From Sphingomonas sp. AP4-R1 (GTDB taxonomy: Bacteria > Pseudomonadota > Alphaproteobacteria > Sphingomonadales > Sphingomonadaceae): 64,000 nt of DNA. The notes under the pieces are model-generated. The model saw only the letters and a list, made by a program, of their open reading frames with translations. It had not been told where the DNA came from and ran no database searches. The stretch is from the NCBI RefSeq assembly GCF_013113735.1, contig NZ_CP053346.1:1378001-1442000 (forward strand), written 5' to 3'. Positions 1-64,000 of the stretch are shown here, piece after piece. Position numbers and translations under genes: made by a program. How positions within the stretch are numbered: the stretch's first letter is position 1; each line of letters begins with the position of its first letter.

Positions 1-62
1 ATGACGGATCGTGGAGCGAATGGGGCGCGCTGCCCGAGACGCCTAAGGAGAGCGTCGCGTGA
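1..62 (+). CDS. sseA: C-terminal end of a probable 3-mercaptopyruvate sulfurtransferase (partial)
   Basis: Only the last 19 codons lie in the window, read in the frame beginning at base 3 and stopping at 60-62. They contain DGSWSEWGALPE, which resembles the conserved C-terminal DGSWxEWG motif of SseA-type rhodanese-fold sulfurtransferases. Its stop codon overlaps the GTG start of the cystathionine beta-lyase gene (GTGA), so the two are probably cotranscribed and translationally coupled, which makes sense for two sulfur amino acid enzymes. The identification rests on a very short stretch; the longer open frame beginning at base 1 is a shadow. Confidence 0.6.
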   Translation, partial: DGSWSEWGALPETPKESVA

Positions 63-1240
63 GCGGAGAAGGCGACCGGCCGGCGACGAAGCTGGCCAAT
101 GCCGGGCGGCGCAAGGAATGGACGCGGGGCATCGTCAATCCGCCGGTGTGGCGCGCCTCGACCATCCTGTTCGACGATGTCGCGCATCTGCGGGCGTCCG
201 CGCGCAATCCCGATGCCGGGCTCTATTATGGGCGGCGGGGCACGCCGACCCAGTGGGCGCTGGCCGAGGCGCTGACCGAACTGGAGCCGGGGGCGGCGGG
301 CACGGTGCTGCACTCGTCCGGCGCGCAGGCGGTGGCGACCTGCCTGCTGGCCTTGCTGGGGCCGGGCGACGACCTGCTGATGGTCGATTCGGCCTATGAG
401 CCGACCCGCGCCGTCTGTGGCGGCATCCTGAAGAAGATCGGCGTGACGACGCGCTTCTACGATCCGCAACTGGGCGCGGACGAGGTGGCGGCCTTGTTCA
501 CCGACAGGACCAAGGCGGTGTTCCTCGAAAGCCCCGGCAGCCTGACCTTCGAGGTGCAGGACGTGCCCGGCATCGCGGCGAAGGCGCGGGAGGCGGGGAT
601 CGCCTCGCTGATCGACAATACCTGGGCGACCTCGCTCTTCCTGCCCGCGATCGCGCGCGGCGTGGATATCGCGATCACCGCCTGCACCAAATATGTCGGC
701 GGCCATTCGGACCTGATGCTGGGCGCCACCACGGCGCGCGCGGGCTTTTTCGAGAAGATCCGCAAGATGAGCCAGAGCCTGGGCCAGATCGTGGGGCCGG
801 ACGACGCCTCGCTCGCGCTGCGCGGGCTGCGCACGATGGAGCTTCGCCTGCGGGCGCATGAGGCGGGCGCGCTGAAGGTGGCGCGCTGGCTGGAGGCGCA
901 GCCGCAGGTGGGCGTCGTGCTGCACCCCGCGCTGGACTCCTGCCCCGGCCATGATCTGTGGCGGCGGGATTTTCTCGGCTCGTCCGGGCTGTTCAGCTTC
1001 TCGCTGCTGGATACGGACGAGACGGGACGGGCGCGCTTCATCGACGGGCTGCGCCACTTCGGCATCGGCTATTCGTGGGGCGGCTATGAGAGCCTCGCGC
1101 TCCCGATCGATCCCGCGCCGATCCGCACCGCCCGGCCCTGGGCGGGCAAAGGCGCGTTCGTGCGCCTGCACATCGGGCTCGAAGATGCGGACGACCTGAT
1201 CGAGGATCTGGCGGCGGGGTTCGCGCGGCTGGAAAATTGA
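59..1240 (+). CDS. metC: Cystathionine beta-lyase
   Basis: A 393-residue, fold type I PLP enzyme of the Cys/Met metabolism family. It cleaves cystathionine to homocysteine, pyruvate and ammonia in the cytoplasm. The expected features are visible: a YYGRRGTPT segment near residues 56-64, D187 in the SLIDNTW motif that contacts the PLP ring nitrogen, and the Schiff-base lysine K211 in ACTKYVGGHSD. The GTG start overlaps the stop of the upstream sulfurtransferase, which fixes the start well. Length is normal for the family. A methionine gamma-lyase or other trans-sulfuration family member cannot be excluded from sequence alone, but the NTWAT context fits MetC. Confidence 0.9.
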   Translation: MSGEGDRPATKLANAGRRKEWTRGIVNPPVWRASTILFDDVAHLRASARNPDAGLYYGRRGTPTQWALAEALTELEPGAAGTVLHSSGAQAVATCLLALLGPGDDLLMVDSAYEPTRAVCGGILKKIGVTTRFYDPQLGADEVAALFTDRTKAVFLESPGSLTFEVQDVPGIAAKAREAGIASLIDNTWATSLFLPAIARGVDIAITACTKYVGGHSDLMLGATTARAGFFEKIRKMSQSLGQIVGPDDASLALRGLRTMELRLRAHEAGALKVARWLEAQPQVGVVLHPALDSCPGHDLWRRDFLGSSGLFSFSLLDTDETGRARFIDGLRHFGIGYSWGGYESLALPIDPAPIRTARPWAGKGAFVRLHIGLEDADDLIEDLAAGFARLEN

Positions 1241-1457
1241 CGGTTTCCGGCGCCGATCCCACATTTCCAGACTGTTGCTGAATCGCAACGGATTGCTAAA
1301 CTAATGAGGCGCAGGATCCCTGCTCTTATTGTGCTTAGCAACATATTACGCCAAGCCTTTCCCCGCCGGACATAGGTCCCCCGCTCCTTCAGGGAGGCAG
1401 AGGCGAGAGCATGGCGGCGCGCAGCGGAACATCACGCTTTCAGCGAAGGGGATATCC

Positions 1458-2222
1458 ATGCGCTCGATTCTCGTCGGTTCCACCATTTTGGCCGCTGCGC
1501 TCCTTGCTGCGCCGGTCCTTGCCCAAGACGCACCGGCCAGCGCTTTCACCGTGACTGGCGGCGCCACGCTGACCAGCGACTATCGCTTCCGTGGCCTTTC
1601 CCAGACCAACACGCATTTCGCGGTGCAGGGCACGATCGGCGTGAGCCACGAGAGCGGCTTCTATGTGGGCACCTGGGGCTCTTCGGTCGATGATTATGTC
1701 GCGGCTGGCAGCGACCAGGAAATCGACCTCTACGCCGGATACAAGAAGACGTTCGACGGGACGACCGTGGACGGCGGCCTGCTCTATTATTTCTATCCCG
1801 GCAACGCGAAGGGCACGAACACCGACTTCTTCGAGCCCTATCTGAACGTGTCGCACACGTTCGGCCCGATCAGCGCCAAGGCCGGCATGAATTACGCCTG
1901 GAAGCAGAAGGGCCTGTCCTATGGCCCGAACGCCAAGGAGGACAATCTCTACACCTATGGCGAGCTTTCGGGCGCGATCCCCGGCGTGCCGCTGACCTTC
2001 ACCGGCCATCTGGGCGAGACGTGGGGCCGCAGCTACCTTTCGGGCGGCCTGAAGAATTACACCGACTGGAGCCTGACGGCGGCTTATGTGTGGAAGAACC
2101 TCACGCTGTCCGTCGCCTATGTCGATACGGACGTGAAGAAGGGCGAGATCACGTCGGGCTCGCCGGTGTTCCGCAATATCGGCCGGGCGGGCGTGGTCGG
2201 CGCGATCGGCATCGCTTTCTGA
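1458..2222 (+). CDS. TorF family putative porin
   Basis: A 254-residue outer membrane protein. The first 22 residues form a signal peptide (hydrophobic core LAAALLAAPVLA followed by QDAP). The mature protein begins with TLTSDYRFRGLSQT, the hallmark of the TIGR02001 family of beta-barrel proteins found in many proteobacteria. The C-terminus ends in a hydrophobic strand with terminal Phe (GAIGIAF), the usual signal for barrel assembly. I chose the ATG at 1458, preceded by GAAGGGGAT, because it starts the signal peptide directly; the longer open frame from 1329 adds a non-coding-looking extension. Transport substrate is unknown. Confidence 0.87.
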   Translation: MRSILVGSTILAAALLAAPVLAQDAPASAFTVTGGATLTSDYRFRGLSQTNTHFAVQGTIGVSHESGFYVGTWGSSVDDYVAAGSDQEIDLYAGYKKTFDGTTVDGGLLYYFYPGNAKGTNTDFFEPYLNVSHTFGPISAKAGMNYAWKQKGLSYGPNAKEDNLYTYGELSGAIPGVPLTFTGHLGETWGRSYLSGGLKNYTDWSLTAAYVWKNLTLSVAYVDTDVKKGEITSGSPVFRNIGRAGVVGAIGIAF

Positions 2223-2621
2223 TCCCGAGACAGGGTGCAGAGGTCCGTCCCGGGAAGGGGCGGGCCGAAGCGCTGATGAGAACAAAAAGAGGTTAAAAGA
2301 CGAACAAATACTTGACAGCGCCCCGCTCTTTCGCTAGCAGGCAGGAACGCTGGAGAAATGCGCCGACGGCAGGGTCGGGTGCGGCGCTACTGGTGGGCGG
2401 ATTGGCCTTCGGCGCATTCGATGGACGGTGCGGATCGTTGCTTCCGATATTCCTGCGGACGCGGGAATCCGGAGTTTCTAGCGCGGCGCTGATCGCCCTG
2501 GGCTTCGGCTTTCGCGGGGGCACGGACGGTGTACGCGACGGCGGACCGGTCGTGATCGGCGCCTCGGAGGCATCGCTTCGATTCAGGGCTCCGATTCAGG
2601 GCTCCGATTCTGGAGATCGTC
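2223..2621. other. Long intergenic region upstream of the GTA terminase genes
   Basis: About 400 bp without a convincing gene. A TTGACA hexamer at 2312-2317 could be a -35 element, but I see no good -10 partner. Directly before the small terminase gene lies a tandem direct repeat with a 13-bp unit (GATTCAGGGCTCC at 2580-2592 and 2593-2605, then a partial third copy). Open frames here lack recognisable protein features on either strand. Confidence 0.5.
2580..2613. repeat. Short tandem direct repeat, 13-bp unit
   Basis: Two exact copies of GATTCAGGGCTCC followed by a partial third (GATTCTGG), ending about 10 bp before the start codon of the small terminase gene, so it lies in the presumed 5' untranslated region. 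It may be simple slippage; a binding-site role is conceivable but unsupported. Confidence 0.7.
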
Positions 2622-3179
2622 ATGGAAGATGGGAAGCGGAGCGCGACGGCGCGGCCGGTCGCCGCGGCGCGCATGGTGCGGGCGGGAAAAAGCGAGGCGG
2701 CGGGCGTGACCCCCAAGGGGCGGATCAGGGTGCTGGGGCCCGCTCTGCCGGTGCGCTGGACCGCCCGGCGCGAGGCGATCTTTCTGGAGACGCTGAGCGA
2801 GACGGTCAATGTGCGCGAGGCGGCGCGCGTTTCCGGCCTGTCTCCGGCCAATGTCTATAAGAGGCGGGCGGCCTCCGATGCGTTTCGCGCGGCGTGGGCG
2901 GCCGCCTTGCGCGAAGGCTATGTGCGGCTGGAGACGATGCTGCTGGAGCGCGCGCTGAACGGCGTGCGATCCGACGTGTGGCATGGCGGCAAATGCGTAG
3001 GCAGCCGCCACGAATTTTCGGATGCGCTGGCGCTGGCGTTGCTGCGGCAGCACCGGGCGGGCGTGATGGGGGCGGGCGCGACGGGCGTGCCGATCCTTCC
3101 GCCGACCGAAGCGGAGACGGGGGAGGCGCTGGCGGCGCGGCTGGCGGACATGAACCGACGGCTGGGCGGCGCCGGATGA
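2622..3179 (+). CDS. GTA-type small terminase-like HTH protein
   Basis: A 185-residue protein with a basic N-terminus and a helix-turn-helix-like segment at about residues 61-82 (TVNVREAARVSGLSPANVYK). This matches the small-terminase-like protein encoded just before the large terminase in sphingomonad and rhodobacterial GTA clusters. Its role would be DNA recognition or packaging initiation. The stop overlaps the ATG of the large terminase (ATGA), so the two are translationally coupled. It looks intact, in contrast to the downstream structural genes. Family assignment relies on context plus the HTH. Confidence 0.75.
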   Translation: MEDGKRSATARPVAAARMVRAGKSEAAGVTPKGRIRVLGPALPVRWTARREAIFLETLSETVNVREAARVSGLSPANVYKRRAASDAFRAAWAAALREGYVRLETMLLERALNGVRSDVWHGGKCVGSRHEFSDALALALLRQHRAGVMGAGATGVPILPPTEAETGEALAARLADMNRRLGGAG

Positions 3180-4555
3180 GCGGGGGCGCCGGGGGCGCCT
3201 GGGCGGCGGCGCAGGCGCAGGTGGATCGTCTGGGCGGCGCGATCGATCCAGCGGTGACGCTGCCGGCGGGCGCTTCGGCGTTCGAGCGGATCGCGGCGAT
3301 CGGCGCCGCGGATCGGGCAAGGCTGATCGGATCGCTGGGGCTCCGGATCGGGCGGTGGGACTATGTGGCGCGCGCCGCGCAATGGCCGCCCGAGGGCGAC
3401 TGGCGGACGTGGCTGATCCTGGCCGGGCGCGGCTTCGGCAAGACGCGCGCGGGCGCCGAATGGGTGAAGATGCAGGCCGAGACGCATCCGGGCGCGCGCA
3501 TCGCTCTGGTGGGGGCCTCGCTGCACGAGGCGCGCGCCGTGATGGTGGAGGGCGAGAGCGGGCTGATCGCGATCATGCGCGGCGCCGTGAAATATGAGGC
3601 GTCGCTGCGGCGGCTGAGCTGGGGCAACGGCACGCAGGCCTATCTCTATTCGGCGGGCGAGCCGGACAGTCTGCGCGGGCCGCAGCATCATTTCGCCTGG
3701 TGCGACGAGATCGGCAAATGGCCGCGCGGGGAGGAGGCGTGGGACACTCTGGCGATGGGGCTGCGGCTGGGCGGCGATCCGCGCACCGTGGTGACGACGA
3801 CGCCGCGCGCCGTGCCTCTGGTGCGGAGGCTGGGCGGGCTGGCGGGCGTGACGATCACGCGCGGGCGCACGCGGGACAATCGCGCGCATCTGGCACCGTC
3901 CTTTCTGGAGATGATGAACGACCAGCATGGCGGCACGCGTTTCGGCCGGCAGGAGCTGGATGGCGAACTGATCGAGGAGATCGAGGGCGCGCTGTGGAGC
4001 CGGGCCGCGATCGACGCCTGCCGGGTGCGCGCGGCGCCCGATCTGGTCCGGATCGTGATCGGGGTGGATCCGCCGGCCGGGACGGGCGCGTCGAGCGATG
4101 CGTGCGGGATCGTGGTGGCGGGGCTGTGCGCGGAGGGGCGCGCTTATGTGCTGGCGGATGCGAGCGTGCAGGGCGCCTCGCCCGAAGGCTGGGCGGCGGC
4201 GGTGGCGCGCGCGGCCGAACAGTGGCGTGCGGATCGCGTGATCGCGGAGGCCAATAATGGCGGGGCGATGGTGGAAAGTGTGCTGCGCGCGGCGGACGAG
4301 ACTTTGCCGGTGCTGCGCGTGCATGCCGCGCACGGCAAGGTGGCGCGGGCCGAGCCGGTGCAGGCTTTATACGCGCGGGGGCGGGTGTTTCACGCGGGCG
4401 CCTTCGCTGCGCTGGAGGATGAGATGTGCGGGCTGCTGCTGGGCGGCGGCTATGAGGGGCCGGGCCGCTCGCCGGACCGCGCGGATGCTCTGGTGTGGGC
4501 GATCACGGAGCTGATGCTGGGGAAGAAGGCGCGGCCGGGGGTGCGGGGGTTTTAG
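3176..4555 (+). CDS. GTA/phage terminase large subunit (DNA packaging ATPase-nuclease)
   Basis: A 459-residue terminase with an ATPase domain carrying a Walker A motif GRGFGKT (residues 84-90) and a Walker B-like FAWCDE (173-178). It is followed by an RNase H-fold nuclease region with VIGVDPPAG, AEANNGG and the acidic motif PDRADALVWA near the C-terminus. The enzyme would translocate DNA into capsids. The ATG overlaps the preceding stop. Length and motif order are normal and no frameshift is visible, so the protein could still be made, although the capsid and most tail genes it would serve are missing here. It resembles gene 2 of the RcGTA-type cluster. Confidence 0.92.
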   Translation: MSGGAGGAWAAAQAQVDRLGGAIDPAVTLPAGASAFERIAAIGAADRARLIGSLGLRIGRWDYVARAAQWPPEGDWRTWLILAGRGFGKTRAGAEWVKMQAETHPGARIALVGASLHEARAVMVEGESGLIAIMRGAVKYEASLRRLSWGNGTQAYLYSAGEPDSLRGPQHHFAWCDEIGKWPRGEEAWDTLAMGLRLGGDPRTVVTTTPRAVPLVRRLGGLAGVTITRGRTRDNRAHLAPSFLEMMNDQHGGTRFGRQELDGELIEEIEGALWSRAAIDACRVRAAPDLVRIVIGVDPPAGTGASSDACGIVVAGLCAEGRAYVLADASVQGASPEGWAAAVARAAEQWRADRVIAEANNGGAMVESVLRAADETLPVLRVHAAHGKVARAEPVQALYARGRVFHAGAFAALEDEMCGLLLGGGYEGPGRSPDRADALVWAITELMLGKKARPGVRGF

Positions 4556-5089
4556 TGGGGGTGTGACGCCGAGCGAAACGGCTGCTTTCGTCGTTCAATG
4601 GACGACATCGGGCTCGGAGGGCGGCGGAGCTTTCTTCGTAATGGAGATAAACCGATCCACTATCACTTCGTGAGCGCTGTCATTGTCGCGACGATGATGG
4701 GTTTCTGCGGAAGCGTGAAATGGGGTCGCGCCATTTCTCATCTGGCGGGATGATCGCTTCACTCATGCCCATCCTGCCGGCGAACGCGAACGTCAGTTTT
4801 GATCACGCGGAGGCGCGGAGAGAAGGAAGGGCGCGGAAGAGCGCGGGTTCCTCGGGCCGCTCCAGCCCTTTTGTCGTAGGCCGTTCGACAGCTGACCATA
4901 GGTCGCGGTTGTCGGCCTCCCCTCCCTGGAAGGGAGGGGATTGAGGGGTGGGTGACTATCGGCGGATGACGTAGCCGCGAGCGGGGCGACCCACCCCCAG
5001 CCCCTCCCTTCCAGAGAGGGGAGCGACAGAGCCACATCCTCGCCCGAGATATGAATCAACCGCGCCCGGCGCGGAATCAGGAGATTATC
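4556..5089. other. Intergenic gap inside the GTA remnant
   Basis: About 530 bp between the terminase and portal genes, where intact GTA clusters normally have little spacer. No gene is recognisable. The only evident structure is a long inverted repeat at 4917-5023, listed separately. An AGGAG ribosome-binding site at 5079-5083 belongs to the portal fragment. Confidence 0.6.
4917..5023. repeat. Large imperfect inverted repeat (sphingomonad-type intergenic palindrome)
   Basis: The left arm at 4917-4954 and right arm at 4989-5023 are near-perfect reverse complements; each also contains an internal palindrome of the type CCTCCCTGGAAGGGAGG. The transcript could fold into a long stem or a cruciform. 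Related shorter palindromes occur at 16693-16717 and 26103-26124, suggesting a dispersed family. Confidence 0.8.
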
Positions 5090-5386
5090 ATGCGACTTTT
5101 CGGGAAGCGCGCGGAGGCGTCCGCGCGGCCGGCTTTGGTGCGGGCGCCGCAGGGGATTTTGGGCGGGGGCCTCGTGGCGGGGGCCTGGCCGCGATCCTAT
5201 GAGGCGCAGGTGGCCGAGGCCTATCTGGGCAATGCGATCGCGCAGCGCGCGGTGCGGATCGTGGCGGAGGGCGCGGCGGGCGTGCCGGTCTATGCCGCGA
5301 CCGGCCCGGAGCGGGGCGCGGGATTGATCGCGCCCGTGCTGGTGGAGACGATCGCGGCGCAGTTGCTGTTGCACGGCGGCGGCTGA
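5090..5386 (+). pseudogene. Truncated GTA portal protein (N-terminal fragment)
   Basis: A 98-residue open frame starting with MRLFGKR, preceded by AGGAG at 5079-5083. Residues about 35-98 (RSYEAQVAEAYLGNAIAQRA, then VRIVAEGAAGVPVY and VETIAAQLLLHG) match the N-terminal region of HK97/GTA-type portal proteins, which are normally near 400 residues. The frame stops right after LLLHGGG, where a normal portal continues with an NAYV-like strand. The stop overlaps the ATG of the next frame (TGATG). I infer that a deletion removed the rest of the portal and the following structural genes. An upstream in-frame ATG at 5051 exists but lacks a good ribosome-binding site. Confidence 0.8.
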
Positions 5387-5826
5387 TGCCGATCGACCTG
5401 CCGGGCGCGGCGCTCGGCGGTCCGATCGCGGTGAGCGCGCTGGGGCCGGGCGAGACGGCCTCGCCGGCCACGCGGGAGGGGATCGTGATCGGTCGCGGTC
5501 TGCGGCCGCCGGGCCCGGTGGCGCTCGATGCGCGCCGGATGGGGGACGGCACGATCCGGATCGGCTGGATCCGCCGCAGCCGGAGCGGGTGGGCCTGGCT
5601 TGATGGCGCGGAGGTCCCGCTGGACGAGGATCGGGAGTTTTATCGCCTGACGCTGGCGGTCGGCGAAACCGATTGGATCATCGAGCGGAGCGCGGCGGGC
5701 TTCGACTATCCGCCCGGCGAACAGCCGCCCGGCCTGCTGGCGGGCACGCAGCCCCTGACCGTCTCGGTCGTGCAACTCGGACGGTTCGGGGCTTCCCAGC
5801 CGACCAGCCAGACTTTTTCCCTGTGA
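5386..5826 (+). CDS. C-terminal remnant of the GTA terminal tail/host-specificity protein (gp15-like)
   Basis: A 146-residue frame with IGRGLRPPGPVALDARR, IRIGWIRRSRSG and EVPLDEDREFYRL. This pattern is typical of the extreme C-terminus of the large TIM-barrel-containing tail tip protein that closes GTA clusters (RcGTA gp15 type, normally over 1,000 residues). No N-terminal part is present. It begins at an ATG overlapping the portal fragment stop, in a different frame, so the deletion junction lies near 5376-5390. It may still be translated by coupling, but it is best regarded as a gene fragment. Identification is from remembered family pattern. Confidence 0.7.
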   Translation: MPIDLPGAALGGPIAVSALGPGETASPATREGIVIGRGLRPPGPVALDARRMGDGTIRIGWIRRSRSGWAWLDGAEVPLDEDREFYRLTLAVGETDWIIERSAAGFDYPPGEQPPGLLAGTQPLTVSVVQLGRFGASQPTSQTFSL

Positions 5827-5836
5827 GGACCGAAGC

Positions 5837-6337
5837 ATGAGCGAGACCACGCCGCGCCTGTCCCTGCCACTGCTTCAGGCGGGACAGGCGCAGAAAGAAG
5901 CTCTCCACAACGAAGCGCTGATAGTGATCGACGGAATTCTTGCCGGAATGGTCGAATCCGTGGGCGAGGATCATCCGCCCGCGATGCCGGCGCCGGGGCA
6001 GGCCTGGATCGTGGGACCGGCGCCCACTGGCGACTGGGCCGGGCAGGCGGACGCCGTCGCGATCTGGACGGCCGGCGGCTGGCGGTTTGCACCCGCGAAG
6101 GAAGGCATGGCCTTCCGCCTCAAGGGCAGCGGGGTCCGGATCGAGCGCGGTTCCGCGATCTGGGGAGACGGTGCGGCCGTGGCCACCGTGCTGAAAATCG
6201 GCGGAGTGCAGGTGGTGGGGCCGCGGCTTTCCGGCATCAGTGCGCCGGCGGGCGGAAGCGTCGTTGATACCGAAGCGCGCGCGGCTTTGGGGGTGATCCT
6301 TGTTGCATTAAGGTCACACGGTCTGATCAGTTCCTAA
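5837..6337 (+). CDS. DUF2793 domain-containing protein (GTA-associated)
   Basis: A 166-residue protein beginning MSETTPRLSLPLLQAGQAQK, the conserved opening of DUF2793 proteins, which commonly follow the tail tip gene at the end of GTA or prophage clusters in alphaproteobacteria. The WRFAPAKEGM segment is also typical. Ten bases separate it from the tail fragment, with a purine-rich GAGGACCGAAGC before the ATG. It appears full length, so the right boundary of the deletion lies upstream of it. Its function is probably tied to tail fibres or cell-surface contact, but this is not established. Confidence 0.8.
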   Translation: MSETTPRLSLPLLQAGQAQKEALHNEALIVIDGILAGMVESVGEDHPPAMPAPGQAWIVGPAPTGDWAGQADAVAIWTAGGWRFAPAKEGMAFRLKGSGVRIERGSAIWGDGAAVATVLKIGGVQVVGPRLSGISAPAGGSVVDTEARAALGVILVALRSHGLISS

Positions 6338-6531
6338 AAAATCTGGCCAGTGATGAAACCGACTGTCATGATCCGGGTTTAGCCGCTTGTTCGCCTGTCA
6401 GAACGATTGTGCACGTGCGCAATGGGAGACATTTCGGCAACAGTCCACGTTCTTGCGCCTTGCGTGAAAACATGGTGATGAGTAGGAACCGCGATGCTCC
6501 CCACGAGCACCGTGCAGAAAAGGGGTTTGAG

Positions 6532-7647
6532 ATGCGCAGAATTGCCATGATGGCTGTTTTGGCCTCTACGGCGCTCGCAGCGCCGGCGATGGCCAAAGAC
6601 AAGGCGTGGTACGTTGGTATCGAAGCCGGCGGTATGATCGTCGAAGATACCAAGATCAACATTGGCGCGGTTGCGCCTGCGGCGACCGCCAATCACAAGA
6701 CCGGTTTCGACGTCGATGGCGTCGTCGGCTATGATCTGGGCATGGTCCGCCTCGAAGGCGAAGTCGGCTACAAGCGTGCCGAGACCGCCGGTCATGACAC
6801 GACGACCCGTATCGGCGGCCTGCCTGCCGGCCGCTATTTCGGCTATGCCAGCGGTTCGACGAATGTCCTGAGCTTCATGGGCAACGCCCTGCTGAACTTC
6901 GGCGACGACAATTCGGTCAACGGTTATGTCGGCGCCGGTGCCGGTATCGCCCGCGTGAAGTATGACTCGTATCGCCTGTACGGCGGCATCCCGTATGCCG
7001 ACGGCAGCGACAGCCGCTTCGCGTGGCAGGTGCTGGCCGGCGTGCTGTATCCGATCACCGACAAGATCGACATCGGCGCCAAGTATCGCTTCTTCAACGT
7101 CTATGGCGTGAGCGTCGCGAGCAACACCTTCAATGCCCTCGCCGCTGGCGAGACGAAGGCAAAGTTCCGTTCGCACAGCCTGCTGGCGAGCCTGATCTAC
7201 AACTTCGGCGAACCGGCTGCTCCGCCGCCGCCGCCGCCTCCCCCGCCGCCGCCGCCGCCTCCGCCGCCGCCGCCTCCCCCGCCGCCGCCTCCGCCGGCGA
7301 CCCCGGGTCCGTTCATCGTGTTCTTCGACTGGGATAAGTCGGCGATCACGCCGGAGGCTTCGTCGATCCTCGACAACGCCGCTCAGGCTTATGCGACCAC
7401 GGGCCAGGCTTCGGTCATGCTCGCCGGTCACACCGACAAGTCGGGTTCGGACAGCTACAACGTTGGCCTGTCGCAGCGTCGCGCTGACTCGGTGAAGGCT
7501 TACCTGACGTCGAAGGGCGTGCCGGAGACGGCGCTCTCGACCGAAGCGTTCGGTGAGAGCCGTCCGCTGGTCGACACGGCCGATGGTGTACGCGAGCCGC
7601 AGAACCGGCGCGTGGAGATCACCTTCGGTCCGGGTTCGGGAATGTAA
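6532..7647 (+). CDS. OmpA family outer membrane protein with long polyproline linker
   Basis: A 371-residue protein. Residues 1-21 are a signal peptide ending at AMA-KDKAW. Roughly residues 22-225 are an eight-stranded barrel like OmpA (VGIEAGGMIVEDTKINIG opening). Residues 231-255 are 25 consecutive prolines. Residues about 260-371 form the OmpA/MotB peptidoglycan-binding domain (FFDWDKSAITPEA; GHTDKSGSDSYNVGLSQRRA; EPQNRRVEI). It would link the outer membrane to the peptidoglycan. The ATG at 6532 opens the signal peptide and lies after AAAAGGGG; the longer frame from 6409 is not convincing. A clear terminator follows. Not part of the GTA unit. Confidence 0.92.
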   Translation: MRRIAMMAVLASTALAAPAMAKDKAWYVGIEAGGMIVEDTKINIGAVAPAATANHKTGFDVDGVVGYDLGMVRLEGEVGYKRAETAGHDTTTRIGGLPAGRYFGYASGSTNVLSFMGNALLNFGDDNSVNGYVGAGAGIARVKYDSYRLYGGIPYADGSDSRFAWQVLAGVLYPITDKIDIGAKYRFFNVYGVSVASNTFNALAAGETKAKFRSHSLLASLIYNFGEPAAPPPPPPPPPPPPPPPPPPPPPPPPPATPGPFIVFFDWDKSAITPEASSILDNAAQAYATTGQASVMLAGHTDKSGSDSYNVGLSQRRADSVKAYLTSKGVPETALSTEAFGESRPLVDTADGVREPQNRRVEITFGPGSGM

Positions 7648-7681
7648 TTTCCCGATCCGCTGCCAAAGCGATCAAGGAAGA

Positions 7682-7711
7682 GGGGTCGGCGGAAACGCCG
7701 GCCCCTTTTTC
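7682..7711 (+). terminator. Rho-independent terminator of the OmpA-like gene
   Basis: A GC-rich stem, GGGGTCGGCG paired with CGCCGGCCCC around a GAAA loop, is followed immediately by a T run. It lies 34 bp after the stop codon. Confidence 0.9.
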
Positions 7712-7876
7712 TTTGCGTGTGTGCCGTCTGGTTCGTGCGCGGCGGCTGGTGGATATCCGGGTGCGTCCAGACGCGTGGATGGGAGCGTTCAAGCGAAGTG
7801 ATCGCGGCCTGGCGGCGACTCTTCGGGGATAGCGGCTGTTCTGCTCGCAAGGACGAATCGGGCCGCGCGATCCGTG

Positions 7877-8410
7877 CTAAGCCAGCGGGTAGCGTTCGAC
7901 GATCACGTAGGTTGAGCCCTCGCGGCCGAGAATGCTCTCGTAGAGATAGAGGTGCGTGAAGGGCGCGGGCTCGTGCGCGAGCCCGGCATGGACCGCGAGC
8001 CAGCCGTCCGGCGGCATCGCGTCGCGACCGAGGCGGGCCAGCGTGACGTGCGGGCGGAATGCGCGCGTTTCCGGCGCGAGGCCGACATCGACCATCGCCC
8101 GATCGACGGATTTCGCGATCCGGGTGAGATCGTTCGCCGCCGGGATCGCGGCCCAGAGGCTGTTGGGCCGGCCCTTGCTGTCGAACGCGCCGACCCCCTC
8201 GACCCCCAACATCAGGGCTGGTGCGTGGATCCGGCCGAGGGCGGCGGCGATGTCCGCCTGCCGGTGGCGATCCACGTCGCCAATGAATCGCACGGTGAGA
8301 TGAAGTTGCTCGTCGCTTTGCCAGCGGGCGCCGGGCAGGCCGTGCATCGTCGCGCGCAGGCGCTCTCGCATCGCGGGTGGCGGCCGCAGCGCGGCGAACA
8401 GACGGGCCAT
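7877..8410 (-). CDS. thpR: RNA 2',3'-cyclic phosphodiesterase (2H family)
   Basis: A 177-residue protein beginning MARLFAALRPP, the usual opening of ThpR/LigT proteins. The two HxTx signatures of the 2H phosphoesterase fold are present (HLTVRFIG near residue 40 and HVTLARLG near 125). Family members hydrolyse 2',3'-cyclic phosphate RNA ends and can catalyse 2'-5' RNA ligation in vitro. I prefer the ATG at 8410; a GTG one codon upstream is possible. It is divergent from the Bax-inhibitor gene. A distant paralogue lies at 20520-21008. Confidence 0.9.
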   Translation of the reverse strand: MARLFAALRPPPAMRERLRATMHGLPGARWQSDEQLHLTVRFIGDVDRHRQADIAAALGRIHAPALMLGVEGVGAFDSKGRPNSLWAAIPAANDLTRIAKSVDRAMVDVGLAPETRAFRPHVTLARLGRDAMPPDGWLAVHAGLAHEPAPFTHLYLYESILGREGSTYVIVERYPLA

Positions 8411-8592
8411 CACGTGTTTCTCAAGTATTTCCCGTGACGGATCCTAGGCTTCGACTTCGTTCATCGCCACGCAATTCGGGCACGGCGCGCCTTCTGGTCG
8501 ATCATGTTAACGCAATGCCTCTCTTGAATCACACGGCGTTCGGGCCGATATTCACGCATAGCGCGATGTGGCGCGAGAGGAGTTTCTTCGAG

Positions 8593-9348
8593 ATGGCAAA
8601 TCGGTCCGACCCCTGGGGCACGACCGCGCAGTCGACCAACGTCGGCATCGGCGCAGGCGCGCGCGACGCGGGTCTCAGGTCGTACATGCTTTCGGTCTAC
8701 AATTACATGTCGTCGGCGGTGCTGCTGACCGGCATCGTCGCCCTGCTGTTCGCCTACAATACGGCTACCGACGGCGGCAATAACAGCTATGCCGCGCAGA
8801 TGGTGATCAACGGCGGTCCGCTGAAGTGGGTCGTCATGCTCGCGCCGCTGGGCGTGGTGATGTGGCTGAGCTTCGGCATCAACCGGATCACGGAAGGCAC
8901 CGCCAAGGCGCTCTTCTGGGGCTATGCGGTGCTGATGGGCCTCTCGCTCTCGACGATCCTGCTGGTCTATACCGGCACCTCGATCGCGCAGGCCTTCTTC
9001 GCGACCGCCGCCGCGTTCGCGGGCCTCAGCCTGTTCGGCTACACCACGAAGAAGGATCTGTCGGGCTTCGGCACGTTCCTGATCATGGGCGTGGTCGGCC
9101 TCGTCGTGGCGAGCCTGATCAACATGTTCCTGAAGTCGTCGGCGCTGGACCTGGTCGTCAGCTTCGTCGGCGTGCTGCTGTTCGCGGGCCTCACCGCCTA
9201 TGACACGCAGCGCATCAAGAGCATGTACTTCCAGGTGCAGGGCTCGGCGATGATCGGCAAGTCGGTGATCATGGGCGCGCTGCAGCTCTATCTCGACTTC
9301 ATCAACCTGTTCCTGTTCCTGCTCCGCTTCATGGGCGACCGCCGCTAA
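8593..9348 (+). CDS. Bax inhibitor-1/YccA family membrane protein
   Basis: A 251-residue inner membrane protein with about seven hydrophobic segments (for example MLSVYNYMSSAVLLTGIVAL and VVMLAPLGVVMWLSFGI). The C-terminal DTQRIKSMY and LQLYLDFINLFLFLLRF segments are characteristic of BI-1/YccA proteins, including the conserved aspartates involved in pH-dependent calcium leak. The ATG at 8593 gives the common MANRSDPW opening and follows GAGAGGAG; the frame is open further upstream. A strong terminator follows. The physiological role in bacteria is poorly defined; the E. coli homologue YccA interacts with FtsH. Confidence 0.9.
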   Translation: MANRSDPWGTTAQSTNVGIGAGARDAGLRSYMLSVYNYMSSAVLLTGIVALLFAYNTATDGGNNSYAAQMVINGGPLKWVVMLAPLGVVMWLSFGINRITEGTAKALFWGYAVLMGLSLSTILLVYTGTSIAQAFFATAAAFAGLSLFGYTTKKDLSGFGTFLIMGVVGLVVASLINMFLKSSALDLVVSFVGVLLFAGLTAYDTQRIKSMYFQVQGSAMIGKSVIMGALQLYLDFINLFLFLLRFMGDRR

Positions 9349-9374
9349 ACGCGGGAGCGAACGGAACGAGAGAG

Positions 9375-9407
9375 GGCCCGCCGGAGCGATCCGGCGGGCC
9401 TTTTCGT
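9375..9407 (+). terminator. Rho-independent terminator after the Bax-inhibitor gene
   Basis: A perfect 11-bp stem, GGCCCGCCGGA pairing with TCCGGCGGGCC around GCGA, is followed by TTTTCGTTT. Confidence 0.92.
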
Positions 9408-9437
9408 TTGTGTGCCGGAGGGCGGACGCGGCAGGGG

Positions 9438-9479
9438 TTCCCGCCGCACGAGATTCCGGCCTTCGCTGGGATGACGGGT
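9438..9479. repeat. Half-copy of an intergenic palindrome
   Basis: The sequence GATTCCGGCCTTCGCTGGGATGACGG resembles one arm of the 'CGGAATGACGG' palindromes seen at 49770-49882. It lies between the BI-1 terminator and the ruvB stop. Confidence 0.5.
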
Positions 9480-10501
9480 CAGTCGAACAGGCCGTCCTGT
9501 GCGGTCTTGGGTGCGGGCAGGCCCAAGTGGGTCCAGGCGCGGCCGGTGAGGCAGCGGCCGCGGGCGGTGCGGGCGACGAGGCCGAGCTGGATCAGATAGG
9601 GCTCGATCACTTCCTCGATCGTGTCGCGCGGTTCGCCGAGGCCGGCCGCGAGCGTTTCCACGCCGACCGGGCCGCCGCGATAGATGTCGGCGATCATCAG
9701 CAGATAGCGCCGGTCCATCGCGTCGAGGCCCAAGCCGTCCACCTCCATGCGCGTGAGGGCGGCGTCGGCCGCCGGCGCATCGACCGTCGCATTGCCGGCG
9801 GCGTGCGCGAAATCGCGGACGCGGCGCAGGAGACGCCCGGCGATGCGGGGCGTGCCCCGCGAGCGGCGGGCGACTTCGTGCGCGCCATCCGGCGTCAGGG
9901 GTAGGCCAAGCAGGCGCGCGGCGCGGGAGACGACCTGCTGCAATTCGTCCACGTCGTAGAATTGCAGGCGGACGGGGATGCCGAAGCGGTCGCGCAGCGG
10001 CGTGGTCAGCAGGCCCTGCCGGGTGGTGGCGCCGACGAGCGTGAAGCGCGGCAGATCGATGCGGACCGAGCGGGCGGAGGGCCCTTCGCCGATCATGATG
10101 TCCAGCGCGCGATCCTCCATCGCCGGATACAGCACTTCCTCGACGGCGGGGGCGAGGCGGTGGATCTCGTCGATGAAGAGGACGTCGCCTTCCTCCAGAT
10201 TCGTGAGGAGGGCGGCAAGGTCACCCGACTTGACGATGACCGGGCCGGAGGTGGCACGGAAGCCGACACCCAACTCGCGCGCGATGATCTGGGCGAGCGT
10301 GGTCTTGCCGAGACCGGGCGGGCCGAAGAAGAGGACATGATCCAGTGCCTCGCCGCGCGCCTTGGCGGCATCGAGGAAGACGCGGAGATTGTCGCGCGCC
10401 CCTTTCTGCCCGACGAACTCGGCCAGCGTCTTGGGGCGCAGCGCGACATCGGCATCGTCGGCCAGGCGCGTGGGGGTGAGCAGGCGATCTTCGTCCGACA
10501 T
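9479..10501 (-). CDS. ruvB: Holliday junction branch migration ATPase RuvB
   Basis: A 340-residue AAA+ motor that drives branch migration with RuvA at Holliday junctions. The Walker A is GPPGLGKTT, the Walker B is VLFIDEIHR, and sensor 1 is in [10 protein letters not shown]; the C-terminal winged-helix region ([19 protein letters not shown]) is intact. I chose [10 protein letters not shown] as start; an ATG three codons upstream (10510) is in frame. Normally ruvB follows ruvA in a ruvCAB operon, but here a gene on the other strand separates them, so ruvB needs its own promoter between 10502 and 10623. Confidence 0.96.
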
Positions 10502-10623
10502 CCGGTGCATCTAGCCCGCGCCGCCGCCGCAACCCAGCCGCTTTTTTGAGCGCAAGGCGCGGGAGGCGCCATCGTTTCGCCACGCTAGGACGGTGGAGAG
10601 AGGCACGACGAAAAGAGGGCGCG

Positions 10624-12024
10624 ATGAGCATCGAGGCAGGACTGGACGCGATGGGCCGGGCGGCGGAGGCGGCCATCGCCTATCGTCGCGCGATCGCCAC
10701 GGCGGAAACGACGCCGACGGCGAGCTATGCCGAGATGCTGGCGGCGTTCGCGGCGCCGGTGCCGGAGCGGGGCGCCGAGCCTGCGGTGATCCTCGACGAA
10801 CTGGTGACGAGGGCCACGCCCGGCATCCGGGCCTCCACCGCGCCGCGCTTCTACGGCTGGGTGATCGGCAATTCGCATCCGACCGGCGTGGCGGCGGACT
10901 GGCTGACCTCGGCGTGGGGGCAGAATGGCGGAAACATTCTCGCGGCCCCTGCGGCCTCCGCGATCGAGGCGGTGGCGGCGGGATGGTTGCTGGATCTGCT
11001 GGGGCTGCCGGCGGAGGCGTCGGTCGGTTTCGTCACGGGGGCGACGATCGCGAATTTCGTGTGCTTGGCCGCCGCGCGGAGCGAGATGCTGCGCCGCGTC
11101 GGTTGGGATGTGGAGGCGGACGGATTGTTCGGGGCGCCGCCGCTGCGCGTGTTGATCGGGGCCGATGCCCATGCGACCGTCTTTTCCGGACTGAAGTTTC
11201 TCGGGCTGGGTGCGCAGCGCGTGTCCACCATTGCGACCGACGAGGCGGGGCGCATGCTGCCCGCCGCGCTGGAGCAGGCGCTGGCGGAGGAAGGCGGCCC
11301 GGCGATCGTCATCGCCCAATCGGGGCAGATCAATACGGGCGCGAGCGATCCCTTTGCCGAGATCGTGCCGCTGTGTCGCGCGGCGGGCGCATGGCTGCAT
11401 GTGGACGGCGCCTTCGGCCTGTGGGCGCATGCGAGCCCGGCGCTGCGCCCTCTGACGGCGGGCGTGGAGGGGGCGGATAGCTGGGCGACCGACGGCCATA
11501 AGTGGCTGCAGACGCCCTATGATTGCGGCTTCGCGATCGTGCGCGATCCCGTCGCGCATCAGCGGGCGATGGCCTTCTCCGCCAGCTATCTGCCACCTGC
11601 CGCCGACAGCGAGCGGGAGCCCTCCGCGTTCGTTCCCGAGCTTTCGCGGCGCGCGCGCGGCTTTTCCACCTGGGCGATGATCCGGCAGATGGGGCGCAGC
11701 GGCATTGCCGAGATGGTGGAGCGTTGCTGCGCGATCGCCGCGCGGATCGGGGAGCGGCTGGCGAGCGAGCCGGGCATAACAGTGGTGGTGCCGGTCGAGT
11801 TGAATCAGCTGATCCTGCGCTTTGGCGACGACGATGCCGCCACGCTCGCGACGATCGCGCAGGTTCAGAAGGATGCGGTGCTGTTCGCCGGCGCCTCCAG
11901 CTGGCGCGGGCAATGGGTGATGCGGATCTCGGTGAGTTCGGCCGCGACGACGCTGGAGGATGCCGAGATCACGGCGACGGCCATCGCCGCCGCGTGGCGC
12001 ACGGTCAGCGCGACGCTTTCCTGA
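10624..12024 (+). CDS. PLP-dependent decarboxylase/aminotransferase-like enzyme (group II decarboxylase family)
   Basis: A 466-residue fold type I PLP enzyme of the pyridoxal-dependent decarboxylase group. H183 (DAHATV) would stack on PLP, D261 lies in HVDGAFG, and K293 in DGHKWLQTP is the Schiff-base lysine. Related enzymes act on aromatic L-amino acids, glutamate or aspartate, and many in alphaproteobacteria are annotated only as aspartate aminotransferase family; the substrate cannot be told here. The ATG follows AAAAGAGGG. The gene sits antisense between ruvB and ruvA and its 3' end overlaps that of ruvA by 20 bp, so it looks like a late insertion into the ruvCAB locus. Confidence 0.85.
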
Positions 12025-12607
12025 GCGCGAGGCGCACGAGCGCGTCGAGGCTGGCGCCGTCGCCCAGTTCCTCGACCGCGGCGGCTACGGCGCGGGACGC
12101 TTCGGCCGGGCGGAAGCCGAGATTGGACAGGGCGGAGACCGCGTCGGCCTCGGTGTTGCCGGCCGGCGTGGGCGCGGAAGACGTGGCCGAACCGAGGGGT
12201 ATCGCCGCGCCCGCTTTGTCCTTCAGCTCCATCACGATCCGCTGGGCGAGTTTGGGGCCGACTCCGTTCGCGCGTGCGACCATCGCCTTGTCGCCGGCAG
12301 CGATCGCACGCGACAATTCGGCGGGATCGAGCACGGACAGGATGGCCAGCGCCACGCGGCCGCCCACGCCCTGCACCGAGGTCAGCAGGCGGAACCAGTC
12401 GCGCTCGCCGGCCGAACCGAAGCCGAACAGCGTGATCGCATCCTCGCGCACCTGCATTTCGGTGAAGAGGATCACGTGGCCGCCCGCCTCGGGCAGCGCG
12501 GACAATGTCCTGCTCGACGCCTGCACCAGATAGCCGACCCCGCCGACATCGATGACGGCGGCATCCGCGGTGGTTTCGGCGAGGGCTCCGGCGAGACGTG
12601 CGATCAT
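12005..12607 (-). CDS. ruvA: Holliday junction DNA helicase subunit RuvA
   Basis: A 200-residue protein with the OB-fold N-terminus ([18 protein letters not shown]), two helix-hairpin-helix motifs ([18 protein letters not shown] and [20 protein letters not shown]) and the C-terminal RuvB-binding domain ([16 protein letters not shown]). It tetramerises on Holliday junctions and loads RuvB. The start at 12607 removes an arginine- and histidine-rich extension. It follows ruvC by 89 bp on the same strand. Its 3' end overlaps the convergent PLP-enzyme gene by 20 bp. Confidence 0.95.
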
Positions 12608-12696
12608 CGGGCGAGCTTTAGAGTCTTTTTCGAAATGCGCGAGAGAGTGCGCTTTGGGCCGGTGCCGATGTGCGCACAGGCGCACTCCCGATCAAA

Positions 12697-13203
12697 TCAG
12701 GAAAGCGGCGCGCGCGTGGGAATGAGGCGCCGCGCGGTGGCGACATGATGGGCGTGGGTGATGGCGACGGCGAGCGCGTCCGCCGCATCCGCGCCGGCGA
12801 CCTTCGCGCCGGGCAGGAGGCGCGCGACCATCGCCTGCACCTGCTTCTTCTCCGCGCCGCCGGTGCCGACGACGGCCTTCTTCACCACGCTCGGATGATA
12901 TTCGCCGATGACGAGATCGGCCTGCGCGGCGGCCAATAGCGCCATGCCGCGCGCCTGACCCAGCTTGAGCGTCGATTGCGCGTTGGAATTGCCGAGGACT
13001 TCCTCGACCGCGGCGCCATCGAGATCGTAGGATCGCACCACCTCGACGATCGCGCCGTGGAGCAACGCCAGCCGGCGCGGGAGCGCCATCGACGCATCCG
13101 TCCGGATCTGGCCGTTGGCGACGTGCGAAAGGCGGTTGCCATCCGCGCGGATCACGCCCCAGCCCGTCGTGCCGAGCCCCGGATCGAGGCCGAGGATCAG
13201 CAT
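12697..13203 (-). CDS. ruvC: Crossover junction endodeoxyribonuclease RuvC
   Basis: A 168-residue RNase H-fold resolvase. The catalytic acidic residues are visible: D7 in [14 protein letters not shown]68 in [12 protein letters not shown], and the pair near the C-terminus in [11 protein letters not shown]. It cleaves Holliday junctions symmetrically in concert with RuvAB. It lies 25 bp downstream of the yebC gene, the usual alphaproteobacterial order yebC-ruvC-ruvA-ruvB apart from the interruption before ruvB. Confidence 0.95.
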
Positions 13204-13228
13204 GAGCGGGCCGATGCGCCGGGGCGGA

Positions 13229-13972
13229 TCAGCCCAGCTTCTCCATCACGTCGTCGGGCACGTCATAATTGCCCCACACGGTCTGGACGTCGTCATCGTC
13301 TTCCAGCGCGTCGATCAGCTTCAGCAGCGTGCCGGCATCGTCCTCGTTGACGGTCACCTGCGTCTGCGGGCGCCACGCGAGCTTGATACCCTCCGGTTCA
13401 CCCAGCACGGGCTCCAGCGCCTTGGCGACTTCGTGGAGCGAATCCTGCGCGGTCCAGATCGAATGGCCGTCCTCGCCGCTCTCGACATCGTCGGCGCCGG
13501 CTTCCAGCGCGGCCTCGAACACCTTTTCGGCATCGCCGGCCTTGGGCGGATAGTTGATCAGGCCGAGCCGATCGAAGCCGTGGCTCACGGCATTCGGCGC
13601 ACCCAGGTTGCCGCCATTCTTGGAGAATGCCAGGCGCACGTTGGTGGCGGTGCGGTTGCGATTGTCCGTCAGCGTCTCGACGATCAGCGCGACGCCGCCG
13701 GGGCCGAAGCCCTCGTAGCGGATCTCGTCATAATTGGCGCCTTCCGCACCCGCCGCCTTGTCGATCGACCGCTTGATATTGTCGTTCGGCATCGATTGCG
13801 CGCGCGCGGCGAGGATTGCCGAACGCAGGCGCGCATTCATCGCCGGATCGGGCAGGCCGCTCTTGGCGGCCACGGTGATCTCGCGGGCGAGCTTGGAGAA
13901 CAGAACGGCGCGCTTTTTGTCCTGCGCGCCCTTGCGATGCATGATGTTCTTGAATTTGCTGTGGCCGGCCAT
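13229..13972 (-). CDS. YebC/PmpR family regulator (TACO1-like)
   Basis: A 247-residue protein with the family opening [20 protein letters not shown] and the [14 protein letters not shown] and [14 protein letters not shown] segments. The family was described as DNA-binding transcriptional regulators, and YebC has more recently been linked to relieving ribosome stalling on proline-rich stretches. This is relevant because the window encodes a protein with 25 consecutive prolines. It begins the ruvC-ruvA unit. Length is normal. Confidence 0.95.
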
Positions 13973-14016
13973 GTCGGCGTCTTCTCATTCTTTCGGACTG
14001 AAGAGGAACGCGCCCT

Positions 14017-14727
14017 CTAGCGCGGTTCCGGCCGGCTCGCCAGCCGCAGAGCGACGGCGCCGATCGCGCAGGTGAGCGCGAGCTGGAGGGCGGAGAACAG
14101 GCCGTCCAGCACCGCGATCGTGACATGCGATTGCGGCGACATCGTCATGCGGACGGCGACGAGCGTGAGGGCGAGGTGAAAGGCGGCGGGCGGGAGCGCG
14201 AGCCCGATGAACGCACCGGCGATCGCGCCGTCATGGCCGCTCTGGCCACGCCAGATCGCGCCCAGCGCTCCGAACGGGGCATCGGCGGCGAGCCCGGCAT
14301 TCCAGGCCAGCAGCCGGATCGACAGCAGGCCCCAGATCGCCAGACCGACCAGATTGCTGGTCCATTCGCCCACCAGAGTGGGCGCGGGCGGCGCGATCCG
14401 CAGGATGATCAGGCGCACCAGCATCATGCCGAGGAGGGCTGCGATCTGGAGCGCCGCGAAGCGCCAGAAAGCGGTGCCGATGAGGAAGGCGGCGCGCGAT
14501 CCCACCAGCTTGGCCTGGACCACATAGCCGATCCAGATGACGCTGCCGATGCGGACGATGGCGGCCAGCGCGAAGGCTGCGTCCGGCGTGGCGCCGGGCG
14601 CGGGCGCCGTCAGGAAATCCAGCAGGTTCGTGCCGATCACGACCAGCAGCAGGGCCGCGAGTCCGTCGAAACCGATCCGGCCCAGAGACAGGACCGCCGC
14701 GCGCATGACGGCCGAGGCGGTCACCAT
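14017..14727 (-). CDS. Uncharacterised multi-pass membrane protein
   Basis: A 236-residue protein with about five to six hydrophobic stretches (for example LAALLLVVIGTNLLDFL, AALQIAALLGMMLVRLIIL, LVGLAIWGLLSIRLLAW and GAFIGLALPPAAFHLAL), hence an inner membrane protein. I recognise no family motif. It lies between gapR and yebC on the same strand with gaps of 18 and 44 bp, so it may be cotranscribed. Codon use matches the neighbours. Confidence 0.75.
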   Translation of the reverse strand: MVTASAVMRAAVLSLGRIGFDGLAALLLVVIGTNLLDFLTAPAPGATPDAAFALAAIVRIGSVIWIGYVVQAKLVGSRAAFLIGTAFWRFAALQIAALLGMMLVRLIILRIAPPAPTLVGEWTSNLVGLAIWGLLSIRLLAWNAGLAADAPFGALGAIWRGQSGHDGAIAGAFIGLALPPAAFHLALTLVAVRMTMSPQSHVTIAVLDGLFSALQLALTCAIGAVALRLASRPEPR

Positions 14728-14745
14728 GCGGCGCGGCTCCCGTTA

Positions 14746-14985
14746 TCAGCCGAGGCCGAGGGCGGCCTTGTAGGTTTCCAGCAGGGCTTCGGCCTCGTCA
14801 CGCGCATGCTTCTCCATCTTCCGGAGGCGCACGATGGCGCGCATCGTCTTGGCGTCATAGCCCGACGATTTCGCCTCGTTGTAAACGTCGCGAATATCGT
14901 CGGCCATGCCCTTCTTCTCTTCCTCAAGCCGCTCGATGCGCTCGATGAACAGGCGCAGCTGCTCGGCTGCGATAATGTCGGACAT
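14746..14985 (-). CDS. gapR: GapR, nucleoid-associated DUF2312 protein
   Basis: A 79-residue protein with the DUF2312 pattern: a long N-terminal helix ([20 protein letters not shown]), then [19 protein letters not shown] and [13 protein letters not shown]. In Caulobacter GapR binds overtwisted AT-rich DNA ahead of replication and transcription and stimulates topoisomerases. Length and motif order are essentially canonical. It is divergent from the serine dehydratase gene across 281 bp. Confidence 0.93.
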
Positions 14986-15266
14986 GGTTTTGCGAATCCC
15001 TTGGATCTGATGGGCGAGCGGCGCGGACTAAGCATCCCGGCCGCGCCTGTCCAGCACCGGCCGATCCCGCTGCTGTCGTGGCCATGGCAAGGCGGCGTGT
15101 TGGAAACCGCAACGATTGTTCGCTGCAATGCAAAAACCCGTCAATTTCGAACGGCTGCTTAGCGGTTTCGATATCTTCCGGTTGACGTAGGCGTGCCGCC
15201 GCGCTCTGGTGGGCCGATCGACGGCCTACGCCGTCCACGCCCCTTATATTCGGAAACTCTGCTCCA

Positions 15267-16685
15267 GTGCCCAGTGCCTCGCCCCTGCCCGAAGAGGATC
15301 GCGCGCCCCGCGTGATCGAAAGGATCGACGTGGGGCAGGCGATCAGCCTCACCGAGCTTTTCACGATCGGCATCGGGCCTTCCAGTTCGCACACGGTCGG
15401 CCCGATGCGCGCCGCGCGCGATTTCGCAGAGCGGGCGCTGGCGGGCGGCGAGGTGGAGCGCGTGCGCTGCGATCTCTACGGGTCGCTCGCGCTGACCGGC
15501 CATGGCCATGCGACCGATCTCGCCGTGCTGCTGGGGCTGGCGGGAGAGGCGCCGGAGACGGTGGATCCCGATGGCATATCGGATGCGATCGCGGCGATCC
15601 GCGCCGACAAAAGCCTCGCTTTCGGGGGGCGCCTCGCGATTCCCTTCGACGAAGCGACCGACCTGCTCTTCCACAAGGGTCGCTTCCTTGACGGCCATGC
15701 CAATGCGGTGCGCTTCACCGCGCGCTATGTCGACGGTCAGGAGACGGAGGCGGTCTATTTCTCGATCGGTGGCGGCGCGATCCTGCGCGAGGGCGAGCCG
15801 CCGCTGCGCGTGAATTTCACGCTCGCGCATCCGTTCAGCTCCGGCGAGGAATTGCTGCGGATCGGCGACAAGACCGGCCTCACCATCGGCCAGATCGTGG
15901 ATGCGAACGAGCTGTCGTGGCGACCGGCGGCCGAAACGGACGCGTTCCTCGATGCGGTGCGCGGGGCGATGGTGGATTGCATTGATCGCGGGCTGCGCGG
16001 CGAGGGCATGCTGCCGGGTGGGCTCAACGTGCGCCGCCGCGCGCGCGATCTCCATGGTCGCCTGCTGGCGCGGGGCCCCCGCAGCGATCCCTCGGCGGTG
16101 TTCGAATGGGTCAGCCTGTGGGCGTTGGCCGTGAACGAGGAGAATGCGGCGGGCGGGCGCGTCGTCACCGCGCCCACCAACGGCGCGGCCGGGGTGCTGC
16201 CCGCCGTGCTGAAATATTATGAGGTGTTCACCGCCGCGCCGACGCGCGCGGGCAGCCGCCTGCTGCTGACGACGGCGGCGGCGATCGGCTTTCTCTACAA
16301 GAAGCGCGCGTCGATCTCGGCGGCGGAGATGGGCTGTCAGGGCGAGGTCGGCGTCGCCTGCTCGATGGCGGCGGCGGGGCTGGCGGCGGCGCTGGGCGCC
16401 ACCAACGCGCAGATCGAGAATGCCGCCGAGATCGGCATGGAGCATAATTTGGGCCTCACCTGCGATCCGATTGGCGGGCTCGTCCAGATCCCCTGCATCG
16501 AGCGCAACACGATGGGCGCGATCAAGGCGATCAACGCGGCCTATCTGGCGCTGCATGGCGACGGGCGGCATATCGTGAGCCTCGACGCGGTGATCGAGAC
16601 GATGCGCCAGACCGGCGAGGACATGCGCTCCCAATATAAGGAAACGAGCCTCGGCGGCCTGGCGGTGAACGTGGTGGAGTGCTGA
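15267..16685 (+). CDS. sdaA: L-serine ammonia-lyase (iron-sulfur type)
   Basis: A 472-residue single-chain serine dehydratase that deaminates L-serine to pyruvate. The N-terminal beta domain contains [12 protein letters not shown] (residues 36-46), the family signature. The catalytic domain carries cysteines that ligate the 4Fe-4S cluster, with candidates C357 and C365 ([11 protein letters not shown]) and C399 and C410 ([12 protein letters not shown]). The C-terminal cysteine (VVEC) matches the tail cysteine that caps the cluster in related enzymes. The start is a GTG. It is convergent with alanine dehydrogenase, another pyruvate-forming enzyme. Confidence 0.93.
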
Positions 16686-16692
16686 AGTGAGC

Positions 16693-16717
16693 CTCCCCTC
16701 CCTGGCAGGGAGGGGAG
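16693..16717. repeat. Palindrome between convergent genes, possible bidirectional terminator
   Basis: The stem CTCCCCTCCCTG/CAGGGAGGGGAG lies 7 bp after the serine dehydratase stop and 9 bp before the alanine dehydrogenase stop. It has no clear T run, so termination is a guess. It resembles the arms of the inverted repeat at 4917-5023. Confidence 0.65.
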
Positions 16718-16725
16718 AAGAAGCC

Positions 16726-17820
16726 TCAGTTCAGCGGCAGGTCCAGCGCCTCGGCCACGGCCGCGTGGCGGATCTTGCCGCCCGAGACGTTGAGGCCGTT
16801 GGCCAGATGCGGGTCGGCCGCCATCGCCGCATCCGCGCCGAGGTTCGCGAGCTTCAGCGCGAACGGCAGGGTCGCATTGTTGAGCGCGAAGGCCGAGGTG
16901 CGCGCGACCGCGCCCGGCATGTTCGCCACGCAATAATGGGTGATGCCGTCCACTTCGAACACGGGATCGTCATGCGTTGTGGCGTGGCTCGTCTCGAAGC
17001 AGCCGCCCTGATCGATCGCGATATCGACCAGCACGGAGCCGCGCTTCATCGTCTTCAGCATCTCGCGCGTGACGAGCTTGGGGGCGGCCGCGCCCGGAAT
17101 CAGGACCGCGCCGATCACGAGATGCGCCTTGGCCACGGCCGAGGCGATCGCCGCCTTGGAGGCATAGGCCGTCTTGATCTGGCTGGAGAAGAACATGTCC
17201 AGTTCGGCCAGGCGATCATTGTTGATGTCGTAGATCGTTACGTCGGCGCGCATGCCGACCGCCATCTGCGCGGCATTCACGCCGGCGATGCCGCCGCCGA
17301 GGATCGCGACTCGCGCCGGGGCCACGCCGGGCACGCCGCCCAGCAGCACGCCGCGTCCGCCCTGCTCCTTCTCCAGATAATGCGCGCCGACCTGCACGGA
17401 CATGCGCCCGGCCACTTCGGACATCGGCTTCAAGAGCGGCAGACCGCCGCGCGGGCTCGTCACCGTCTCATAGGCGATGCAGGTCGCACCCGACTTCATC
17501 AGGCCTTCGGCCTGCGGCTTGTCGGCGGCCAGATGGAGATAGGTGAAGAGCAGGTGGTGCGGGCGAAGGCGGGCGATCTCCACCGGCTGCGGCTCCTTCA
17601 CCTTCACGATCATCTCGGCCTGCGCGAACACCTCGTCGGCGGTGGCCAGGATGCGCGCGCCGGCCTCGACATAGTCGCGATCCTCGAAATCGATGCCGGC
17701 GCCGGCATTCGTCTCGACCACCACCTCATGGCCCGCCGCGACCAGCTCCGCCACGGACGGCGGCGTCAGGCCGACGCGATATTCGTGATTCTTGATTTCC
17801 TTGGGTACGCCGATTCTCAT
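16726..17820 (-). CDS. ald: Alanine dehydrogenase
   Basis: A 364-residue NAD-dependent enzyme that interconverts L-alanine and pyruvate plus ammonia. Visible are MRIGVPKEIKNHEYRVGLTP at the N-terminus, K75 (VKVKEPQ), H96 (TYLHLAADK), the NAD-binding AILGGGIAGVNAAQMA loop, and the VDIAIDQGGCFE motif with the catalytic Asp near 270. It is divergent from an Lrp/AsnC regulator gene, the common arrangement for ald control. Confidence 0.95.
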   Translation of the reverse strand: MRIGVPKEIKNHEYRVGLTPPSVAELVAAGHEVVVETNAGAGIDFEDRDYVEAGARILATADEVFAQAEMIVKVKEPQPVEIARLRPHHLLFTYLHLAADKPQAEGLMKSGATCIAYETVTSPRGGLPLLKPMSEVAGRMSVQVGAHYLEKEQGGRGVLLGGVPGVAPARVAILGGGIAGVNAAQMAVGMRADVTIYDINNDRLAELDMFFSSQIKTAYASKAAIASAVAKAHLVIGAVLIPGAAAPKLVTREMLKTMKRGSVLVDIAIDQGGCFETSHATTHDDPVFEVDGITHYCVANMPGAVARTSAFALNNATLPFALKLANLGADAAMAADPHLANGLNVSGGKIRHAAVAEALDLPLN

Positions 17821-17950
17821 GGCACTCTCCTATTCCCTGGAGGAACGCTTATCCGGCGGAAGCAGGCGCGATATTCGAAAGTTCGGCGGGGCGGCGCCAT
17901 CCCGTGCAATCGGATTGCGTCATGCCCCCGCTTCGCGCAATCGCAGGCAC

Positions 17951-18391
17951 ATGGATGCGATCGATCAGAAGATATTGCGACAGCTCGCCAGCGATTCGAC
18001 CCTCACCAATGATGCGCTGGGCAATCGTGTAGGCCTGTCCGCCTCCGCCGCCCACCGCCGGGTGAAGGCGCTGGAGCAGGCCGGCGCGATCATCGGCTAC
18101 CGCGCGCGCCTGTCTCGCGCGGCGGAGGATCACCCCTCCACCGTGTTCGTGCAGGTGACGCTCACCGATCAGAAGCGCGCGACGATGGAGGCGTTCGAAC
18201 AGGCGATCGAGCGCGCCGCCGTGATCCGCGAGGCGCATCTGATGAGCGGCGAATCGGATTATCTGCTGAAGGTGCTCGTGCCGCGCAGCGACAGTTACGA
18301 GCGGATCCACCGGCAGGTGCTGGCATCGCTGCCCGGCGTGCACCGACTCGTCACGCAATTCACCATCCGTTCAATTCAGACCGACGATTAG
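17951..18391 (+). CDS. Lrp/AsnC family transcriptional regulator
   Basis: A 146-residue protein with an N-terminal winged helix ([20 protein letters not shown], recognition region [19 protein letters not shown]) and a C-terminal RAM/AsnC ligand-binding domain ([19 protein letters not shown]). The start at 17951 begins the HTH directly; the frame is open further upstream into the divergent promoter region. Its position 130 bp from the divergent ald start suggests it controls ald in response to an amino acid, probably alanine. That is inference from context. Confidence 0.9.
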
Positions 18392-18531
18392 GGACACGTC
18401 AGGCTGGGGTGGTTGCGCCCCGGTGCTGTTGCGGCCGCTGTTTGCGCGTGATACCGCGCCGCGCGCTGCCGATGGGCCTTTTCCAGCCGGCGCCTGCGGA
18501 TAGGCAGCGGCCAGTCAGGATCCCGTCCCGG

Positions 18532-20478
18532 ATGTCCAGCGACATCACCATAGCAACCACTGCCGATCCTCTGGAGCCGACTCCCGGCGCGATCACGCAT
18601 GGCCATCCGGAAGGAATGGCCCGGCTCGCGCTCGGCGCGGTGGGGATCGTGTTCGGCGATATCGGCACCAGCCCGCTTTACGCGTTCCGCGAGACGTTCG
18701 CCGGGCATCACACGCTGCCGCCCACGCCCGACAACATCCTTGGCGTCCTGAGCCTGATCTTCTGGTCGATGATGATCGTGGTGACGGTCAAATATGTGAT
18801 CATCATCATGCGGGCGGATAACAAGGGCGAGGGCGGAAGCCTGGCCCTGCTCGCCCTGATCTCGCGATCGGGATCCACCAAGGCGCGCTGGACGCGCGGG
18901 CTGGTCCTGCTCGGCGTGTTCGCCACCGCGCTCTTCTACGGCGATTCGATGATCACGCCGGCCATGTCGGTGCTGACGGCGGTGGAAGGCCTCGCGGTCG
19001 TGAATCCGGGCTTCTCGCCCTTCATCCTGCCGATCGCTCTAACGATCCTCTTCGCGCTCTTCACGATCCAGTCGCGCGGGGTGGGCAAGGTCGGTTTGCT
19101 GTTCGGCCCCGTGATGGTGCTCTATTTCCTCGTGCTCGCGGTGCTGGGCATCGTGAACATCGTGGCAGAGCCGGGCGTGTTCTACGCACTCAACCCCTGG
19201 CACGCCGTCCGCTTCTTCCTCGACGACGGCATCCACGCCTTCCTCGCCATGGGCTCCGTCGTGCTGGCGGTGACGGGGGCGGAGGCGCTCTATGCCGACA
19301 TGGGCCATTTCGGGCGCAAGCCGATCGGCCTGTCGTGGCTCGTCTTCGTGCTGCCCGCTCTGATGCTCAATTATCTGGGGCAGGGCGCGATGATCCTCGC
19401 GGCGACGCCCGATCAGGCGCTGCAGCTCGTCCACAATCCCTTCTTCCTGATGGCGTCGGAAGATGTGCGCTTCCCGCTCGTGATCCTCGCCACCGTCGCC
19501 ACGATCATCGCCAGCCAGGCGGTGATTTCGGGCGCCTTCTCCGTCACGCAGCAGGCGATCCAGCTGGGCTTCATCCCGCGCCTGCGGATCATCCACACCA
19601 GCTCCAGCGCCGCCGGCCAGATCTACATCCCCAGCATCAACTGGGCGCTGATGGTGATGGTGATGGTGCTGGTGATGATGTTCCGCAGCTCGTCGAACCT
19701 CGCCGCCGCGTATGGCATCGCCGTTTCGGGCGCGATGATGATCGACAGCTGCCTGATCGGCGTCGTGCTGTTCAGCCTGTGGCGGTGGAAGCCGTGGTTC
19801 GGCGGCCCGTTGCTGGTGGCGCTGCTGCTCGTCGATTTCGCCTATCTCGCCGCCAATCTCACCAAGGTGCCCGATGGCGGCTGGTTTCCGCTGCTGATCG
19901 GCTTCGTGATCTTCACATTGCTCACCACCTGGGCGCGCGGCCGCGCGCTGATGATCGCGCGGATGCGCGAGGCGACGATGCCGGTCGACGTGTTCGTCCG
20001 GTCCGCCGCCGGCTCCGCCACGCGCGTCTCGGGCACGGCTGTGTTCATGACGTCCAGCGCGCACGGCGTGCCCCACGCGCTGCTGCACAACCTCAAGCAC
20101 AACAAGGTGCTGCACGAGCGCGTGATCCTGCTGACCGTGAAGATCGAGGACGTGCCCTATCTCGATCAGTCCAAGCGCCTGTTCCTGGAGGATCTGGGGC
20201 AGGGTTTCTGGCGGCTCGTCGTCCGCTACGGCTTCATGGACGATCCCGACGTGCCGGCGGCGCTCGCCCGCACCACCGAATGCGGGCCGAGCTTCAAGAT
20301 GATGGAGACCAGCTTCTTCCTCGCCCGGCAGACGCTGATCGCCTCGTCGCGGCCCGGAATGGCGCTGTGGCGCGAGAAACTGTTCGCCTGGATGCTGCGC
20401 AATGCGGAAAGCGCGATGGAGTTTTTCCGCCTGCCCACCAATCGCGTGGTGGAACTGGGCAGTCAGGTCGAGATCTGA
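18532..20478 (+). CDS. kup: Low-affinity potassium transporter Kup
   Basis: A 648-residue KUP/HAK/KT transporter. The conserved first helix region [19 protein letters not shown] and about 12 hydrophobic segments are present, followed by a C-terminal cytoplasmic domain of about 150 residues ([27 protein letters not shown]-like region). It mediates potassium uptake, probably by proton symport. The ATG at 18532 is chosen because the upstream part of the frame is arginine-rich and unlike the family N-terminus. It lies 140 bp after the Lrp gene. Confidence 0.94.
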
Positions 20479-20519
20479 CCGGAGCGCCGCTGCCCGCACC
20501 GATCCCAGCACCGATCATC

Positions 20520-21008
20520 GTGGCGGCTCTGTTCGCGCCCGAAGACCAAAGCTGGTTGGATGGGCTGCGCCGGGCGCACTTCCCGCCCGAGCGGAACCAG
20601 CTTTCCGCGCACCTGACCCTGTTTCACCATCTGCCGCCGTCCTCGGCCAAGGAAGTGCGCCAGCGCCTGACGGAGGAGGCGCGGGATGCCCCGCCGCCCG
20701 CGCGGGCCACGGGGCTGATCTCGCTCGGTCGCGGCGTGGCGATCCGAATCGCGTCACCCGGACTCGAAGAGATACGCGCGGCGCTGGCCGATGCGTTTGC
20801 GGGGCTGCTGACGCCGCAGGATGCGGCCGGCTGGCGCCCGCACGTCACGATCCAGAACAAGGTGGCGCCGGAGGCCGCCCGCGCCCTGATGGCGGAACTG
20901 GGGCCGTCCTTCCGCGAACGGCCGGTGCGAATCGCCGGGATCGGCGCCTATTGGTATCGGGGCGGCCCGTGGGAGCCGCTCTCGCGCCACATGTTCCGGG
21001 GGCGCTAA
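20520..21008 (+). CDS. 2'-5' RNA ligase family protein (2H phosphoesterase)
   Basis: A protein of about 162 residues with both HxTx signatures (SAHLTLFHHLPP near residue 30 and RPHVTIQNK near residue 110) and the family motif RRAHFPPERNQL. The start is uncertain: I give the GTG at 20520, but a CTG at 20475 overlapping the kup stop would add an N-terminal segment seen in some homologues. The gene follows kup closely and is probably cotranscribed. It belongs to a different subgroup from the ThpR at 7877-8410. The substrate is unknown. Confidence 0.78.
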   Translation: MAALFAPEDQSWLDGLRRAHFPPERNQLSAHLTLFHHLPPSSAKEVRQRLTEEARDAPPPARATGLISLGRGVAIRIASPGLEEIRAALADAFAGLLTPQDAAGWRPHVTIQNKVAPEAARALMAELGPSFRERPVRIAGIGAYWYRGGPWEPLSRHMFRGR

Positions 21009-21016
21009 GGCCTGCC

Positions 21017-21055
21017 GTCATTGCGACCCCGGCTCAAGGCCGGGGTCGCAATGAC
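21017..21055. repeat. Perfect intergenic hairpin
   Basis: A 17-bp perfect inverted repeat, GTCATTGCGACCCCGGC and its complement, flanks a 5-base loop 8 bp after the stop of the 2H phosphoesterase gene. A related but imperfect copy lies at 21777-21863. No T run follows. Confidence 0.85.
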
Positions 21056-21086
21056 GAACGAAATCGGGCCTTCTATCCCGACCCGA

Positions 21087-21494
21087 TCAGTCGATCTGGC
21101 CGATTCCCTCGCAGGTCATGTCGAAGGCGGCGAGCCCGGCATCCAGCAGGCCGGCGAGCATCGGCATGTCCAGCAATTGCTCGATAGAGCCTTCGCCGCC
21201 CGTATCGGCCGCCTCCTCCAGCGCCTCGCTCCATTCGCTGGCGTCATAGGTGCCGCGGCCGACCCAGGCGAGCGCGAGGATTTCCTGCACCTGATCCTCG
21301 CCCAGATCGTCGAGCAGGGCGCGAATCTCTTCCTCGACCGACTCGTTCGCGTCGTCGTCCATCACGGAGAATTCGTCGTCCGCGTCGAGGGGGTCTTCGT
21401 CGTCGTCCGCCTCGTTGGTCGTCACCTGCGCTTCCATCTCGCGGGCACGGATGATCAGGCGGCAGATCGTTTCCAGCGGCGTCACCAAATCCAT
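21087..21494 (-). CDS. DUF3775 domain-containing protein
   Basis: A 135-residue acidic protein. It begins MDLVTPLETICRLIIRAREM and ends with AFDMTCEGIGQID; the WVGRGTY and SEWSEALEEA segments match the DUF3775 family found in alphaproteobacteria. Residues about 25-60 are very rich in Asp and Glu (NEADDDEDPLDADDEF). No function is established. I chose 21494 as the start; a longer frame to 21551 lacks support. It is divergent from the tRNA-Met gene. Confidence 0.75.
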   Translation of the reverse strand: MDLVTPLETICRLIIRAREMEAQVTTNEADDDEDPLDADDEFSVMDDDANESVEEEIRALLDDLGEDQVQEILALAWVGRGTYDASEWSEALEEAADTGGEGSIEQLLDMPMLAGLLDAGLAAFDMTCEGIGQID

Positions 21495-21625
21495 CGCAGC
21501 GTCCTCTTGGCCAATGTTACCATCGTCGGCGCGAACGAGATGATGGTGCATCGGGTTCCTTATTGCATCGGATATGTTGACCGATGCGCGACCCCTTTCT
21601 ATAGGCGCGCCTCCGTCGAGGATGT

Positions 21626-21702
21626 GGCGGGGTAGCTCAGCTGGTTAGAGCACGGGAATCATAATCCTGGGGTCGGGGGTTCAAGTCCCTCTCCCGCTAC
21701 CA
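21626..21702 (+). tRNA. tRNA-Met (CAT), elongator type
   Basis: A 77-nt cloverleaf with CCA encoded. The acceptor stem GGCGGGG pairs with TCCCGCT, with G-T pairs at both ends. The anticodon loop ATCATAA (anticodon at 21660-21662) is closed by CGGGA/TCCTG, and the T loop is GTTCAAGTC. The first pair is G-T rather than the C-A mismatch of initiator tRNA, so elongator Met is favoured; an Ile2 tRNA (lysidine-modified CAT) is less likely. Confidence 0.93.
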
Positions 21703-21776
21703 TATCCTCCGGTTCTTCCGTTAGGCACGCTCCGATAGCGCGGTGCCGCGAGGCGACCTCCCGCCTTCCCATATTT

Positions 21777-21863
21777 CGTCCTTGCGACCCCGGCCTTGAG
21801 CCGGGGGAAGCAATCCAGCTCTCCCGTGCGGGACTGGATTGCTTCGCTGCGCTCGCAATGACG
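21777..21863. repeat. Intergenic palindromic repeat
   Basis: Two nested imperfect palindromes (CCGGCCTTGAGCCGG; CAATCCAG with CTGGATTG) are flanked by TTGCGACC and CGCAATGACG. They are related to the hairpin at 21017-21055. The element lies between tRNA-Met and the stop of the ABC-F gene. Confidence 0.75.
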
Positions 21864-21891
21864 ACTCGCGGCGATCGGCCGCCGTCGACCG

Positions 21892-23757
21892 TCAGGCGGC
21901 GACGGCCTCCAGTTCCTCGGTGAGCGCGAGCCAGCCAGCTTCGGCTTCCTCCAGCGCGGTGGCGACGTCCGCACGGCGCTTCATCAGCTCGCCCATCGAA
22001 AGCTTGGCATAAGCGGGTTCGGCCGTCTTCGGATCGAACATGGCGCGATCCAGCGCCGATTTCTCGGCCGTCAGCTTCGCCATCTTCGTTTCGGCCTCGG
22101 TCACGCGCTTTTTCAGCGCCTGCGCCTTCTCGCGCGCCTCGGCGGCGGCTTTCTTGTCCTTGGCCTTGCCGCCCTTGGCATTGCCCTTGCCGCTGCCCTC
22201 CTTGGTCAGGATGAAGGCGGTATAATCCTCCAGGCTGCCGTCGAACTCATCGGCGCGCCCGCTGTCGACCAGCACGAGGCGATCGGCCGTCATCTCCACC
22301 ATGTGGCGATCGTGGCTGACGAGGATGACGGCGCCCTTATACCCGTTCAGCGCCTGCACCAGCGCCTCGCGCGCATCCACGTCGAGATGGTTGGTCGGTT
22401 CGTCGAGGATCAGCAGGTGCGGCGCGTCGCGCGTGATCAGCGCCAGCGCGAGTCGCGCCTTCTCGCCGCCGGACATCTTGCCGACGGCGCCCGTCGCGCG
22501 ATCGCCCGAAAAGCCGAATCGGCCGAGCTGCGCGCGCACGGCGGCGGGCGTCTTGCCCTTCATCACGCGCGTCATGTGGGCGAGGGGCGTATCGTGGCTG
22601 TCCAGCTCCTCCACCTGATATTGGGTGAAATAACCGACCTTCATCTTGCCGGACGCATTCATCTGCCCGTCCATCGGCGCCAGCTGGGCGGCGAGCAGGC
22701 GGGCGAGCGTGGTCTTGCCGTTGCCGTTGCGGCCGAGCAGCGCGACGCGATCGTCCGGATCGATCCGCAGGTTCAGCCGCTCCAGGATCGGTGTGTCGCC
22801 ATAGCCCACGCTGGCGAGATCCAGCGTGATGAGCGGCGGGCGCAGCTCCTCGGGGTCCGGGAAGTCGAAGCTGAGCGTGGGATCGTCCACCAGCTCGGCG
22901 ATCGGCTGCATCTTGGCCAGCATCTTCTGGCGGGACTGGGCCTGCTTGGCGGTGGAGGCGCGGGCGGAGTTGCGGGCGATATAATCCTGCAGCTTGGCGC
23001 GCTGCGTCTCCTGATTGGCCTTGGCGGCGGCGGCCTGGGCGGCGCGCTCGGCCCGCTGGCGCTCGAACGCGTCATAGCCGCCCGCATAGAGCGTCACCTT
23101 GCCGCCCTGCAGATGAAGGATGTTGTCCACCACATTGTTGAGCAGATCGCGCTCGTGGCTGATGACCACCATCATCGCCGGATAGGATTTGAGGAAATTC
23201 TCCAGCCAGAGCGTGGCTTCGAGGTCGAGGTGGTTCGAAGGCTCGTCCAGCAGCAGCAGATCGGGGTTGGAGAAGAGCAACGCCGCCAGCGCTACGCGCA
23301 TCTTCCAGCCGCCCGAATAGCTGTCGAGCGGGCGGTTCTGCATCTCCTCGTCGAAGCCGAGACCGACGAGGATCGTCGCGGCGCGCGCCTCCGCCGTATA
23401 GGCGTCGATCGCGATCAGCCGCTCATAGACGTCGCCCAGCCGGTCGGGATCCTCGCTGGTCTCGCTCTCCAGCAGCAGGGCCGCGCGCTCGGTGTCGGCG
23501 GCCAGCACCGTCTGGATCGGCGTGGAGGTGCCGTGGGGAGCCTCCTGCGCGATATAGCCGATGCGCGTGCCCTTGGGCATGTCGATCGATCCGTTGTCCG
23601 GATCGAGCATCCCCATCATCACCTTCATCAGGGTGGATTTGCCCGCGCCGTTGCGGCCGATCAGGCCCACGCGCGCTTTGGGGGGCAGCGCGGCGGAGGC
23701 GCTGTCGAGGATCGTGCGGCCGCCAAGGCGCACGGTGATGCCATTCAGGTTGAGCAT
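21892..23757 (-). CDS. ABC-F family ATP-binding protein (Uup/EttA-like)
   Basis: A 621-residue protein with two ATP-binding cassettes and no transmembrane segments. The Walker A motifs are GRNGAGKST and GRNGNGKTT, with signatures SGGWKMRVALA and SGGEKARLAL and Walker B motifs LLLLDEPSNHLD and LLILDEPTNHLD. Between them is the ABC-F linker (residues about 240-310, rich in Ala, Gln and Lys). A C-terminal coiled coil (AEAREKAQALKKRVTEAETK) suggests the Uup branch. ABC-F proteins act on ribosomes or, for Uup, also on DNA transposition phenotypes. The start at 23757 removes a Pro-rich extension. Confidence 0.92.
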   Translation of the reverse strand: MLNLNGITVRLGGRTILDSASAALPPKARVGLIGRNGAGKSTLMKVMMGMLDPDNGSIDMPKGTRIGYIAQEAPHGTSTPIQTVLAADTERAALLLESETSEDPDRLGDVYERLIAIDAYTAEARAATILVGLGFDEEMQNRPLDSYSGGWKMRVALAALLFSNPDLLLLDEPSNHLDLEATLWLENFLKSYPAMMVVISHERDLLNNVVDNILHLQGGKVTLYAGGYDAFERQRAERAAQAAAAKANQETQRAKLQDYIARNSARASTAKQAQSRQKMLAKMQPIAELVDDPTLSFDFPDPEELRPPLITLDLASVGYGDTPILERLNLRIDPDDRVALLGRNGNGKTTLARLLAAQLAPMDGQMNASGKMKVGYFTQYQVEELDSHDTPLAHMTRVMKGKTPAAVRAQLGRFGFSGDRATGAVGKMSGGEKARLALALITRDAPHLLILDEPTNHLDVDAREALVQALNGYKGAVILVSHDRHMVEMTADRLVLVDSGRADEFDGSLEDYTAFILTKEGSGKGNAKGGKAKDKKAAAEAREKAQALKKRVTEAETKMAKLTAEKSALDRAMFDPKTAEPAYAKLSMGELMKRRADVATALEEAEAGWLALTEELEAVAA

Positions 23758-23920
23758 GGCGCGCCGACTAGCATGCTGCGGCGCGGGAGGGGAGGGGCCT
23801 GAGAAAGGCGGGTGAGGCATCAATCCGACATATGCCGTTAAGCCGGATGGGTGCAGTGTGACACATTCAAGACATGCCGACGTGCGCGCACTCGCCCGGC
23901 CAAGGAAGAGCCCGCCGCAC

Positions 23921-24928
23921 ATGCCCCCCAGCGAAGCCGCCCTTTTTTCGGACCGACTCTCCTTTTACCCGGCCCCTGCCGACGCCAGGGAGCCTGTGGC
24001 GGCCTTGCCCGGCATCTGGCTGGCGGGCGCGCTGGGGGCGAGCCTCGTCGCGTTCGTGCTGCTGATGCTGTGGACACGGGAGACGATCAGCCTGTTCGCC
24101 GGCGGCACGTCCGCCATCTGCATCGCGGGCGGCGTGATCGTGGCGGTGCGGACGCTGTTGCGCGATGCCCAGGCGGGCTGGCAGCGCGTGGCGCGCGATT
24201 TCGCCGAATATGCGGGGCTGTTTTCCGCCGTCTGCCTGCTCGGCGCGATGGCGAGCTATCCGATCGCGACCGTCAATCACGGCTTCGCCGATGCGCGCCT
24301 GGCCGCGATCGATCAGGCGCTGCGCTTCAACTGGCTGGCCTGGTACGGGCTGGTGGCGGCGCACCCGACGCTGCAGATGCTGGGGCGCGGCGTCTATGAC
24401 AGCATCTTCCTGACCCCGGCCATCCTGCTCGGATATTTCGCCATCACCGGCCGGCAGGCGGAGGCGCGGCGCTTCATCCTGTCCTTCTGGCTGGCGGCGG
24501 TGCTGACGCTCGCGCTGTTCAGCCTCATGCCCGCGCAGGGGCCGCTCGCCTTCCTGTGGCGCGGGCCCGTGCCCTATATGCCGATCAGCGCGCTCTATCA
24601 GGCGGAGCTGATCCCGGCGCTGCGGCTGCACGAACTGCACAGCATCGATCCCGGCCAGTTGCGCGGGCTGGTCTGCGCGCCGAGCTTCCATGCGGCGAGC
24701 GCGGCCTTGTACATCGCCGCCGCCTGGATCGCGCGGCCGCTGCGCTGGCCGCTGATCGCGCTCAACGGGGCGATGCTGCTCGCGACCCCGGTGGAGGGCA
24801 CGCATTATCTCACCGATCTGATCGCGGGCGTGCTCGTCGCCATGGTCGCTCTGGCGGGGAGCGGCTGGCTGAGCGTGGTGGTGGCGCGGCGGACTGTGCC
24901 GGTGCCGCCCCTGGTTGAGGCGCACTGA
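23921..24928 (+). CDS. PAP2 superfamily membrane protein (Aur1/inositolphosphotransferase-like)
   Basis: A 335-residue inner membrane protein with about seven to eight hydrophobic segments. In the C-terminal half it has CAPSFHAASA and GTHYLTDLIAG, corresponding to the PSFH and GxHYxxD motifs of the PAP2_3 branch, which includes the Aur1/Ipt1 inositolphosphorylceramide synthases. The likely reaction is therefore transfer or removal of a phosphate head group on a lipid. The ATG at 23921 follows GGAAGAG; a GTG at 23858 is also in frame. A glycosyltransferase gene overlaps its 3' end, suggesting a lipid glycosylation unit. Substrate is inference. Confidence 0.78.
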   Translation: MPPSEAALFSDRLSFYPAPADAREPVAALPGIWLAGALGASLVAFVLLMLWTRETISLFAGGTSAICIAGGVIVAVRTLLRDAQAGWQRVARDFAEYAGLFSAVCLLGAMASYPIATVNHGFADARLAAIDQALRFNWLAWYGLVAAHPTLQMLGRGVYDSIFLTPAILLGYFAITGRQAEARRFILSFWLAAVLTLALFSLMPAQGPLAFLWRGPVPYMPISALYQAELIPALRLHELHSIDPGQLRGLVCAPSFHAASAALYIAAAWIARPLRWPLIALNGAMLLATPVEGTHYLTDLIAGVLVAMVALAGSGWLSVVVARRTVPVPPLVEAH

Positions 24929-26087
24929 TCGCCAAGGCGTCATCATTTCCGGTCAGGGTCCGGCGCGGTCCCTCCTGAGCCGGAACCCGCATTTGATCGT
25001 CTATGTCCATGATCTGCGCTCCAGCGGCGTCGTCCGCAACGCGATCGATCATGCCGCCTTGTTCGCGCGCACCCGGCCGACGACGCTCGTGGTGGGCTAT
25101 GATGTCGGCATGTTCCGCGAGGAGGCGAAGGCCCGGGGCTTCGCGCTGCATGTGCTGGGCGATCGCCCCGGCCGCTTCGCGCGGGCGACGGCGGCACGGC
25201 GCCTGCGCCGCTGGCTGCGCGACCGGCCGGCGGACATCCTCCTGTCCGAGGGCAATCTCGGCCATCCGAGCTGCTATTGGGCCACGCGCGGGCTGGGCCA
25301 TATCGCGCGCGTCTATTGCATCAGCCAGGAGGTGAAGCGCGCCGACGGCTGGAAGAGCGCGCTGCGCCGCCGCTGGGTGACGATGCTGGCGCGCGATGCG
25401 GCGCGGCTGGTGCTGGTCGGCACCGCCAATCGCGGCGTGCCGATGCTCGATCGGATGCTGGCGAGCGGCCGCGCGGTGGAGGCGGTCAATGCCGTCGACG
25501 TGGATCATGCGCGCGCCATGGCCAGGGCGCCCGCGCCGCATCCGTGGCTCGGGGATCCCGACGTTCCCGTCATCGTCACGGTCGGTCGGCTGCGCCCGCA
25601 GAAGAATCACGATCTGCTGATCGCCGGCGTGGCGCAGGCGCGCGCGACGAAGCGGATGCGCCTCGTCATCATCGGCGGCGGCGCGGAGGCCGAGCGGGCA
25701 CGGCTGACGGCGCTGGCCGAGGCCGCGGGGCTAAGCGAGGATTTCCTGCTGGCGGGCGAGACGACCAACGTGTTCGCCTGGCTGGCGCGTGCCCATGTGT
25801 TCGCGCTCACCTCGCGCTGGGAGGGATCCTCGATCACGTTGCTGGAGGCGCTGGCGGTGGGCGCGCCGCTGGTCGTCTCCGCGCGCGCGGGCGATGCGGT
25901 GCGCGTGCTGGAGGAGGGGCGCCACGGCCGCCTGTTCGACGGTTACGATCCGGCCGCGTTGGCGCAGGCCCTGCTGGATCAAGTGTCGCCCCGGCGCACC
26001 CTGCCGGATGCGTGGCGGCCCGATGCCGGCGACGCGGTGATCTACGAGCGGATCATCGACGATCTGGCGGCGGAACGCTCGGCCTGA
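24915..26087 (+). CDS. Glycosyltransferase family 4 protein
   Basis: About 390 residues with a GT-B fold pattern. The C-terminal half has VPVIVTVGRLRPQKNHDLLI, then VIIGGGAEAERARL, and the donor-binding motif EGSSITLLEALAVGAPLVV, typical of retaining GT4 enzymes. The N-terminal half shows VYVHDLRSSGVVRNAID. The start is a TTG at 24915 that overlaps the end of the PAP2-like gene by 14 bp; other non-ATG starts (CTG at 24976, TTG at 24993) are possible. The overlap implies coexpression with the lipid phosphotransferase. Donor and acceptor are unknown. Confidence 0.87.
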   Translation: MRRTDRQGVIISGQGPARSLLSRNPHLIVYVHDLRSSGVVRNAIDHAALFARTRPTTLVVGYDVGMFREEAKARGFALHVLGDRPGRFARATAARRLRRWLRDRPADILLSEGNLGHPSCYWATRGLGHIARVYCISQEVKRADGWKSALRRRWVTMLARDAARLVLVGTANRGVPMLDRMLASGRAVEAVNAVDVDHARAMARAPAPHPWLGDPDVPVIVTVGRLRPQKNHDLLIAGVAQARATKRMRLVIIGGGAEAERARLTALAEAAGLSEDFLLAGETTNVFAWLARAHVFALTSRWEGSSITLLEALAVGAPLVVSARAGDAVRVLEEGRHGRLFDGYDPAALAQALLDQVSPRRTLPDAWRPDAGDAVIYERIIDDLAAERSA

Positions 26088-26102
26088 CCGAAGTCCGGGA
26101 AG

Positions 26103-26124
26103 CCCCTCCCGCTTGCGGGAGGGG
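26103..26124. repeat. Short GC-rich palindrome
   Basis: The sequence CCCCTCCCGC/GCGGGAGGGG lies 15 bp after the glycosyltransferase stop. It is the same type as the palindromes at 16693-16717 and 4917-5023 and could attenuate transcription, but it has no T run. Confidence 0.6.
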
Positions 26125-26310
26125 AGAGCGGTGCCGCGAATGCGCAAACTCGCCGACTCGACACGTCTCGCTCCCCCCAAAGCCGGAGCCGGGCGGCGCA
26201 TGACCATTCCGGCACCCCATCCCCGCGCGTCATCCGCGATCTGGCCTCCCGCCTTGTGTGCCCCTATCACCGGCCCTCGAAGCGGGCTTCTCCCGCCGTA
26301 CAGGAGAGCC

Positions 26311-27348
26311 ATGGTCGATCATCCCTCGCGCCGTCTGGTCCTTGCCGGTCTCGCTGCCACCGCCGCCGGGCCGGCCGTGGCGCGCCCGTCGTCCACGCGG
26401 GGCATCGTCAATCCGCTCGTGCGCAACCGCGCCGACGCGCAGGTCGCGCTGCAGGAAGATGGCTATTATACCCTGACGGGCTCGGTGCCCGAATATGACC
26501 GGCTGGTGCTGCGCCGCGCGCGCACCCTGGCGGGGCTCGCCGATGCGCCGGAGCGGGTGCTGTGGCGGCATGAGGCGAGCGGGCCGATGTCCGGCTATAT
26601 CTGGGCGCCCGAAATTCACCGGATCGAAGGGCGCTGGCTCATGTACTTCGCGGCGGGGCCGAGCGGGGGCGGCGCCGACCCGTTCCGCATCCGCACCTTC
26701 GTGCTGGCCTGTGACGGGAATGATCCGATGACGGGCAATTGGAGCGTGCTGGGCCAGCTGCAGACCGCATGGGACAGCTTCACGCTCGATTCCACCAGCT
26801 TCGTCCATCGCGGCACGCGCTATCTGGCGTGGGCGCAGAAGGAGCCGGGCATCGCCACCAACTCCAATCTCTATCTCGCCCCGCTGGCCACGCCGCTGAC
26901 GCTGGCGGCGAAGCCCGCGCGCCTCTCCGTGCCGACGCTGGACTGGGAGGTGCGCGGCTACAAGGTGAACGAGGCGCCGGCCTTGCTGGCGCGCAACGGC
27001 CGGCTGTTCCTCACCTATTCGGCGAGCGCCACCGATGCGCGCTATTGCATGGGCATGCTGACGGCGCGCGACGATGCGGACATCATGGATCCCGCCGTCT
27101 GGTCCAAGAGCCCGGTGCCGGTGATGACCACCTCGCCCGAGCACAGGATCTACGGGCCGGGGCACAACAGCTTCACCGTGGACGAGAAGAAGCGCGATAT
27201 GCTGGTGTTCCACGCGCGCGATTATGAGACGATCAAGGGCGATCCTTTGCTCGATCCGAACCGGCACACGCGCGTGCAGCCGATCCGCTACGACAAGGAA
27301 GGCGTGCCGATCTTCAATCCGCCGGTGGCGAACGGGGCGCTGGCGTGA
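26311..27348 (+). CDS. GH43-like glycoside hydrolase with a twin-arginine signal
   Basis: A 345-residue protein. The N-terminus HPSRRLVLAGLAATAAGPAV looks like a twin-arginine (Tat) export signal. The mature part has a five-bladed propeller-type pattern: a RADAQVALQEDGYYTLTGS segment that holds the presumed catalytic base, the conserved WAPEIHRIEGRWLMYFAAG, and VNEAPALLARNGRLFLTYSA with the presumed acid Glu. Family 43 enzymes act on arabinose- or xylose-containing glycans. The ATG at 26311 follows AGGAGAG and starts the signal directly. It may be coexpressed with the upstream glycosyltransferase. Substrate unknown. Confidence 0.85.
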   Translation: MVDHPSRRLVLAGLAATAAGPAVARPSSTRGIVNPLVRNRADAQVALQEDGYYTLTGSVPEYDRLVLRRARTLAGLADAPERVLWRHEASGPMSGYIWAPEIHRIEGRWLMYFAAGPSGGGADPFRIRTFVLACDGNDPMTGNWSVLGQLQTAWDSFTLDSTSFVHRGTRYLAWAQKEPGIATNSNLYLAPLATPLTLAAKPARLSVPTLDWEVRGYKVNEAPALLARNGRLFLTYSASATDARYCMGMLTARDDADIMDPAVWSKSPVPVMTTSPEHRIYGPGHNSFTVDEKKRDMLVFHARDYETIKGDPLLDPNRHTRVQPIRYDKEGVPIFNPPVANGALA

Positions 27349-27396
27349 GGGACTGAGGAGGGAGGGGCCTGCCCCCTTGATGCGGGGCCCCTTTAA

Positions 27397-27480
27397 CCCG
27401 TTCGTGCTGAGCGAAGTCGAAGCACGGGCTTCAAGTGACCCGCCCGGAGCCCGTCCTTCGACTTCGCTCAGGACGAACGG
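27397..27480. repeat. Intergenic inverted repeat
   Basis: The arms at 27397-27430 and 27448-27480 are near-perfect reverse complements; each contains the TCGACTTCGCTCAGG-type core very common in sphingomonad intergenic regions. It lies between convergent GH43 and tgt genes. Confidence 0.85.
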
Positions 27481-27495
27481 AGAGGGAAGGGTGGC

Positions 27496-28620
27496 TCAAT
27501 TGCCCTTGTAACGCGCCCGGAACGCATTCGCCCAGTCGGTGAGCGTCCCGTCCGCGATCGCGCCGCGCAGCCCCGTCATCAATTGCTGGTAGAACCACAG
27601 ATTATGCTCGGTCAGCAGCATCGCGCCGAGCATCTCGCCCGCCTTCACCAGATGGTGGAGATAGGCGCGGCTCCAGCCGGCGATGGGGCTGGCGGGATCG
27701 ATCGGGGACAGGTCCTCGGCCCATTTGGCGTTGCGGATGTTGACCGGGCCGTCCCACGTGAAGGCCTGTCCGTTGCGGCCGCTGCGCGTGGGCAGCACGC
27801 AATCGAACATGTCGATGCCGCGCTCCACCGCACCGACGATATCGTCCGGCTTGCCCACGCCCATCAGGTAGCGCGGCTTCATCTCGTCCAGCGCGCCGGG
27901 GGCATGATCGAGGCAGGCGAACATCGCCTCCTGCCCTTCGCCCACGGCGAGGCCGCCGACCGCATAGCCATCGAATCCGATCGCCTTCAGCGCCGTACCG
28001 GAGGACGCGCGCAGCTCGGGATCGAGCGCGCCTTGCTGGATGCCGAAGATGGCGGCGCGCGCGGCATGCTCGGTGCCGCCGTCGAAGGCTTTGCGCGAAC
28101 GCTCGGCCCAGCGCATCGATCGCGCCATCGCGGCCGCCTGCACCTCGCGCGTGGCGGTGGTGGGCACCAGTTCGTCGAACGCCATCACGATGTCCGATCC
28201 CAACAGGCGCTGGATCTCGATCGAGCGCTCGGGGCTCAGCATGTGGGCGGAGCCGTCAAGGTGGCTCTTGAAGGAAACCCCTTCCTCGTTGCGCTTGGTG
28301 AGCGCGGAGAGGCTCATCACCTGATAGCCGCCGCTGTCCGTGAGGATCGGCCGGTCCCAGCCGGACATCGCGTGCAGCCCGCCCAGCCGCGCGACGCGCT
28401 CGGCGCCGGGGCGGAGCATCAGATGATAGGTGTTGCCGAGGATGATGTCCGCGCCGGTCGCGCGCACGTCGGCGGGCTTCATCGCCTTGACGGTGCCGGC
28501 GGTGCCGACGGGCATGAAGGCGGGCGTGCGGATCGTGCCGCGCTGCATCGCGATCTCGCCGAGGCGGGCCTTGCCGTCGGTCTGGTGGATGGTGAAGGCG
28601 AAACGGGGACGGGCGTTCAT
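27496..28620 (-). CDS. tgt: Queuine tRNA-ribosyltransferase, lacking the usual zinc cysteines
   Basis: A 374-residue TIM-barrel enzyme that exchanges G34 of GUN tRNAs for preQ1. It has [13 protein letters not shown] (catalytic Asp), [11 protein letters not shown] (substrate pocket) and [17 protein letters not shown] (nucleophile Asp). In the zinc site, bacterial Tgt normally has CxCxxC just before WSRAYxHH; here residues 309-315 read PASPIAG, so all three cysteines are missing, while the histidine in LTEHN (H339) remains. The usual DEC in the pocket is DEL (AFDELVP). The reading frame is continuous and the C-terminus intact. It is separated from queA by two unrelated genes. Confidence 0.92.
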
Positions 28621-28684
28621 CCCGGCCCTTTAGCGGGATGGGGACGGGGCGTCACGTATTCCCCCCTTCGTCATTCCCGCGACC

Positions 28685-28782
28685 CGTTTGCTTCGAGCGA
28701 AGATCGAGCTTGTCGAGATCGTCGTCGAGAAGAGTTCTCGACGGCCGCATCTCGGCAAGCTCGATGCTGCTCGAACCAAACG
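28685..28782. repeat. Intergenic inverted repeat
   Basis: Imperfect arms beginning CCGTTTGCTTCGAGC and ending GCTCGAACCAAACGG could form one long stem across 98 bp, with the TTCTCGA/TCGAGAA core near 28724-28742. It lies between the tgt start and the MarR-GNAT stop. Confidence 0.75.
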
Positions 28783-28787
28783 GCGGC

Positions 28788-29693
28788 CTAAAGCTCCAGC
28801 CGCCAATATTCGCCCTGTATGGGGTCGCCGAATTCCGCGTGCATTTCGGTCCGCATCAGGCGGAAGCCCTTGCCGGCATAGATGCGGCGCGCGCTGGTCA
28901 GGATGGTGTGGGTCCACAATTCGATCGCCTCGTAGCCCGCCTCGCGCGCGAAGGTGAGGCAGGCCTCCACCAGCGCCTCGCCCAGGCCCAGCCCGCGCGC
29001 GAACGGCTCGACATAGAGCAGGCGCAGTTTGGCGAGGCCGGGCTCGCCGCTGTCGGTGCAGAAGACGGAGCCGGCCATGCGGCCCGCCACCTCTCCCACC
29101 CAGCATTGTTCGCGGCCGGGCCGGAAATCGCGGAGGAAAGAGGTGGTCACTTCGCCCAGCAGCACTTCCATCGGCGGGCCCCAGTTCCAGCCCTCGGCGT
29201 AGAGGATCGCCTGACGCGAGGCGATCGCGCCCATGTCGCCGGGGCGGAAGGTGCGGAGCGTGAAGCCGGGCGCGCCGCCGCCGAGCAAAGCCTGCGCGTC
29301 CGCCAGTGCCTGCACCGCCAGAGTGCCGGCGGCGGGGGAGAGGCCGCCGATGATGTCGGTCACGGCATCGCGCTGGCGCCGGTCGAGATCGGCGAAGAGG
29401 GCGCCGCCCGCCTCCGTCAGCACGATCGGGCGGCGGCGGCTGTCCTCGGCCGAGCGTGTGCGCCGGATCCAGCCGCGCGCCTCGAATCGGGAGAGCGTGC
29501 GACTCAGATAGCCCGCATCCACACCGAGCGAGGCGCCCAGTTCAGCCGCCAGCGGCTCCTGCCCGCGCGCGATCTCGAACAGCAGGCGCGCCTCCGGCAG
29601 GCCCATCTCGCTGCCCAGGAAGCGGGGCGCCAGCGCGCCGATCAGCCGCGTGTGGAAGCGATTGAAGGCGCGAAACGTCTCGATCTGGTCCAT
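28788..29693 (-). CDS. MarR-type HTH fused to a GNAT acetyltransferase
   Basis: A 301-residue two-domain protein. Residues about 1-140 form a MarR-like winged helix (MDQIETFRAFNRFHTRLIGA; LGASLGVDAGYLSRTLSRFE; wing RRTRSAEDSRRRPIVLTEAG). Residues about 150-301 form a GNAT domain with the acetyl-CoA loop VEPFARGLGLGEALVEACL and the C-terminal AGKGFRLMRTEMHAEFG. Such fusions occur across bacteria; the natural substrate and regulated genes are unknown. The ATG at 29693 is preferred over the TTG at 29729. It is divergent from an acyltransferase gene across about 200 bp. Confidence 0.9.
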   Translation of the reverse strand: MDQIETFRAFNRFHTRLIGALAPRFLGSEMGLPEARLLFEIARGQEPLAAELGASLGVDAGYLSRTLSRFEARGWIRRTRSAEDSRRRPIVLTEAGGALFADLDRRQRDAVTDIIGGLSPAAGTLAVQALADAQALLGGGAPGFTLRTFRPGDMGAIASRQAILYAEGWNWGPPMEVLLGEVTTSFLRDFRPGREQCWVGEVAGRMAGSVFCTDSGEPGLAKLRLLYVEPFARGLGLGEALVEACLTFAREAGYEAIELWTHTILTSARRIYAGKGFRLMRTEMHAEFGDPIQGEYWRLEL

Positions 29694-29897
29694 CTGCACG
29701 GCATGTTGCCATTTGATTGACGGAGTCAACTAATTTGCGATTCGTCCGATCGGTCCGTCGGGGTCGTTCCGGATCGGCCGGATTTATTCCGGCGCGTCTT
29801 GCGAAGCGGTCGCACCTTGATTAACCAACAGGTTCCGGAGGCTGTGGTTCGTTTCAGGCGCATCCGGCACAAAGAGCATGCATATCCGGGGGGATGC

Positions 29898-31022
29898 ATG
29901 ATGGGGATGGGGCCGTCAGGTTCGTCGAAGCGAAGGGATGCGGCGTCGTCGCTGCAATCGCTGGATGGTGCGCGCCTCCATACGATCCGGGGCCTGGCGG
30001 TCGTGCTGGTCGTCCTTTTCCATGTGATCGGCCCCACGCCGGATCGGGGAATGCATCTTCCGGCCGGGTCGCCATTACACGATATGGGCACCAGCCTCGC
30101 TTTCCTGCGCCTGCCCGTGCTCGCGGTCGTCTCCGGATTTCTCTACGGGGGGCGCCGGGTCGCGCGGGGTGCGCTCGGCGCGTTCCTGCGGGGCAAAAGC
30201 GCGCGGCTGCTCGTCCCCTCGCTGTTCGCGCTCCTCGTCTTTTGGGGGATTCATCGCGCGCAGGGCGATCTGGTGCCGCTGCACCGGGCGCTGTTCTTCG
30301 CCTATGAGCATTTCTGGTATGTGCAGGCGATCCTGCTGATCTTCCTGGCGATCGGGCTGTGGGATGCGCTGCGTCGGCCGGGCTGGATCGAGTTGCTGAT
30401 CGCGGCCTTCGCGCTCAACACTGCGGCCAATCTCGTGCCTTATCAGCCGTTCCTCAGCATCGGCGGTTTCCTGCAACTCGGCCCGCTGTTCCTGATCGGA
30501 ATGGTGTTCCGCGATCGGATCGCACTGCTCGGCCATCCCGATGTCGATCGCCTCGGCGGCGGGCTCGTGCTCGTCTATCTGCTCGGATATCTCGCCAACC
30601 GGCTCTATTTCGACCAGCCATTCCCCAATACCGCCCTCAGCTATGTGATGGGCGGGGCGGCGACGTCGTTTCTGCTGTTCCGTTATGCCGTGCGCGTGCC
30701 GGGGATCGAGATGATCGGGCGGCGCAGCCTGAGCGTCTATCTCTGGCATCCGGCGGCGGCGGGCGCGGCGCGGGCCGTGATCCTGCATGTCGCGCCCGGG
30801 CACGGCCTCCTCCTGTTCGCGGGCATGATGGCGAGTGGGCTCGTGGTTCCGCTCCTTCTCTCGCTGCTGGCCACGAACATCCATATTCCCGGACGGCTGT
30901 CCTCCGGGCGCAGCTGGAATCCCGTGCGGGCCTGGCCGGGCCGCAAGATACCCGAGACGGGCATGGCGGACGGGCGGCCGGCGCCGCTCAAGATCGTGCC
31001 GCCTTCCTCCCTGGCGGCCTGA
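29898..31022 (+). CDS. Acyltransferase family 3 membrane protein
   Basis: A 374-residue protein with about ten hydrophobic segments. It opens with RLHTIRGLAVVLVVLFHVIG, the conserved RGxA...H pattern of acyltransferase 3 proteins (OafA/NolL/OpgC type), which transfer acetyl or succinyl groups to surface carbohydrates. FWYVQAILLIFLAI and RRSLSVYLWHPAA are also typical. I place the start at the first of two adjacent ATGs (29898), behind GGGGGGATGC. It is convergent with queA and divergent from the MarR-GNAT gene. Target glycan unknown. Confidence 0.87.
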   Translation: MMGMGPSGSSKRRDAASSLQSLDGARLHTIRGLAVVLVVLFHVIGPTPDRGMHLPAGSPLHDMGTSLAFLRLPVLAVVSGFLYGGRRVARGALGAFLRGKSARLLVPSLFALLVFWGIHRAQGDLVPLHRALFFAYEHFWYVQAILLIFLAIGLWDALRRPGWIELLIAAFALNTAANLVPYQPFLSIGGFLQLGPLFLIGMVFRDRIALLGHPDVDRLGGGLVLVYLLGYLANRLYFDQPFPNTALSYVMGGAATSFLLFRYAVRVPGIEMIGRRSLSVYLWHPAAAGAARAVILHVAPGHGLLLFAGMMASGLVVPLLLSLLATNIHIPGRLSSGRSWNPVRAWPGRKIPETGMADGRPAPLKIVPPSSLAA

Positions 31023-31033
31023 TCCGCGCAGCC

Positions 31034-32059
31034 TCACGGCAGCAGCAGCGAGGAATCTCCGTAGGAATAGAAGCGATAGCCCTCGGCGATCGCATGGGCA
31101 TAGGCCGCCTGCATCCGCTCCCGGCCCATCAGCGCGCTCACCAGCATGAAGAGCGTGGACTTGGGCAGATGGAAGTTCGTCATCAGCCCGTCGATGCCCC
31201 GGAAACGATAGCCGGGGGTGATGAAGATCGCGGTGTCGCCCTCGAAGGGCTGGATGCGGCCCTCGGCGTCGGTCGCGCTTTCGATCAGGCGCAGGCTGGT
31301 GGTCCCCACCGCGATCAGACGGCCGCCTTTGGCGCGCACGGCATTGAGCCGGTCGGCGGTGGCGGCATCGATGCGCCCCCATTCGGCGTGCATCGCATGA
31401 TCGTCCGTATCGTCCGCCTTCACCGGCAGGAAGGTGCCCGCGCCGACATGGAGCGTCAGCGTGGCATGATCGATGCCGCGCTCGGCCAGCGCCGCCATCA
31501 GGCCGGGGGTGAAGTGGAGCGCGGCGGTGGGGGCCGCGACGGCGCCGGGCTCGGCAGCGAACATCGTCTGATAATCGTCCGCATCGCGCGCATCGGTCGG
31601 GCGCTTGGCGGCGATATAGGGCGGGAGCGGCATCTGCCCCGCGCGACCCAGCAGCAGCTCGACCGGCTCGTCCCCCTCGAACCGGAGCAGGATCGATCCG
31701 TCGGCGAAGCGATCGGCGGCGATGGCGGTGACGTCCCCCCCGAATTCGATCCGGTCGCCCACGCGCACGCGCTTCGCATTGCGGACGAAGGCGATCCACG
31801 CGCGCGGCCCCTCGCGCTTGTGCAAAGTGGCGCCGATCTTCGCCTCGCCCCTCCGGCCCTCCAGCTGGGCCGGGATCACGCGCGTGTCGTTGAAGATCAG
31901 GCAGTCGCCGGGGCGCAGCAGGTTCGGCAGATCGCGCACGATCGCGCCTGCGGTCGTGTCGCCCGCCAGCACGAGCATGCGCGCCGCGTCCCGCGGGGAG
32001 GCGGGGCGCAGCGCGATGCGATCGTTGGGCAGATCGAAATCGAAGAGGTCGACGCGCAT
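31034..32059 (-). CDS. queA: tRNA preQ1(34) S-adenosylmethionine ribosyltransferase-isomerase
   Basis: A 341-residue enzyme forming epoxyqueuosine on tRNA after Tgt has inserted preQ1. The N-terminus [20 protein letters not shown], the segments [28 protein letters not shown] and [14 protein letters not shown], and C-terminal [14 protein letters not shown] are diagnostic. It is followed on its own strand not by tgt, as often seen, but by an inserted pair of genes. It lies 27 bp downstream of the cyclophilin gene. Confidence 0.95.
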
Positions 32060-32086
32060 CCCGCGCCCCGTCCGGTCCCTCGGGCC

Positions 32087-32830
32087 TTACTTCTTGCGCG
32101 CGGGCGCCTTGGCGGCGGGCGCGGGCGAAGCGGCGGGGGTGGTGGCGAGCGTGGCCGGCGCGCCGAGCTTGGCGGCGAGATCGGCCGCCGGCGCGGCGGT
32201 CTCGACCGGCGGCGTGGCCGGATCCGCGGGCGGCGCGCCGATCCAGACGCGGACCATCCTCGTGGGATTGGCCGGCGGCTCGCCCTTGGTGATGCCGTCG
32301 ACATAGCTCATGCCCTGAAACACGCGGCCCACGATCGTATATTTCAGGTCGAGCGTCAGGTTCGGCGAGAGCATCAGATAGAATTGGCTGTTCGCGCTGT
32401 CCGGATTGGTGGCGCGCGCCATCGCCATCACGCCGCGCACATGCGGCAGATCGTTGAACTCGGCCTTCAGGTCGGGAAGGTCGGAGCCGCCTTCGCCGGT
32501 GCCCTTGGGATCGCCGCCCTGCGCCATGAAGCCTTCGATCACGCGGTGGAAGGTCAGGCCGTCATAGAAATGGCGCCCGGCCAGCACCTTCAGCCGCTCG
32601 GCCGCCAGAGGCGCCTTGTCGGGCCGCAGCAGGATCGAGACGACGCCGCCGGTGGAAAGCTGGATGTTCAGGATGTTGCTGGGATCCGCCGTCGGCGTGG
32701 CCGTGTTCACGGCGGCGACGGGCGGCGCCTTGGGCTCGGCGAGGCCGGAGGGCCCCGTCGCCTGCGCCAGCAGCGGCCCGGTGGCGAGCAGCGCCAGGAT
32801 CCCGGCAGACCATTTCAGGAGGAAGCGCAT
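32087..32830 (-). CDS. Periplasmic cyclophilin-type peptidyl-prolyl isomerase
   Basis: A 247-residue protein with a signal peptide (MRFLLKWSAGILALLATGPL) and a cyclophilin domain at about residues 45-195 (HFYDGLTFHRVIEGFMAQGG, ANSQFYLMLSP, TIVGRVFQGMSYV). A Pro/Ala-rich tail of about 50 residues ends in KAPARKK. It would assist folding of exported proteins. The start at 32830 removes six codons before the signal. It lies between coaD and queA on the same strand. Confidence 0.9.
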   Translation of the reverse strand: MRFLLKWSAGILALLATGPLLAQATGPSGLAEPKAPPVAAVNTATPTADPSNILNIQLSTGGVVSILLRPDKAPLAAERLKVLAGRHFYDGLTFHRVIEGFMAQGGDPKGTGEGGSDLPDLKAEFNDLPHVRGVMAMARATNPDSANSQFYLMLSPNLTLDLKYTIVGRVFQGMSYVDGITKGEPPANPTRMVRVWIGAPPADPATPPVETAAPAADLAAKLGAPATLATTPAASPAPAAKAPARKK

Positions 32831-32853
32831 TCCCGTAAACCTCTTCAAGAACC

Positions 32854-33339
32854 TCAGGCGCCCAGCCGAGACTGCAATTCGGCCGCGACAGCGGGCGTGA
32901 CGAAGGCGGCGACGCTGCCCCCGCCGCGGGCGATATCTCTCACCAGGGTCGAGGAGATCGGCTGCAGCCGGGGCTCCGCCACCAGGAAGATCGTGTCGAT
33001 GTCCGGCGCGAGCTGGCCGTTGATGCCGGCCATCTGCGCCTCATAGTCGAAATCGGAGGCGTTGCGCAGGCCGCGCACGATCGTCACTGCGCCCACCGAG
33101 GCCGCGAAATCCACCAGCAGCCCCTTGGCGGAGCGCACCTCGATCCGGCCGTTCAGCCCGCTCGTCTCGCGCTCCATGATCGCCAGACGCTCCTCGATCG
33201 AGAAGAGCGGGGACTTGGCGGAATTGGTGAACACGCCGACGACCAGCCGATCGAACATCGATGCCGCCCGCCCGATGATGTCCATATGGCCGAGCGTCGG
33301 CGGATCGAAGGTTCCGGGATAGACGGCCGTGCGGCTCAC
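32854..33339 (-). CDS. coaD: Pantetheine-phosphate adenylyltransferase
   Basis: A 161-residue nucleotidyltransferase catalysing the penultimate step of CoA synthesis. The TxGH-like motif is in YPGTFDPPTLGHMDIIGRA near the N-terminus, with RGLRNASDFDYEAQMAGIN and the C-terminal ISSTLVRDIARGG. Length matches bacterial CoaD. Its ATG overlaps the stop of the polyprenyl synthase gene (4 bp), so the two are translationally coupled. Confidence 0.95.
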   Translation of the reverse strand: MSRTAVYPGTFDPPTLGHMDIIGRAASMFDRLVVGVFTNSAKSPLFSIEERLAIMERETSGLNGRIEVRSAKGLLVDFAASVGAVTIVRGLRNASDFDYEAQMAGINGQLAPDIDTIFLVAEPRLQPISSTLVRDIARGGGSVAAFVTPAVAAELQSRLGA

Positions 33340-34226
33340 CGGTCGCGCTCGACGATGTAGCGTGCGATCTCGCGCAGCAGATCGGCGTCGGGGCCGAAGC
33401 TGGCGAGATGGCCGATCGCCTGATCGACGAGCATCTTGGCCTGCGCCTTGGCGCGTTCGACCCCGAGCAGCGACACGAAGGTCGCCTTGCCGGCGCCCGC
33501 ATCCTTGCCCACGGCCTTGCCGGTCACTTCGGCTTCGCCCTCGACGTCCAGCAGATCGTCCGCGATCTGGAAGGCGAGGCCGATGTCGCGCGCATAATTG
33601 CGCAGCGCCTTGCGGCCCTCGGGCGGCACATGGCCCAGGATCGCGCCGGCCTCCAGGCTGAAGGCGATCAGCGCGCCGGTCTTCAACTGCTGGAGCTTGG
33701 TGACGGTCGGCAGATCGAACGTCTCGGTTTCGGCCACCAGATCCATCATCTGGCCGCCGGCCATGCCGGCCGGGCCACCGGCCTTGGCCAGTTCGCTCAC
33801 CAGTTCGGAGCGGACGAAGGGATCGGGATGCGTCTCCGGATCGGCCAGCACCTCGAACGCCAGCGCATGGAGCGAATCGCCCGCCAGCACCGCTGTCGCC
33901 TCGTCATAGGCGCGATGGACGGTGGGGCGGCCGCGTCGCATGTCGTCATCGTCCATGCAGGGCATGTCGTCGTGGATCAGACTGTAGACGTGCATGCACT
34001 CGATCGCGAGGCCCACGCGCAGCGAGCAGGTGGCATCCACCTTGAACAGATCGGCCGACGCGCGGACGAGCAGCGGGCGCATCCGCTTGCCGCCGCCGAT
34101 CGCGGCATGGCGCATCGCCTCATAGAGGCTGCGGCGGGGATCGTCGGGGATCGCCAGAACGCGATCGAAGGCGCGATCGATATCTTCGGCAATCGAGGCC
34201 ATGGCCGCGTTCAGGTCAACAGGCAT
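33336..34226 (-). CDS. ispA: Polyprenyl synthetase (farnesyl/geranylgeranyl diphosphate synthase type)
   Basis: A 296-residue all-alpha prenyltransferase. The first Asp-rich motif is in LIHDDMPCMDDDDMRRG, the second in FQIADDLLDVEG, and GGGKRMRPLL binds substrate. It condenses IPP with allylic diphosphates to give C15 or longer chains. I prefer the ATG at 34226 because GGAGGG (34232-34238 on the complement) sits at the right distance; an upstream ATG at 34247 overlaps xseB. It lies between xseB and coaD, a normal order with xseB. Chain length is not determined here. Confidence 0.92.
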   Translation of the reverse strand: MPVDLNAAMASIAEDIDRAFDRVLAIPDDPRRSLYEAMRHAAIGGGKRMRPLLVRASADLFKVDATCSLRVGLAIECMHVYSLIHDDMPCMDDDDMRRGRPTVHRAYDEATAVLAGDSLHALAFEVLADPETHPDPFVRSELVSELAKAGGPAGMAGGQMMDLVAETETFDLPTVTKLQQLKTGALIAFSLEAGAILGHVPPEGRKALRNYARDIGLAFQIADDLLDVEGEAEVTGKAVGKDAGAGKATFVSLLGVERAKAQAKMLVDQAIGHLASFGPDADLLREIARYIVERDR

Positions 34227-34243
34227 GTTCGCGCCCTCCGGAT

Positions 34244-34489
34244 TCAAACAGTATCGAAGGGCGCGGTGCCGCGCGGCGCGCCGTCCGGATCGAGCGTGAT
34301 CTTCTCGATCCGGGCCTGCGCGGACTGCAGCCGCTCCTCACACTTCGCGCGGAGCGAAGCGCCTTCGGTGTAAAGGGCGATCGATTCCTCGAGGCTGGCC
34401 TCCCCGCTCTCCAGGCGATGCACGATCGCCTCGAGGCGCTTCAGCGCATCCTCGAAGGAAAGGTCGGCGATGGCGGCTGTGTCGGTCAT
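34244..34489 (-). CDS. xseB: Exodeoxyribonuclease VII small subunit
   Basis: An 81-residue protein with the conserved LSFEDALKRLEAIVHRLESG and LEESIALYTEGASLRAKCEE of XseB. It forms ExoVII with XseA, which degrades single-stranded DNA from both ends. The neighbourhood xseB-ispA is widely conserved. Confidence 0.95.
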   Translation of the reverse strand: MTDTAAIADLSFEDALKRLEAIVHRLESGEASLEESIALYTEGASLRAKCEERLQSAQARIEKITLDPDGAPRGTAPFDTV

Positions 34490-34547
34490 CGGGCGGGCCG
34501 GGTTTTGGCGAGAGGCCGCATGAGGGTCAAGCGATCCGGGCGACCGC

Positions 34548-35225
34548 TCAACTCCGCTTGCCGAAAAGCGCGTCCACCTCGGACATCACGCCACCGTCGC
34601 TGCTGGTGGAGCTGGTGCCCGTCTGGATATTGTCGCGCTGGTTGCGGAGCTGCTCGATCAGGGCTTCGCGATCGCCTTCCAGGCGCGTGTCGGTCGGCGC
34701 CTCAAGGCCGGCGGCCTTGGCGGCCTTGGCGACCACGGCGTCCAGCTCGCGCTGGCTGGTGAGGCCCAGCGTGACCGGGTCCTTCGGCGTGATGTTCGCG
34801 ATGTTCCAGTGGCTGCGGTCGCGGATCGCGGCGATCGTGGTGCGGGTGGTGCCGATCAGCAGCGAGATCTGGCCGTCCGACACTTCCGGATGGTTGCGGA
34901 TGATCCAGGCGATGCCGTCCGGCTTGTCCTGGCGCTTGGAAACCGGCGTGTAGCGCGGGCCCTTGGTGCGGCGCTGCTGTTCCGGGCCCTTCAGGATCTG
35001 AAGCTTGTAGTTCGGATCCTTCTGGCCCTTCTCGATCTCGTCCATCGTCAGCTCGTGCGCGCGCAGCGGATCGCGGCCCGTGAGCTTGGTGGCGGCCATG
35101 TCGTCGGCGATGGCCTGCACTTCCAGGATGTGGAGCCCGCAGAATTCGGCGATCTGCTGGAAGCTGAGCGAAGTATTGTCGACCAGCCACGAGGCGGTCG
35201 CATGGGGCATAAGCGGCTGAGCCAC
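34548..35225 (-). CDS. trcR: DUF1013 cell cycle transcriptional regulator (TrcR-like)
   Basis: A 225-residue protein. It opens MAQPLMPHATASWLVDNTSL from a GTG at 35225, preceded by GGAGGA; this start gives the usual family N-terminus and removes an arginine-rich extension. The GQISLLIGTTRTTIAAIRDR region is a probable helix-turn-helix. In Caulobacter TrcR (DUF1013) is a CtrA- and GcrA-linked regulator of cell-cycle transcription. The C-terminal tail is Ser/Thr-rich (GTSSTSSDGG). The name follows remembered family assignment. Confidence 0.85.
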   Translation of the reverse strand: MAQPLMPHATASWLVDNTSLSFQQIAEFCGLHILEVQAIADDMAATKLTGRDPLRAHELTMDEIEKGQKDPNYKLQILKGPEQQRRTKGPRYTPVSKRQDKPDGIAWIIRNHPEVSDGQISLLIGTTRTTIAAIRDRSHWNIANITPKDPVTLGLTSQRELDAVVAKAAKAAGLEAPTDTRLEGDREALIEQLRNQRDNIQTGTSSTSSDGGVMSEVDALFGKRS

Positions 35226-35374
35226 GAGCGGCGTCCTCCAGATAAAGAAAGGGCCGCCCCAACGGAGCGGCCTCGGCATGGCGTCAGGTTTAGATGGAGC
35301 GGGGCGTGCAGGCAAGTGTTCGAGGCGCAACCTGCTCGTACGCCGGCTATCTTCTCGGTTGCGGACGGGCCGCA

Positions 35375-35406
35375 TAGCCCTCTCCCGCTTCCGCGGGAGA
35401 GGGCTA
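35375..35406. repeat. GC-rich palindrome
   Basis: The sequence TAGCCCTCTCCCGC and its near-exact complement flank a short loop. It lies in the 390-bp region upstream of trcR and downstream of the glutathione transferase gene stop, which otherwise contains only the inverted repeat at 35454-35544. Confidence 0.7.
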
Positions 35407-35453
35407 GAACGGATCGACATTCGCCGATTGGAAACGGCAGCTTTCGAGAGATC

Positions 35454-35544
35454 GTCACCCTGAACTCGTTTCAGGGTCCATGACCCGACCGTTGAACCAA
35501 GCCGACCCGTCAGGTCATGGATGCTGAAACGGGTTCAGCATGAC
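35454..35544. repeat. Large intergenic inverted repeat
   Basis: The arms at 35454-35485 and 35513-35544 are near-perfect reverse complements with the core CTGAAACGGGTTCAG. This kind of element is frequent between genes in sphingomonads. It could fold into a long hairpin in RNA. Confidence 0.85.
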
Positions 35545-35616
35545 AGTCTGGAATGAAGCTCGGCACATTCTTTCAAACCATCCGGATGTCGATCCGCCCT
35601 AAAGGCGCAGGGCCCG

Positions 35617-36234
35617 TTATTCTCCGATCCCGATATAGCCCGGCTGTTGCGTCACCCGCCCCAGCCATGCGCCGATGGCGGGATAAGCCGACAGATCGAA
35701 CCGACCCTCCTCCGCCACATGCGTGTAGGCATAGAGGGCGATGTCCGCGAGCGTGAGCGCGTCGCCCACGAAATAGGGGCGATCGGCCAGATGTTCCTCC
35801 ATCAAGGCGAGCGCGGCCTCGCCCGCCGCCCGCTTGGCGGGAAGCTGGGCGCGCTGGGCCTCGCTCAGCGCCGCCTCGCCGATCATCGAAAGCCAGAAGC
35901 GCACGGTCGCGACGTTCGGCTCGTGGTTATATTGCTCGAAGAACATCCAGCGGAACATGTCCGCATGATCGAAGCGGTCGGTGGGGATCAGGCGGCTGCC
36001 GCTCGCCAGCCACACGCAGGAGGCGTTGCTTTCGGGCAGGAAACGCTCTCCGATCTGGAGGACGGGAATGCGGCCGTTGGCGTTGACGCTGCCGAGGAAG
36101 GCGGGCGTCCGCGTCTCGCCCTTCAATATGTCATAGCCCCGGCGCTCCAGCGGTATGCCGAGCAGGGCCGCCGTCAGCCGGATCTTGTAGCAATTGCCCG
36201 ACGGGCCATATTCGTGAAGCGTCAGCCGTTCCAT
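35617..36234 (-). CDS. Glutathione S-transferase family protein
   Basis: A 205-residue protein with an N-terminal thioredoxin-like domain (LHEYGPSGNCYKIRLTAALL; VNANGRIPVLQIGERFLPES, with the cis-Pro and the ES motif binding the gamma-glutamyl group) and an all-helical C-terminal domain (DALTLADIALYAYTHVAEEG). Probable conjugation or peroxidase role; substrate unknown. Its ATG overlaps the stop of the MATE transporter gene by one base (TGATG type), suggesting coupling and a possible role in detoxification together with export. Confidence 0.9.
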   Translation of the reverse strand: MERLTLHEYGPSGNCYKIRLTAALLGIPLERRGYDILKGETRTPAFLGSVNANGRIPVLQIGERFLPESNASCVWLASGSRLIPTDRFDHADMFRWMFFEQYNHEPNVATVRFWLSMIGEAALSEAQRAQLPAKRAAGEAALALMEEHLADRPYFVGDALTLADIALYAYTHVAEEGRFDLSAYPAIGAWLGRVTQQPGYIGIGE

Positions 36235-37697
36235 CAGGCCACTCCGTCCGCTGTTGCCTCGGCCTGTACGGTGCGGGCGATCATCCCCTGTTTCCGCCAG
36301 TTTCCGAACCGGTAATAGAGCAGGGCGAGCGCCAGCGTCACGCACGAGCCGACCGGGAAGCTCCACCACAATATGTCCTGCCCATAATGCAGGAAGGTCC
36401 AGGCGAAGCTCAGCCGCGCGCCGAAGATGCCCAGCGTCAGGATCACCAGCGGCATCAGCACCGCGCCGTTCGCGCGCACCGTGGCGAACAAGACGAGCGT
36501 GATGCCGAACAGGATGAAGCTCCAGCTGGCGATGAACTGGATGTGCCGCGCGATCGGGATGGCGGGGCTGTCCGCGCCGAGGAACAGCGCCAGCGCGGGG
36601 CGATCGAACAGCAGCAGGAGGGCGACGATCCCGCCGGTCAGCAGCAGGTTCACGCCCACGCCCGATCGCGTGATCCGCTCCACCCGGTCCCACGCGCCCG
36701 CGCCGATATTCTGCGCGGCCATGGCGGAGACGGCGGCGCCGATCGCCATCGCCGGCATCTGCACATAGGTCCACAATGTCTGCGCCACGCCATAAGCGGC
36801 GGAGACGTCCACGCCCTCGCGATTGATCAGCCCGATCATGACGAGGCCGGATGTGGTCATCACCAGCATCTGGAAGCCCATCGGCACGCCCTTGACCACG
36901 ATCACCTTCAAGAGCGCCGGATCGGGGATCAGGAAGCGCAGCTCCGGCCCCTTCAGCCGGATCGGGATATCCTTGGCGTAGATGTAGGCGATCAGCCCGA
37001 ACAGGACGACATAATTGGCGATCAGCGTCGCGGTGGCGGCGCCCGCCACGCCCATGCGCGGGGCCGGGCCCAGGCCGAGGATCAGCACGGGATTGAGGCC
37101 CGCGTCGAGGATCACGTTCAGCAGCATGAAGCGCAGCGGCGTCATCGCGTCGCCGATGCCGCGCAGGCCCATCGACAGCAGCAGGCCGAGAAACATCGGC
37201 GGCAGGCCGAGGAAGATCACGCGCAAATAGATGAACGCCAGCTTCTCGGCGGCGGGCGGCGTCGCGAGCGCGTGGAGCAGGGCGCCCGCGCTGAACCAGC
37301 CGAGGATCGCGATCAGGATCGAGATGATCGCGAACAGGCCCAGCCCCGTGCCCAGCGCCCGGCGCGCGCCGACGATGTCGCGCGCGCCCATGCTCTGCCC
37401 GATCAGGATCGTGGCGGCCATGCCGAAGCCGAAGCCCAGCGAGAACATCAGGAACATGATGATGTTGGCGTTGGTGCTGGCGGCGATCGCCGCTTCGCCC
37501 AGAAAGCGTCCGATCCAGACCGTGTTGATCGATCCGTTCATCGACTGGAGGATGTTCGCGCCCAGCGTCGGCAGCGAGAACATCAGCAACGTGCGCGTGA
37601 TCGGGCCCTGAGTCAGATCCCTGGGCGCCGCGGCCCCGCGCTTCGCTCCCGTCGGCTGCCCGGCGTCCTGATGGCCGGCGTCACGTTTCTCGGTCAT
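36234..37697 (-). CDS. MATE family efflux transporter
   Basis: A 487-residue inner membrane protein with about 12 helices arranged as two similar halves (ITRTLLMFSLPTLGANILQS; VPMGFQMLVMTTSGLVMIGL). It exports drugs or metabolites in exchange for protons or sodium. The start MTEKRDAG at 37697 is preferred; the upstream extension looks non-coding. It is probably cotranscribed with the glutathione S-transferase gene that overlaps its stop. Confidence 0.92.
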   Translation of the reverse strand: MTEKRDAGHQDAGQPTGAKRGAAAPRDLTQGPITRTLLMFSLPTLGANILQSMNGSINTVWIGRFLGEAAIAASTNANIIMFLMFSLGFGFGMAATILIGQSMGARDIVGARRALGTGLGLFAIISILIAILGWFSAGALLHALATPPAAEKLAFIYLRVIFLGLPPMFLGLLLSMGLRGIGDAMTPLRFMLLNVILDAGLNPVLILGLGPAPRMGVAGAATATLIANYVVLFGLIAYIYAKDIPIRLKGPELRFLIPDPALLKVIVVKGVPMGFQMLVMTTSGLVMIGLINREGVDVSAAYGVAQTLWTYVQMPAMAIGAAVSAMAAQNIGAGAWDRVERITRSGVGVNLLLTGGIVALLLLFDRPALALFLGADSPAIPIARHIQFIASWSFILFGITLVLFATVRANGAVLMPLVILTLGIFGARLSFAWTFLHYGQDILWWSFPVGSCVTLALALLYYRFGNWRKQGMIARTVQAEATADGVA

Positions 37698-37804
37698 GTC
37701 TGCCCCCTGCGGCAGGCGCATGGCGGATCGCGGGGCGAACGTCCACACAGCTTGCATGAAAGTGCGGCAGGATTAGCCTCATCCTCTCTGCGGGAGAAAT
37801 GACG

Positions 37805-38563
37805 ATGCGTGCCACCCTGATCGCCTGCCTTGGCCTCGCGCTGCCTGCCGCCGCTGCGGCGCAGGCGGCCGAAGATCCCCAGCCCCGCATCATCGTGTCC
37901 GGTGCGGGCACGGCCTCGACCGCGCCCGATCGGGTGGGGATCGGATACGGCGTGCATGGCGAGGGCGCGACGAGCGACGAGGCGGTCAGCGCGATGGTGG
38001 CGAAGCGCAAGGCGATCGACGGCGGCCTCGCGGGCTTCGCCGCCCGGCCGCAGGCGCGCGCCTCGCAGGTCACGATCGTCGAGGTGCGCGGGCGGGACTG
38101 CAATCGCAACACTTACAGCAATCCGCGCCTCTCCACGGGCGAATGCGCGATCATTGGCTATACGGCCGACCTGACGATGGACCTGCAGACCGATGCGGTG
38201 AAGGAGGCCGGCACGATCGTGGGCCTGATCGGTCGGCTGGGCGGCACCAATCCGCGCATCGAGCGCTTCTTCCTCGCCAGCGATGCCGACGCGCGCAAGC
38301 GGGCGACGGCCGAGGCACTGGCCGATGCGAAACGCCAGGCGGAGGCGATCGCGGCGGGCACGGATGTGCGGCTTGGAAGGCTGCTAAGTGCTTCGAATAC
38401 GGGCTATAATGGGATGCCCGCCTATGACGAGATCAGATTAAGCGCACATGCCGTTTCGGCGCCACCTCCGCCACCCCCGCCTCCGCCCATCCCGGTCGAT
38501 CTCACCCCGCGACCGATCGAGACGCAGGTGCGCGTGCAGGTCGTCTACGCGATCGCGCCGTAA
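37805..38563 (+). CDS. Secreted SIMPL (DUF541) domain protein
   Basis: A 252-residue protein with a signal peptide (MRATLIACLGLALPAAAAAQ) and a SIMPL domain (IIVSGAGTASTAPDRVGIGY; DARKRATAEALADAKRQAEA; YDEIRLSAHA). It carries a run of nine prolines (APPPPPPPPPIPV) near the C-terminus. The function of DUF541 proteins is uncertain; some bind nucleic acid or act at the cell surface. I use the second Met (37805) because GGGAG at 37792-37796 is spaced 8 bases from it but only 2 from the first. Confidence 0.87.
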   Translation: MRATLIACLGLALPAAAAAQAAEDPQPRIIVSGAGTASTAPDRVGIGYGVHGEGATSDEAVSAMVAKRKAIDGGLAGFAARPQARASQVTIVEVRGRDCNRNTYSNPRLSTGECAIIGYTADLTMDLQTDAVKEAGTIVGLIGRLGGTNPRIERFFLASDADARKRATAEALADAKRQAEAIAAGTDVRLGRLLSASNTGYNGMPAYDEIRLSAHAVSAPPPPPPPPPIPVDLTPRPIETQVRVQVVYAIAP

Positions 38564-38582
38564 GCTTTCGTGTTCGGGAGGA

Positions 38583-38846
38583 TCAGTCCTCGTCCTCATC
38601 CTTGGCGGCGAGGTCCATGAAGTCGCGCGCGGCGTCGCGGTCGGCGGGGTCGGGGAAGGCCACGTCGAGATCGGGCGCGGCGCCGAGCAGGTAGAGCAGG
38701 GCCCACAAAGCGAAGCGGCGGCCCTTGTCCCGCTCCAGCCCGAGATCGACGCGCATCCGCTCGATCCCCTCGGTCAGCGCGCCGGCGGGGATGGCGGCGA
38801 GGTCGGCCGTGCCGAAATAGCGGAGAAGCTGGTCGTCGAGTTGCAT
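38583..38846 (-). CDS. Small conserved acidic protein of unknown function
   Basis: An 87-residue protein starting MQLDDQLLRYFGTADLAAIP and ending in an acidic tail (AAKDEDED). Two helices are likely (RRFALWALLYLLGAAPDLD). It is encoded opposite to both flanking genes. I recognise no family motif, but codon usage and a clean start suggest a real gene. Confidence 0.7.
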   Translation of the reverse strand: MQLDDQLLRYFGTADLAAIPAGALTEGIERMRVDLGLERDKGRRFALWALLYLLGAAPDLDVAFPDPADRDAARDFMDLAAKDEDED

Positions 38847-38922
38847 GGCGGCAGCCCTATAGCGCGGGCGCGGATTTGTCGCGCGGCTGGACCTTACACG
38901 CCGTTAGCGGCATGTCGGGCGG

Positions 38923-39438
38923 ATGAGTGCTGTTCAAAAGGTGCGCGCTGCCACCGCCGCCGATCACGATGCCGTCGATGCCGCGTTCGGGGAGGTCGAT
39001 CTGGGCGATCGGGCTTCCTATGGGCGTTTCCTCACCGCGCATGCTCTGGCGCTGCCGGCGGTGGAGCAGGCGCTGGCGGGTGTTGCCGCGCTGCCCGCAT
39101 TGCGGCCGCGCGCGCCGCTGATCGCCGGCGACCTGCGCGGGCTGGGGCTCGATGTCCCGTCGCCGCTGGCCTTCCCCGCGCCGGCAAGCGATGCCGCCGC
39201 GTTCGGGATGGCCTATGTGATCGAGGGATCGCGGCTTGGCGGCGGCATGCTCGCCAAAAGGGTGGGGCGCGATCTGCCCACCGCCTATCTCTCCGCGACG
39301 CATCTGGCGGGCGAGTGGCGCGGCTTTCTGTCGGCGCTGGATCAGGCGGCCGAGGGCGAAGACTGGATTGCGGGCATGATCGCGGCGGCGCGCGCCACGT
39401 TCGATCTTTACCGCCAGGCGGCCGTCATCGCCCTCTGA
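38923..39438 (+). CDS. bphO: Biliverdin-producing heme oxygenase
   Basis: A 171-residue all-helical protein. H15 in ATAADHDAVDAAFG is the probable proximal heme ligand and GMAYVIEGSRLGGGMLAKRV is the distal-helix glycine region of bacterial heme oxygenases. It would open heme to biliverdin, CO and iron. The gene is convergent with, and only 7 bp from, the bacteriophytochrome gene, which needs biliverdin as chromophore. This pairing is common, though usually on the same strand. Confidence 0.88.
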   Translation: MSAVQKVRAATAADHDAVDAAFGEVDLGDRASYGRFLTAHALALPAVEQALAGVAALPALRPRAPLIAGDLRGLGLDVPSPLAFPAPASDAAAFGMAYVIEGSRLGGGMLAKRVGRDLPTAYLSATHLAGEWRGFLSALDQAAEGEDWIAGMIAAARATFDLYRQAAVIAL

Positions 39439-39444
39439 CCCGGC

Positions 39445-41613
39445 CTATTCCTCGATCGGCGCGCTGACGATGACGCGCAGGCCCGGCATGTTGCCGGACT
39501 GCTCGATCGTGCCGCCGAGGCGAGCGACCATCGCGTTCATCATGCGCGTGCCGAAGCCCTGCCGGCCGCTGCCGCCGGACACGGCCTTGCCCTTGCCCTG
39601 ATCGGCCACGATCAGGCGGAACATGTTGCGATACTGCTCCAGCGATACCGCGATGGGGCCGGGCTGGCCGCCATAGGCATATTTGTTCGCATTGATGACC
39701 AGCTCGGTCAGGATCAGGCCGACATGGATGGCGCGGTCCGCCGAGATCAGCATCGGCGACAGCGTCAGCGTGAGGCGGTCGCCCCACTCATCGCCCATGG
39801 CGTCGCTCATCTCGCCGATCAGCTCGTCCAGATAGCGGGAGAGATCGACCGATTCGAGCTGATCGGCCTGATAGAGCCGGCGATGGACGAGCGCGACGGC
39901 CGAGATGCGGCGCTGCGCCTCGTTCAGCGTCTCCTCGAGACTGGTCTCGATCCCGCCGCGCGCCTGCAAAGCGAGGAAGGACTGGACCAGCTGCAGGCTG
40001 TTCTGCACGCGATGATTCACCTCGCGCAGCAGATGATCCTTCTGCTGGATGAGCCCGTCCTTCTCGGCGACCGTCTGCGTCAGCTCGCGATTGAGTTCGC
40101 GCAGGCGGCGGGTCTGGCGCAGTTCGAGGAATTGCGTCCGCAGGCGGGAGGCGGCCTCGATCTCGCCACGCGTCCAGCGACGCGCGCAGCCGCGCACCTC
40201 TTCCGTCCACGCATCGAACGAGGTGCGCGGCGTCAGGATCGCATTCGGATCGCCGGCCGTGTCCTTGTGCGGATTGCCGGCCCATTCGACGATCGTGGGC
40301 TCCTCCGCGCGGATCCAGACGAGCAGCATCGGCGTCTCGCCCGACAGCGCGACCGCGAGGACGCCGCTGGCGACATCGCGATACAGCGCCGCGTGCGGGA
40401 ATTGGCCGGACAGGCGCTGGGTGGCGAAGGGCTCCGCCACCGTGCGGGTCGAAAGCCAGTTGCCCAGCGTCAGCAGCTCTTCGTCCGCCGGGCAGGTGCC
40501 CGTGGTATAGAGGGTCCGGCCGTGGATCACCGCAAAGCCGTCCGCGCCCAGCAGTTCGCGCAGATCGTCGCCATATTCGGCGAAGAAGGCATCGATCGAG
40601 AGGTGCGGCTCGACACCCGAGTGGATCGCATCCTCACCGCTTCTCAGCCGGATGCGCTCGCGGAAAATCTCCGCTTCCTCCTTGGCCCGGATGAAGCGGG
40701 CCAGCTCGCTCGCCATCGTATGGCAGAGCGCGCGCGTCTCGTGGCTCAGGTTGCGCGGCGTGGCATGGTGGCAGGCGATCAGGCCCCACAACAGCCCGTC
40801 CTTCACGATCGAAATCGAGGCGGATGCGGCGACGCCCATGTTCCGCATATATTGCAGATGGATCGGGGAGACGCTGCGGAGATTGACGTCGCTGAGATCC
40901 AGGCCCGCAAATTGCGCCGGGCGGATCGGCGCCGGCGTGTAGGTGATATCCGGGATCACCCGCACCCGCGTCCGCACATAAAGGGCGCGTGCCTGCTTCG
41001 GAATGTCGGCGGCGGGGAAATGATGGTTGAGGAAGGAGCGGGTTTCCGGAGTCCGATCCTCGGCCAGGACCTTTCCGGCGCCGTCGTCGAGAAAGCGGTA
41101 GATCATCACATGATCGAAGCCGGTGATCTGGCGAAAGATCATGGCCGCACGCTCGGACAGCGACTGGAGATCGGGTGCCCGCTCGAACAACGCCCCGGTG
41201 CGATCGAGTTCGGCCAGGGCCGCTGCCGCCGAGCGGGGATCGGCGGGAGCGGGCTCCAGCTCGACCATGACGATGCCGCCGGCCGTGTGGAGCGAGACAT
41301 CGAACGTCTCTGTGCGCCCGGGCACCACGGCGAGCGGCGTGGAGAAATCGTTCGCCTCGAGTGCGGCGAGATCGATCGGCTGAGCCAGCAGCGCCTCCAC
41401 CGGACGATCCATCCAGACCGGGGTCAGCCGCCCTTCGATGTCGCCGGCACCACCGATCACGCGCAGCGTGACGCGATCCGCCAGCAGCAGCAGGCCATGC
41501 GGCTGGATCGCGCCGGGGATGTGGATGGCTTCGCGATCACATGCCGTCAGGTCGAGTTTGTCCGCTGCATCCGTGTTGGACGCGGGCGGATCGATGCTCG
41601 GCTTCGACGACAG
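39445..41613 (-). CDS. bphP: Bacteriophytochrome histidine kinase (PAS-GAF-PHY-HisKA_2), probable CTG start
   Basis: A red/far-red photoreceptor of about 722 residues. The N-terminus TACDREAIHIPGAIQPHG carries Cys25, the biliverdin attachment site, and the GAF domain has FPAADIPKQARALYVRTRVR and SVSPIHLQYMRNMGV. PHY follows, then a HisKA_2/HWE-type kinase: His in LREVNHRVQNSLQLV and ELVINANKYAYGG in the ATPase. The first ATG/GTG-type start in frame (GTG 41460) would delete Cys25. An in-frame stop lies at 41641-41643, and the only plausible start before Cys25 is a CTG at 41613, preceded at good spacing by GGGAG. So the protein probably begins with CTG. Confidence 0.88.
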   Translation of the reverse strand: MSSKPSIDPPASNTDAADKLDLTACDREAIHIPGAIQPHGLLLLADRVTLRVIGGAGDIEGRLTPVWMDRPVEALLAQPIDLAALEANDFSTPLAVVPGRTETFDVSLHTAGGIVMVELEPAPADPRSAAAALAELDRTGALFERAPDLQSLSERAAMIFRQITGFDHVMIYRFLDDGAGKVLAEDRTPETRSFLNHHFPAADIPKQARALYVRTRVRVIPDITYTPAPIRPAQFAGLDLSDVNLRSVSPIHLQYMRNMGVAASASISIVKDGLLWGLIACHHATPRNLSHETRALCHTMASELARFIRAKEEAEIFRERIRLRSGEDAIHSGVEPHLSIDAFFAEYGDDLRELLGADGFAVIHGRTLYTTGTCPADEELLTLGNWLSTRTVAEPFATQRLSGQFPHAALYRDVASGVLAVALSGETPMLLVWIRAEEPTIVEWAGNPHKDTAGDPNAILTPRTSFDAWTEEVRGCARRWTRGEIEAASRLRTQFLELRQTRRLRELNRELTQTVAEKDGLIQQKDHLLREVNHRVQNSLQLVQSFLALQARGGIETSLEETLNEAQRRISAVALVHRRLYQADQLESVDLSRYLDELIGEMSDAMGDEWGDRLTLTLSPMLISADRAIHVGLILTELVINANKYAYGGQPGPIAVSLEQYRNMFRLIVADQGKGKAVSGGSGRQGFGTRMMNAMVARLGGTIEQSGNMPGLRVIVSAPIEE

Positions 41614-41699
41614 TGTACTTCTCCCGACGATACGAACGCGTCACCAGCGTTTCGGTCGCCTGGGTGAGGCTAAGCAGGAAATCGCGTCCTGCGAAAGCT

Positions 41700-42578
41700 T
41701 TATCGGGCGCGTTGCGCGATCAGGTAAGCGCCGATCAGGCCGGATGGTTCCGTGCAGGCCGGCGCCAAAATGCGGCGATTCATCGCGTCGACATCGCTGT
41801 CGGCCAGATAGCCCGCGAGCAGCCGGGCCGTCCTCGCCCGGATGGCGGGAAGCAGGACGCCGCCCGTCATCACGCCGCCGCCAAGGACGATCCGCTTCGG
41901 CGCGACGGCCAGAAACAGGGTGTGGCAGAGCTGCGCGATATAATCGGCGATGGCGTCCCGGGCGGGATGGTCCGGGCCCAACTCGTCGAGCGATGCTCCC
42001 CACGCCGCCTTGATGGCCGGCCCGGAGGCCAGACCTTCCAGGCAGTCGCCATGGAACGGGCAGATGCCGTCGAACCCCTGCTGGGCCGGATGGCGACGGG
42101 GCAGGACATGCCCCATTTCGGGATGGCCCGCGCCGTGGACCGGGTGGCCGTTGACGACGAGGCCGATGCCCACGCCCGTGCCCACCGTGACATAAGCGAG
42201 ATCCGAAAGCCCTCCGGCGGCGGCCGCCTCGGCCAGAGCGGCCGCGTTCACGTCGGTCTCGATGCCGACCGGAACGCCGGCGCCCTCCGCGATCCGCCCG
42301 CGCAGGTCGACATGCGGCCAGCCGGCCTTGGGCGTCGCGAGGATATGGCCGTAGCTGGGCGAAGCGGGATCCAGATCCAGCGGACCGAAGCCGGCGATGC
42401 CGATCGCGGAAACGGGCAGCGTCGCGGCATGCTGACGGAAGAAGGCCAGAGCGGCGGCGATCGTCTCGTCGGGGCTTGTGGTGGGGAATTTCGCGGTGAC
42501 CCGCGAACCTTCCTCCGCCGTGCCGATGCCGACGACGAACTTGGTGCCGCCCGCCTCGATTCCTCCGACCAGCGTCAT
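41700..42578 (-). CDS. ROK family sugar kinase, probable fructokinase
   Basis: A 292-residue kinase. The phosphate-binding loop is GGIEAGGTKFVVGIG; DVNAAALAEA has the catalytic Asp. The zinc motif of the ROK family appears in the form HPEMGHVLPRRHP...CPFHGDCLEGLASGP, which is typical of the fructokinase (Mak/ScrK) branch. It phosphorylates a hexose in the cytoplasm. It is on the same strand as, and 86 bp upstream of, the phytochrome gene. Fructose specificity is inference. Confidence 0.9.
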   Translation of the reverse strand: MTLVGGIEAGGTKFVVGIGTAEEGSRVTAKFPTTSPDETIAAALAFFRQHAATLPVSAIGIAGFGPLDLDPASPSYGHILATPKAGWPHVDLRGRIAEGAGVPVGIETDVNAAALAEAAAAGGLSDLAYVTVGTGVGIGLVVNGHPVHGAGHPEMGHVLPRRHPAQQGFDGICPFHGDCLEGLASGPAIKAAWGASLDELGPDHPARDAIADYIAQLCHTLFLAVAPKRIVLGGGVMTGGVLLPAIRARTARLLAGYLADSDVDAMNRRILAPACTEPSGLIGAYLIAQRAR

Positions 42579-42612
42579 CGCGCGTCCCGTCCTTTCGCAA
42601 CCGGCCCGAAAA

Positions 42613-42647
42613 TGAAAAAGGCCGCCAGGTCTTCTGACCTGACGACC
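42613..42647 (-). terminator. Terminator of the tRNA-Val transcript
   Basis: On the complement, GGTCGTCAGGTC pairs with GACCTGGCGGCC around AGAA, followed by TTTTTCATT. It lies 8 bp after the tRNA 3' end. Confidence 0.88.
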
Positions 42648-42654
42648 TTTAATC

Positions 42655-42729
42655 TGGTGGGCGTGGCAAGGATTGAACTTGCGACCCCTGCGATGTCAAC
42701 ACAGTGCTCTACCACTGAGCTACACGCCC
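42655..42729 (-). tRNA. tRNA-Val (GAC)
   Basis: A 75-nt cloverleaf with CCA encoded. The acceptor stem GGGCGTG pairs with CACGCCC. The anticodon loop reads TTGACAT (anticodon at 42695-42697 on the complement) and the T loop GTTCAATCC is standard. A terminator follows directly. Confidence 0.94.
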
Positions 42730-42879
42730 GTTGCCGCAGCCCCTAGCGGAGCGTTTCCCGGTACGCAAGCCGAGCCGCGATGCAAATTCGTCACAAAGAT
42801 AAAGATATCGAGATGGGCAGCCGGCCAGGGGCATGGGCCGATACTGCGACGCGCCGAACAGGCGTATCCTTGAATCGGA

Positions 42880-43254
42880 TCAGATGTCCGCCGCGCTGCC
42901 GATCTCGAACATGCGGTCCACCTCGCCCACGAGGTCGCGCAGGTGGAACGGTTTGGACAGGACCTTGGCCTGCTCCAGCATCTGGCCGCCTTCCAGCGCC
43001 ACCGCTGCAAAGCCGGTGATGAACATCACGCGCATCGCCGGATCGATCGTGGCCGCGCGCTGGGCCAGCTCGATCCCGTCGAGCTCGGGCATGACGATGT
43101 CGGTCAGCAGAAGATCGAAGCTTTCATGCTCGAGCACCTTCAACGCCGCCGTGCCGCGATCGACGGCCACGACGGAATAGCCGACGCGCTCCAGCGCGCG
43201 CGCCAGATAGACGCGCATCGAATCATCGTCCTCTGCGAGCAGAATTCGTATCAT
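42880..43254 (-). CDS. cpdR: CpdR-like single-domain response regulator
   Basis: A 124-residue receiver domain without an output domain. It shows ILLAEDDDSMRVYLARALE (acidic pocket), LLLTDIVMPELDGIELA (phospho-acceptor D52), VMFITGFAAVAL and AKVLSKPFHLRDLVGEV (conserved Lys). This wording is nearly that of Caulobacter CpdR, which when unphosphorylated directs ClpXP to cell-cycle substrates such as CtrA. Length is normal. It lies beside an N-formylglutamate amidohydrolase gene on the opposite strand, with the two genes divergent. Confidence 0.92.
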   Translation of the reverse strand: MIRILLAEDDDSMRVYLARALERVGYSVVAVDRGTAALKVLEHESFDLLLTDIVMPELDGIELAQRAATIDPAMRVMFITGFAAVALEGGQMLEQAKVLSKPFHLRDLVGEVDRMFEIGSAADI

Positions 43255-43489
43255 GATCGCTCTTTTCAGCTGTCGCTCGAACGCAGGCGAATATGCCCTG
43301 AATGGTTAAGAAATTCTAGACTTTGTGCCCGCGGGCGCACGAACCCTGCGAAAGGGCGAGGAGCAGTGCCGATCACGCGACAAATGCCGGTATCCCCACA
43401 AAAAATCGCGGGGGGTTCCTGAACCGGAACGAGGGGCATGTCCATCAGCGGTATCGCGGGGCGGCCGGAGGCTTTAACGTTTTCGAATC

Positions 43490-44338
43490 ATGACGGCCAC
43501 TTCGCATCCGGCGCCGCCGCCTTTCGTCCGCCTGGGGCCGCCCGTGCCGCAGACCCCGCTTGTGATCGCGGTGCCGCACGCCGGGCGCCATTATCCCGCG
43601 CAGATCGAGGCGGATCGGGCCGTGGCCCACCGGATCCTTGAGGATCTGGAGGATCGCTACGCGGATCGGCTGGTGATCCCGGCGGTGGAAGCGGGGGCGG
43701 TCGCGATCGTGGCGACGCATGCGCGCGGCTGGATCGATCTCAATCGCGGCGAGGAAGATGCCTATGGCCCGGATGCGGCCGCCGCCTCGCCCCGCGCACG
43801 GGCAGGGCTGGGGCTGGTGCCGAGCCGGATCGCGGGGCGACCCCTGTGGCGGCGCTTTCCCGACGAGGCGGAGATGCGCGCCCGGATCGAGGCGCTCCAT
43901 ACCGTCTATCACCAGGCCGTGGCCGAAGCGCTGGCGGCCGCCAAAGCGGAGCATGGCATGGCCCTGCTCGTCGATTGCCATTCGATGCCCCCGCTCGGGC
44001 GGCCGGGGCGGGCCGCGCCCCGTATCGTGATCGGGGATCGCCACGGCATCACAGCGGGAGCGGCGGTGGCGGAGGCTGCGGAGGCCGTCTGCCGTCGCCA
44101 TGGCCTGCCGGTGGCGCGCAATGCGCCCTATGCCGGCGCCTTCACGATCCAGCATCATGGGCGCCCCGCCGAGGACATCCACGCCGTTCAGGTGGAAATG
44201 GATCGCACCCTGTATCTGCGGGATGGCCTGCGCGAACCGTCCGGGGCGATGGAGGGCATGGCCGCCTTTTTCGCGGAGCTGTGCTGGGAGGCGGTCGATT
44301 CGCTGGCCGGTCTGCCGCAAGCGAGGGCCGCTGAATAA
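43490..44338 (+). CDS. N-formylglutamate amidohydrolase
   Basis: A 282-residue metal-dependent amidohydrolase (HutG/FGase fold) that releases glutamate and formate, or a related deformylase. Conserved residues include AVPHAGRHYPAQI, RGWIDLNRGEEDA, LVDCHSMPP (metal ligands) and QHHGRPAEDIHAVQVEMDR. Length is normal. It is divergent from cpdR. No histidine-degradation genes are nearby, so its pathway role is unclear. Confidence 0.9.
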   Translation: MTATSHPAPPPFVRLGPPVPQTPLVIAVPHAGRHYPAQIEADRAVAHRILEDLEDRYADRLVIPAVEAGAVAIVATHARGWIDLNRGEEDAYGPDAAAASPRARAGLGLVPSRIAGRPLWRRFPDEAEMRARIEALHTVYHQAVAEALAAAKAEHGMALLVDCHSMPPLGRPGRAAPRIVIGDRHGITAGAAVAEAAEAVCRRHGLPVARNAPYAGAFTIQHHGRPAEDIHAVQVEMDRTLYLRDGLREPSGAMEGMAAFFAELCWEAVDSLAGLPQARAAE

Positions 44339-44342
44339 AGAA

Positions 44343-44440
44343 CCACCCCGTGCTTTCGCACAGGGTGGCCAAGGTTCAGGGAGGGGTGTGCCGAAGCACA
44401 CCGATGCCCGGCCGTGAAAGGGGGAACACGGCGGGGCAAG
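44343..44440 (-). ncRNA. Candidate structured small RNA or 3' element (three hairpins)
   Basis: Three stem-loops lie in 98 bp between convergent genes: 44406-44436 (imperfect), 44385-44402 (GGTGTGC CGAA GCACACC) and 44343-44368 (CCACCCTGTGC/GCACGGGGTGG on the complement). Read on the minus strand the last stem is followed by TTCTTTATT, like an intrinsic terminator, and CCCTCCC lies single-stranded between two hairpins. This could be an sRNA or simply the 3' end of the sapC transcript. The remaining bases up to 44671 show nothing else clear. Confidence 0.4.
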
Positions 44441-44671
44441 GCTATAACTAAGGACCCCTTTGGAAAGTTTCAACCCTCCGGTCCATTTTCGTTGGGTTTT
44501 CGACCGTGTTTTTTGTGCATCGGATTCGCGGGGTCGGAAACGACACCGGCCCGCCCCTCCGCCCGGCCCGTCCGCAGGATGTGCGGGATAGGCGCCGGGC
44601 GGCGGAGCGGGCCGATATGGAGAGCGGGCTCGGCAGCGCCGCGCCCGTCTCGTCAGGTCGTGACGGCGGCC

Positions 44672-45436
44672 TTAGCCGTTCATCTGCACCTTGCCCGCCT
44701 CGAACTGGCGCTGGAACAGGGTCGGCATGTGCTGCAGCGAGAACAGATGCGCATGCACCAGCGGCAGCATGCCCGACTGCATCATCTTGCGCAGCTGATC
44801 GCCGCGCAGTTCGCGCAGCTTGGCCTCGTCGACCATCTTGAAGCCGCGATAGACGAAGGGCTGGCTGATGCCCTGCTGCTCGATCGTGATCTCGCCATCC
44901 ATCAGCAGATCGAGGTCCTTGAGCTCGGTCATGAAGGAGATGGTCTTCTGGACGCCGATCTCGAACTGCTCGCAGAAAGCGAGGGTCGACTGCGTCTCCG
45001 GCGAGGGCTGGCCATCGACGAACAGCGACACGCCTTCCTCGAAATCGCCGATCAGGCCCGAGGTGGGATCGAAGCAGAGCGACAGCTCTTCCCGATCGGG
45101 CTGCAGGCGGATCAGCATGAACGGATAACGGCGCACATAGGCCGGCAGATAGGCATCCGGCTTCAGATTGTTATTCTCGTCCATCGACATGTTCACGCCC
45201 TCGTTCAGGCCGAACAGGGCGAGGGGCAGCGGCTCGTCGCTGGCGCTGAACACGATCGGCATCACGCGCTGCGCGACGATGAATTCGTCCACCGTGAGCG
45301 GCATGGCATGGGCATCCGCCATGACCGCGAGATTTTCCATCGCCCGGCCCTTCCAGGTGGCATGATCCATGCTCGAGAGCGGGATCAGGTCGTTGTAGAA
45401 GAGCGGCAGGTTCTGGGCTTGCGGCGCGCTCGCCAT
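44672..45436 (-). CDS. SapC family protein
   Basis: A 254-residue cytoplasmic-looking protein with the SapC-type pattern: LPLFYNDLIPLSSMDHATWK at the N-terminus, then VDEFIVAQRVMPIVFS, YVRRYPFMLIR, FCEQFEIGVQKTISFMTELK and EAKLRELRGDQLRKMMQSG. SapC was named from Campylobacter fetus S-layer genes, but in alphaproteobacteria its role is undefined; many lie near TonB receptors and tryptophan halogenase genes, which are absent here. Length is normal. Confidence 0.85.
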   Translation of the reverse strand: MASAPQAQNLPLFYNDLIPLSSMDHATWKGRAMENLAVMADAHAMPLTVDEFIVAQRVMPIVFSASDEPLPLALFGLNEGVNMSMDENNNLKPDAYLPAYVRRYPFMLIRLQPDREELSLCFDPTSGLIGDFEEGVSLFVDGQPSPETQSTLAFCEQFEIGVQKTISFMTELKDLDLLMDGEITIEQQGISQPFVYRGFKMVDEAKLRELRGDQLRKMMQSGMLPLVHAHLFSLQHMPTLFQRQFEAGKVQMNG

Positions 45437-45543
45437 GATCGTGGAACTCCTGGACTTCGGCGGTGTTGTGGCGGTCGACCCGCCACGGGATGGTCGGGCG
45501 TCCTATTGATTGGCTCGAACACTGGCAAGCCGCAGCGGTGGCG

Positions 45544-46971
45544 TCAGGGCAGCAACTTCCCCGGATTCATGATGCCCGCCGGATCGAGCGCGGCCTTGAT
45601 CGCCTTCAGCGCGCCGAGCCGGGCGGGGCTGGCGGTGCGGACGAATTCGGCGAGCTTGGTCTGGCCGATCCCATGCTCGGCGGAGAGCGATCCGCCCTCC
45701 GCGCCGACCAGATCGTGGACGAAAGCGCTGATCGCGCCGCCGTCCGATTCCAGCCAGGCGCGGTCGTTCGCACCGATCGGCGGGCGGACATTGAAATGGA
45801 CATTGCCGTCACCGAGATGGCCGAAGGCCAGCACGCGGACGCCCGGAAAGCGGCGTTCCACCTCGGCCGCACCCTCGATCAGGAAGCGCGGCATGGCGGA
45901 GACGGGCAGCGCCACGTCATGCTTGGCGGCCATGCCGTCGGCCCGTTCGGCCTCGGAGATCGATTCGCGCAGCTTCCAGAGTGCCTCCGCCTGCGCCTCG
46001 CTGGCCGCGATCGTCGCATCCTGCGCCAATCCCGCTTCGATCGCATCGCCGAGGGCTGCGGTGAGCGCGTCCTGCGGATCGGGCGCTCCCTCGGGCGCGG
46101 TGACCTCGATCAGCAGGTTCCAGGCGTGGCGGGTCTCCAGCGGCGCGCGCGCGCCGGGAACGTGCGCCAGCACCAGCCGGAGGGCTTCGGCGGGCACGAT
46201 CTCGAAGCTTTCGATCGTGTCGCCCAGCCGGGCTTCGAGCCGGCGCAACAAAGCGAGCGCGGCTTCGGTCTCCGCAAGGCCCACCCAGGCCACGGCGCGC
46301 GCGGCGGCGGCGGGCACGAGGCGCAGGCTGGCGGCGGTGATGATGCCCAGCGTTCCCTCCGCACCCGCCAGCAGCTGGCGCAGATCATAGCCGCGATTGT
46401 CCTTGCGGAGCGCGGTGAGCCCGTCGAACAGATCGCCCGAAGGCAGCACCGCCTCGATCCCCAGCACCAGGGCGCGCATCGTGCCGAAGCGCAGCACCTG
46501 CGTGCCGCCGGCATTGGTGGAGACGAGTCCGCCGATCGTGGCGGAGCCCTTGGCCGCGAGCGAGAGGGGGAAGCGCCGGCCCTGCGCTTCGGCGGCATCG
46601 TGGAGATCGGAGAGGATCACGCCGGCTTCGGCCACCGCCACATTATCGCCCGCCGAAAGCGAACGGATCGCGCGCATCCGCCGGGTAGAGAGGATCAGGG
46701 CTTGCCCGCTTTTGTCGGGCGTGGCGCCGGCGACCATCGATGTGTTGCCGCCCTGCGGCACGATCGGCACCCTGGCCTGACCCGCCAGCCGCACGATCGC
46801 CTGCACCTCGCCCGGATGGGCGGGCGAGAGCAACGCCGCTGCCGCGCCCGTGACTCGACCGCGCCAGTCCGTCAGCCACGGCGCCATGTCGGCGGGGTCC
46901 GTGGTGAAGCCGCGCGGGCCGAGCAGCGTGGCGAGGGTTTCGAGCAAAGAGGGGGCAAGCGTTGCGTTCAT
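45544..46971 (-). CDS. FAD-binding oxidoreductase (D-2-hydroxyacid dehydrogenase type)
   Basis: A 475-residue flavoprotein with a PCMH-type FAD domain (VPIVPQGGNTSMVAGATPDK; GGLVSTNAGGTQVLRFGTMR) and an FAD-oxidase C-terminal domain ending in GHLGDGNVHFNV and AEHGIGQTKLAEF, which carry the metal- and substrate-binding His residues. Relatives oxidise D-lactate, glycolate or D-2-hydroxyglutarate. The start gives a good N-terminus MNATLAPSLL. It is on the same strand as sapC, 107 bp upstream. Substrate unknown. Confidence 0.9.
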   Translation of the reverse strand: MNATLAPSLLETLATLLGPRGFTTDPADMAPWLTDWRGRVTGAAAALLSPAHPGEVQAIVRLAGQARVPIVPQGGNTSMVAGATPDKSGQALILSTRRMRAIRSLSAGDNVAVAEAGVILSDLHDAAEAQGRRFPLSLAAKGSATIGGLVSTNAGGTQVLRFGTMRALVLGIEAVLPSGDLFDGLTALRKDNRGYDLRQLLAGAEGTLGIITAASLRLVPAAAARAVAWVGLAETEAALALLRRLEARLGDTIESFEIVPAEALRLVLAHVPGARAPLETRHAWNLLIEVTAPEGAPDPQDALTAALGDAIEAGLAQDATIAASEAQAEALWKLRESISEAERADGMAAKHDVALPVSAMPRFLIEGAAEVERRFPGVRVLAFGHLGDGNVHFNVRPPIGANDRAWLESDGGAISAFVHDLVGAEGGSLSAEHGIGQTKLAEFVRTASPARLGALKAIKAALDPAGIMNPGKLLP

Positions 46972-47070
46972 AACACAGCGCTTTACCCATCCTCGATGCG
47001 CCTGCGCCAGTTCATCCACGATTAAACAAGCGGAGGGGAACGCTCGGCCGCAGATGGGACAAAGCGAATC

Positions 47071-47490
47071 GTGACCGGGCTTTTGATGGCCGGGCTGCTG
47101 GCGGGGGCCGCGGCAGCGCAGGCCGATCATCTTTTGCTGGCGCAGCTCACGATCCGCCGACGGGTGGTCGTGCGGGTGCAGACCAATGCGCCGCCGCCGC
47201 CGCCTGAGGAACTGACCGAAAAGAAGGGGCCGGGCTGCCTGCCGATGGGCGACGTGCTGGGCGCCGCCGTGATCGCCAGCAACAGCGTGGATTTCATCCT
47301 GCGTGGAGGCAAGAGGATGCGCGCGCGCTTCTCCTCCAGCTGCCCCGCGCTCGATTATTATTCGGGCTTCTACATCGTCCCCACGACGGACGGGATGATC
47401 TGCGCGGACCGCGACGCCGTGCGCTCGCGGGCCGGCGGCGAATGTTCGATCGAGCGATTTCGGGCGCTCGTGCCGAAGAAGACACGCTAG
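47071..47490 (+). CDS. Secreted protein of unknown function with a few cysteines
   Basis: A 139-residue protein starting at GTG with a signal peptide (MTGLLMAGLLAGAAAAQA). The mature part holds a short polyproline stretch (NAPPPPPEEL) and four cysteines (GCLPMG, SSCPA, MICAD, GECSI), perhaps two disulfides. I recognise no family. It has a normal codon pattern and stands between the divergent FAD oxidoreductase and the helicase gene. Confidence 0.7.
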   Translation: MTGLLMAGLLAGAAAAQADHLLLAQLTIRRRVVVRVQTNAPPPPPEELTEKKGPGCLPMGDVLGAAVIASNSVDFILRGGKRMRARFSSSCPALDYYSGFYIVPTTDGMICADRDAVRSRAGGECSIERFRALVPKKTR

Positions 47491-47593
47491 GAACAGCGCC
47501 TTCTCCTTGACTTGTGGGTAACTTTCTGACCTAGCGCGCAGAACCCGTAGCCGCCTCACGACGAGGCTTCCCGGACCCTAGCCCAGAGCGCCC

Positions 47594-49072
47594 ATGACCT
47601 TCGCCGATCTCGGCCTTTCTGACGAATTGCTCCGCGCGGTCGGTGAGGCCGGCTATAGTGAGCCCACGCCGATCCAGGCGGCGGCGATCCCACCCGTGCT
47701 GATGAATCGCGATCTGATCGGTATCGCCCAGACCGGCACCGGCAAGACGGCGAGCTTCGTGCTGCCGATGATCGACGTGCTGGCCCATGGCCGGGCCCGC
47801 GCCATGATGCCGCGCTCGCTGATCCTGGAGCCGACGCGCGAACTCGCCGCGCAGGTGGCGGAGAATTTCGAGAAATACGGCAAATATCACAAGCTTTCGA
47901 TGGCGCTGCTGATCGGCGGCGTCTCGATGGGCGATCAGATGAAGGCGCTGGAAAAGGGCGTCGACGTCCTGATCGCCACGCCCGGCCGCCTGATGGACCT
48001 GTTCGGTCGCGGCAAGATCCTGCTCTCCGGCTGCTCGATCCTCGTGATCGACGAGGCGGACCGGATGCTCGACATGGGCTTCATCCCGGACATCGAGGAA
48101 ATCTGCGCGAAGCTGCCGCCGACGCGGCAGACCCTGCTCTTCTCGGCGACGATGCCCGCGCCGATCAAGAAGCTGGCCGATCGCTTCCTTTCGAACCCCA
48201 AGCAGGTCGAGGTTTCGCGTCCGGCCTCGGCCAACACCTCGATCGAGCAGAAGCTGGTCGAAACGTCGTCGCGTGGAAAGCGTGAGGCGCTGCGCGGCCT
48301 GCTGAAGGCCGACGACATGAAGACGGCCATCGTCTTCTCCAACCGCAAGAGCACGGTGCGCGAGCTGACGGATTCGCTCCGCCGGCATGGCTTCGCGGCC
48401 GGGCAGATCCATGGCGACATGGAACAGTCCGAGCGGATCCGCGAGTTGGACCGCTTCAAGGCGGGCGACATCAACATCCTCGTCGCGTCCGACGTCGCGG
48501 CACGCGGCCTGGACGTGAAGGGCGTCTCCCACGTCTTCAATTATGACGTGCCGTGGCATCCGGACGATTACGTCCACCGCATCGGCCGCACCGGGCGCGG
48601 TGGCGCTACCGGCAAGGCGTTCACGCTGGTGACGCCCGAGGATGCCGAGGCGATCGAGAATATCGAGAAGCTGACCTCCACCAAGATCGAGCGGGTCGTG
48701 GGCGGCAAGAGCGCGGCACCGGCCGCGGCTTCGGCCCCCGCGGAGGACGAGAAGCCGCGCGGCGATCGCAAGCGGGGTGGCCGTGGCCGCCGCGAGCGCG
48801 AGGAAGCACCCCGCGAGGAGCGGGCCGACGCGCCCCGTCAGGAACGCACCGAGTCCCCCCGCGAGGCGAAGCCGGCCCGCGAGGCCAAGCCCGTCCGCGA
48901 GGAGCGCCGCCCCGAACGGGCCGAGCGCCATGATCGTCATCGCCACGACGAGCCCCGCCGCGACCATCGTCGCGATCGCCGGGGCGAGCGCGACGATGGT
49001 CCGGACGAGGGCTGGAACGGGCCGATCCCCTCCTTCCTGGAGGTCAGCTTCGGGCTCCCGCCCGAAGCGTGA
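47594..49072 (+). CDS. DEAD-box RNA helicase (RhlE-like) with a long charged tail
   Basis: A 492-residue helicase. Motifs: Q motif (YSEPTPIQAAAIP), I (AQTGTGKT), Ia (PTRELAAQV), II (VIDEADRMLDMGF), III (SAT), V (ASDVAARGLD) and VI (HRIGRTGRGG). Residues about 375-475 form a tail rich in Arg, Glu and Pro with repeated REERADAPRQ-like units, likely an RNA-binding, disordered extension. It acts in RNA remodelling, for example ribosome assembly or RNA decay. Its stop overlaps the GTG of a cyclophilin gene (GTGA). Confidence 0.94.
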   Translation: MTFADLGLSDELLRAVGEAGYSEPTPIQAAAIPPVLMNRDLIGIAQTGTGKTASFVLPMIDVLAHGRARAMMPRSLILEPTRELAAQVAENFEKYGKYHKLSMALLIGGVSMGDQMKALEKGVDVLIATPGRLMDLFGRGKILLSGCSILVIDEADRMLDMGFIPDIEEICAKLPPTRQTLLFSATMPAPIKKLADRFLSNPKQVEVSRPASANTSIEQKLVETSSRGKREALRGLLKADDMKTAIVFSNRKSTVRELTDSLRRHGFAAGQIHGDMEQSERIRELDRFKAGDINILVASDVAARGLDVKGVSHVFNYDVPWHPDDYVHRIGRTGRGGATGKAFTLVTPEDAEAIENIEKLTSTKIERVVGGKSAAPAAASAPAEDEKPRGDRKRGGRGRREREEAPREERADAPRQERTESPREAKPAREAKPVREERRPERAERHDRHRHDEPRRDHRRDRRGERDDGPDEGWNGPIPSFLEVSFGLPPEA

Positions 49073-49686
49073 TTGGTCTGCTCCGGGCGGGCATCGCCGC
49101 CGCGCTCCTGATCCTGGCTTCCGCGCCCGCCGCCACGGCGGCGCCGAAGCGGGCGGGCGTCTATCCCGGCCTGCCCCGCGTGGAGATCAAGACCGAATTC
49201 GGCCCGATCGTGATCGCGCTGGAGACGAAGCGCGCGCCGATCACGGCCAATAATTTCCTGCGCTATGTCGACACACACAAGTTCGACGGGACCGTCTTCT
49301 ACCGGGCGGCGCGGGGCAAGGCGCACCCCGACAAGGGCCTGATCCAGGGCGGGATCGATACCAACATCCGCAAGAGCTTCTTCCCGATCCAGCACGAGCC
49401 GACGACGGTGACCGGGATCAAGCATCTGGACGGCACGGTCTCGATGGCGCGCAACAAGCCCGGATCGGCGATGGGCGATTTCTTCATCACGCTCGGCCCC
49501 GCGCCGGGGCTGGATGCGGACGGTGATTATGCGGGCTATGCCGCGTTCGGCCATGTCGTGTCGGGCATGGATGTCGCCCGCCGCATCCTGGCGATGCCCA
49601 CCTATCCCGGCGGCCTGAGCCTCGCAACGATGGGCCAGACGATCAAGCAGCCGGTGAAGATCGTCAGCGTGAAGCGCCTGCCCTGA
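49069..49686 (+). CDS. Exported cyclophilin-type peptidyl-prolyl isomerase
   Basis: A 205-residue protein starting at a GTG overlapping the helicase stop. Residues about 1-25 are a signal peptide (LLRAGIAAALLILASAPAAT), followed by a cyclophilin domain (FGPIVIALETKRAPITANNF, FDGTVFYRAARGKAHPDKGL, MARNKPGSAMGDFFITLG). It lacks the strict FHRV motif; the Arg in FYRAARG probably plays that role. It is the second periplasmic cyclophilin of the window. Coupling to an RNA helicase is unusual and may be incidental. Confidence 0.88.
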   Translation: MIGLLRAGIAAALLILASAPAATAAPKRAGVYPGLPRVEIKTEFGPIVIALETKRAPITANNFLRYVDTHKFDGTVFYRAARGKAHPDKGLIQGGIDTNIRKSFFPIQHEPTTVTGIKHLDGTVSMARNKPGSAMGDFFITLGPAPGLDADGDYAGYAAFGHVVSGMDVARRILAMPTYPGGLSLATMGQTIKQPVKIVSVKRLP

Positions 49687-49769
49687 GAGGCTGAAGGACG
49701 GCTGCGCGAAGTGGCCGGTTGCGTATCCGACCAAGTAAGCCGGGGCCGCTGGTGCGTGCCTCCCGGCCG

Positions 49770-49882
49770 TCATTCCCGCGAAGGCGGGAATCCATGGGTC
49801 CCCGCTTTCGCGAGGATGACGAGAAGGAGGGAGTGGTGACCTCTCCCAGCCCGTCATCCCGGTTTTCGCCGGAATGACGGGG
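49770..49882. repeat. Intergenic palindromic repeats
   Basis: Two palindromes of the GTCATTCCCGCGAAGGCGGG type (49770-49811) and GTCATCCCGGTTTTCGCCGG type (49851-49882) lie between the convergent cyclophilin and OsmC genes. They belong to a widely dispersed proteobacterial intergenic repeat class. No T run follows. Confidence 0.8.
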
Positions 49883-49893
49883 GAATGGCGATC

Positions 49894-50319
49894 TCAGCTC
49901 AATGTGTGCGTCAGCGTGATTTCGGCGTTGAGCAGCTTGGAGATCGGGCAATTGGCTTTGGCGCCCGCGGCGATCTCGGCGAACTGATCGGCCGAGATTC
50001 CGGGGATGCTGGCCGTCAGCTCCAGATCGGAGCGGCTGACCTTGAAGCCGTCCCCATCCTTGTCGAGCTTCACCTTCGCGGTCGTTTCCAGCGTGCCTTC
50101 GGTAAAGCCCGCGCCCGCCAGCGCGAACGACAAGGCCATCGTGAAACAGGCCGAATGCGAGGCGGCGATCAGCTCTTCCGGATTCGTGCCCTTCTCGTCA
50201 CCGAAGCGGGTGTTGAAGCCGTAGGGCGTATTCTCCAGAACGCCGGACTGGCTGCTGATATGGCCCTTGCCGTCCTTGCCGAGGCCTTCGTAGCGGGCGG
50301 TGGCGGTGCGCGTGATCAT
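49894..50319 (-). CDS. osmC: OsmC family peroxiredoxin
   Basis: A 141-residue protein. The two redox cysteines are in ASHSACFTMALSF and KANCPISKLLNAEI. The fold opening TRTATARYEGLGKDGKGHIS and the GTNPEELIAASH motif are typical. OsmC proteins reduce organic hydroperoxides using lipoylated proteins. The gene is followed by the CHRD gene on the same strand (17 bp gap upstream of its start). Confidence 0.93.
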   Translation of the reverse strand: MITRTATARYEGLGKDGKGHISSQSGVLENTPYGFNTRFGDEKGTNPEELIAASHSACFTMALSFALAGAGFTEGTLETTAKVKLDKDGDGFKVSRSDLELTASIPGISADQFAEIAAGAKANCPISKLLNAEITLTHTLS

Positions 50320-50336
50320 GAAGTCAGTCTCCCATC

Positions 50337-50753
50337 TTACTTGAGCTGGCCGCGCATCGATCCCTTGGGGAAGGCGGCGGTATGGACGTTCACATAATAA
50401 TCGGCGGGCGTCGCGATGATCGCGGACAGCACATCGGCGGCGATCGGCGCGCAGCCCTTCGACATACCGTTGGCGGGTGCCGTCAGCGTCACGACCGGCG
50501 GCCCGGCGACGCCTGTCGCGCCCTTGTGGATATGGGCGGCGGTAGGCGTGTCGGTGCCGCTGCTGTGTAGCATGTAGCAGACCTCGTTCTTGGCCGGATC
50601 CAGCGTGAGCATCGCCTTGCCCATGCCCTTTTCCGCGCCGGGGCCCGGCACTTCGGCGGCACCCGTCATCGCCACCTCGATCTTCGTGGGCGCGGCGAGC
50701 GCCGGGGCGGCGACCGCACCGGCCGCAAGCAGGATCATCATCGTCTTCCGCAT
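50337..50753 (-). CDS. CHRD domain-containing exported protein
   Basis: A 138-residue protein with a signal peptide (MRKTMMILLAAGAVAAPALA) and a CHRD domain: VAMTGAAEVPGPGAEKGMG, AAHIHKGATGVAGPPVVTL and YYVNVHTAAFPKGSMRGQL. CHRD domains were named from chordin; the bacterial role is unknown. The start at 50753 begins the signal directly. It is probably cotranscribed with osmC. Confidence 0.88.
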   Translation of the reverse strand: MRKTMMILLAAGAVAAPALAAPTKIEVAMTGAAEVPGPGAEKGMGKAMLTLDPAKNEVCYMLHSSGTDTPTAAHIHKGATGVAGPPVVTLTAPANGMSKGCAPIAADVLSAIIATPADYYVNVHTAAFPKGSMRGQLK

Positions 50754-51236
50754 GGCATCTCTCCTCGGTTCAGCTTCGCGACGTGGACCCGCCCCGGAAA
50801 CCGGCGCGGGGCAGGACAATGAGGAACGCAACGCTACAGCGATGGTATCGGGGGCATGACGGGTACCGGGATCGCGCAGGGTCTGCCGCACGACGATATC
50901 GCTCTTGAAGGTGCTGCGGCGCTTGGAGCGGAAGCGGCGAGCGAACCGGTGGCGGCGGGCGCACCGGCGAGCATGGGCAGCAGGTGGGCAAGCGATATCA
51001 TGGGCACGCGAATCCGGGGGAAGGATATCCGGCCGCTGAACGCCTCATGGCGCCGCCCGATCCCTCCGCGAAACGATCTGCCCGAAAAGCGCGACAGATG
51101 TGCGAAAGGGGTATGGCTTGCGTGATAGGGTGCGGGCCCGCTTTCTCTTCCCTCTTCCGAACAGACATACTGCGGGAGTCGGGTAGAAGGAGGCGGGCCT
51201 GCGTCGTGATGCGCCCGGAGGCGCACCCTTCGATGA
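50754..51236. other. Long intergenic region with no clear gene
   Basis: About 480 bp upstream of the CHRD gene. Open frames exist on both strands, but none has a recognisable domain, a convincing ribosome-binding site or family-like composition. The proximal part must contain the CHRD promoter. I see no strong hairpins. Confidence 0.5.
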
Positions 51237-51428
51237 TTATTCGGCGGCCTCGCGCGCGGCGGCGAGGGTGGCGCGCATCACGTCGGCGCGTTCGCCATGT
51301 TCGGCCATCGCGATCCACGCGGCCTCCGCGCGCAGGCAACGCTCACGGACATTGGCCAGCGTGGCCGCATCGGCCTCGGCGCGGGCCTGTGCCGCACGGG
51401 CGCGGCAGAGTTCACTTTCGGTGCTCAT
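51237..51428 (-). CDS. Small helical protein of unknown function
   Basis: A 63-residue protein, Ala-, Glu- and Arg-rich (RAAQARAEADAATLANVRER), preceded by GGAG at a good distance. It is likely one or two amphipathic helices and could be a coiled coil. Small proteins of this composition occur in other sphingomonads, by memory. Function unknown. Confidence 0.6.
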   Translation of the reverse strand: MSTESELCRARAAQARAEADAATLANVRERCLRAEAAWIAMAEHGERADVMRATLAAAREAAE

Positions 51429-51628
51429 TCGAAACGGATCTCCGGGGAAGGAGGGCGCCCGGGGGAGGCGCGGAAGGGAGTCGCAAACCCCCTACGACGG
51501 ACAGGCGATTTGTGGAAGCACGCGAAGGCTGTACCGGTGCCGATGACGTCAGCCCAGCCTCATTTCGCCGTGCGACGCTCTCCTGCGCGTCCTCGCAGAT
51601 GCGCCGATCCATTCGGCAGCGGTCGGTG

Positions 51629-51900
51629 TCACGGATAAAGCTGTCGCGCGTGCAGAACGGCCAGAACCTCGATTGCCTCGGTCACGCGATAGACGAGGAT
51701 GTAGTTGGGGTGGGCGATCGCCTCGCGTGTGCCGACGACGCGGCCAGACGGTGGAGGAAGGGATCAGCCGGCAGACGCTTTGCCATATGCTCGATCGCTG
51801 CGACCAGACGATCGGCAGCGGCCGGATTCCGATCCGCGATATAGGTGATGTTCGCGAGCAGATCGGCGCGGGCTTCAGCCCGCCAGACGAGCGGTAGCAC
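51629..51900 (-). pseudogene. Frameshifted RelE/ParE-family toxin
   Basis: The first part reads LVWRAEARADLLANITYIAD and AIEHMAKRLPADPFLHR, typical of the ParE/RelE N-terminal helices. The frame then shifts: the proper continuation GRVVGTREAIAHPNYILVYR and VTEAIEVLAVLHARQLYP is encoded in another frame to a stop at 51629-51631. The unshifted frame ends at 51682 after nonsense (ASSAHARRSPTPTTS). A single missing base near 51745-51755 (probably one C after the CAC CGT codons) explains it. The GTG at 51900 lies inside the antitoxin end. Unless it is a sequencing error, the toxin is inactive. Confidence 0.85.
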
Positions 51901-52069
51901 CGCGTCGCACGTCTATCACTTTCTTCGCCTCGGCCATCACTTCGTGGTGCGCTTTCGATGGTGCGGTTGAGGCCAGCGCAGCCTCAACCTTGGCGCGAAA
52001 CCAGCGGTCATGCGCTTCCGCATCTTCGCTGGTTGCGAATTCGGACTCGATCGGCGCGAGGCGCGTCAT
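51875..52069 (-). CDS. Type II antitoxin (stability determinant-like)
   Basis: A 64-residue protein (MTRLAPIESEFATSEDAEAH; then DRWFRAKVEAALAS) resembling the small antitoxins paired with ParE-like toxins. It lies immediately upstream of, and overlaps by 26 bp, the frameshifted toxin frame. It appears intact. No DNA-binding domain is obvious in this short length; such antitoxins often bind by their N-terminus. Confidence 0.75.
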   Translation of the reverse strand: MTRLAPIESEFATSEDAEAHDRWFRAKVEAALASTAPSKAHHEVMAEAKKVIDVRRGATARLAG

Positions 52070-52166
52070 GAAGGCATATTAGCGGATTGCGGACCGGGCG
52101 TCATCCGCTGGACGCAACGAGCACATTGCTGACCTCCGCCCCGACCCTCTTATCGGCGAGGGCGAT

Positions 52167-55151
<2,985 letters not shown>

Positions 55152-55321
55152 AGCGAGTGTTCTATATCCGTTCCGGATGGGAGGCTAGATGGGATGTAGG
55201 AAGCGTGGCGGCGGACCGCCACCTCGCGCCTGCCGGGACATCCTGATCCGAAACGGGTAAGGTTCCCGGCGCGCGCCCGGAAACCGCCCCTAGGCTTGGC
55301 ATCACCTTCGGGGGAGGGGTG

Positions 55322-56953
55322 ATGTCGAAGCTGTTTTACGGGGACAATCTGGAGGTGCTGCGCGCGCATATCGCGGACGCCTCGGTCGATCTGGTCTATC
55401 TCGATCCGCCGTTCAACTCGAACGCGAGCTACAATATTCTGTTCAAGGCGCCGAACGGGGCGGGCGCGGATGCGAGCATCGAGGCGTTCGACGATACCTG
55501 GGCGTGGGGGCCGGCGGCGAGCGCGGCGCTGATGGACATCACCGAAAGCGGCAACCACCGCCTCCATGTGCTGATGCAGGCGATGCGGACGGCGATCGGC
55601 GAGAATGCGATGATGGCCTATCTGGCGATGATGGCGGTGCGTCTGGTGGAACTGCACCGCGTGCTGAAGCCGACGGGAAGCCTGTATCTCCACTGCGATC
55701 CCACCGCGAGCCATTATCTGAAGCTGGTGCTGGATGCGGTGTTCGGGGCGGAGAATTACCGGAACGAGATCACGTGGAAACGAACGACGACGCACAGCGA
55801 CAGCAAGACCTGGAGCAAGGTCAGCGACGTCATCTTATTCTACACCAAGTCACGCCAATTCATCTGGAATACGCCGCGCGAGGCGCATGGAGACGACTAT
55901 GTCTCCACCAAATACCGGCTGGACGACGAGGATGGCCGCGGTCGTTACCGGCTGGACAATATGACGAGTCCCAGTCCGCGGCCGAACATGATGTACGAAT
56001 GGATCGGTTTTCCCTTTCCGCCGATGGGATGGCGCTACAAGCGCGAGACGATGCAGCGACTCCACGATGAAGGACGTATACGCTATCCTCTGAAATCGGA
56101 CGGAACGCCGGACCTGTCGCGCCGTCCCCAACTGAAACGGTATCTGGAGGAAATGGAGGGCGGCGTCGTGGGCTCCGTATGGACCGACATCCCGCCGATC
56201 AATTCGCAGGCGCAGGAGCGCCTCGGCTATCCTACGCAGAAACCGATCGTGCTGCTCGAGCGCATCATCGCCGCCTCCTCCAATCCCGGCGATGTCGTGC
56301 TGGATCCTTTTTGCGGGTGCGGGACGGCGGTCGATGCGGCGCAGAAGCTTGGGCGGCGCTGGATCGGGATCGATGTCACGCATCTCGCGATCGGACTGAT
56401 CGAGAAGCGCCTTCGTGCGGGCTATGGCGACCATCTCCGCTTCGAGACGATCGGCTCCCCGCGCGATCTCGCCTCGGCGCAGCGGCTGGCGGAGGATGAC
56501 CCGCACCAGTTTCAGGCGTGGATCACGCTGCGGCTGGGCGGCTATCCGTGGATGGGCGGGCGCAAGGGCGGCGACAAGGGTGTCGATGGCTATTTCTATT
56601 ATGTCGGCATGAACGGAGCGACCGAGACGGGCGTGATCTCGGTGAAGGCCGGTCACAACGTCAATCCGGCAATGGTGCGCGATCTGGGGCGCGTGATGCA
56701 GCGCGACGGCCACCGGCTCGGCCTGTTCGTCTGCGCGGCGCTGCCGACCAGGGGCATGATCGAGGAGGCCAACAGCCACGGCCTGATCGAGACCGAATTC
56801 GGCCGCTATCCCGCGCTGCAGATCTTCACGCTGGCCGAGCTGTTTCAGGACCGGCACCCACGCCTGCCGCCCCTCGTCAGCCCCCACCGCCGGGCGCCGC
56901 GCGTGGAGACGCGCGTCAGCCATCAGGCGGGCGCACAGGCAAGCCTGATCTGA
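55322..56953 (+). CDS. DNA methyltransferase (beta class) with a nuclease-like C-terminal domain
   Basis: A 543-residue protein. Motif IV, YLDPPFN (D28-F31), is near the N-terminus and the AdoMet-binding motif I, DPFCGCGT (D328 onward), comes later, the order of beta-class N4-cytosine/N6-adenine enzymes. Residues about 395-500 have a second domain with GGDKGVDG (D422), ISVKAG (K442) and MVRDLGRVMQRDGHRLGLFV, which resembles an Mrr-type PD-(D/E)XK fold with Ser in place of the usual Glu/Gln before Lys. So it is a methyltransferase with a nuclease-like or inactive recognition domain. The ATG after GGGGGAGGGG is chosen. Confidence 0.85.
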   Translation: MSKLFYGDNLEVLRAHIADASVDLVYLDPPFNSNASYNILFKAPNGAGADASIEAFDDTWAWGPAASAALMDITESGNHRLHVLMQAMRTAIGENAMMAYLAMMAVRLVELHRVLKPTGSLYLHCDPTASHYLKLVLDAVFGAENYRNEITWKRTTTHSDSKTWSKVSDVILFYTKSRQFIWNTPREAHGDDYVSTKYRLDDEDGRGRYRLDNMTSPSPRPNMMYEWIGFPFPPMGWRYKRETMQRLHDEGRIRYPLKSDGTPDLSRRPQLKRYLEEMEGGVVGSVWTDIPPINSQAQERLGYPTQKPIVLLERIIAASSNPGDVVLDPFCGCGTAVDAAQKLGRRWIGIDVTHLAIGLIEKRLRAGYGDHLRFETIGSPRDLASAQRLAEDDPHQFQAWITLRLGGYPWMGGRKGGDKGVDGYFYYVGMNGATETGVISVKAGHNVNPAMVRDLGRVMQRDGHRLGLFVCAALPTRGMIEEANSHGLIETEFGRYPALQIFTLAELFQDRHPRLPPLVSPHRRAPRVETRVSHQAGAQASLI

Positions 56954-57026
56954 GGTTTGCGGTTTAAACTGCCATCGGTGCGTTGACACGAATCAGCAGC
57001 CTGCCTATGTCGCCCGCCGCTGACAC

Positions 57027-57100
57027 TGCCCTGTCGTCTAAAGGTAAGACCACGGACTCTGACTCCGTTAATTGAGGTTCGAATCCTCACGGGGCATCCA
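57027..57100 (+). tRNA. tRNA-Gln (CTG)
   Basis: A 74-nt cloverleaf with CCA encoded. The acceptor stem TGCCCTG pairs with CGGGGCA. The anticodon stem ACGGA/TCCGT closes the loop CTCTGAC, giving anticodon CTG, which reads CAG; the T loop GTTCGAATC is canonical. Confidence 0.93.
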
Positions 57101-57292
57101 GCATTCTCCTCTGTTCATCGCCGGTGCCGCATGGTGCGAGGATTGCGCGGCGAGCCGAAGGGCGCGTGCCATCGGCGCGCCTAACGGATGGGATCAGCGC
57201 CGCGTCAACCGGTGAGCGATCCCGTCGGCCCGATCCTCTAATCTGCCGCCGTCCTTAGGCCTCCGCCCCCTCATCCGTTCGCGCGCGCCGCC

Positions 57293-58768
57293 TCATCCCG
57301 CCTTCGGCGCCGATCTCTTCGTCACGGCTTTGGCGAAGGTGATTTCGCCCGTCGCGGATACCGTGAAGCGATAGGCTTCGTTCATGAAGCGTTTGCCCGA
57401 GTGCGTGAAGGTCAGCACGCGTTCGCCATCGGTGCGGACGTGGGCGATGCCGAAATTGGTGCGCTCGAACGCGAAGATGCGGCGGGCCGGAGTCTTCGGA
57501 TCCTGGACATAGCCCAGAGTCTTGAAGAAGGCGGCCAACTCCGTGCAGAAGATCACGGCGGGCGTGGTTCTCGCGGCCTTGCCAAGGGCTGCCATCAGCG
57601 TCGCGCGAGGGTGGATATATTCCTTGGCCTCGCTCTCGTCGCCCGACGAGATGAGCGAGACGACCGCGCCGATCTCCTTCAGGAATTCCATGTCGAAATC
57701 GGCCGAGCCATGGTGCGGCGCCTTCAGGATCTCCGAGCTCAGAGCGGCCGCCGGCATCGCCTCGCGCAGGCGCTGGCTCGCCTCCTGATTCATGTCGCCG
57801 GTGAAGAAGAAGCGAACATTGCCGTAGCGCAGCCGGAAATTGATCGAATGGCCGTTGATCGTGTGCGAGGCGGACAGCGAGCCGCGGCTGCCCGGCGCGA
57901 TCGTGCCCAGCATCAGTTCGGCATCGTCGGGCGGGCTGCGCAGAAAGCGCAACGCGGGCCCGCCCGCCACGTCGTCCACGATCGGGCCGAGCAGTTCGAC
58001 CGCGATATTCTCGTCCGCCAGAAAATCGAACGCGCCGGTCGAAAGATGATCGAGCCGGCGCCGTTCGATCGGCGCTCCCGTCGCGCGCTGCGTGCGCGGT
58101 TCCCAGGCGGCAAGCGTCTGAACCCATGTTTCGAACTTGCTGTTGCGCTCGGTGGCGGGAAGGCTGGCGGGATCGTCCACGAGCGCGGTGATGAAGGTTT
58201 CCGTGCCCACCTTGGTGGTGGCGCCGAACATGTCCTTGTCGGCGCGATCATGGCCGTCGGGCGCCTTGCCGGGGCGCTTCACGAGCCCGTTATGATAGAC
58301 GCGGCGCGGCGCGACGAAGATGCGCTTGGCCGGCCGGCTGTCCGTTTCGGATTTGCGGAGTTCGGTCAGTCCCTCGAAATGATCCGCGTCGCCATGTGTG
58401 ATCAGCATCAGATCCACGATCAGGGGGTCGGCATCGCTGGTGCCGGGAAAGCGGGCATTGGCGTGGCGCGCGAACAGCTGGTTGTCGCCGCCATCGATGA
58501 ACATCACCTTCCCGTCCGGCGTCTCGAGGATCAGCCCGTCGCCCTGCTGGACATCGACCATCGAGAGGCGGAGCAGGCCGGTGTCGCGGAATTGGGTTTC
58601 CGCCTTCACCGTGCCGCGTGCGATCACACCGCGCGCGCCGTGGACGGCGATCTTCAATGTCGTGCCGCGATCCTCCAGGATCTCGACCTTGTCTCCCCAG
58701 TAGAATTGGTCCTCGCCGCCGTTCTCCAGCCGCATGTTGACGATGTCGTCGTCGATATATTTGAACAT
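57293..58768 (-). CDS. MBL-fold metallo-hydrolase (ComEC-like beta-lactamase domain)
   Basis: A 491-residue soluble protein. An N-terminal SH3-like stretch (residues about 20-60, WGDKVEILEDRGTTLKIAVH) precedes an MBL domain with VDVQQGDGLILETPDG, LITHGDADHFEGL (H125, D127, D129, H130), FFFTGDMNQEA and LKAPHHGSADFD. These match the C-terminal nuclease-like domain of ComEC proteins, but the competence pore is absent. It probably hydrolyses a phosphodiester or related bond in the cytoplasm. It lies between tRNA-Gln and the dipeptidase gene. Function unknown. Confidence 0.82.
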   Translation of the reverse strand: MFKYIDDDIVNMRLENGGEDQFYWGDKVEILEDRGTTLKIAVHGARGVIARGTVKAETQFRDTGLLRLSMVDVQQGDGLILETPDGKVMFIDGGDNQLFARHANARFPGTSDADPLIVDLMLITHGDADHFEGLTELRKSETDSRPAKRIFVAPRRVYHNGLVKRPGKAPDGHDRADKDMFGATTKVGTETFITALVDDPASLPATERNSKFETWVQTLAAWEPRTQRATGAPIERRRLDHLSTGAFDFLADENIAVELLGPIVDDVAGGPALRFLRSPPDDAELMLGTIAPGSRGSLSASHTINGHSINFRLRYGNVRFFFTGDMNQEASQRLREAMPAAALSSEILKAPHHGSADFDMEFLKEIGAVVSLISSGDESEAKEYIHPRATLMAALGKAARTTPAVIFCTELAAFFKTLGYVQDPKTPARRIFAFERTNFGIAHVRTDGERVLTFTHSGKRFMNEAYRFTVSATGEITFAKAVTKRSAPKAG

Positions 58769-58961
58769 GACGCCCCCTCTCCCCCCTGAAAGATCGAATC
58801 ACGTTCCACGAACGTTACATCCTGCCGTTCCATTATTGTGAAAAATGCGGCCGGACCTGTTCGGTCGTGACAAAACGGGCGGGGATGTCGATCCGCAGGC
58901 GCTCCGGACCGCGCCGATCGCGCCTCTTGTGCGATGCAGCGTGGGCCGTCATCGTGCGGAC

Positions 58962-60236
58962 ATGTCGAAACTCTCCGCTTTTGCCGCTGCCCTTCTTTCC
59001 GTCACGGCCGTGACGGCACTCGCGGCTACCCCGCCCACCGACCCGGCAATGGCGCGCGCGCTGAAGATCATGGCGACGACGCCGATGATCGACGGGCACA
59101 ATGACTGGGCGGAGAGCCTGCGTGGGCGCGACGGCGAGAAGCGTTGGACGATGCCCCTCGACAGCCTGCCCGCCTACATGACGGACATCACGCGGCTGCG
59201 GCAGGGGCGCGTGGGCGGGCAATTCTGGTCGGTCTATGTGCCGGCCAATCTGCCCGAGCAGGAGCAGGTGATCGAGACGCTGGAGCAGATCGATCTCGTG
59301 CGCGATATCGTCGCGCGCTATCCGGGCACGTTCGAGCTGGCGACCACCGCCGCCGACGTGCGCCGCATCCACAAGGCCGGGCGGATCGCCTCGATGATGG
59401 GCGTGGAGGGCGGCGGCCAGATCGACCAGCGCTTCGCCGTGCTGCGCGCCTATCGGGCGCTGGGCGCGTCCTATCTGACGCTGACGCATGCGGTGACGAT
59501 CGACTGGGCGGACAGCGCCACGGATGATCCCAAGCATGGCGGGCTCACCCCCTTCGGCAAGGCGGTGGTGCATGAGCTGAACCGGCTGGGCATGCTGGTG
59601 GACCTGAGCCATGTCGCCGAAAGCGTGATGAAGGATGCGCTGGCCGTCTCGAAGGCGCCGGTGATCTTCTCGCATTCGAGCGCGAAGGGCGTGGACGATC
59701 ATCCGCGCGACGTGTCCGACGAGGTGCTGAAGCTGGTCGCGAAGAATGGGGGCGTCGTGATGGTGACGTTCGCGCCGGCTTATGTGTCGCACGATTATCG
59801 CGTGTGGGGATCGGAGCGCGCGGCCGAGAAGACGCGGCTCAACGCGCCGCCCTTCGGGGGCATGTTCATCGGCGAGCCGGACAAGGCGGCGGCGGCGCTG
59901 GCGGAATGGGACAAGGCGCATCCGCGACCGGAGGTGACGCTGGCGATGGTGGCCGATCATATCGATCATGTGGCGAAGGTGGCGGGGGTCGACCATGTCG
60001 GCGTGGGCTCCGACTTCGATGGCGTGAGCGATCTGCCGACGGGGCTGAAGGATGTCGCCGCCTATCCGGCGCTGCTGGCCGAACTGATCCGGCGCGGCTG
60101 GAGCGACGCCGATGTGGCGAAGGTGGCGGGTGGCAACGTGCTGCGCGTGATGGAAGGCGCCGAGAAGGTGGCGGCGGGGATGAAAAGCGAGCTGCCCGCG
60201 ACGGGCACGCTGGCGGCGCTGGACGGTGCGAAGTAG
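58962..60236 (+). CDS. Membrane dipeptidase (M19 family), exported
   Basis: A 424-residue protein with a signal peptide (MSKLSAFAAALLSVTAVTAL). The metal site residues are visible: MIDGHNDWAE (HxD), MMGVEGGGQ (bridging Glu), PVIFSHSSAKGV and GVGSDFDGV. Family members cleave dipeptides using two zinc ions. The ATG at 58962 is used since the upstream frame is unlike the family. Length is normal. Confidence 0.93.
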   Translation: MSKLSAFAAALLSVTAVTALAATPPTDPAMARALKIMATTPMIDGHNDWAESLRGRDGEKRWTMPLDSLPAYMTDITRLRQGRVGGQFWSVYVPANLPEQEQVIETLEQIDLVRDIVARYPGTFELATTAADVRRIHKAGRIASMMGVEGGGQIDQRFAVLRAYRALGASYLTLTHAVTIDWADSATDDPKHGGLTPFGKAVVHELNRLGMLVDLSHVAESVMKDALAVSKAPVIFSHSSAKGVDDHPRDVSDEVLKLVAKNGGVVMVTFAPAYVSHDYRVWGSERAAEKTRLNAPPFGGMFIGEPDKAAAALAEWDKAHPRPEVTLAMVADHIDHVAKVAGVDHVGVGSDFDGVSDLPTGLKDVAAYPALLAELIRRGWSDADVAKVAGGNVLRVMEGAEKVAAGMKSELPATGTLAALDGAK

Positions 60237-60251
60237 ACGGGCTCGCGTCGA

Positions 60252-60890
60252 TCAGATGATCCCGGAACGGACGGCGATGACCGCCGCATGCACCTTGTTC
60301 TTCGCCTCCAGCTTGCGGACGGCATTGGACAGGTGAAATTCGACCGTGCGCTGGCTGATCGCCACGATTCTTGATGTTTCCCAGGCGGTCTTGCCGATAC
60401 TGACCCACCGCAGGCACTCGATCTCACGCGTGCTGAGGTTGGGGTCGGCGTCGGGCGGAGCCTCCTGAAGCTCCGGAAGGTTCTCTTCTTCCGCCAGTGG
60501 CGTGGTGCCGAACTGGCGCAACTCGGTCGTATCCGTGACGCATCCCAGAGCGCGGCGATGCTGACGGGAGTCGATGATCAGCGAAGCGATCGAGCGCCAC
60601 CAGCGCACCTGCCCGTCCGCCCGGACCACGCGGAAATCGATATGATATCGCTCGTCGGCCTCGACCATCGCGTTGATGCCGGCGAGATCCAGCGCGGTTG
60701 CCTGATGGCGATCGGCGGGGAGAACATAGACGCTGAACTCGGCGATCGATCGAATCGATCCGGGCGGAACCCCCAGCAAATGGCACCATGTGGCATCGCA
60801 CTCCAGCACGTCCGCATCGATGTCATAATCCCACAACCCGATGCCAAGATCCTCGAAGTGGGACGTCAACCTCGCCAAATCGATGTCCAT
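60252..60890 (-). CDS. PAS domain LuxR-family transcriptional regulator
   Basis: A 212-residue protein with a PAS domain (DLGIGLWDYDIDADVLECDA; YHIDFRVVRADGQVRWWRS) and a C-terminal GerE helix-turn-helix (LSTREIECLRWVSIGKTAWE, SQRTVEFHLSNAVRKLEAKN). No receiver or AHL-binding domain is present, so its signal is probably a small ligand or redox cue sensed by PAS. The ATG at 60890 follows AAGGAA. It is divergent from the two-gene unit starting near 61175, whose upstream region holds a 16-bp palindrome, so it may control that unit and itself. That is inference. Confidence 0.88.
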   Translation of the reverse strand: MDIDLARLTSHFEDLGIGLWDYDIDADVLECDATWCHLLGVPPGSIRSIAEFSVYVLPADRHQATALDLAGINAMVEADERYHIDFRVVRADGQVRWWRSIASLIIDSRQHRRALGCVTDTTELRQFGTTPLAEEENLPELQEAPPDADPNLSTREIECLRWVSIGKTAWETSRIVAISQRTVEFHLSNAVRKLEAKNKVHAAVIAVRSGII

Positions 60891-61040
60891 CGAATTCCTT
60901 TCCAATAGACGATAGTTATCATCCTAAATAATTTTTATTGTTTTCTATGTTGAATGATCAATGAATAAACTGAAAGACAAGATACGAAAATTGTTGCAAT
61001 GCAGTAACGAAAAAAACGCGAACGAGCGCGAATTGGTTCC

Positions 61041-61056
61041 CTCGTAAATTTACGAG
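61041..61056. promoter_or_regulatory. Perfect 16-bp palindrome, possible operator
   Basis: CTCGTAAATTTACGAG is an exact palindrome in an unusually AT-rich stretch (about 60900-61070) between the PAS-LuxR regulator and the divergent small-gene pair. A palindrome of this size beside a LuxR-type HTH gene is a natural operator candidate. Confidence 0.5.
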
Positions 61057-61174
61057 TTTAACAATGATTTGCAGTTGTCGCATAGGAGTGCGGTGTCGTT
61101 CACGCCATGTGAGAAGAATACATGATCTTCCGGCAAATGGGGCAGCTATAGTGACGTATCGGGACGTCCTTACG

Positions 61175-61342
61175 ATGTCTGGGAGTGATCTGATCGCGCT
61201 TTACGGCGTAAAGGCCGAACAGATGATTATAGATCTTCTGATAATGGCACTCAAAAGCGGCGAGGATGAAGCGAACGGGATCGAGCAGAAGCTTCTGCAG
61301 GTCCAGCGTGAGGTGTGGAGAAGGGGCAGGAGGATGTCATGA
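61175..61342 (+). CDS. Small protein of unknown function, first of a two-gene unit
   Basis: A 55-residue protein beginning MSGSDLIALYGVKAEQMIID and ending REVWRRGRRMS, mostly helical by pattern. A GTG at 61151 would add eight residues. Its stop overlaps the ATG of the next gene (ATGA), so the two are coupled. I recognise no family. Confidence 0.6.
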   Translation: MSGSDLIALYGVKAEQMIIDLLIMALKSGEDEANGIEQKLLQVQREVWRRGRRMS

Positions 61343-61656
61343 GCAGACCTCTGGTTCGATCGGCGAAGCATTGCGAAGATATGCGCGACGATCCGGTCGC
61401 ATTCCTCCTGTCGCGGCAGGCGCGGGGAGATGTGATCAACCAGAGGCTGCTCGCCGAACGCAGGGACGAGACGCTGGAGCGCGAGCTGACGGCGGTTTCA
61501 AACGCCGGGCGGATCGCGCATCTGGCGAAAGCCCTGCAATCGCGGTGGGATCCGGGCCGCGACGACGGTGGAGTCGATGCGATCACGCGACGGGAGGCCG
61601 GGGCCGCCGACCGGAAGGGGTGGCGGCCCGCGACCTCCGCCGGCGGGGTTGGATAA
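61339..61656 (+). CDS. Protein of unknown function, second of a two-gene unit
   Basis: A 105-residue protein with a helical first half (PVAFLLSRQARGDVINQRLL) and a glycine-rich, probably disordered C-terminal half (GVDAITRREAGAADRKG). CAGGAGG precedes its ATG, which overlaps the preceding stop. It is followed within about 50 bp by the end of the convergent TonB receptor gene. No family recognised; low sequence complexity near the end. Confidence 0.6.
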   Translation: MSRPLVRSAKHCEDMRDDPVAFLLSRQARGDVINQRLLAERRDETLERELTAVSNAGRIAHLAKALQSRWDPGRDDGGVDAITRREAGAADRKGWRPATSAGGVG

Positions 61657-61706
61657 GGAAGACTGTCCTTATTCGCCCTTCCGAAACCGAAGGGGCGGGA
61701 AAGGGC

Positions 61707-64000
61707 CTATAATTTATACCCCACCTGCATCGTGAAGGTGCGCTGCGGGAAGGGGTGGAACAGGTAATATTTCTTGTTGTTGAGATTATCGACGCCGACG
61801 CTGAGCGACCATTTGGGTGTGACGTCGAGCAGTGCGCGCGCGTCCATCACGAAATAGCCTTCGAAGCCCATATAGGTGTGGCCGATCAGGTCGCTGTTAT
61901 CGATCGTGCCCCACAGGCGGCTGGAATAGCGGCCCGCCAGCGTGAGCGAGACGGGCTGGACCGGATGCCAGGTGGCGGCGGCCGTGAGCTTCCATCTGGG
62001 CACCTGCGGCAGGCGCCTGCCGACCGAGGCGGGCAGGACGGCGTTGGCGACCGTCCTGGCATCCGTGTAAGTGACGCTGGCGAGCAGATCGAAGCCCTTC
62101 AGCACGTCGCGCCGATCGAACGAGGCCTCCACGCCGCGCGCGCGGGTGCGATCGATATTCTGGACGAAGGTGGCGTAGGTGGTGGTGCCGTTGAGCGGGC
62201 CCGTCTGCGAGACGAGCGCGTCCTTGATCACCTCGTTGAACACAGCGAGGCGGATCGTGCCGTGTTCGTCATGCTTTTCCAGCGCCAGTTCCTCGGAGCG
62301 GGCGCGTTCGGGCTTCAGGTTCGGATTGGGCGTGGCAGGCACGGGGGTCGTCACGATCTGGTAGAGTTCGCCGACGGTGGGGAAGCGTGAGGCCTGACCG
62401 AACGAGGCGCGCGCCGTCCAGCCGGGAATGGGCGTCCAGGCGAGCGTGGCCTTGGGCGAGAAACGCTGCGCACGGCGCTCGGGCTGGAGAGTGCTGATCG
62501 CGGGCGAGCGGGAATAGTTCACGCCGTCATAGGCCCGCCACCATTCGGTGCGGCCGCCGACCGTGAGTGTGAGGTTCGGGCGGATATCCCACGCATCCTG
62601 CAACCACAGGCCGACGGTGCGCGTCTTGCCGAGCGATTGCAGGTCGAGCGCGCCTTCGCTGCCGGTGCGCCAGTCATTGGTCAGATAACGGCTGCTCTTG
62701 ATCTCGAAGCGATCATAATGGGCCCCGAAGCCGAGGCGGTGGCCACCGCCGAGGAAGACGCTGCCATTCGCATCCAGCGTCTGCCAGCCGGTGCCGTCGA
62801 GCCGCTGGATCGTGCCTGCGCCGCCCGCCTGCGCGCCGGGCGGCGCCGTGGTGGGGGAGCGCTGGACGTCCTTGTCGTAATCGAACAGCGTGCCGATCAC
62901 CTGCCAGTCGAACGCGCCCTCCGATCCCGAGGCGGTGAGGCTGTGCGAGACATGGCGCTGCTCGCGCGTGTAGATGCCGCTGGTGAATGCGGTGGGCGCG
63001 ATCGTGTAGGCGCGGCCATCGATATTGAAGCTGCCGGAATAAGCGGGCGCGCCGTTGGCGGTGAGATAGGTTTCGGCGGAGGAGGTCGTCTCGTCCAGCA
63101 GGAGGCCGCCGACATAGGTGAGGCGCAGGCCGGGCGCGACATCCAGCGCGGCCTTCAATTTGTAGCGATCCTGATGCTGGTTCTCGATGCCGCTCGCACC
63201 GAGGATGCGGACGGCGCCGCCCGTGCGGTTCACGTCCGCGAAGGATCCGGTCGCGGGCGTGCCGGTGGCGGAGGTGGCGGCGGGAACGGCGGCGGTGACG
63301 TAGAGCAGGGGCTGGCTGTCGCTCGACACATGATCGACGCTGGCGAAGAGGCTGAGCGGGCCGAAGCGATCGCCGATCGTGCCGCCGATCTGGCGCGCGG
63401 GTAGCGTATCGCGCGTGCCATATTGGTTATAATTCTGGATGCTCATGCCGGCGGTGACGGTGCCTTCCAGATGATCGGGCAGGCGCGTGGTGATGTTCAC
63501 GACCGCGCCGATGCTGTTACCGGGATAAGCGGCGGAGAAGGGGCCGTAGATCACGTCGATCTTCGCGATCTCCTGTGGGGAGACAAGCGACCAGCGCGGC
63601 GAGGCATTGGTGTTGTTGTTGCCGATCAGCGCCGAGAGCAACGCCCCGTCCGCATAGACGAGGCTCCGCGCGCTGGAGCCGACGCCCGAGGTACGCGTGG
63701 CGAGCGGGGATTGGGTGTCGCCGATGTGGCGCTTCCGCACGAACAGGCTGGGCAGATATTTGAGCGTGTCCTCGACGTTCACCGCATTGACGGTGGTGCG
63801 GATCTGCGCGGCGTCGATCGAGACGGGTGCGGTGGGCGTATTCTGGATCGTGGCGGCCGTCTGCGCACCGACGACGAGGATATCCTGCGTGGGATCGCTG
63901 GCGGTGGCGTCGGCGGCGGTTTCGGCCGGAGTGGCGGCGAAAGCGGGTGCGGCAAGGCAGAGAGGGGCGACAGAGACGAGCAGAGCGGCGGCGCACAGAC
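61707..64000 (-). CDS. TonB-dependent receptor (N-terminus outside the window)
   Basis: An outer membrane receptor of at least 764 residues read on the complement; its start lies just beyond base 64000. The visible beginning is a signal peptide (CAAALLVSVAPLCLAAPAFA), then the TonB box region (QDILVVGAQTAA) and the plug domain (VNVEDTLKYLPSLFVRKR; IDVIYGPFSAAYPGNSIGAV). A 22-strand barrel follows to the C-terminus, ending FTMQVGYKL. It imports a siderophore, vitamin or glycan; substrate unknown. Confidence 0.93.
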   Translation of the reverse strand, partial: LCAAALLVSVAPLCLAAPAFAATPAETAADATASDPTQDILVVGAQTAATIQNTPTAPVSIDAAQIRTTVNAVNVEDTLKYLPSLFVRKRHIGDTQSPLATRTSGVGSSARSLVYADGALLSALIGNNNTNASPRWSLVSPQEIAKIDVIYGPFSAAYPGNSIGAVVNITTRLPDHLEGTVTAGMSIQNYNQYGTRDTLPARQIGGTIGDRFGPLSLFASVDHVSSDSQPLLYVTAAVPAATSATGTPATGSFADVNRTGGAVRILGASGIENQHQDRYKLKAALDVAPGLRLTYVGGLLLDETTSSAETYLTANGAPAYSGSFNIDGRAYTIAPTAFTSGIYTREQRHVSHSLTASGSEGAFDWQVIGTLFDYDKDVQRSPTTAPPGAQAGGAGTIQRLDGTGWQTLDANGSVFLGGGHRLGFGAHYDRFEIKSSRYLTNDWRTGSEGALDLQSLGKTRTVGLWLQDAWDIRPNLTLTVGGRTEWWRAYDGVNYSRSPAISTLQPERRAQRFSPKATLAWTPIPGWTARASFGQASRFPTVGELYQIVTTPVPATPNPNLKPERARSEELALEKHDEHGTIRLAVFNEVIKDALVSQTGPLNGTTTYATFVQNIDRTRARGVEASFDRRDVLKGFDLLASVTYTDARTVANAVLPASVGRRLPQVPRWKLTAAATWHPVQPVSLTLAGRYSSRLWGTIDNSDLIGHTYMGFEGYFVMDARALLDVTPKWSLSVGVDNLNNKKYYLFHPFPQRTFTMQVGYKL

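Follow-up and report, generated by a model that had tools for sequence, protein, structure and literature searches.

A collapsed RcGTA-type gene transfer agent cluster upstream of ompA in Sphingomonas sp. AP4-R1

The DNA analysed here (the window: 64,000 nt of Sphingomonas sp. AP4-R1, genome G000, NZ_CP053346.1, positions 1,378,001-1,442,000) contains a collapsed gene transfer agent (GTA) cluster, confirming the original observation. In relatives, RcGTA-type clusters are regarded as the source of gene transfer agent particles, which carry DNA. The locus is very probably the relic of such a cluster, lying at the usual chromosomal site upstream of ompA as judged by synteny, internally deleted by about 11 kb and with leftovers that survive mainly by chance. 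The deletion would have taken the protease, capsid, connector, tail and baseplate genes, and the cell would be unable to build particles. The small and large terminase genes (TerS and TerL), two stubs and the DUF2793 gene (Table 1) would be leftovers in early decay.

Table 1. Features of the collapsed locus and its flanks (window coordinates)
Feature	Position	Strand	Description
metC and porin-like gene, upstream edge in the genus	59..2222	+	order identical in 7/7 genus genomes
TerS (small terminase, GTA g1)	2622..3179	+	185 aa, open; PHROG 4044, 1.2e-19
TerL (large terminase, GTA g2)	3176..4555	+	459 aa, open; Pfam Terminase_6N and 6C
Spacer between TerL and portal stub	4556..5050	.	about 495 nt; inverted repeat with arms at 4917-4946 and 4994-5023
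Portal 5' stub (first ~95 residues)	5051..5386	+	111 aa; 56% to L003 portal
Portal/megatron deletion junction	5362..5386	.	overlap of two homologies; join also in P0002, P0003, P0005
Megatron (gp15) 3' stub (C-terminal ~146 residues)	5386..5826	+	NF048004; PHROG 4271 tail protein
DUF2793 protein, final cluster gene	5837..6337	+	166 aa, open; Pfam PF10983, 3.2e-22
ompA, host gene, downstream edge of the site	6529..7647	+	Pfam OmpA; same neighbour genus-wide and in census

The remaining genes are homologous to those of complete clusters and stand in the same order. Both terminase genes are intact, as noted originally, and so is the DUF2793 gene downstream. The window TerS shows 36-58% identity to TerS of relatives, and TerL is 75% identical to that of S. 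natans and 79% to that of the metagenome-assembled genome (MAG) DI605. The DUF2793 protein, for which a tail-fibre role is presumed, shares 67% identity with its S. natans counterpart. The portal fragment of about 98 residues noted originally is recovered when translation starts from the alternative ATG at 5090 (98 aa), and its C-terminus is LLLHGGG-stop; it aligns with residues 10-107 of 386 in the portal of reference locus L003. The TGATG at 5384-5388 proved to be a stop/start overlap between this stub and the 146-aa megatron frame, whose likeness to the end of a tail-tip protein was borne out by a match to positions 1183-1287 of 1299 in the NCBIfam GTA_megatron model NF048004 (2.5e-12; 45.4 bits, under the whole-protein cut-off of 800, as any fragment must be). 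The megatron stub also aligns with residues 578-727 of 731 in the L003 megatron and is 62% identical to that of S. natans; gp15 of these sphingomonads has about 730 aa, compared with about 1300 aa in the NCBIfam model. The fragments, of about 95 portal and 146 megatron residues, are not normal full-length genes. A 21-mer related to the spacer inverted repeat is found at 16695 too.

In the complete clusters compared, the protease, capsid, connector, tail and baseplate genes do lie between the two breakpoints, broadly as expected originally, and the deleted interval measures about 11.4 kb in intact relatives. The crossover falls at approximately 5371-5380, with 3-nt microhomology possible, and illegitimate recombination across some 3 nt of homology is the probable origin of the join. 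Portal and gp15 are both truncated, and portal codon ~96 is followed by megatron codon ~580 in a different reading frame. The prediction that a deletion fused the portal gene to the tail-tip gene is thus supported as to the internal deletion; the two are not fused as one protein, because the join is out of frame. Where the megatron fragment has its ATG, relative L001 has CTG, and the start codon in the window may therefore be an accident. The deletion was one event or several nested ones, and the end product is the same for either. An assembly artefact at the junction is practically negligible as an explanation: nothing was found in its favour, the junction is interior to a contig of 5,252,057 nt, and three further proteins in the database read across the same out-of-frame join, which makes misassembly unlikely.

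These three proteins (P0002, P0003 and P0005, compared at the protein level) also answer the proposal that the junction be sought in other strains, and because they show the window's own junction, the collapse is either inherited or recurrent. Descent is the simpler reading. The window stub and the three junction-sharing sequences form one clade in the portal tree (0.965), although the search supplying this tree listed short proteins only and may have missed intact portals from close relatives. The TerL proteins of the window and of DI605, the MAG with the same junction, resemble each other more closely (79%) than they do that of S. natans (76 and 74%). Exact recurrence of the deletion, several times in close relatives, is possible if doubtful. 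It is favoured by metC, which in the junction-sharing MAG is 88.5% identical to S. natans, lacking the junction, and 85.9% to the window; as to which of the two, MAG or S. natans, is the nearer relative of the window strain, TerL and metC disagree. The left breakpoint at portal LLLHG is found in L046, P0010 and P0011 as well, with gp14 as the partner instead, and a different junction, between TerL and DUF2793, does recur exactly (see below).

The missing genes might instead work from another position in the genome, as a split cluster. For the portal family PF04860 nothing was found elsewhere in the genome, and a full-length portal query from G005 matched only residues 1-95, at G000:C1:1383090-1383383 (window 5090-5383). 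The GTA capsid was not found in the genome by a query that detected the gene in G005, G105 and G047, nor was a gp12-type protein, whose query had no positive control of its own. Of the head, portal and tail genes expected of a functional GTA, the searches thus recovered the portal stub only; absence is tested for portal, capsid and gp12, and for the other removed genes it is presumed. A regulator gene of the DUF6456 type, which we take to be the mark of GafA/GafZ, is still present at G000:C1:1750476; across 14 control genomes the DUF6456 query matched Caulobacter alone. Despite this regulator, a split GTA is highly improbable, and it was rejected on these searches.

The site was compared in seven genomes of the genus, of which one holds an apparently intact cluster, four hold differing remnants and two are empty. 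The intact cluster, in G005, is complete as far as two contigs reach, and its metC-porin side is the same as in the window; in the six other genomes the site is collapsed or empty. The rpoB tree supports the grouping of G000 with G002 and the genus itself, not the remaining nodes, and a tree of metC, porin and OmpA resolved the genus. The window locus occupies the chromosomal site of intact clusters, marked by metC and porin in G005 and by ompA in 59 full or near-full loci of a wider census. Prophage remnants would be expected at scattered insertion sites; a single site common to genus and census was found.

The ompA-anchored census comprises 106 loci (two from genome G014). A full or near-full cluster is present at 59 of them and a broken one at 26; 19 are empty, and 2 are without a 5' end. 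At eight of the empty loci, which may be paralogues, OmpA identity is 48% or less, and little upstream DNA is available in broken loci G132 and G037 and empty loci G036 and G004. Among the 119 genomes searched, OmpA was not matched in 10, and a further 7 that gave partial matches only were left out. The breakages of the 26 broken loci differ, and many of these loci adjoin full sisters in the OmpA tree. These comparisons show that such clusters have been lost many times through internal deletion in related bacteria. Of the 18 broken loci without a capsid gene, 5 have a complete TerL, compared with 40-51% expected under a one-deletion null; preferential retention of the cluster ends was not found in the census loci beyond this null.

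The retained terminase had been ascribed originally to chance or to another use. The window TerL has no stop and keeps its Walker A and VDPPAG motifs. It also carries a proline and a cysteine ten residues apart in the nuclease domain (VDPPAGTGASSDACG), which, placed by motif and spacing, fit the GTA markers Pro282 and Cys292 (RcGTA numbering) given in section 3.4 of PMC7947584. The proposed dN/dS estimate gave 0.118 on the window TerL branch, equal to background, with neutrality rejected (LRT 26.4); dN/dS is not raised, and therefore either the bulk of the change is older than the collapse or selection is still acting. Taken alone, this value shows no relaxation and would favour function or recency. 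The pairwise TerL set held 30 pairs, three including a capsid-less locus (L033, L066, L079) and two with saturated dS. L033 and L066 are TerL loci with room for a capsid gene and no capsid match. In 22 one-branch tests of the megatron stub, DUF2793, the portal stub and TerS, only DUF2793 looked relaxed on the window branch (0.78; LRT 6.7, uncorrected), and the portal stub also looks constrained (0.111); the S. natans megatron branch stood at the upper bound, and several other branches were at the length bound and unusable.

Conserved sites tell against a retained function. The window TerL departs at 6 of 138 such sites, equal to the maximum among 74 reference TerLs (mean 1.9), three departures being common to close relatives; the references lie outside the window's clade, whose specific freedom could inflate the test, and include loci on short contigs without known cluster state. 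Of the differences between window and DI605 TerL, 26.6% are at conserved sites, compared with a mean of 9% in 316 pairs; P0023-P0025, of no known cluster state, are also raised (0.13-0.16). In DI605, TerL is full length and has VNPPAG for VDPPAG (D303N), the aspartate lost being taken to be catalytic. Conserved TerL sites thus seem to be eroding. At the same site, S. natans has a truncated TerL, and G003 and G006 have lost theirs. That TerS and TerL are kept under selection for a cellular DNA-handling role after capsid loss is therefore improbable, notwithstanding their open frames, the unrelaxed window branch, the marker residues and the full-length TerL of DI605; the low count of complete TerL in the census speaks against it as well. 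Of the two original options chance is favoured, on conserved sites and D303N and not on dN/dS alone, and TerL most likely survives by chance. The ends would persist mainly as the residue of a deletion confined between kept host genes, without new purpose, because both the census and conserved-site erosion point that way.

The other junction, joining TerL at about residue 155 to DUF2793, was found in 16 genomes, which belong to 12 genera; the nucleotide register is the same throughout, except that one carrier is 1 base off. In the pattern search, 15 of 30 matches were set aside as chance, their spacer not reading as a chimera; two of these were opened, and neither contained a GTA gene. The carriers are interleaved with intact relatives, and TerL N-terminal trees give no support for a single clade by descent. 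Homology in register was not found at the site (identity 0.24 in 35 full loci, other offsets 0.17-0.34). No clear foreign tract was seen near the junction in 12 carriers compared with full loci (25 for the TerL flank, 14 for the DUF2793 flank), and carriers were only slightly more alike there, at most distances. Movement of the cluster elsewhere found no support, no GTA-like capsid being found in carrier genomes. The TerL N-terminus is slightly relaxed, dN/dS being 0.112 in 13 carriers and 0.079 in the 21 full loci selected for comparison (LRT 6.5). A tentative suggestion is that GTA death in Sphingomonadaceae is non-random, with exact-junction null alleles (TerL155-DUF2793, and portal95-megatron580 in the window and three other sequences) reappearing beside intact relatives. 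A short junction fragment might spread by recombination and serve further hosts as a template for the deletion; at about 2 kb, a collapsed locus would fit a GTA particle, and the cluster of about 13 kb only the largest ones, if any. Alternatively, a site-specific event might cut the cluster at fixed places.

The order TerS, TerL, portal ... gp15, DUF2793 and the GTA type of the window TerL agree with RcGTA of Rhodobacter capsulatus and the RcGTA-like clusters of Sphingomonadales, as far as these are described in the available parts of PMC6821227, PMC7947584 and PMC9662315; in contrast, the window lacks about 11 kb from portal to gp15 including the capsid, and no particle is expected. In Caulobacter crescentus, CcGTA has the activators GafY and GafZ (PMC11150451, the available text of which does not use the name DUF6456). 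The window genome resembles it in still having a DUF6456 gene, but has no complete cluster for this regulator to control. Pseudogenised or lost alphaproteobacterial clusters, possibly cheaters, are already treated in the portion of PMC10883770 available, and the window locus is one of them; what differs here, relative to that portion, is internal deletion at one syntenic site with mapped breakpoints and one exactly recurring junction. Fixation may have come through selection against costly, lytic GTA production, as in the published cheater idea, or through plain loss of selection, and either would suffice.

What makes bacteria retain gene transfer agents that are costly and lytic, and by what route these are lost, is an open question. 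With a locus fixed beside ompA and, in the one family sampled, full or near-full in 59 cases, broken in 26 and empty in 19, GTA loss becomes a set of countable events with mapped breakpoints. Neutral loss, selected loss and spread from lineage to lineage can then be tested against one another. The unexpected part is the exactly recurring TerL155-DUF2793 junction: the same base pair hit in a dozen genera is not what random decay would be expected to produce.

The features named in the original prediction, namely the two terminase genes (TerS and TerL), a portal N-terminus, the end of the tail-tip-like protein gp15 (megatron) and DUF2793, were all located at the predicted positions (table). Aligned to the reference locus L003, the window holds TerS, TerL, portal residues 10-107, megatron residues 578-727 and DUF2793. 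Across 52 intact loci, the median distance between the two joined points is 11.4 kb (8.5-15.6). Pfam searches of the intact L142 assign to this interval the remainder of the portal, the prohead protease S78, an HK97-type capsid, a GTA-gp10 family protein of the tail-tube or chaperone type, a non-contractile tail sheath/DUF2460, a baseplate hub protein and the beginning of gp15; in L003 there was a match to a head-tail connector. Most of g12/g13, which spans about 3 kb in most other loci, seems to be missing from L003, and the census therefore used nine additional reference loci. A full portal query against the whole 5.27-Mb genome returned residues 1-95 only, at the stub, and the portal family PF04860 had no match in the genome. 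The GTA capsid query, positive in the genomes G005, G105 and G047, and a gp12-type query lacking a positive control were also without a match in the whole genome. The window clearly carries a dead GTA.

Locations of the features and of additional observations
Feature	Location	Observation
TerS	window 2622..3179	
TerL	window 3176..4555	
Repeat-like inverted repeat, CCCCTCCCTGGAAGGGAGGGG	window 4917-5023	between TerL and portal stub; near copy at 16695-16715; 5 matches, both strands, vs 0 expected
Portal stub	window 5051..5386	
Megatron stub	window 5386..5826	
DUF2793	window 5837..6337	
ompA	window 6529..7647	
DUF6456 (PF20057) gene	G000:C1:1750476-1750865	genome of the window
S. natans remnant	G002	join of TerL 1-413 and megatron 187 onwards
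G003 remnant	G003	TerS, then DUF2793
G006 remnant	G006	megatron end and DUF2793
Off-site capsid, S. natans	G002:C6:568239-569174 (L097, L111)	40% identity, off the GTA site; probably prophage
metC of GTA-intact MAG	G005:C152:4003-5166	one in-frame TGA in matched stretch
g12/g13, Sphingomonas sp. PR090111-T3T-6A	L003 17733-17985	most seems absent by own internal deletion
Portal-gp14 join	L046:2928-3436	also P0010, P0011; portal LLLHG left breakpoint, out of frame
Split DUF2793	L014 (also L146) 11808-12244	over two frames; collapsed locus, TerL directly followed by megatron end
Long clusters without capsid match	L066:13539-14703, L033:13552-14623	L066 also without protease-to-gp8 matches
TerL-DUF2793 junction, census	L158, L179, L202, L215	L215 with 15-nt spacing
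TerL-DUF2793 junction, other loci	L235, L240, L241, L243, L244, L247, L249-L253	

The deletion junction between portal and tail-tip gene is present as predicted; the fusion is out of frame, the portal ending at LLLHG and the megatron homology starting near RL-PIDLP. The portal frame runs into an immediate stop, and microhomology of about three bases is possible. In S. natans the ATG of the second frame is CTG, so TGATG is not necessarily a functional start. A portal-stub search confined to short proteins by a length limit returned 20 matches, the window's own included. In three of these, LLLHG is followed by the megatron in the same shifted frame: P0002 (74% identity to the stub), P0003 (76%) and P0005 (80% over half of the stub). 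P0005 is encoded on a contig of 599,147 nt in the Sphingomonas MAG DI605, from which the full-length TerL P0022 and the metC product P0142 are also taken to come. The four stubs form a clade in the portal-stub tree (support 0.965), while TerL and metC conflict as to which of DI605 and S. natans is nearer to the window. A single inherited deletion is the simplest explanation of the shared junction; its repeated formation in these relatives is less likely. The portal LLLHG site may be a recurrent breakpoint. The gp14 partner of the out-of-frame joins in the table carries its own LHG motif.

The original prediction left it open whether the terminase had survived by chance or for another use. Pairwise dN/dS between the window and S. 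natans was 0.107 for TerL, 0.122 for TerS, 0.080 for the megatron end and 0.166 for DUF2793, with 0.048-0.064 for the flanking genes of OmpA, metC and porin; TerL in 30 pairs of other loci gave 0.006-0.112. The branch test found no relaxation on the TerL branch of the window (0.118 vs 0.118 background). The portal stub, expected to be useless, looked as constrained as TerL (0.111), and the branch test therefore mainly measures the time before collapse. For the closest relatives, with protein sequences only, a conserved-site test replaced dN/dS. The more conserved half of sites held 26.6% of the 64 TerL differences between the window and DI605, against a reference mean of 9% (5-95%: 4-15%; 316 pairs at 72-84% identity), drawn from outside the clade of the window, so that the figures are possibly inflated. 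The share was 20% for window-natans, 21% for DI605-natans and 13-16% for P0023-P0025, TerLs of unknown cluster state; for the six pairs of portal stubs it ranged over 14-35%, with a comparison mean of 15.9%. The TerL of DI605 has VNPPAG in place of VDPPAG (D303N), an aspartate which we take to be catalytic. The window TerL keeps VDPPAG. Of 138 conserved sites, 6 are altered in it, where the reference TerLs have 1.9 on average and 6 at most; three of its six changes are common to close relatives. Although dN/dS showed no relaxation, the conserved sites and D303N favour early decay, and the window terminase is read in this way rather than as having a new function.

The metC-porin side of the site was present in all seven genomes of the genus. 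The MAG G005 is intact from TerS to capsid, to the limits of its two contigs; four differing remnants occur in the window genome (G000), S. natans (G002), G003 and G006; in G001 and G004, the stretch from porin to ompA is free of GTA genes. An unrooted tree of the flanking genes metC, porin and OmpA (G005 without OmpA) grouped G000 with G002, G001 with G004 and G003, and G005 with G006, each at bootstrap 100. Collapse in G006 is independent because its sister G005 is intact. In a metC tree with an outgroup, G003, G001 and G004 fell outside the remaining genomes; a minimum of three losses in the genus would follow from this single-gene tree. G000 and G002 each retain something absent from the other, so that they may or may not have a first deletion in common. 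The DUF6456 domain is presumably that of GafA/GafZ. Its gene occurs in G000, G002 and G006; searches of G001, G003, G004 and the fragmented G005 gave no match. In G000 it is possibly a GafA-type GTA activator kept despite the dead cluster, and the distribution agrees with the cluster having been lost before the regulator.

The window's OmpA matched 109 of 119 family genomes. DNA upstream of ompA was taken for 99 of them (100 loci) and joined by six genus loci, giving 106 loci from 105 genomes. The script classed 59 as full or near-full, 26 as broken and 19 as empty, two having a capsid but no 5' end within the DNA examined; under the different rules of an earlier script, the counts were 55 full, 5 probable, 27 broken and 19 empty. 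Eight empty loci have OmpA identity of 48% or less and are possibly paralogues. Broken loci often adjoin full ones in the OmpA tree (G131/G054, G010/G108, G007/G105, G096/G073, G029/G114), which indicates many separate collapses. With the four recurrent-junction loci set aside, 18 broken loci had no capsid and upstream DNA exceeding 6 kb; 5 of them have a complete TerL, 9 a TerS and 17 a DUF2793. A single random deletion that takes out the capsid would keep these genes in 40-51%, 68-86% and 93% of cases, respectively; the cluster ends are not specially retained.

Only four genomes in the census, G007, G091, G096 and G084, run from TerL directly into DUF2793. In all four, TerL is cut at LRGP..SHA and DUF2793 taken up at QxQKE, with 14-nt spacing (15 in G084). 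When 298 family genomes were scanned for this pattern, allowing one mismatch at most, 30 matches were obtained, 15 of them reading as the chimera. Eleven of the 15 were inspected as loci; all had TerS, truncated TerL and DUF2793 with both frames open, and ompA was within reach in six. G091 rests on the census, and G095, G304 and G274 on the matched sequence alone. Including G084, where the DUF2793 frame is shifted and contains a stop, the junction occurs in 16 genomes of 12 genera, 13 at locus level, and keeps a single nucleotide register apart from the extra base in G084. Relocation of the cluster is not supported, as no GTA-like capsid was found in the 16 carrier genomes. G096 has a capsid at 40% identity, probably of a phage.

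The TerL ends of carriers are dispersed among full relatives in the tree, and carriers stand next to a full congener in two genera, g2 (G007 and G170 with full G105) and g42 (G232 with full G127). No in-register homology between the TerL and DUF2793 sites was found in 35 full loci, nor any clear extra similarity around the junction. Two ideas are left for how the recurrent junction could arise: a break at a specific site, or a short fragment that spreads by recombination and templates the deletion.

Published sources report pseudogenised and lost GTAs, possibly cheaters, in several alphaproteobacterial lineages (PMC10883770), RcGTA-like clusters in 110 of 169 Sphingomonadales (65%, subject to the reading of table columns; PMC6821227), two GTA marker residues of TerL (section 3.4 of PMC7947584), GafY and GafZ (PMC11150451), and packaging of 5-15 kb by the Caulobacter GTA (PMC9632790). 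Among the papers listed by the literature searches, no title or displayed abstract described exact recurrent deletion junctions in GTA clusters. The dead GTA of the window belongs to an already known kind; the part deserving attention is the wider pattern of loss and, above all, the exact recurring junction.
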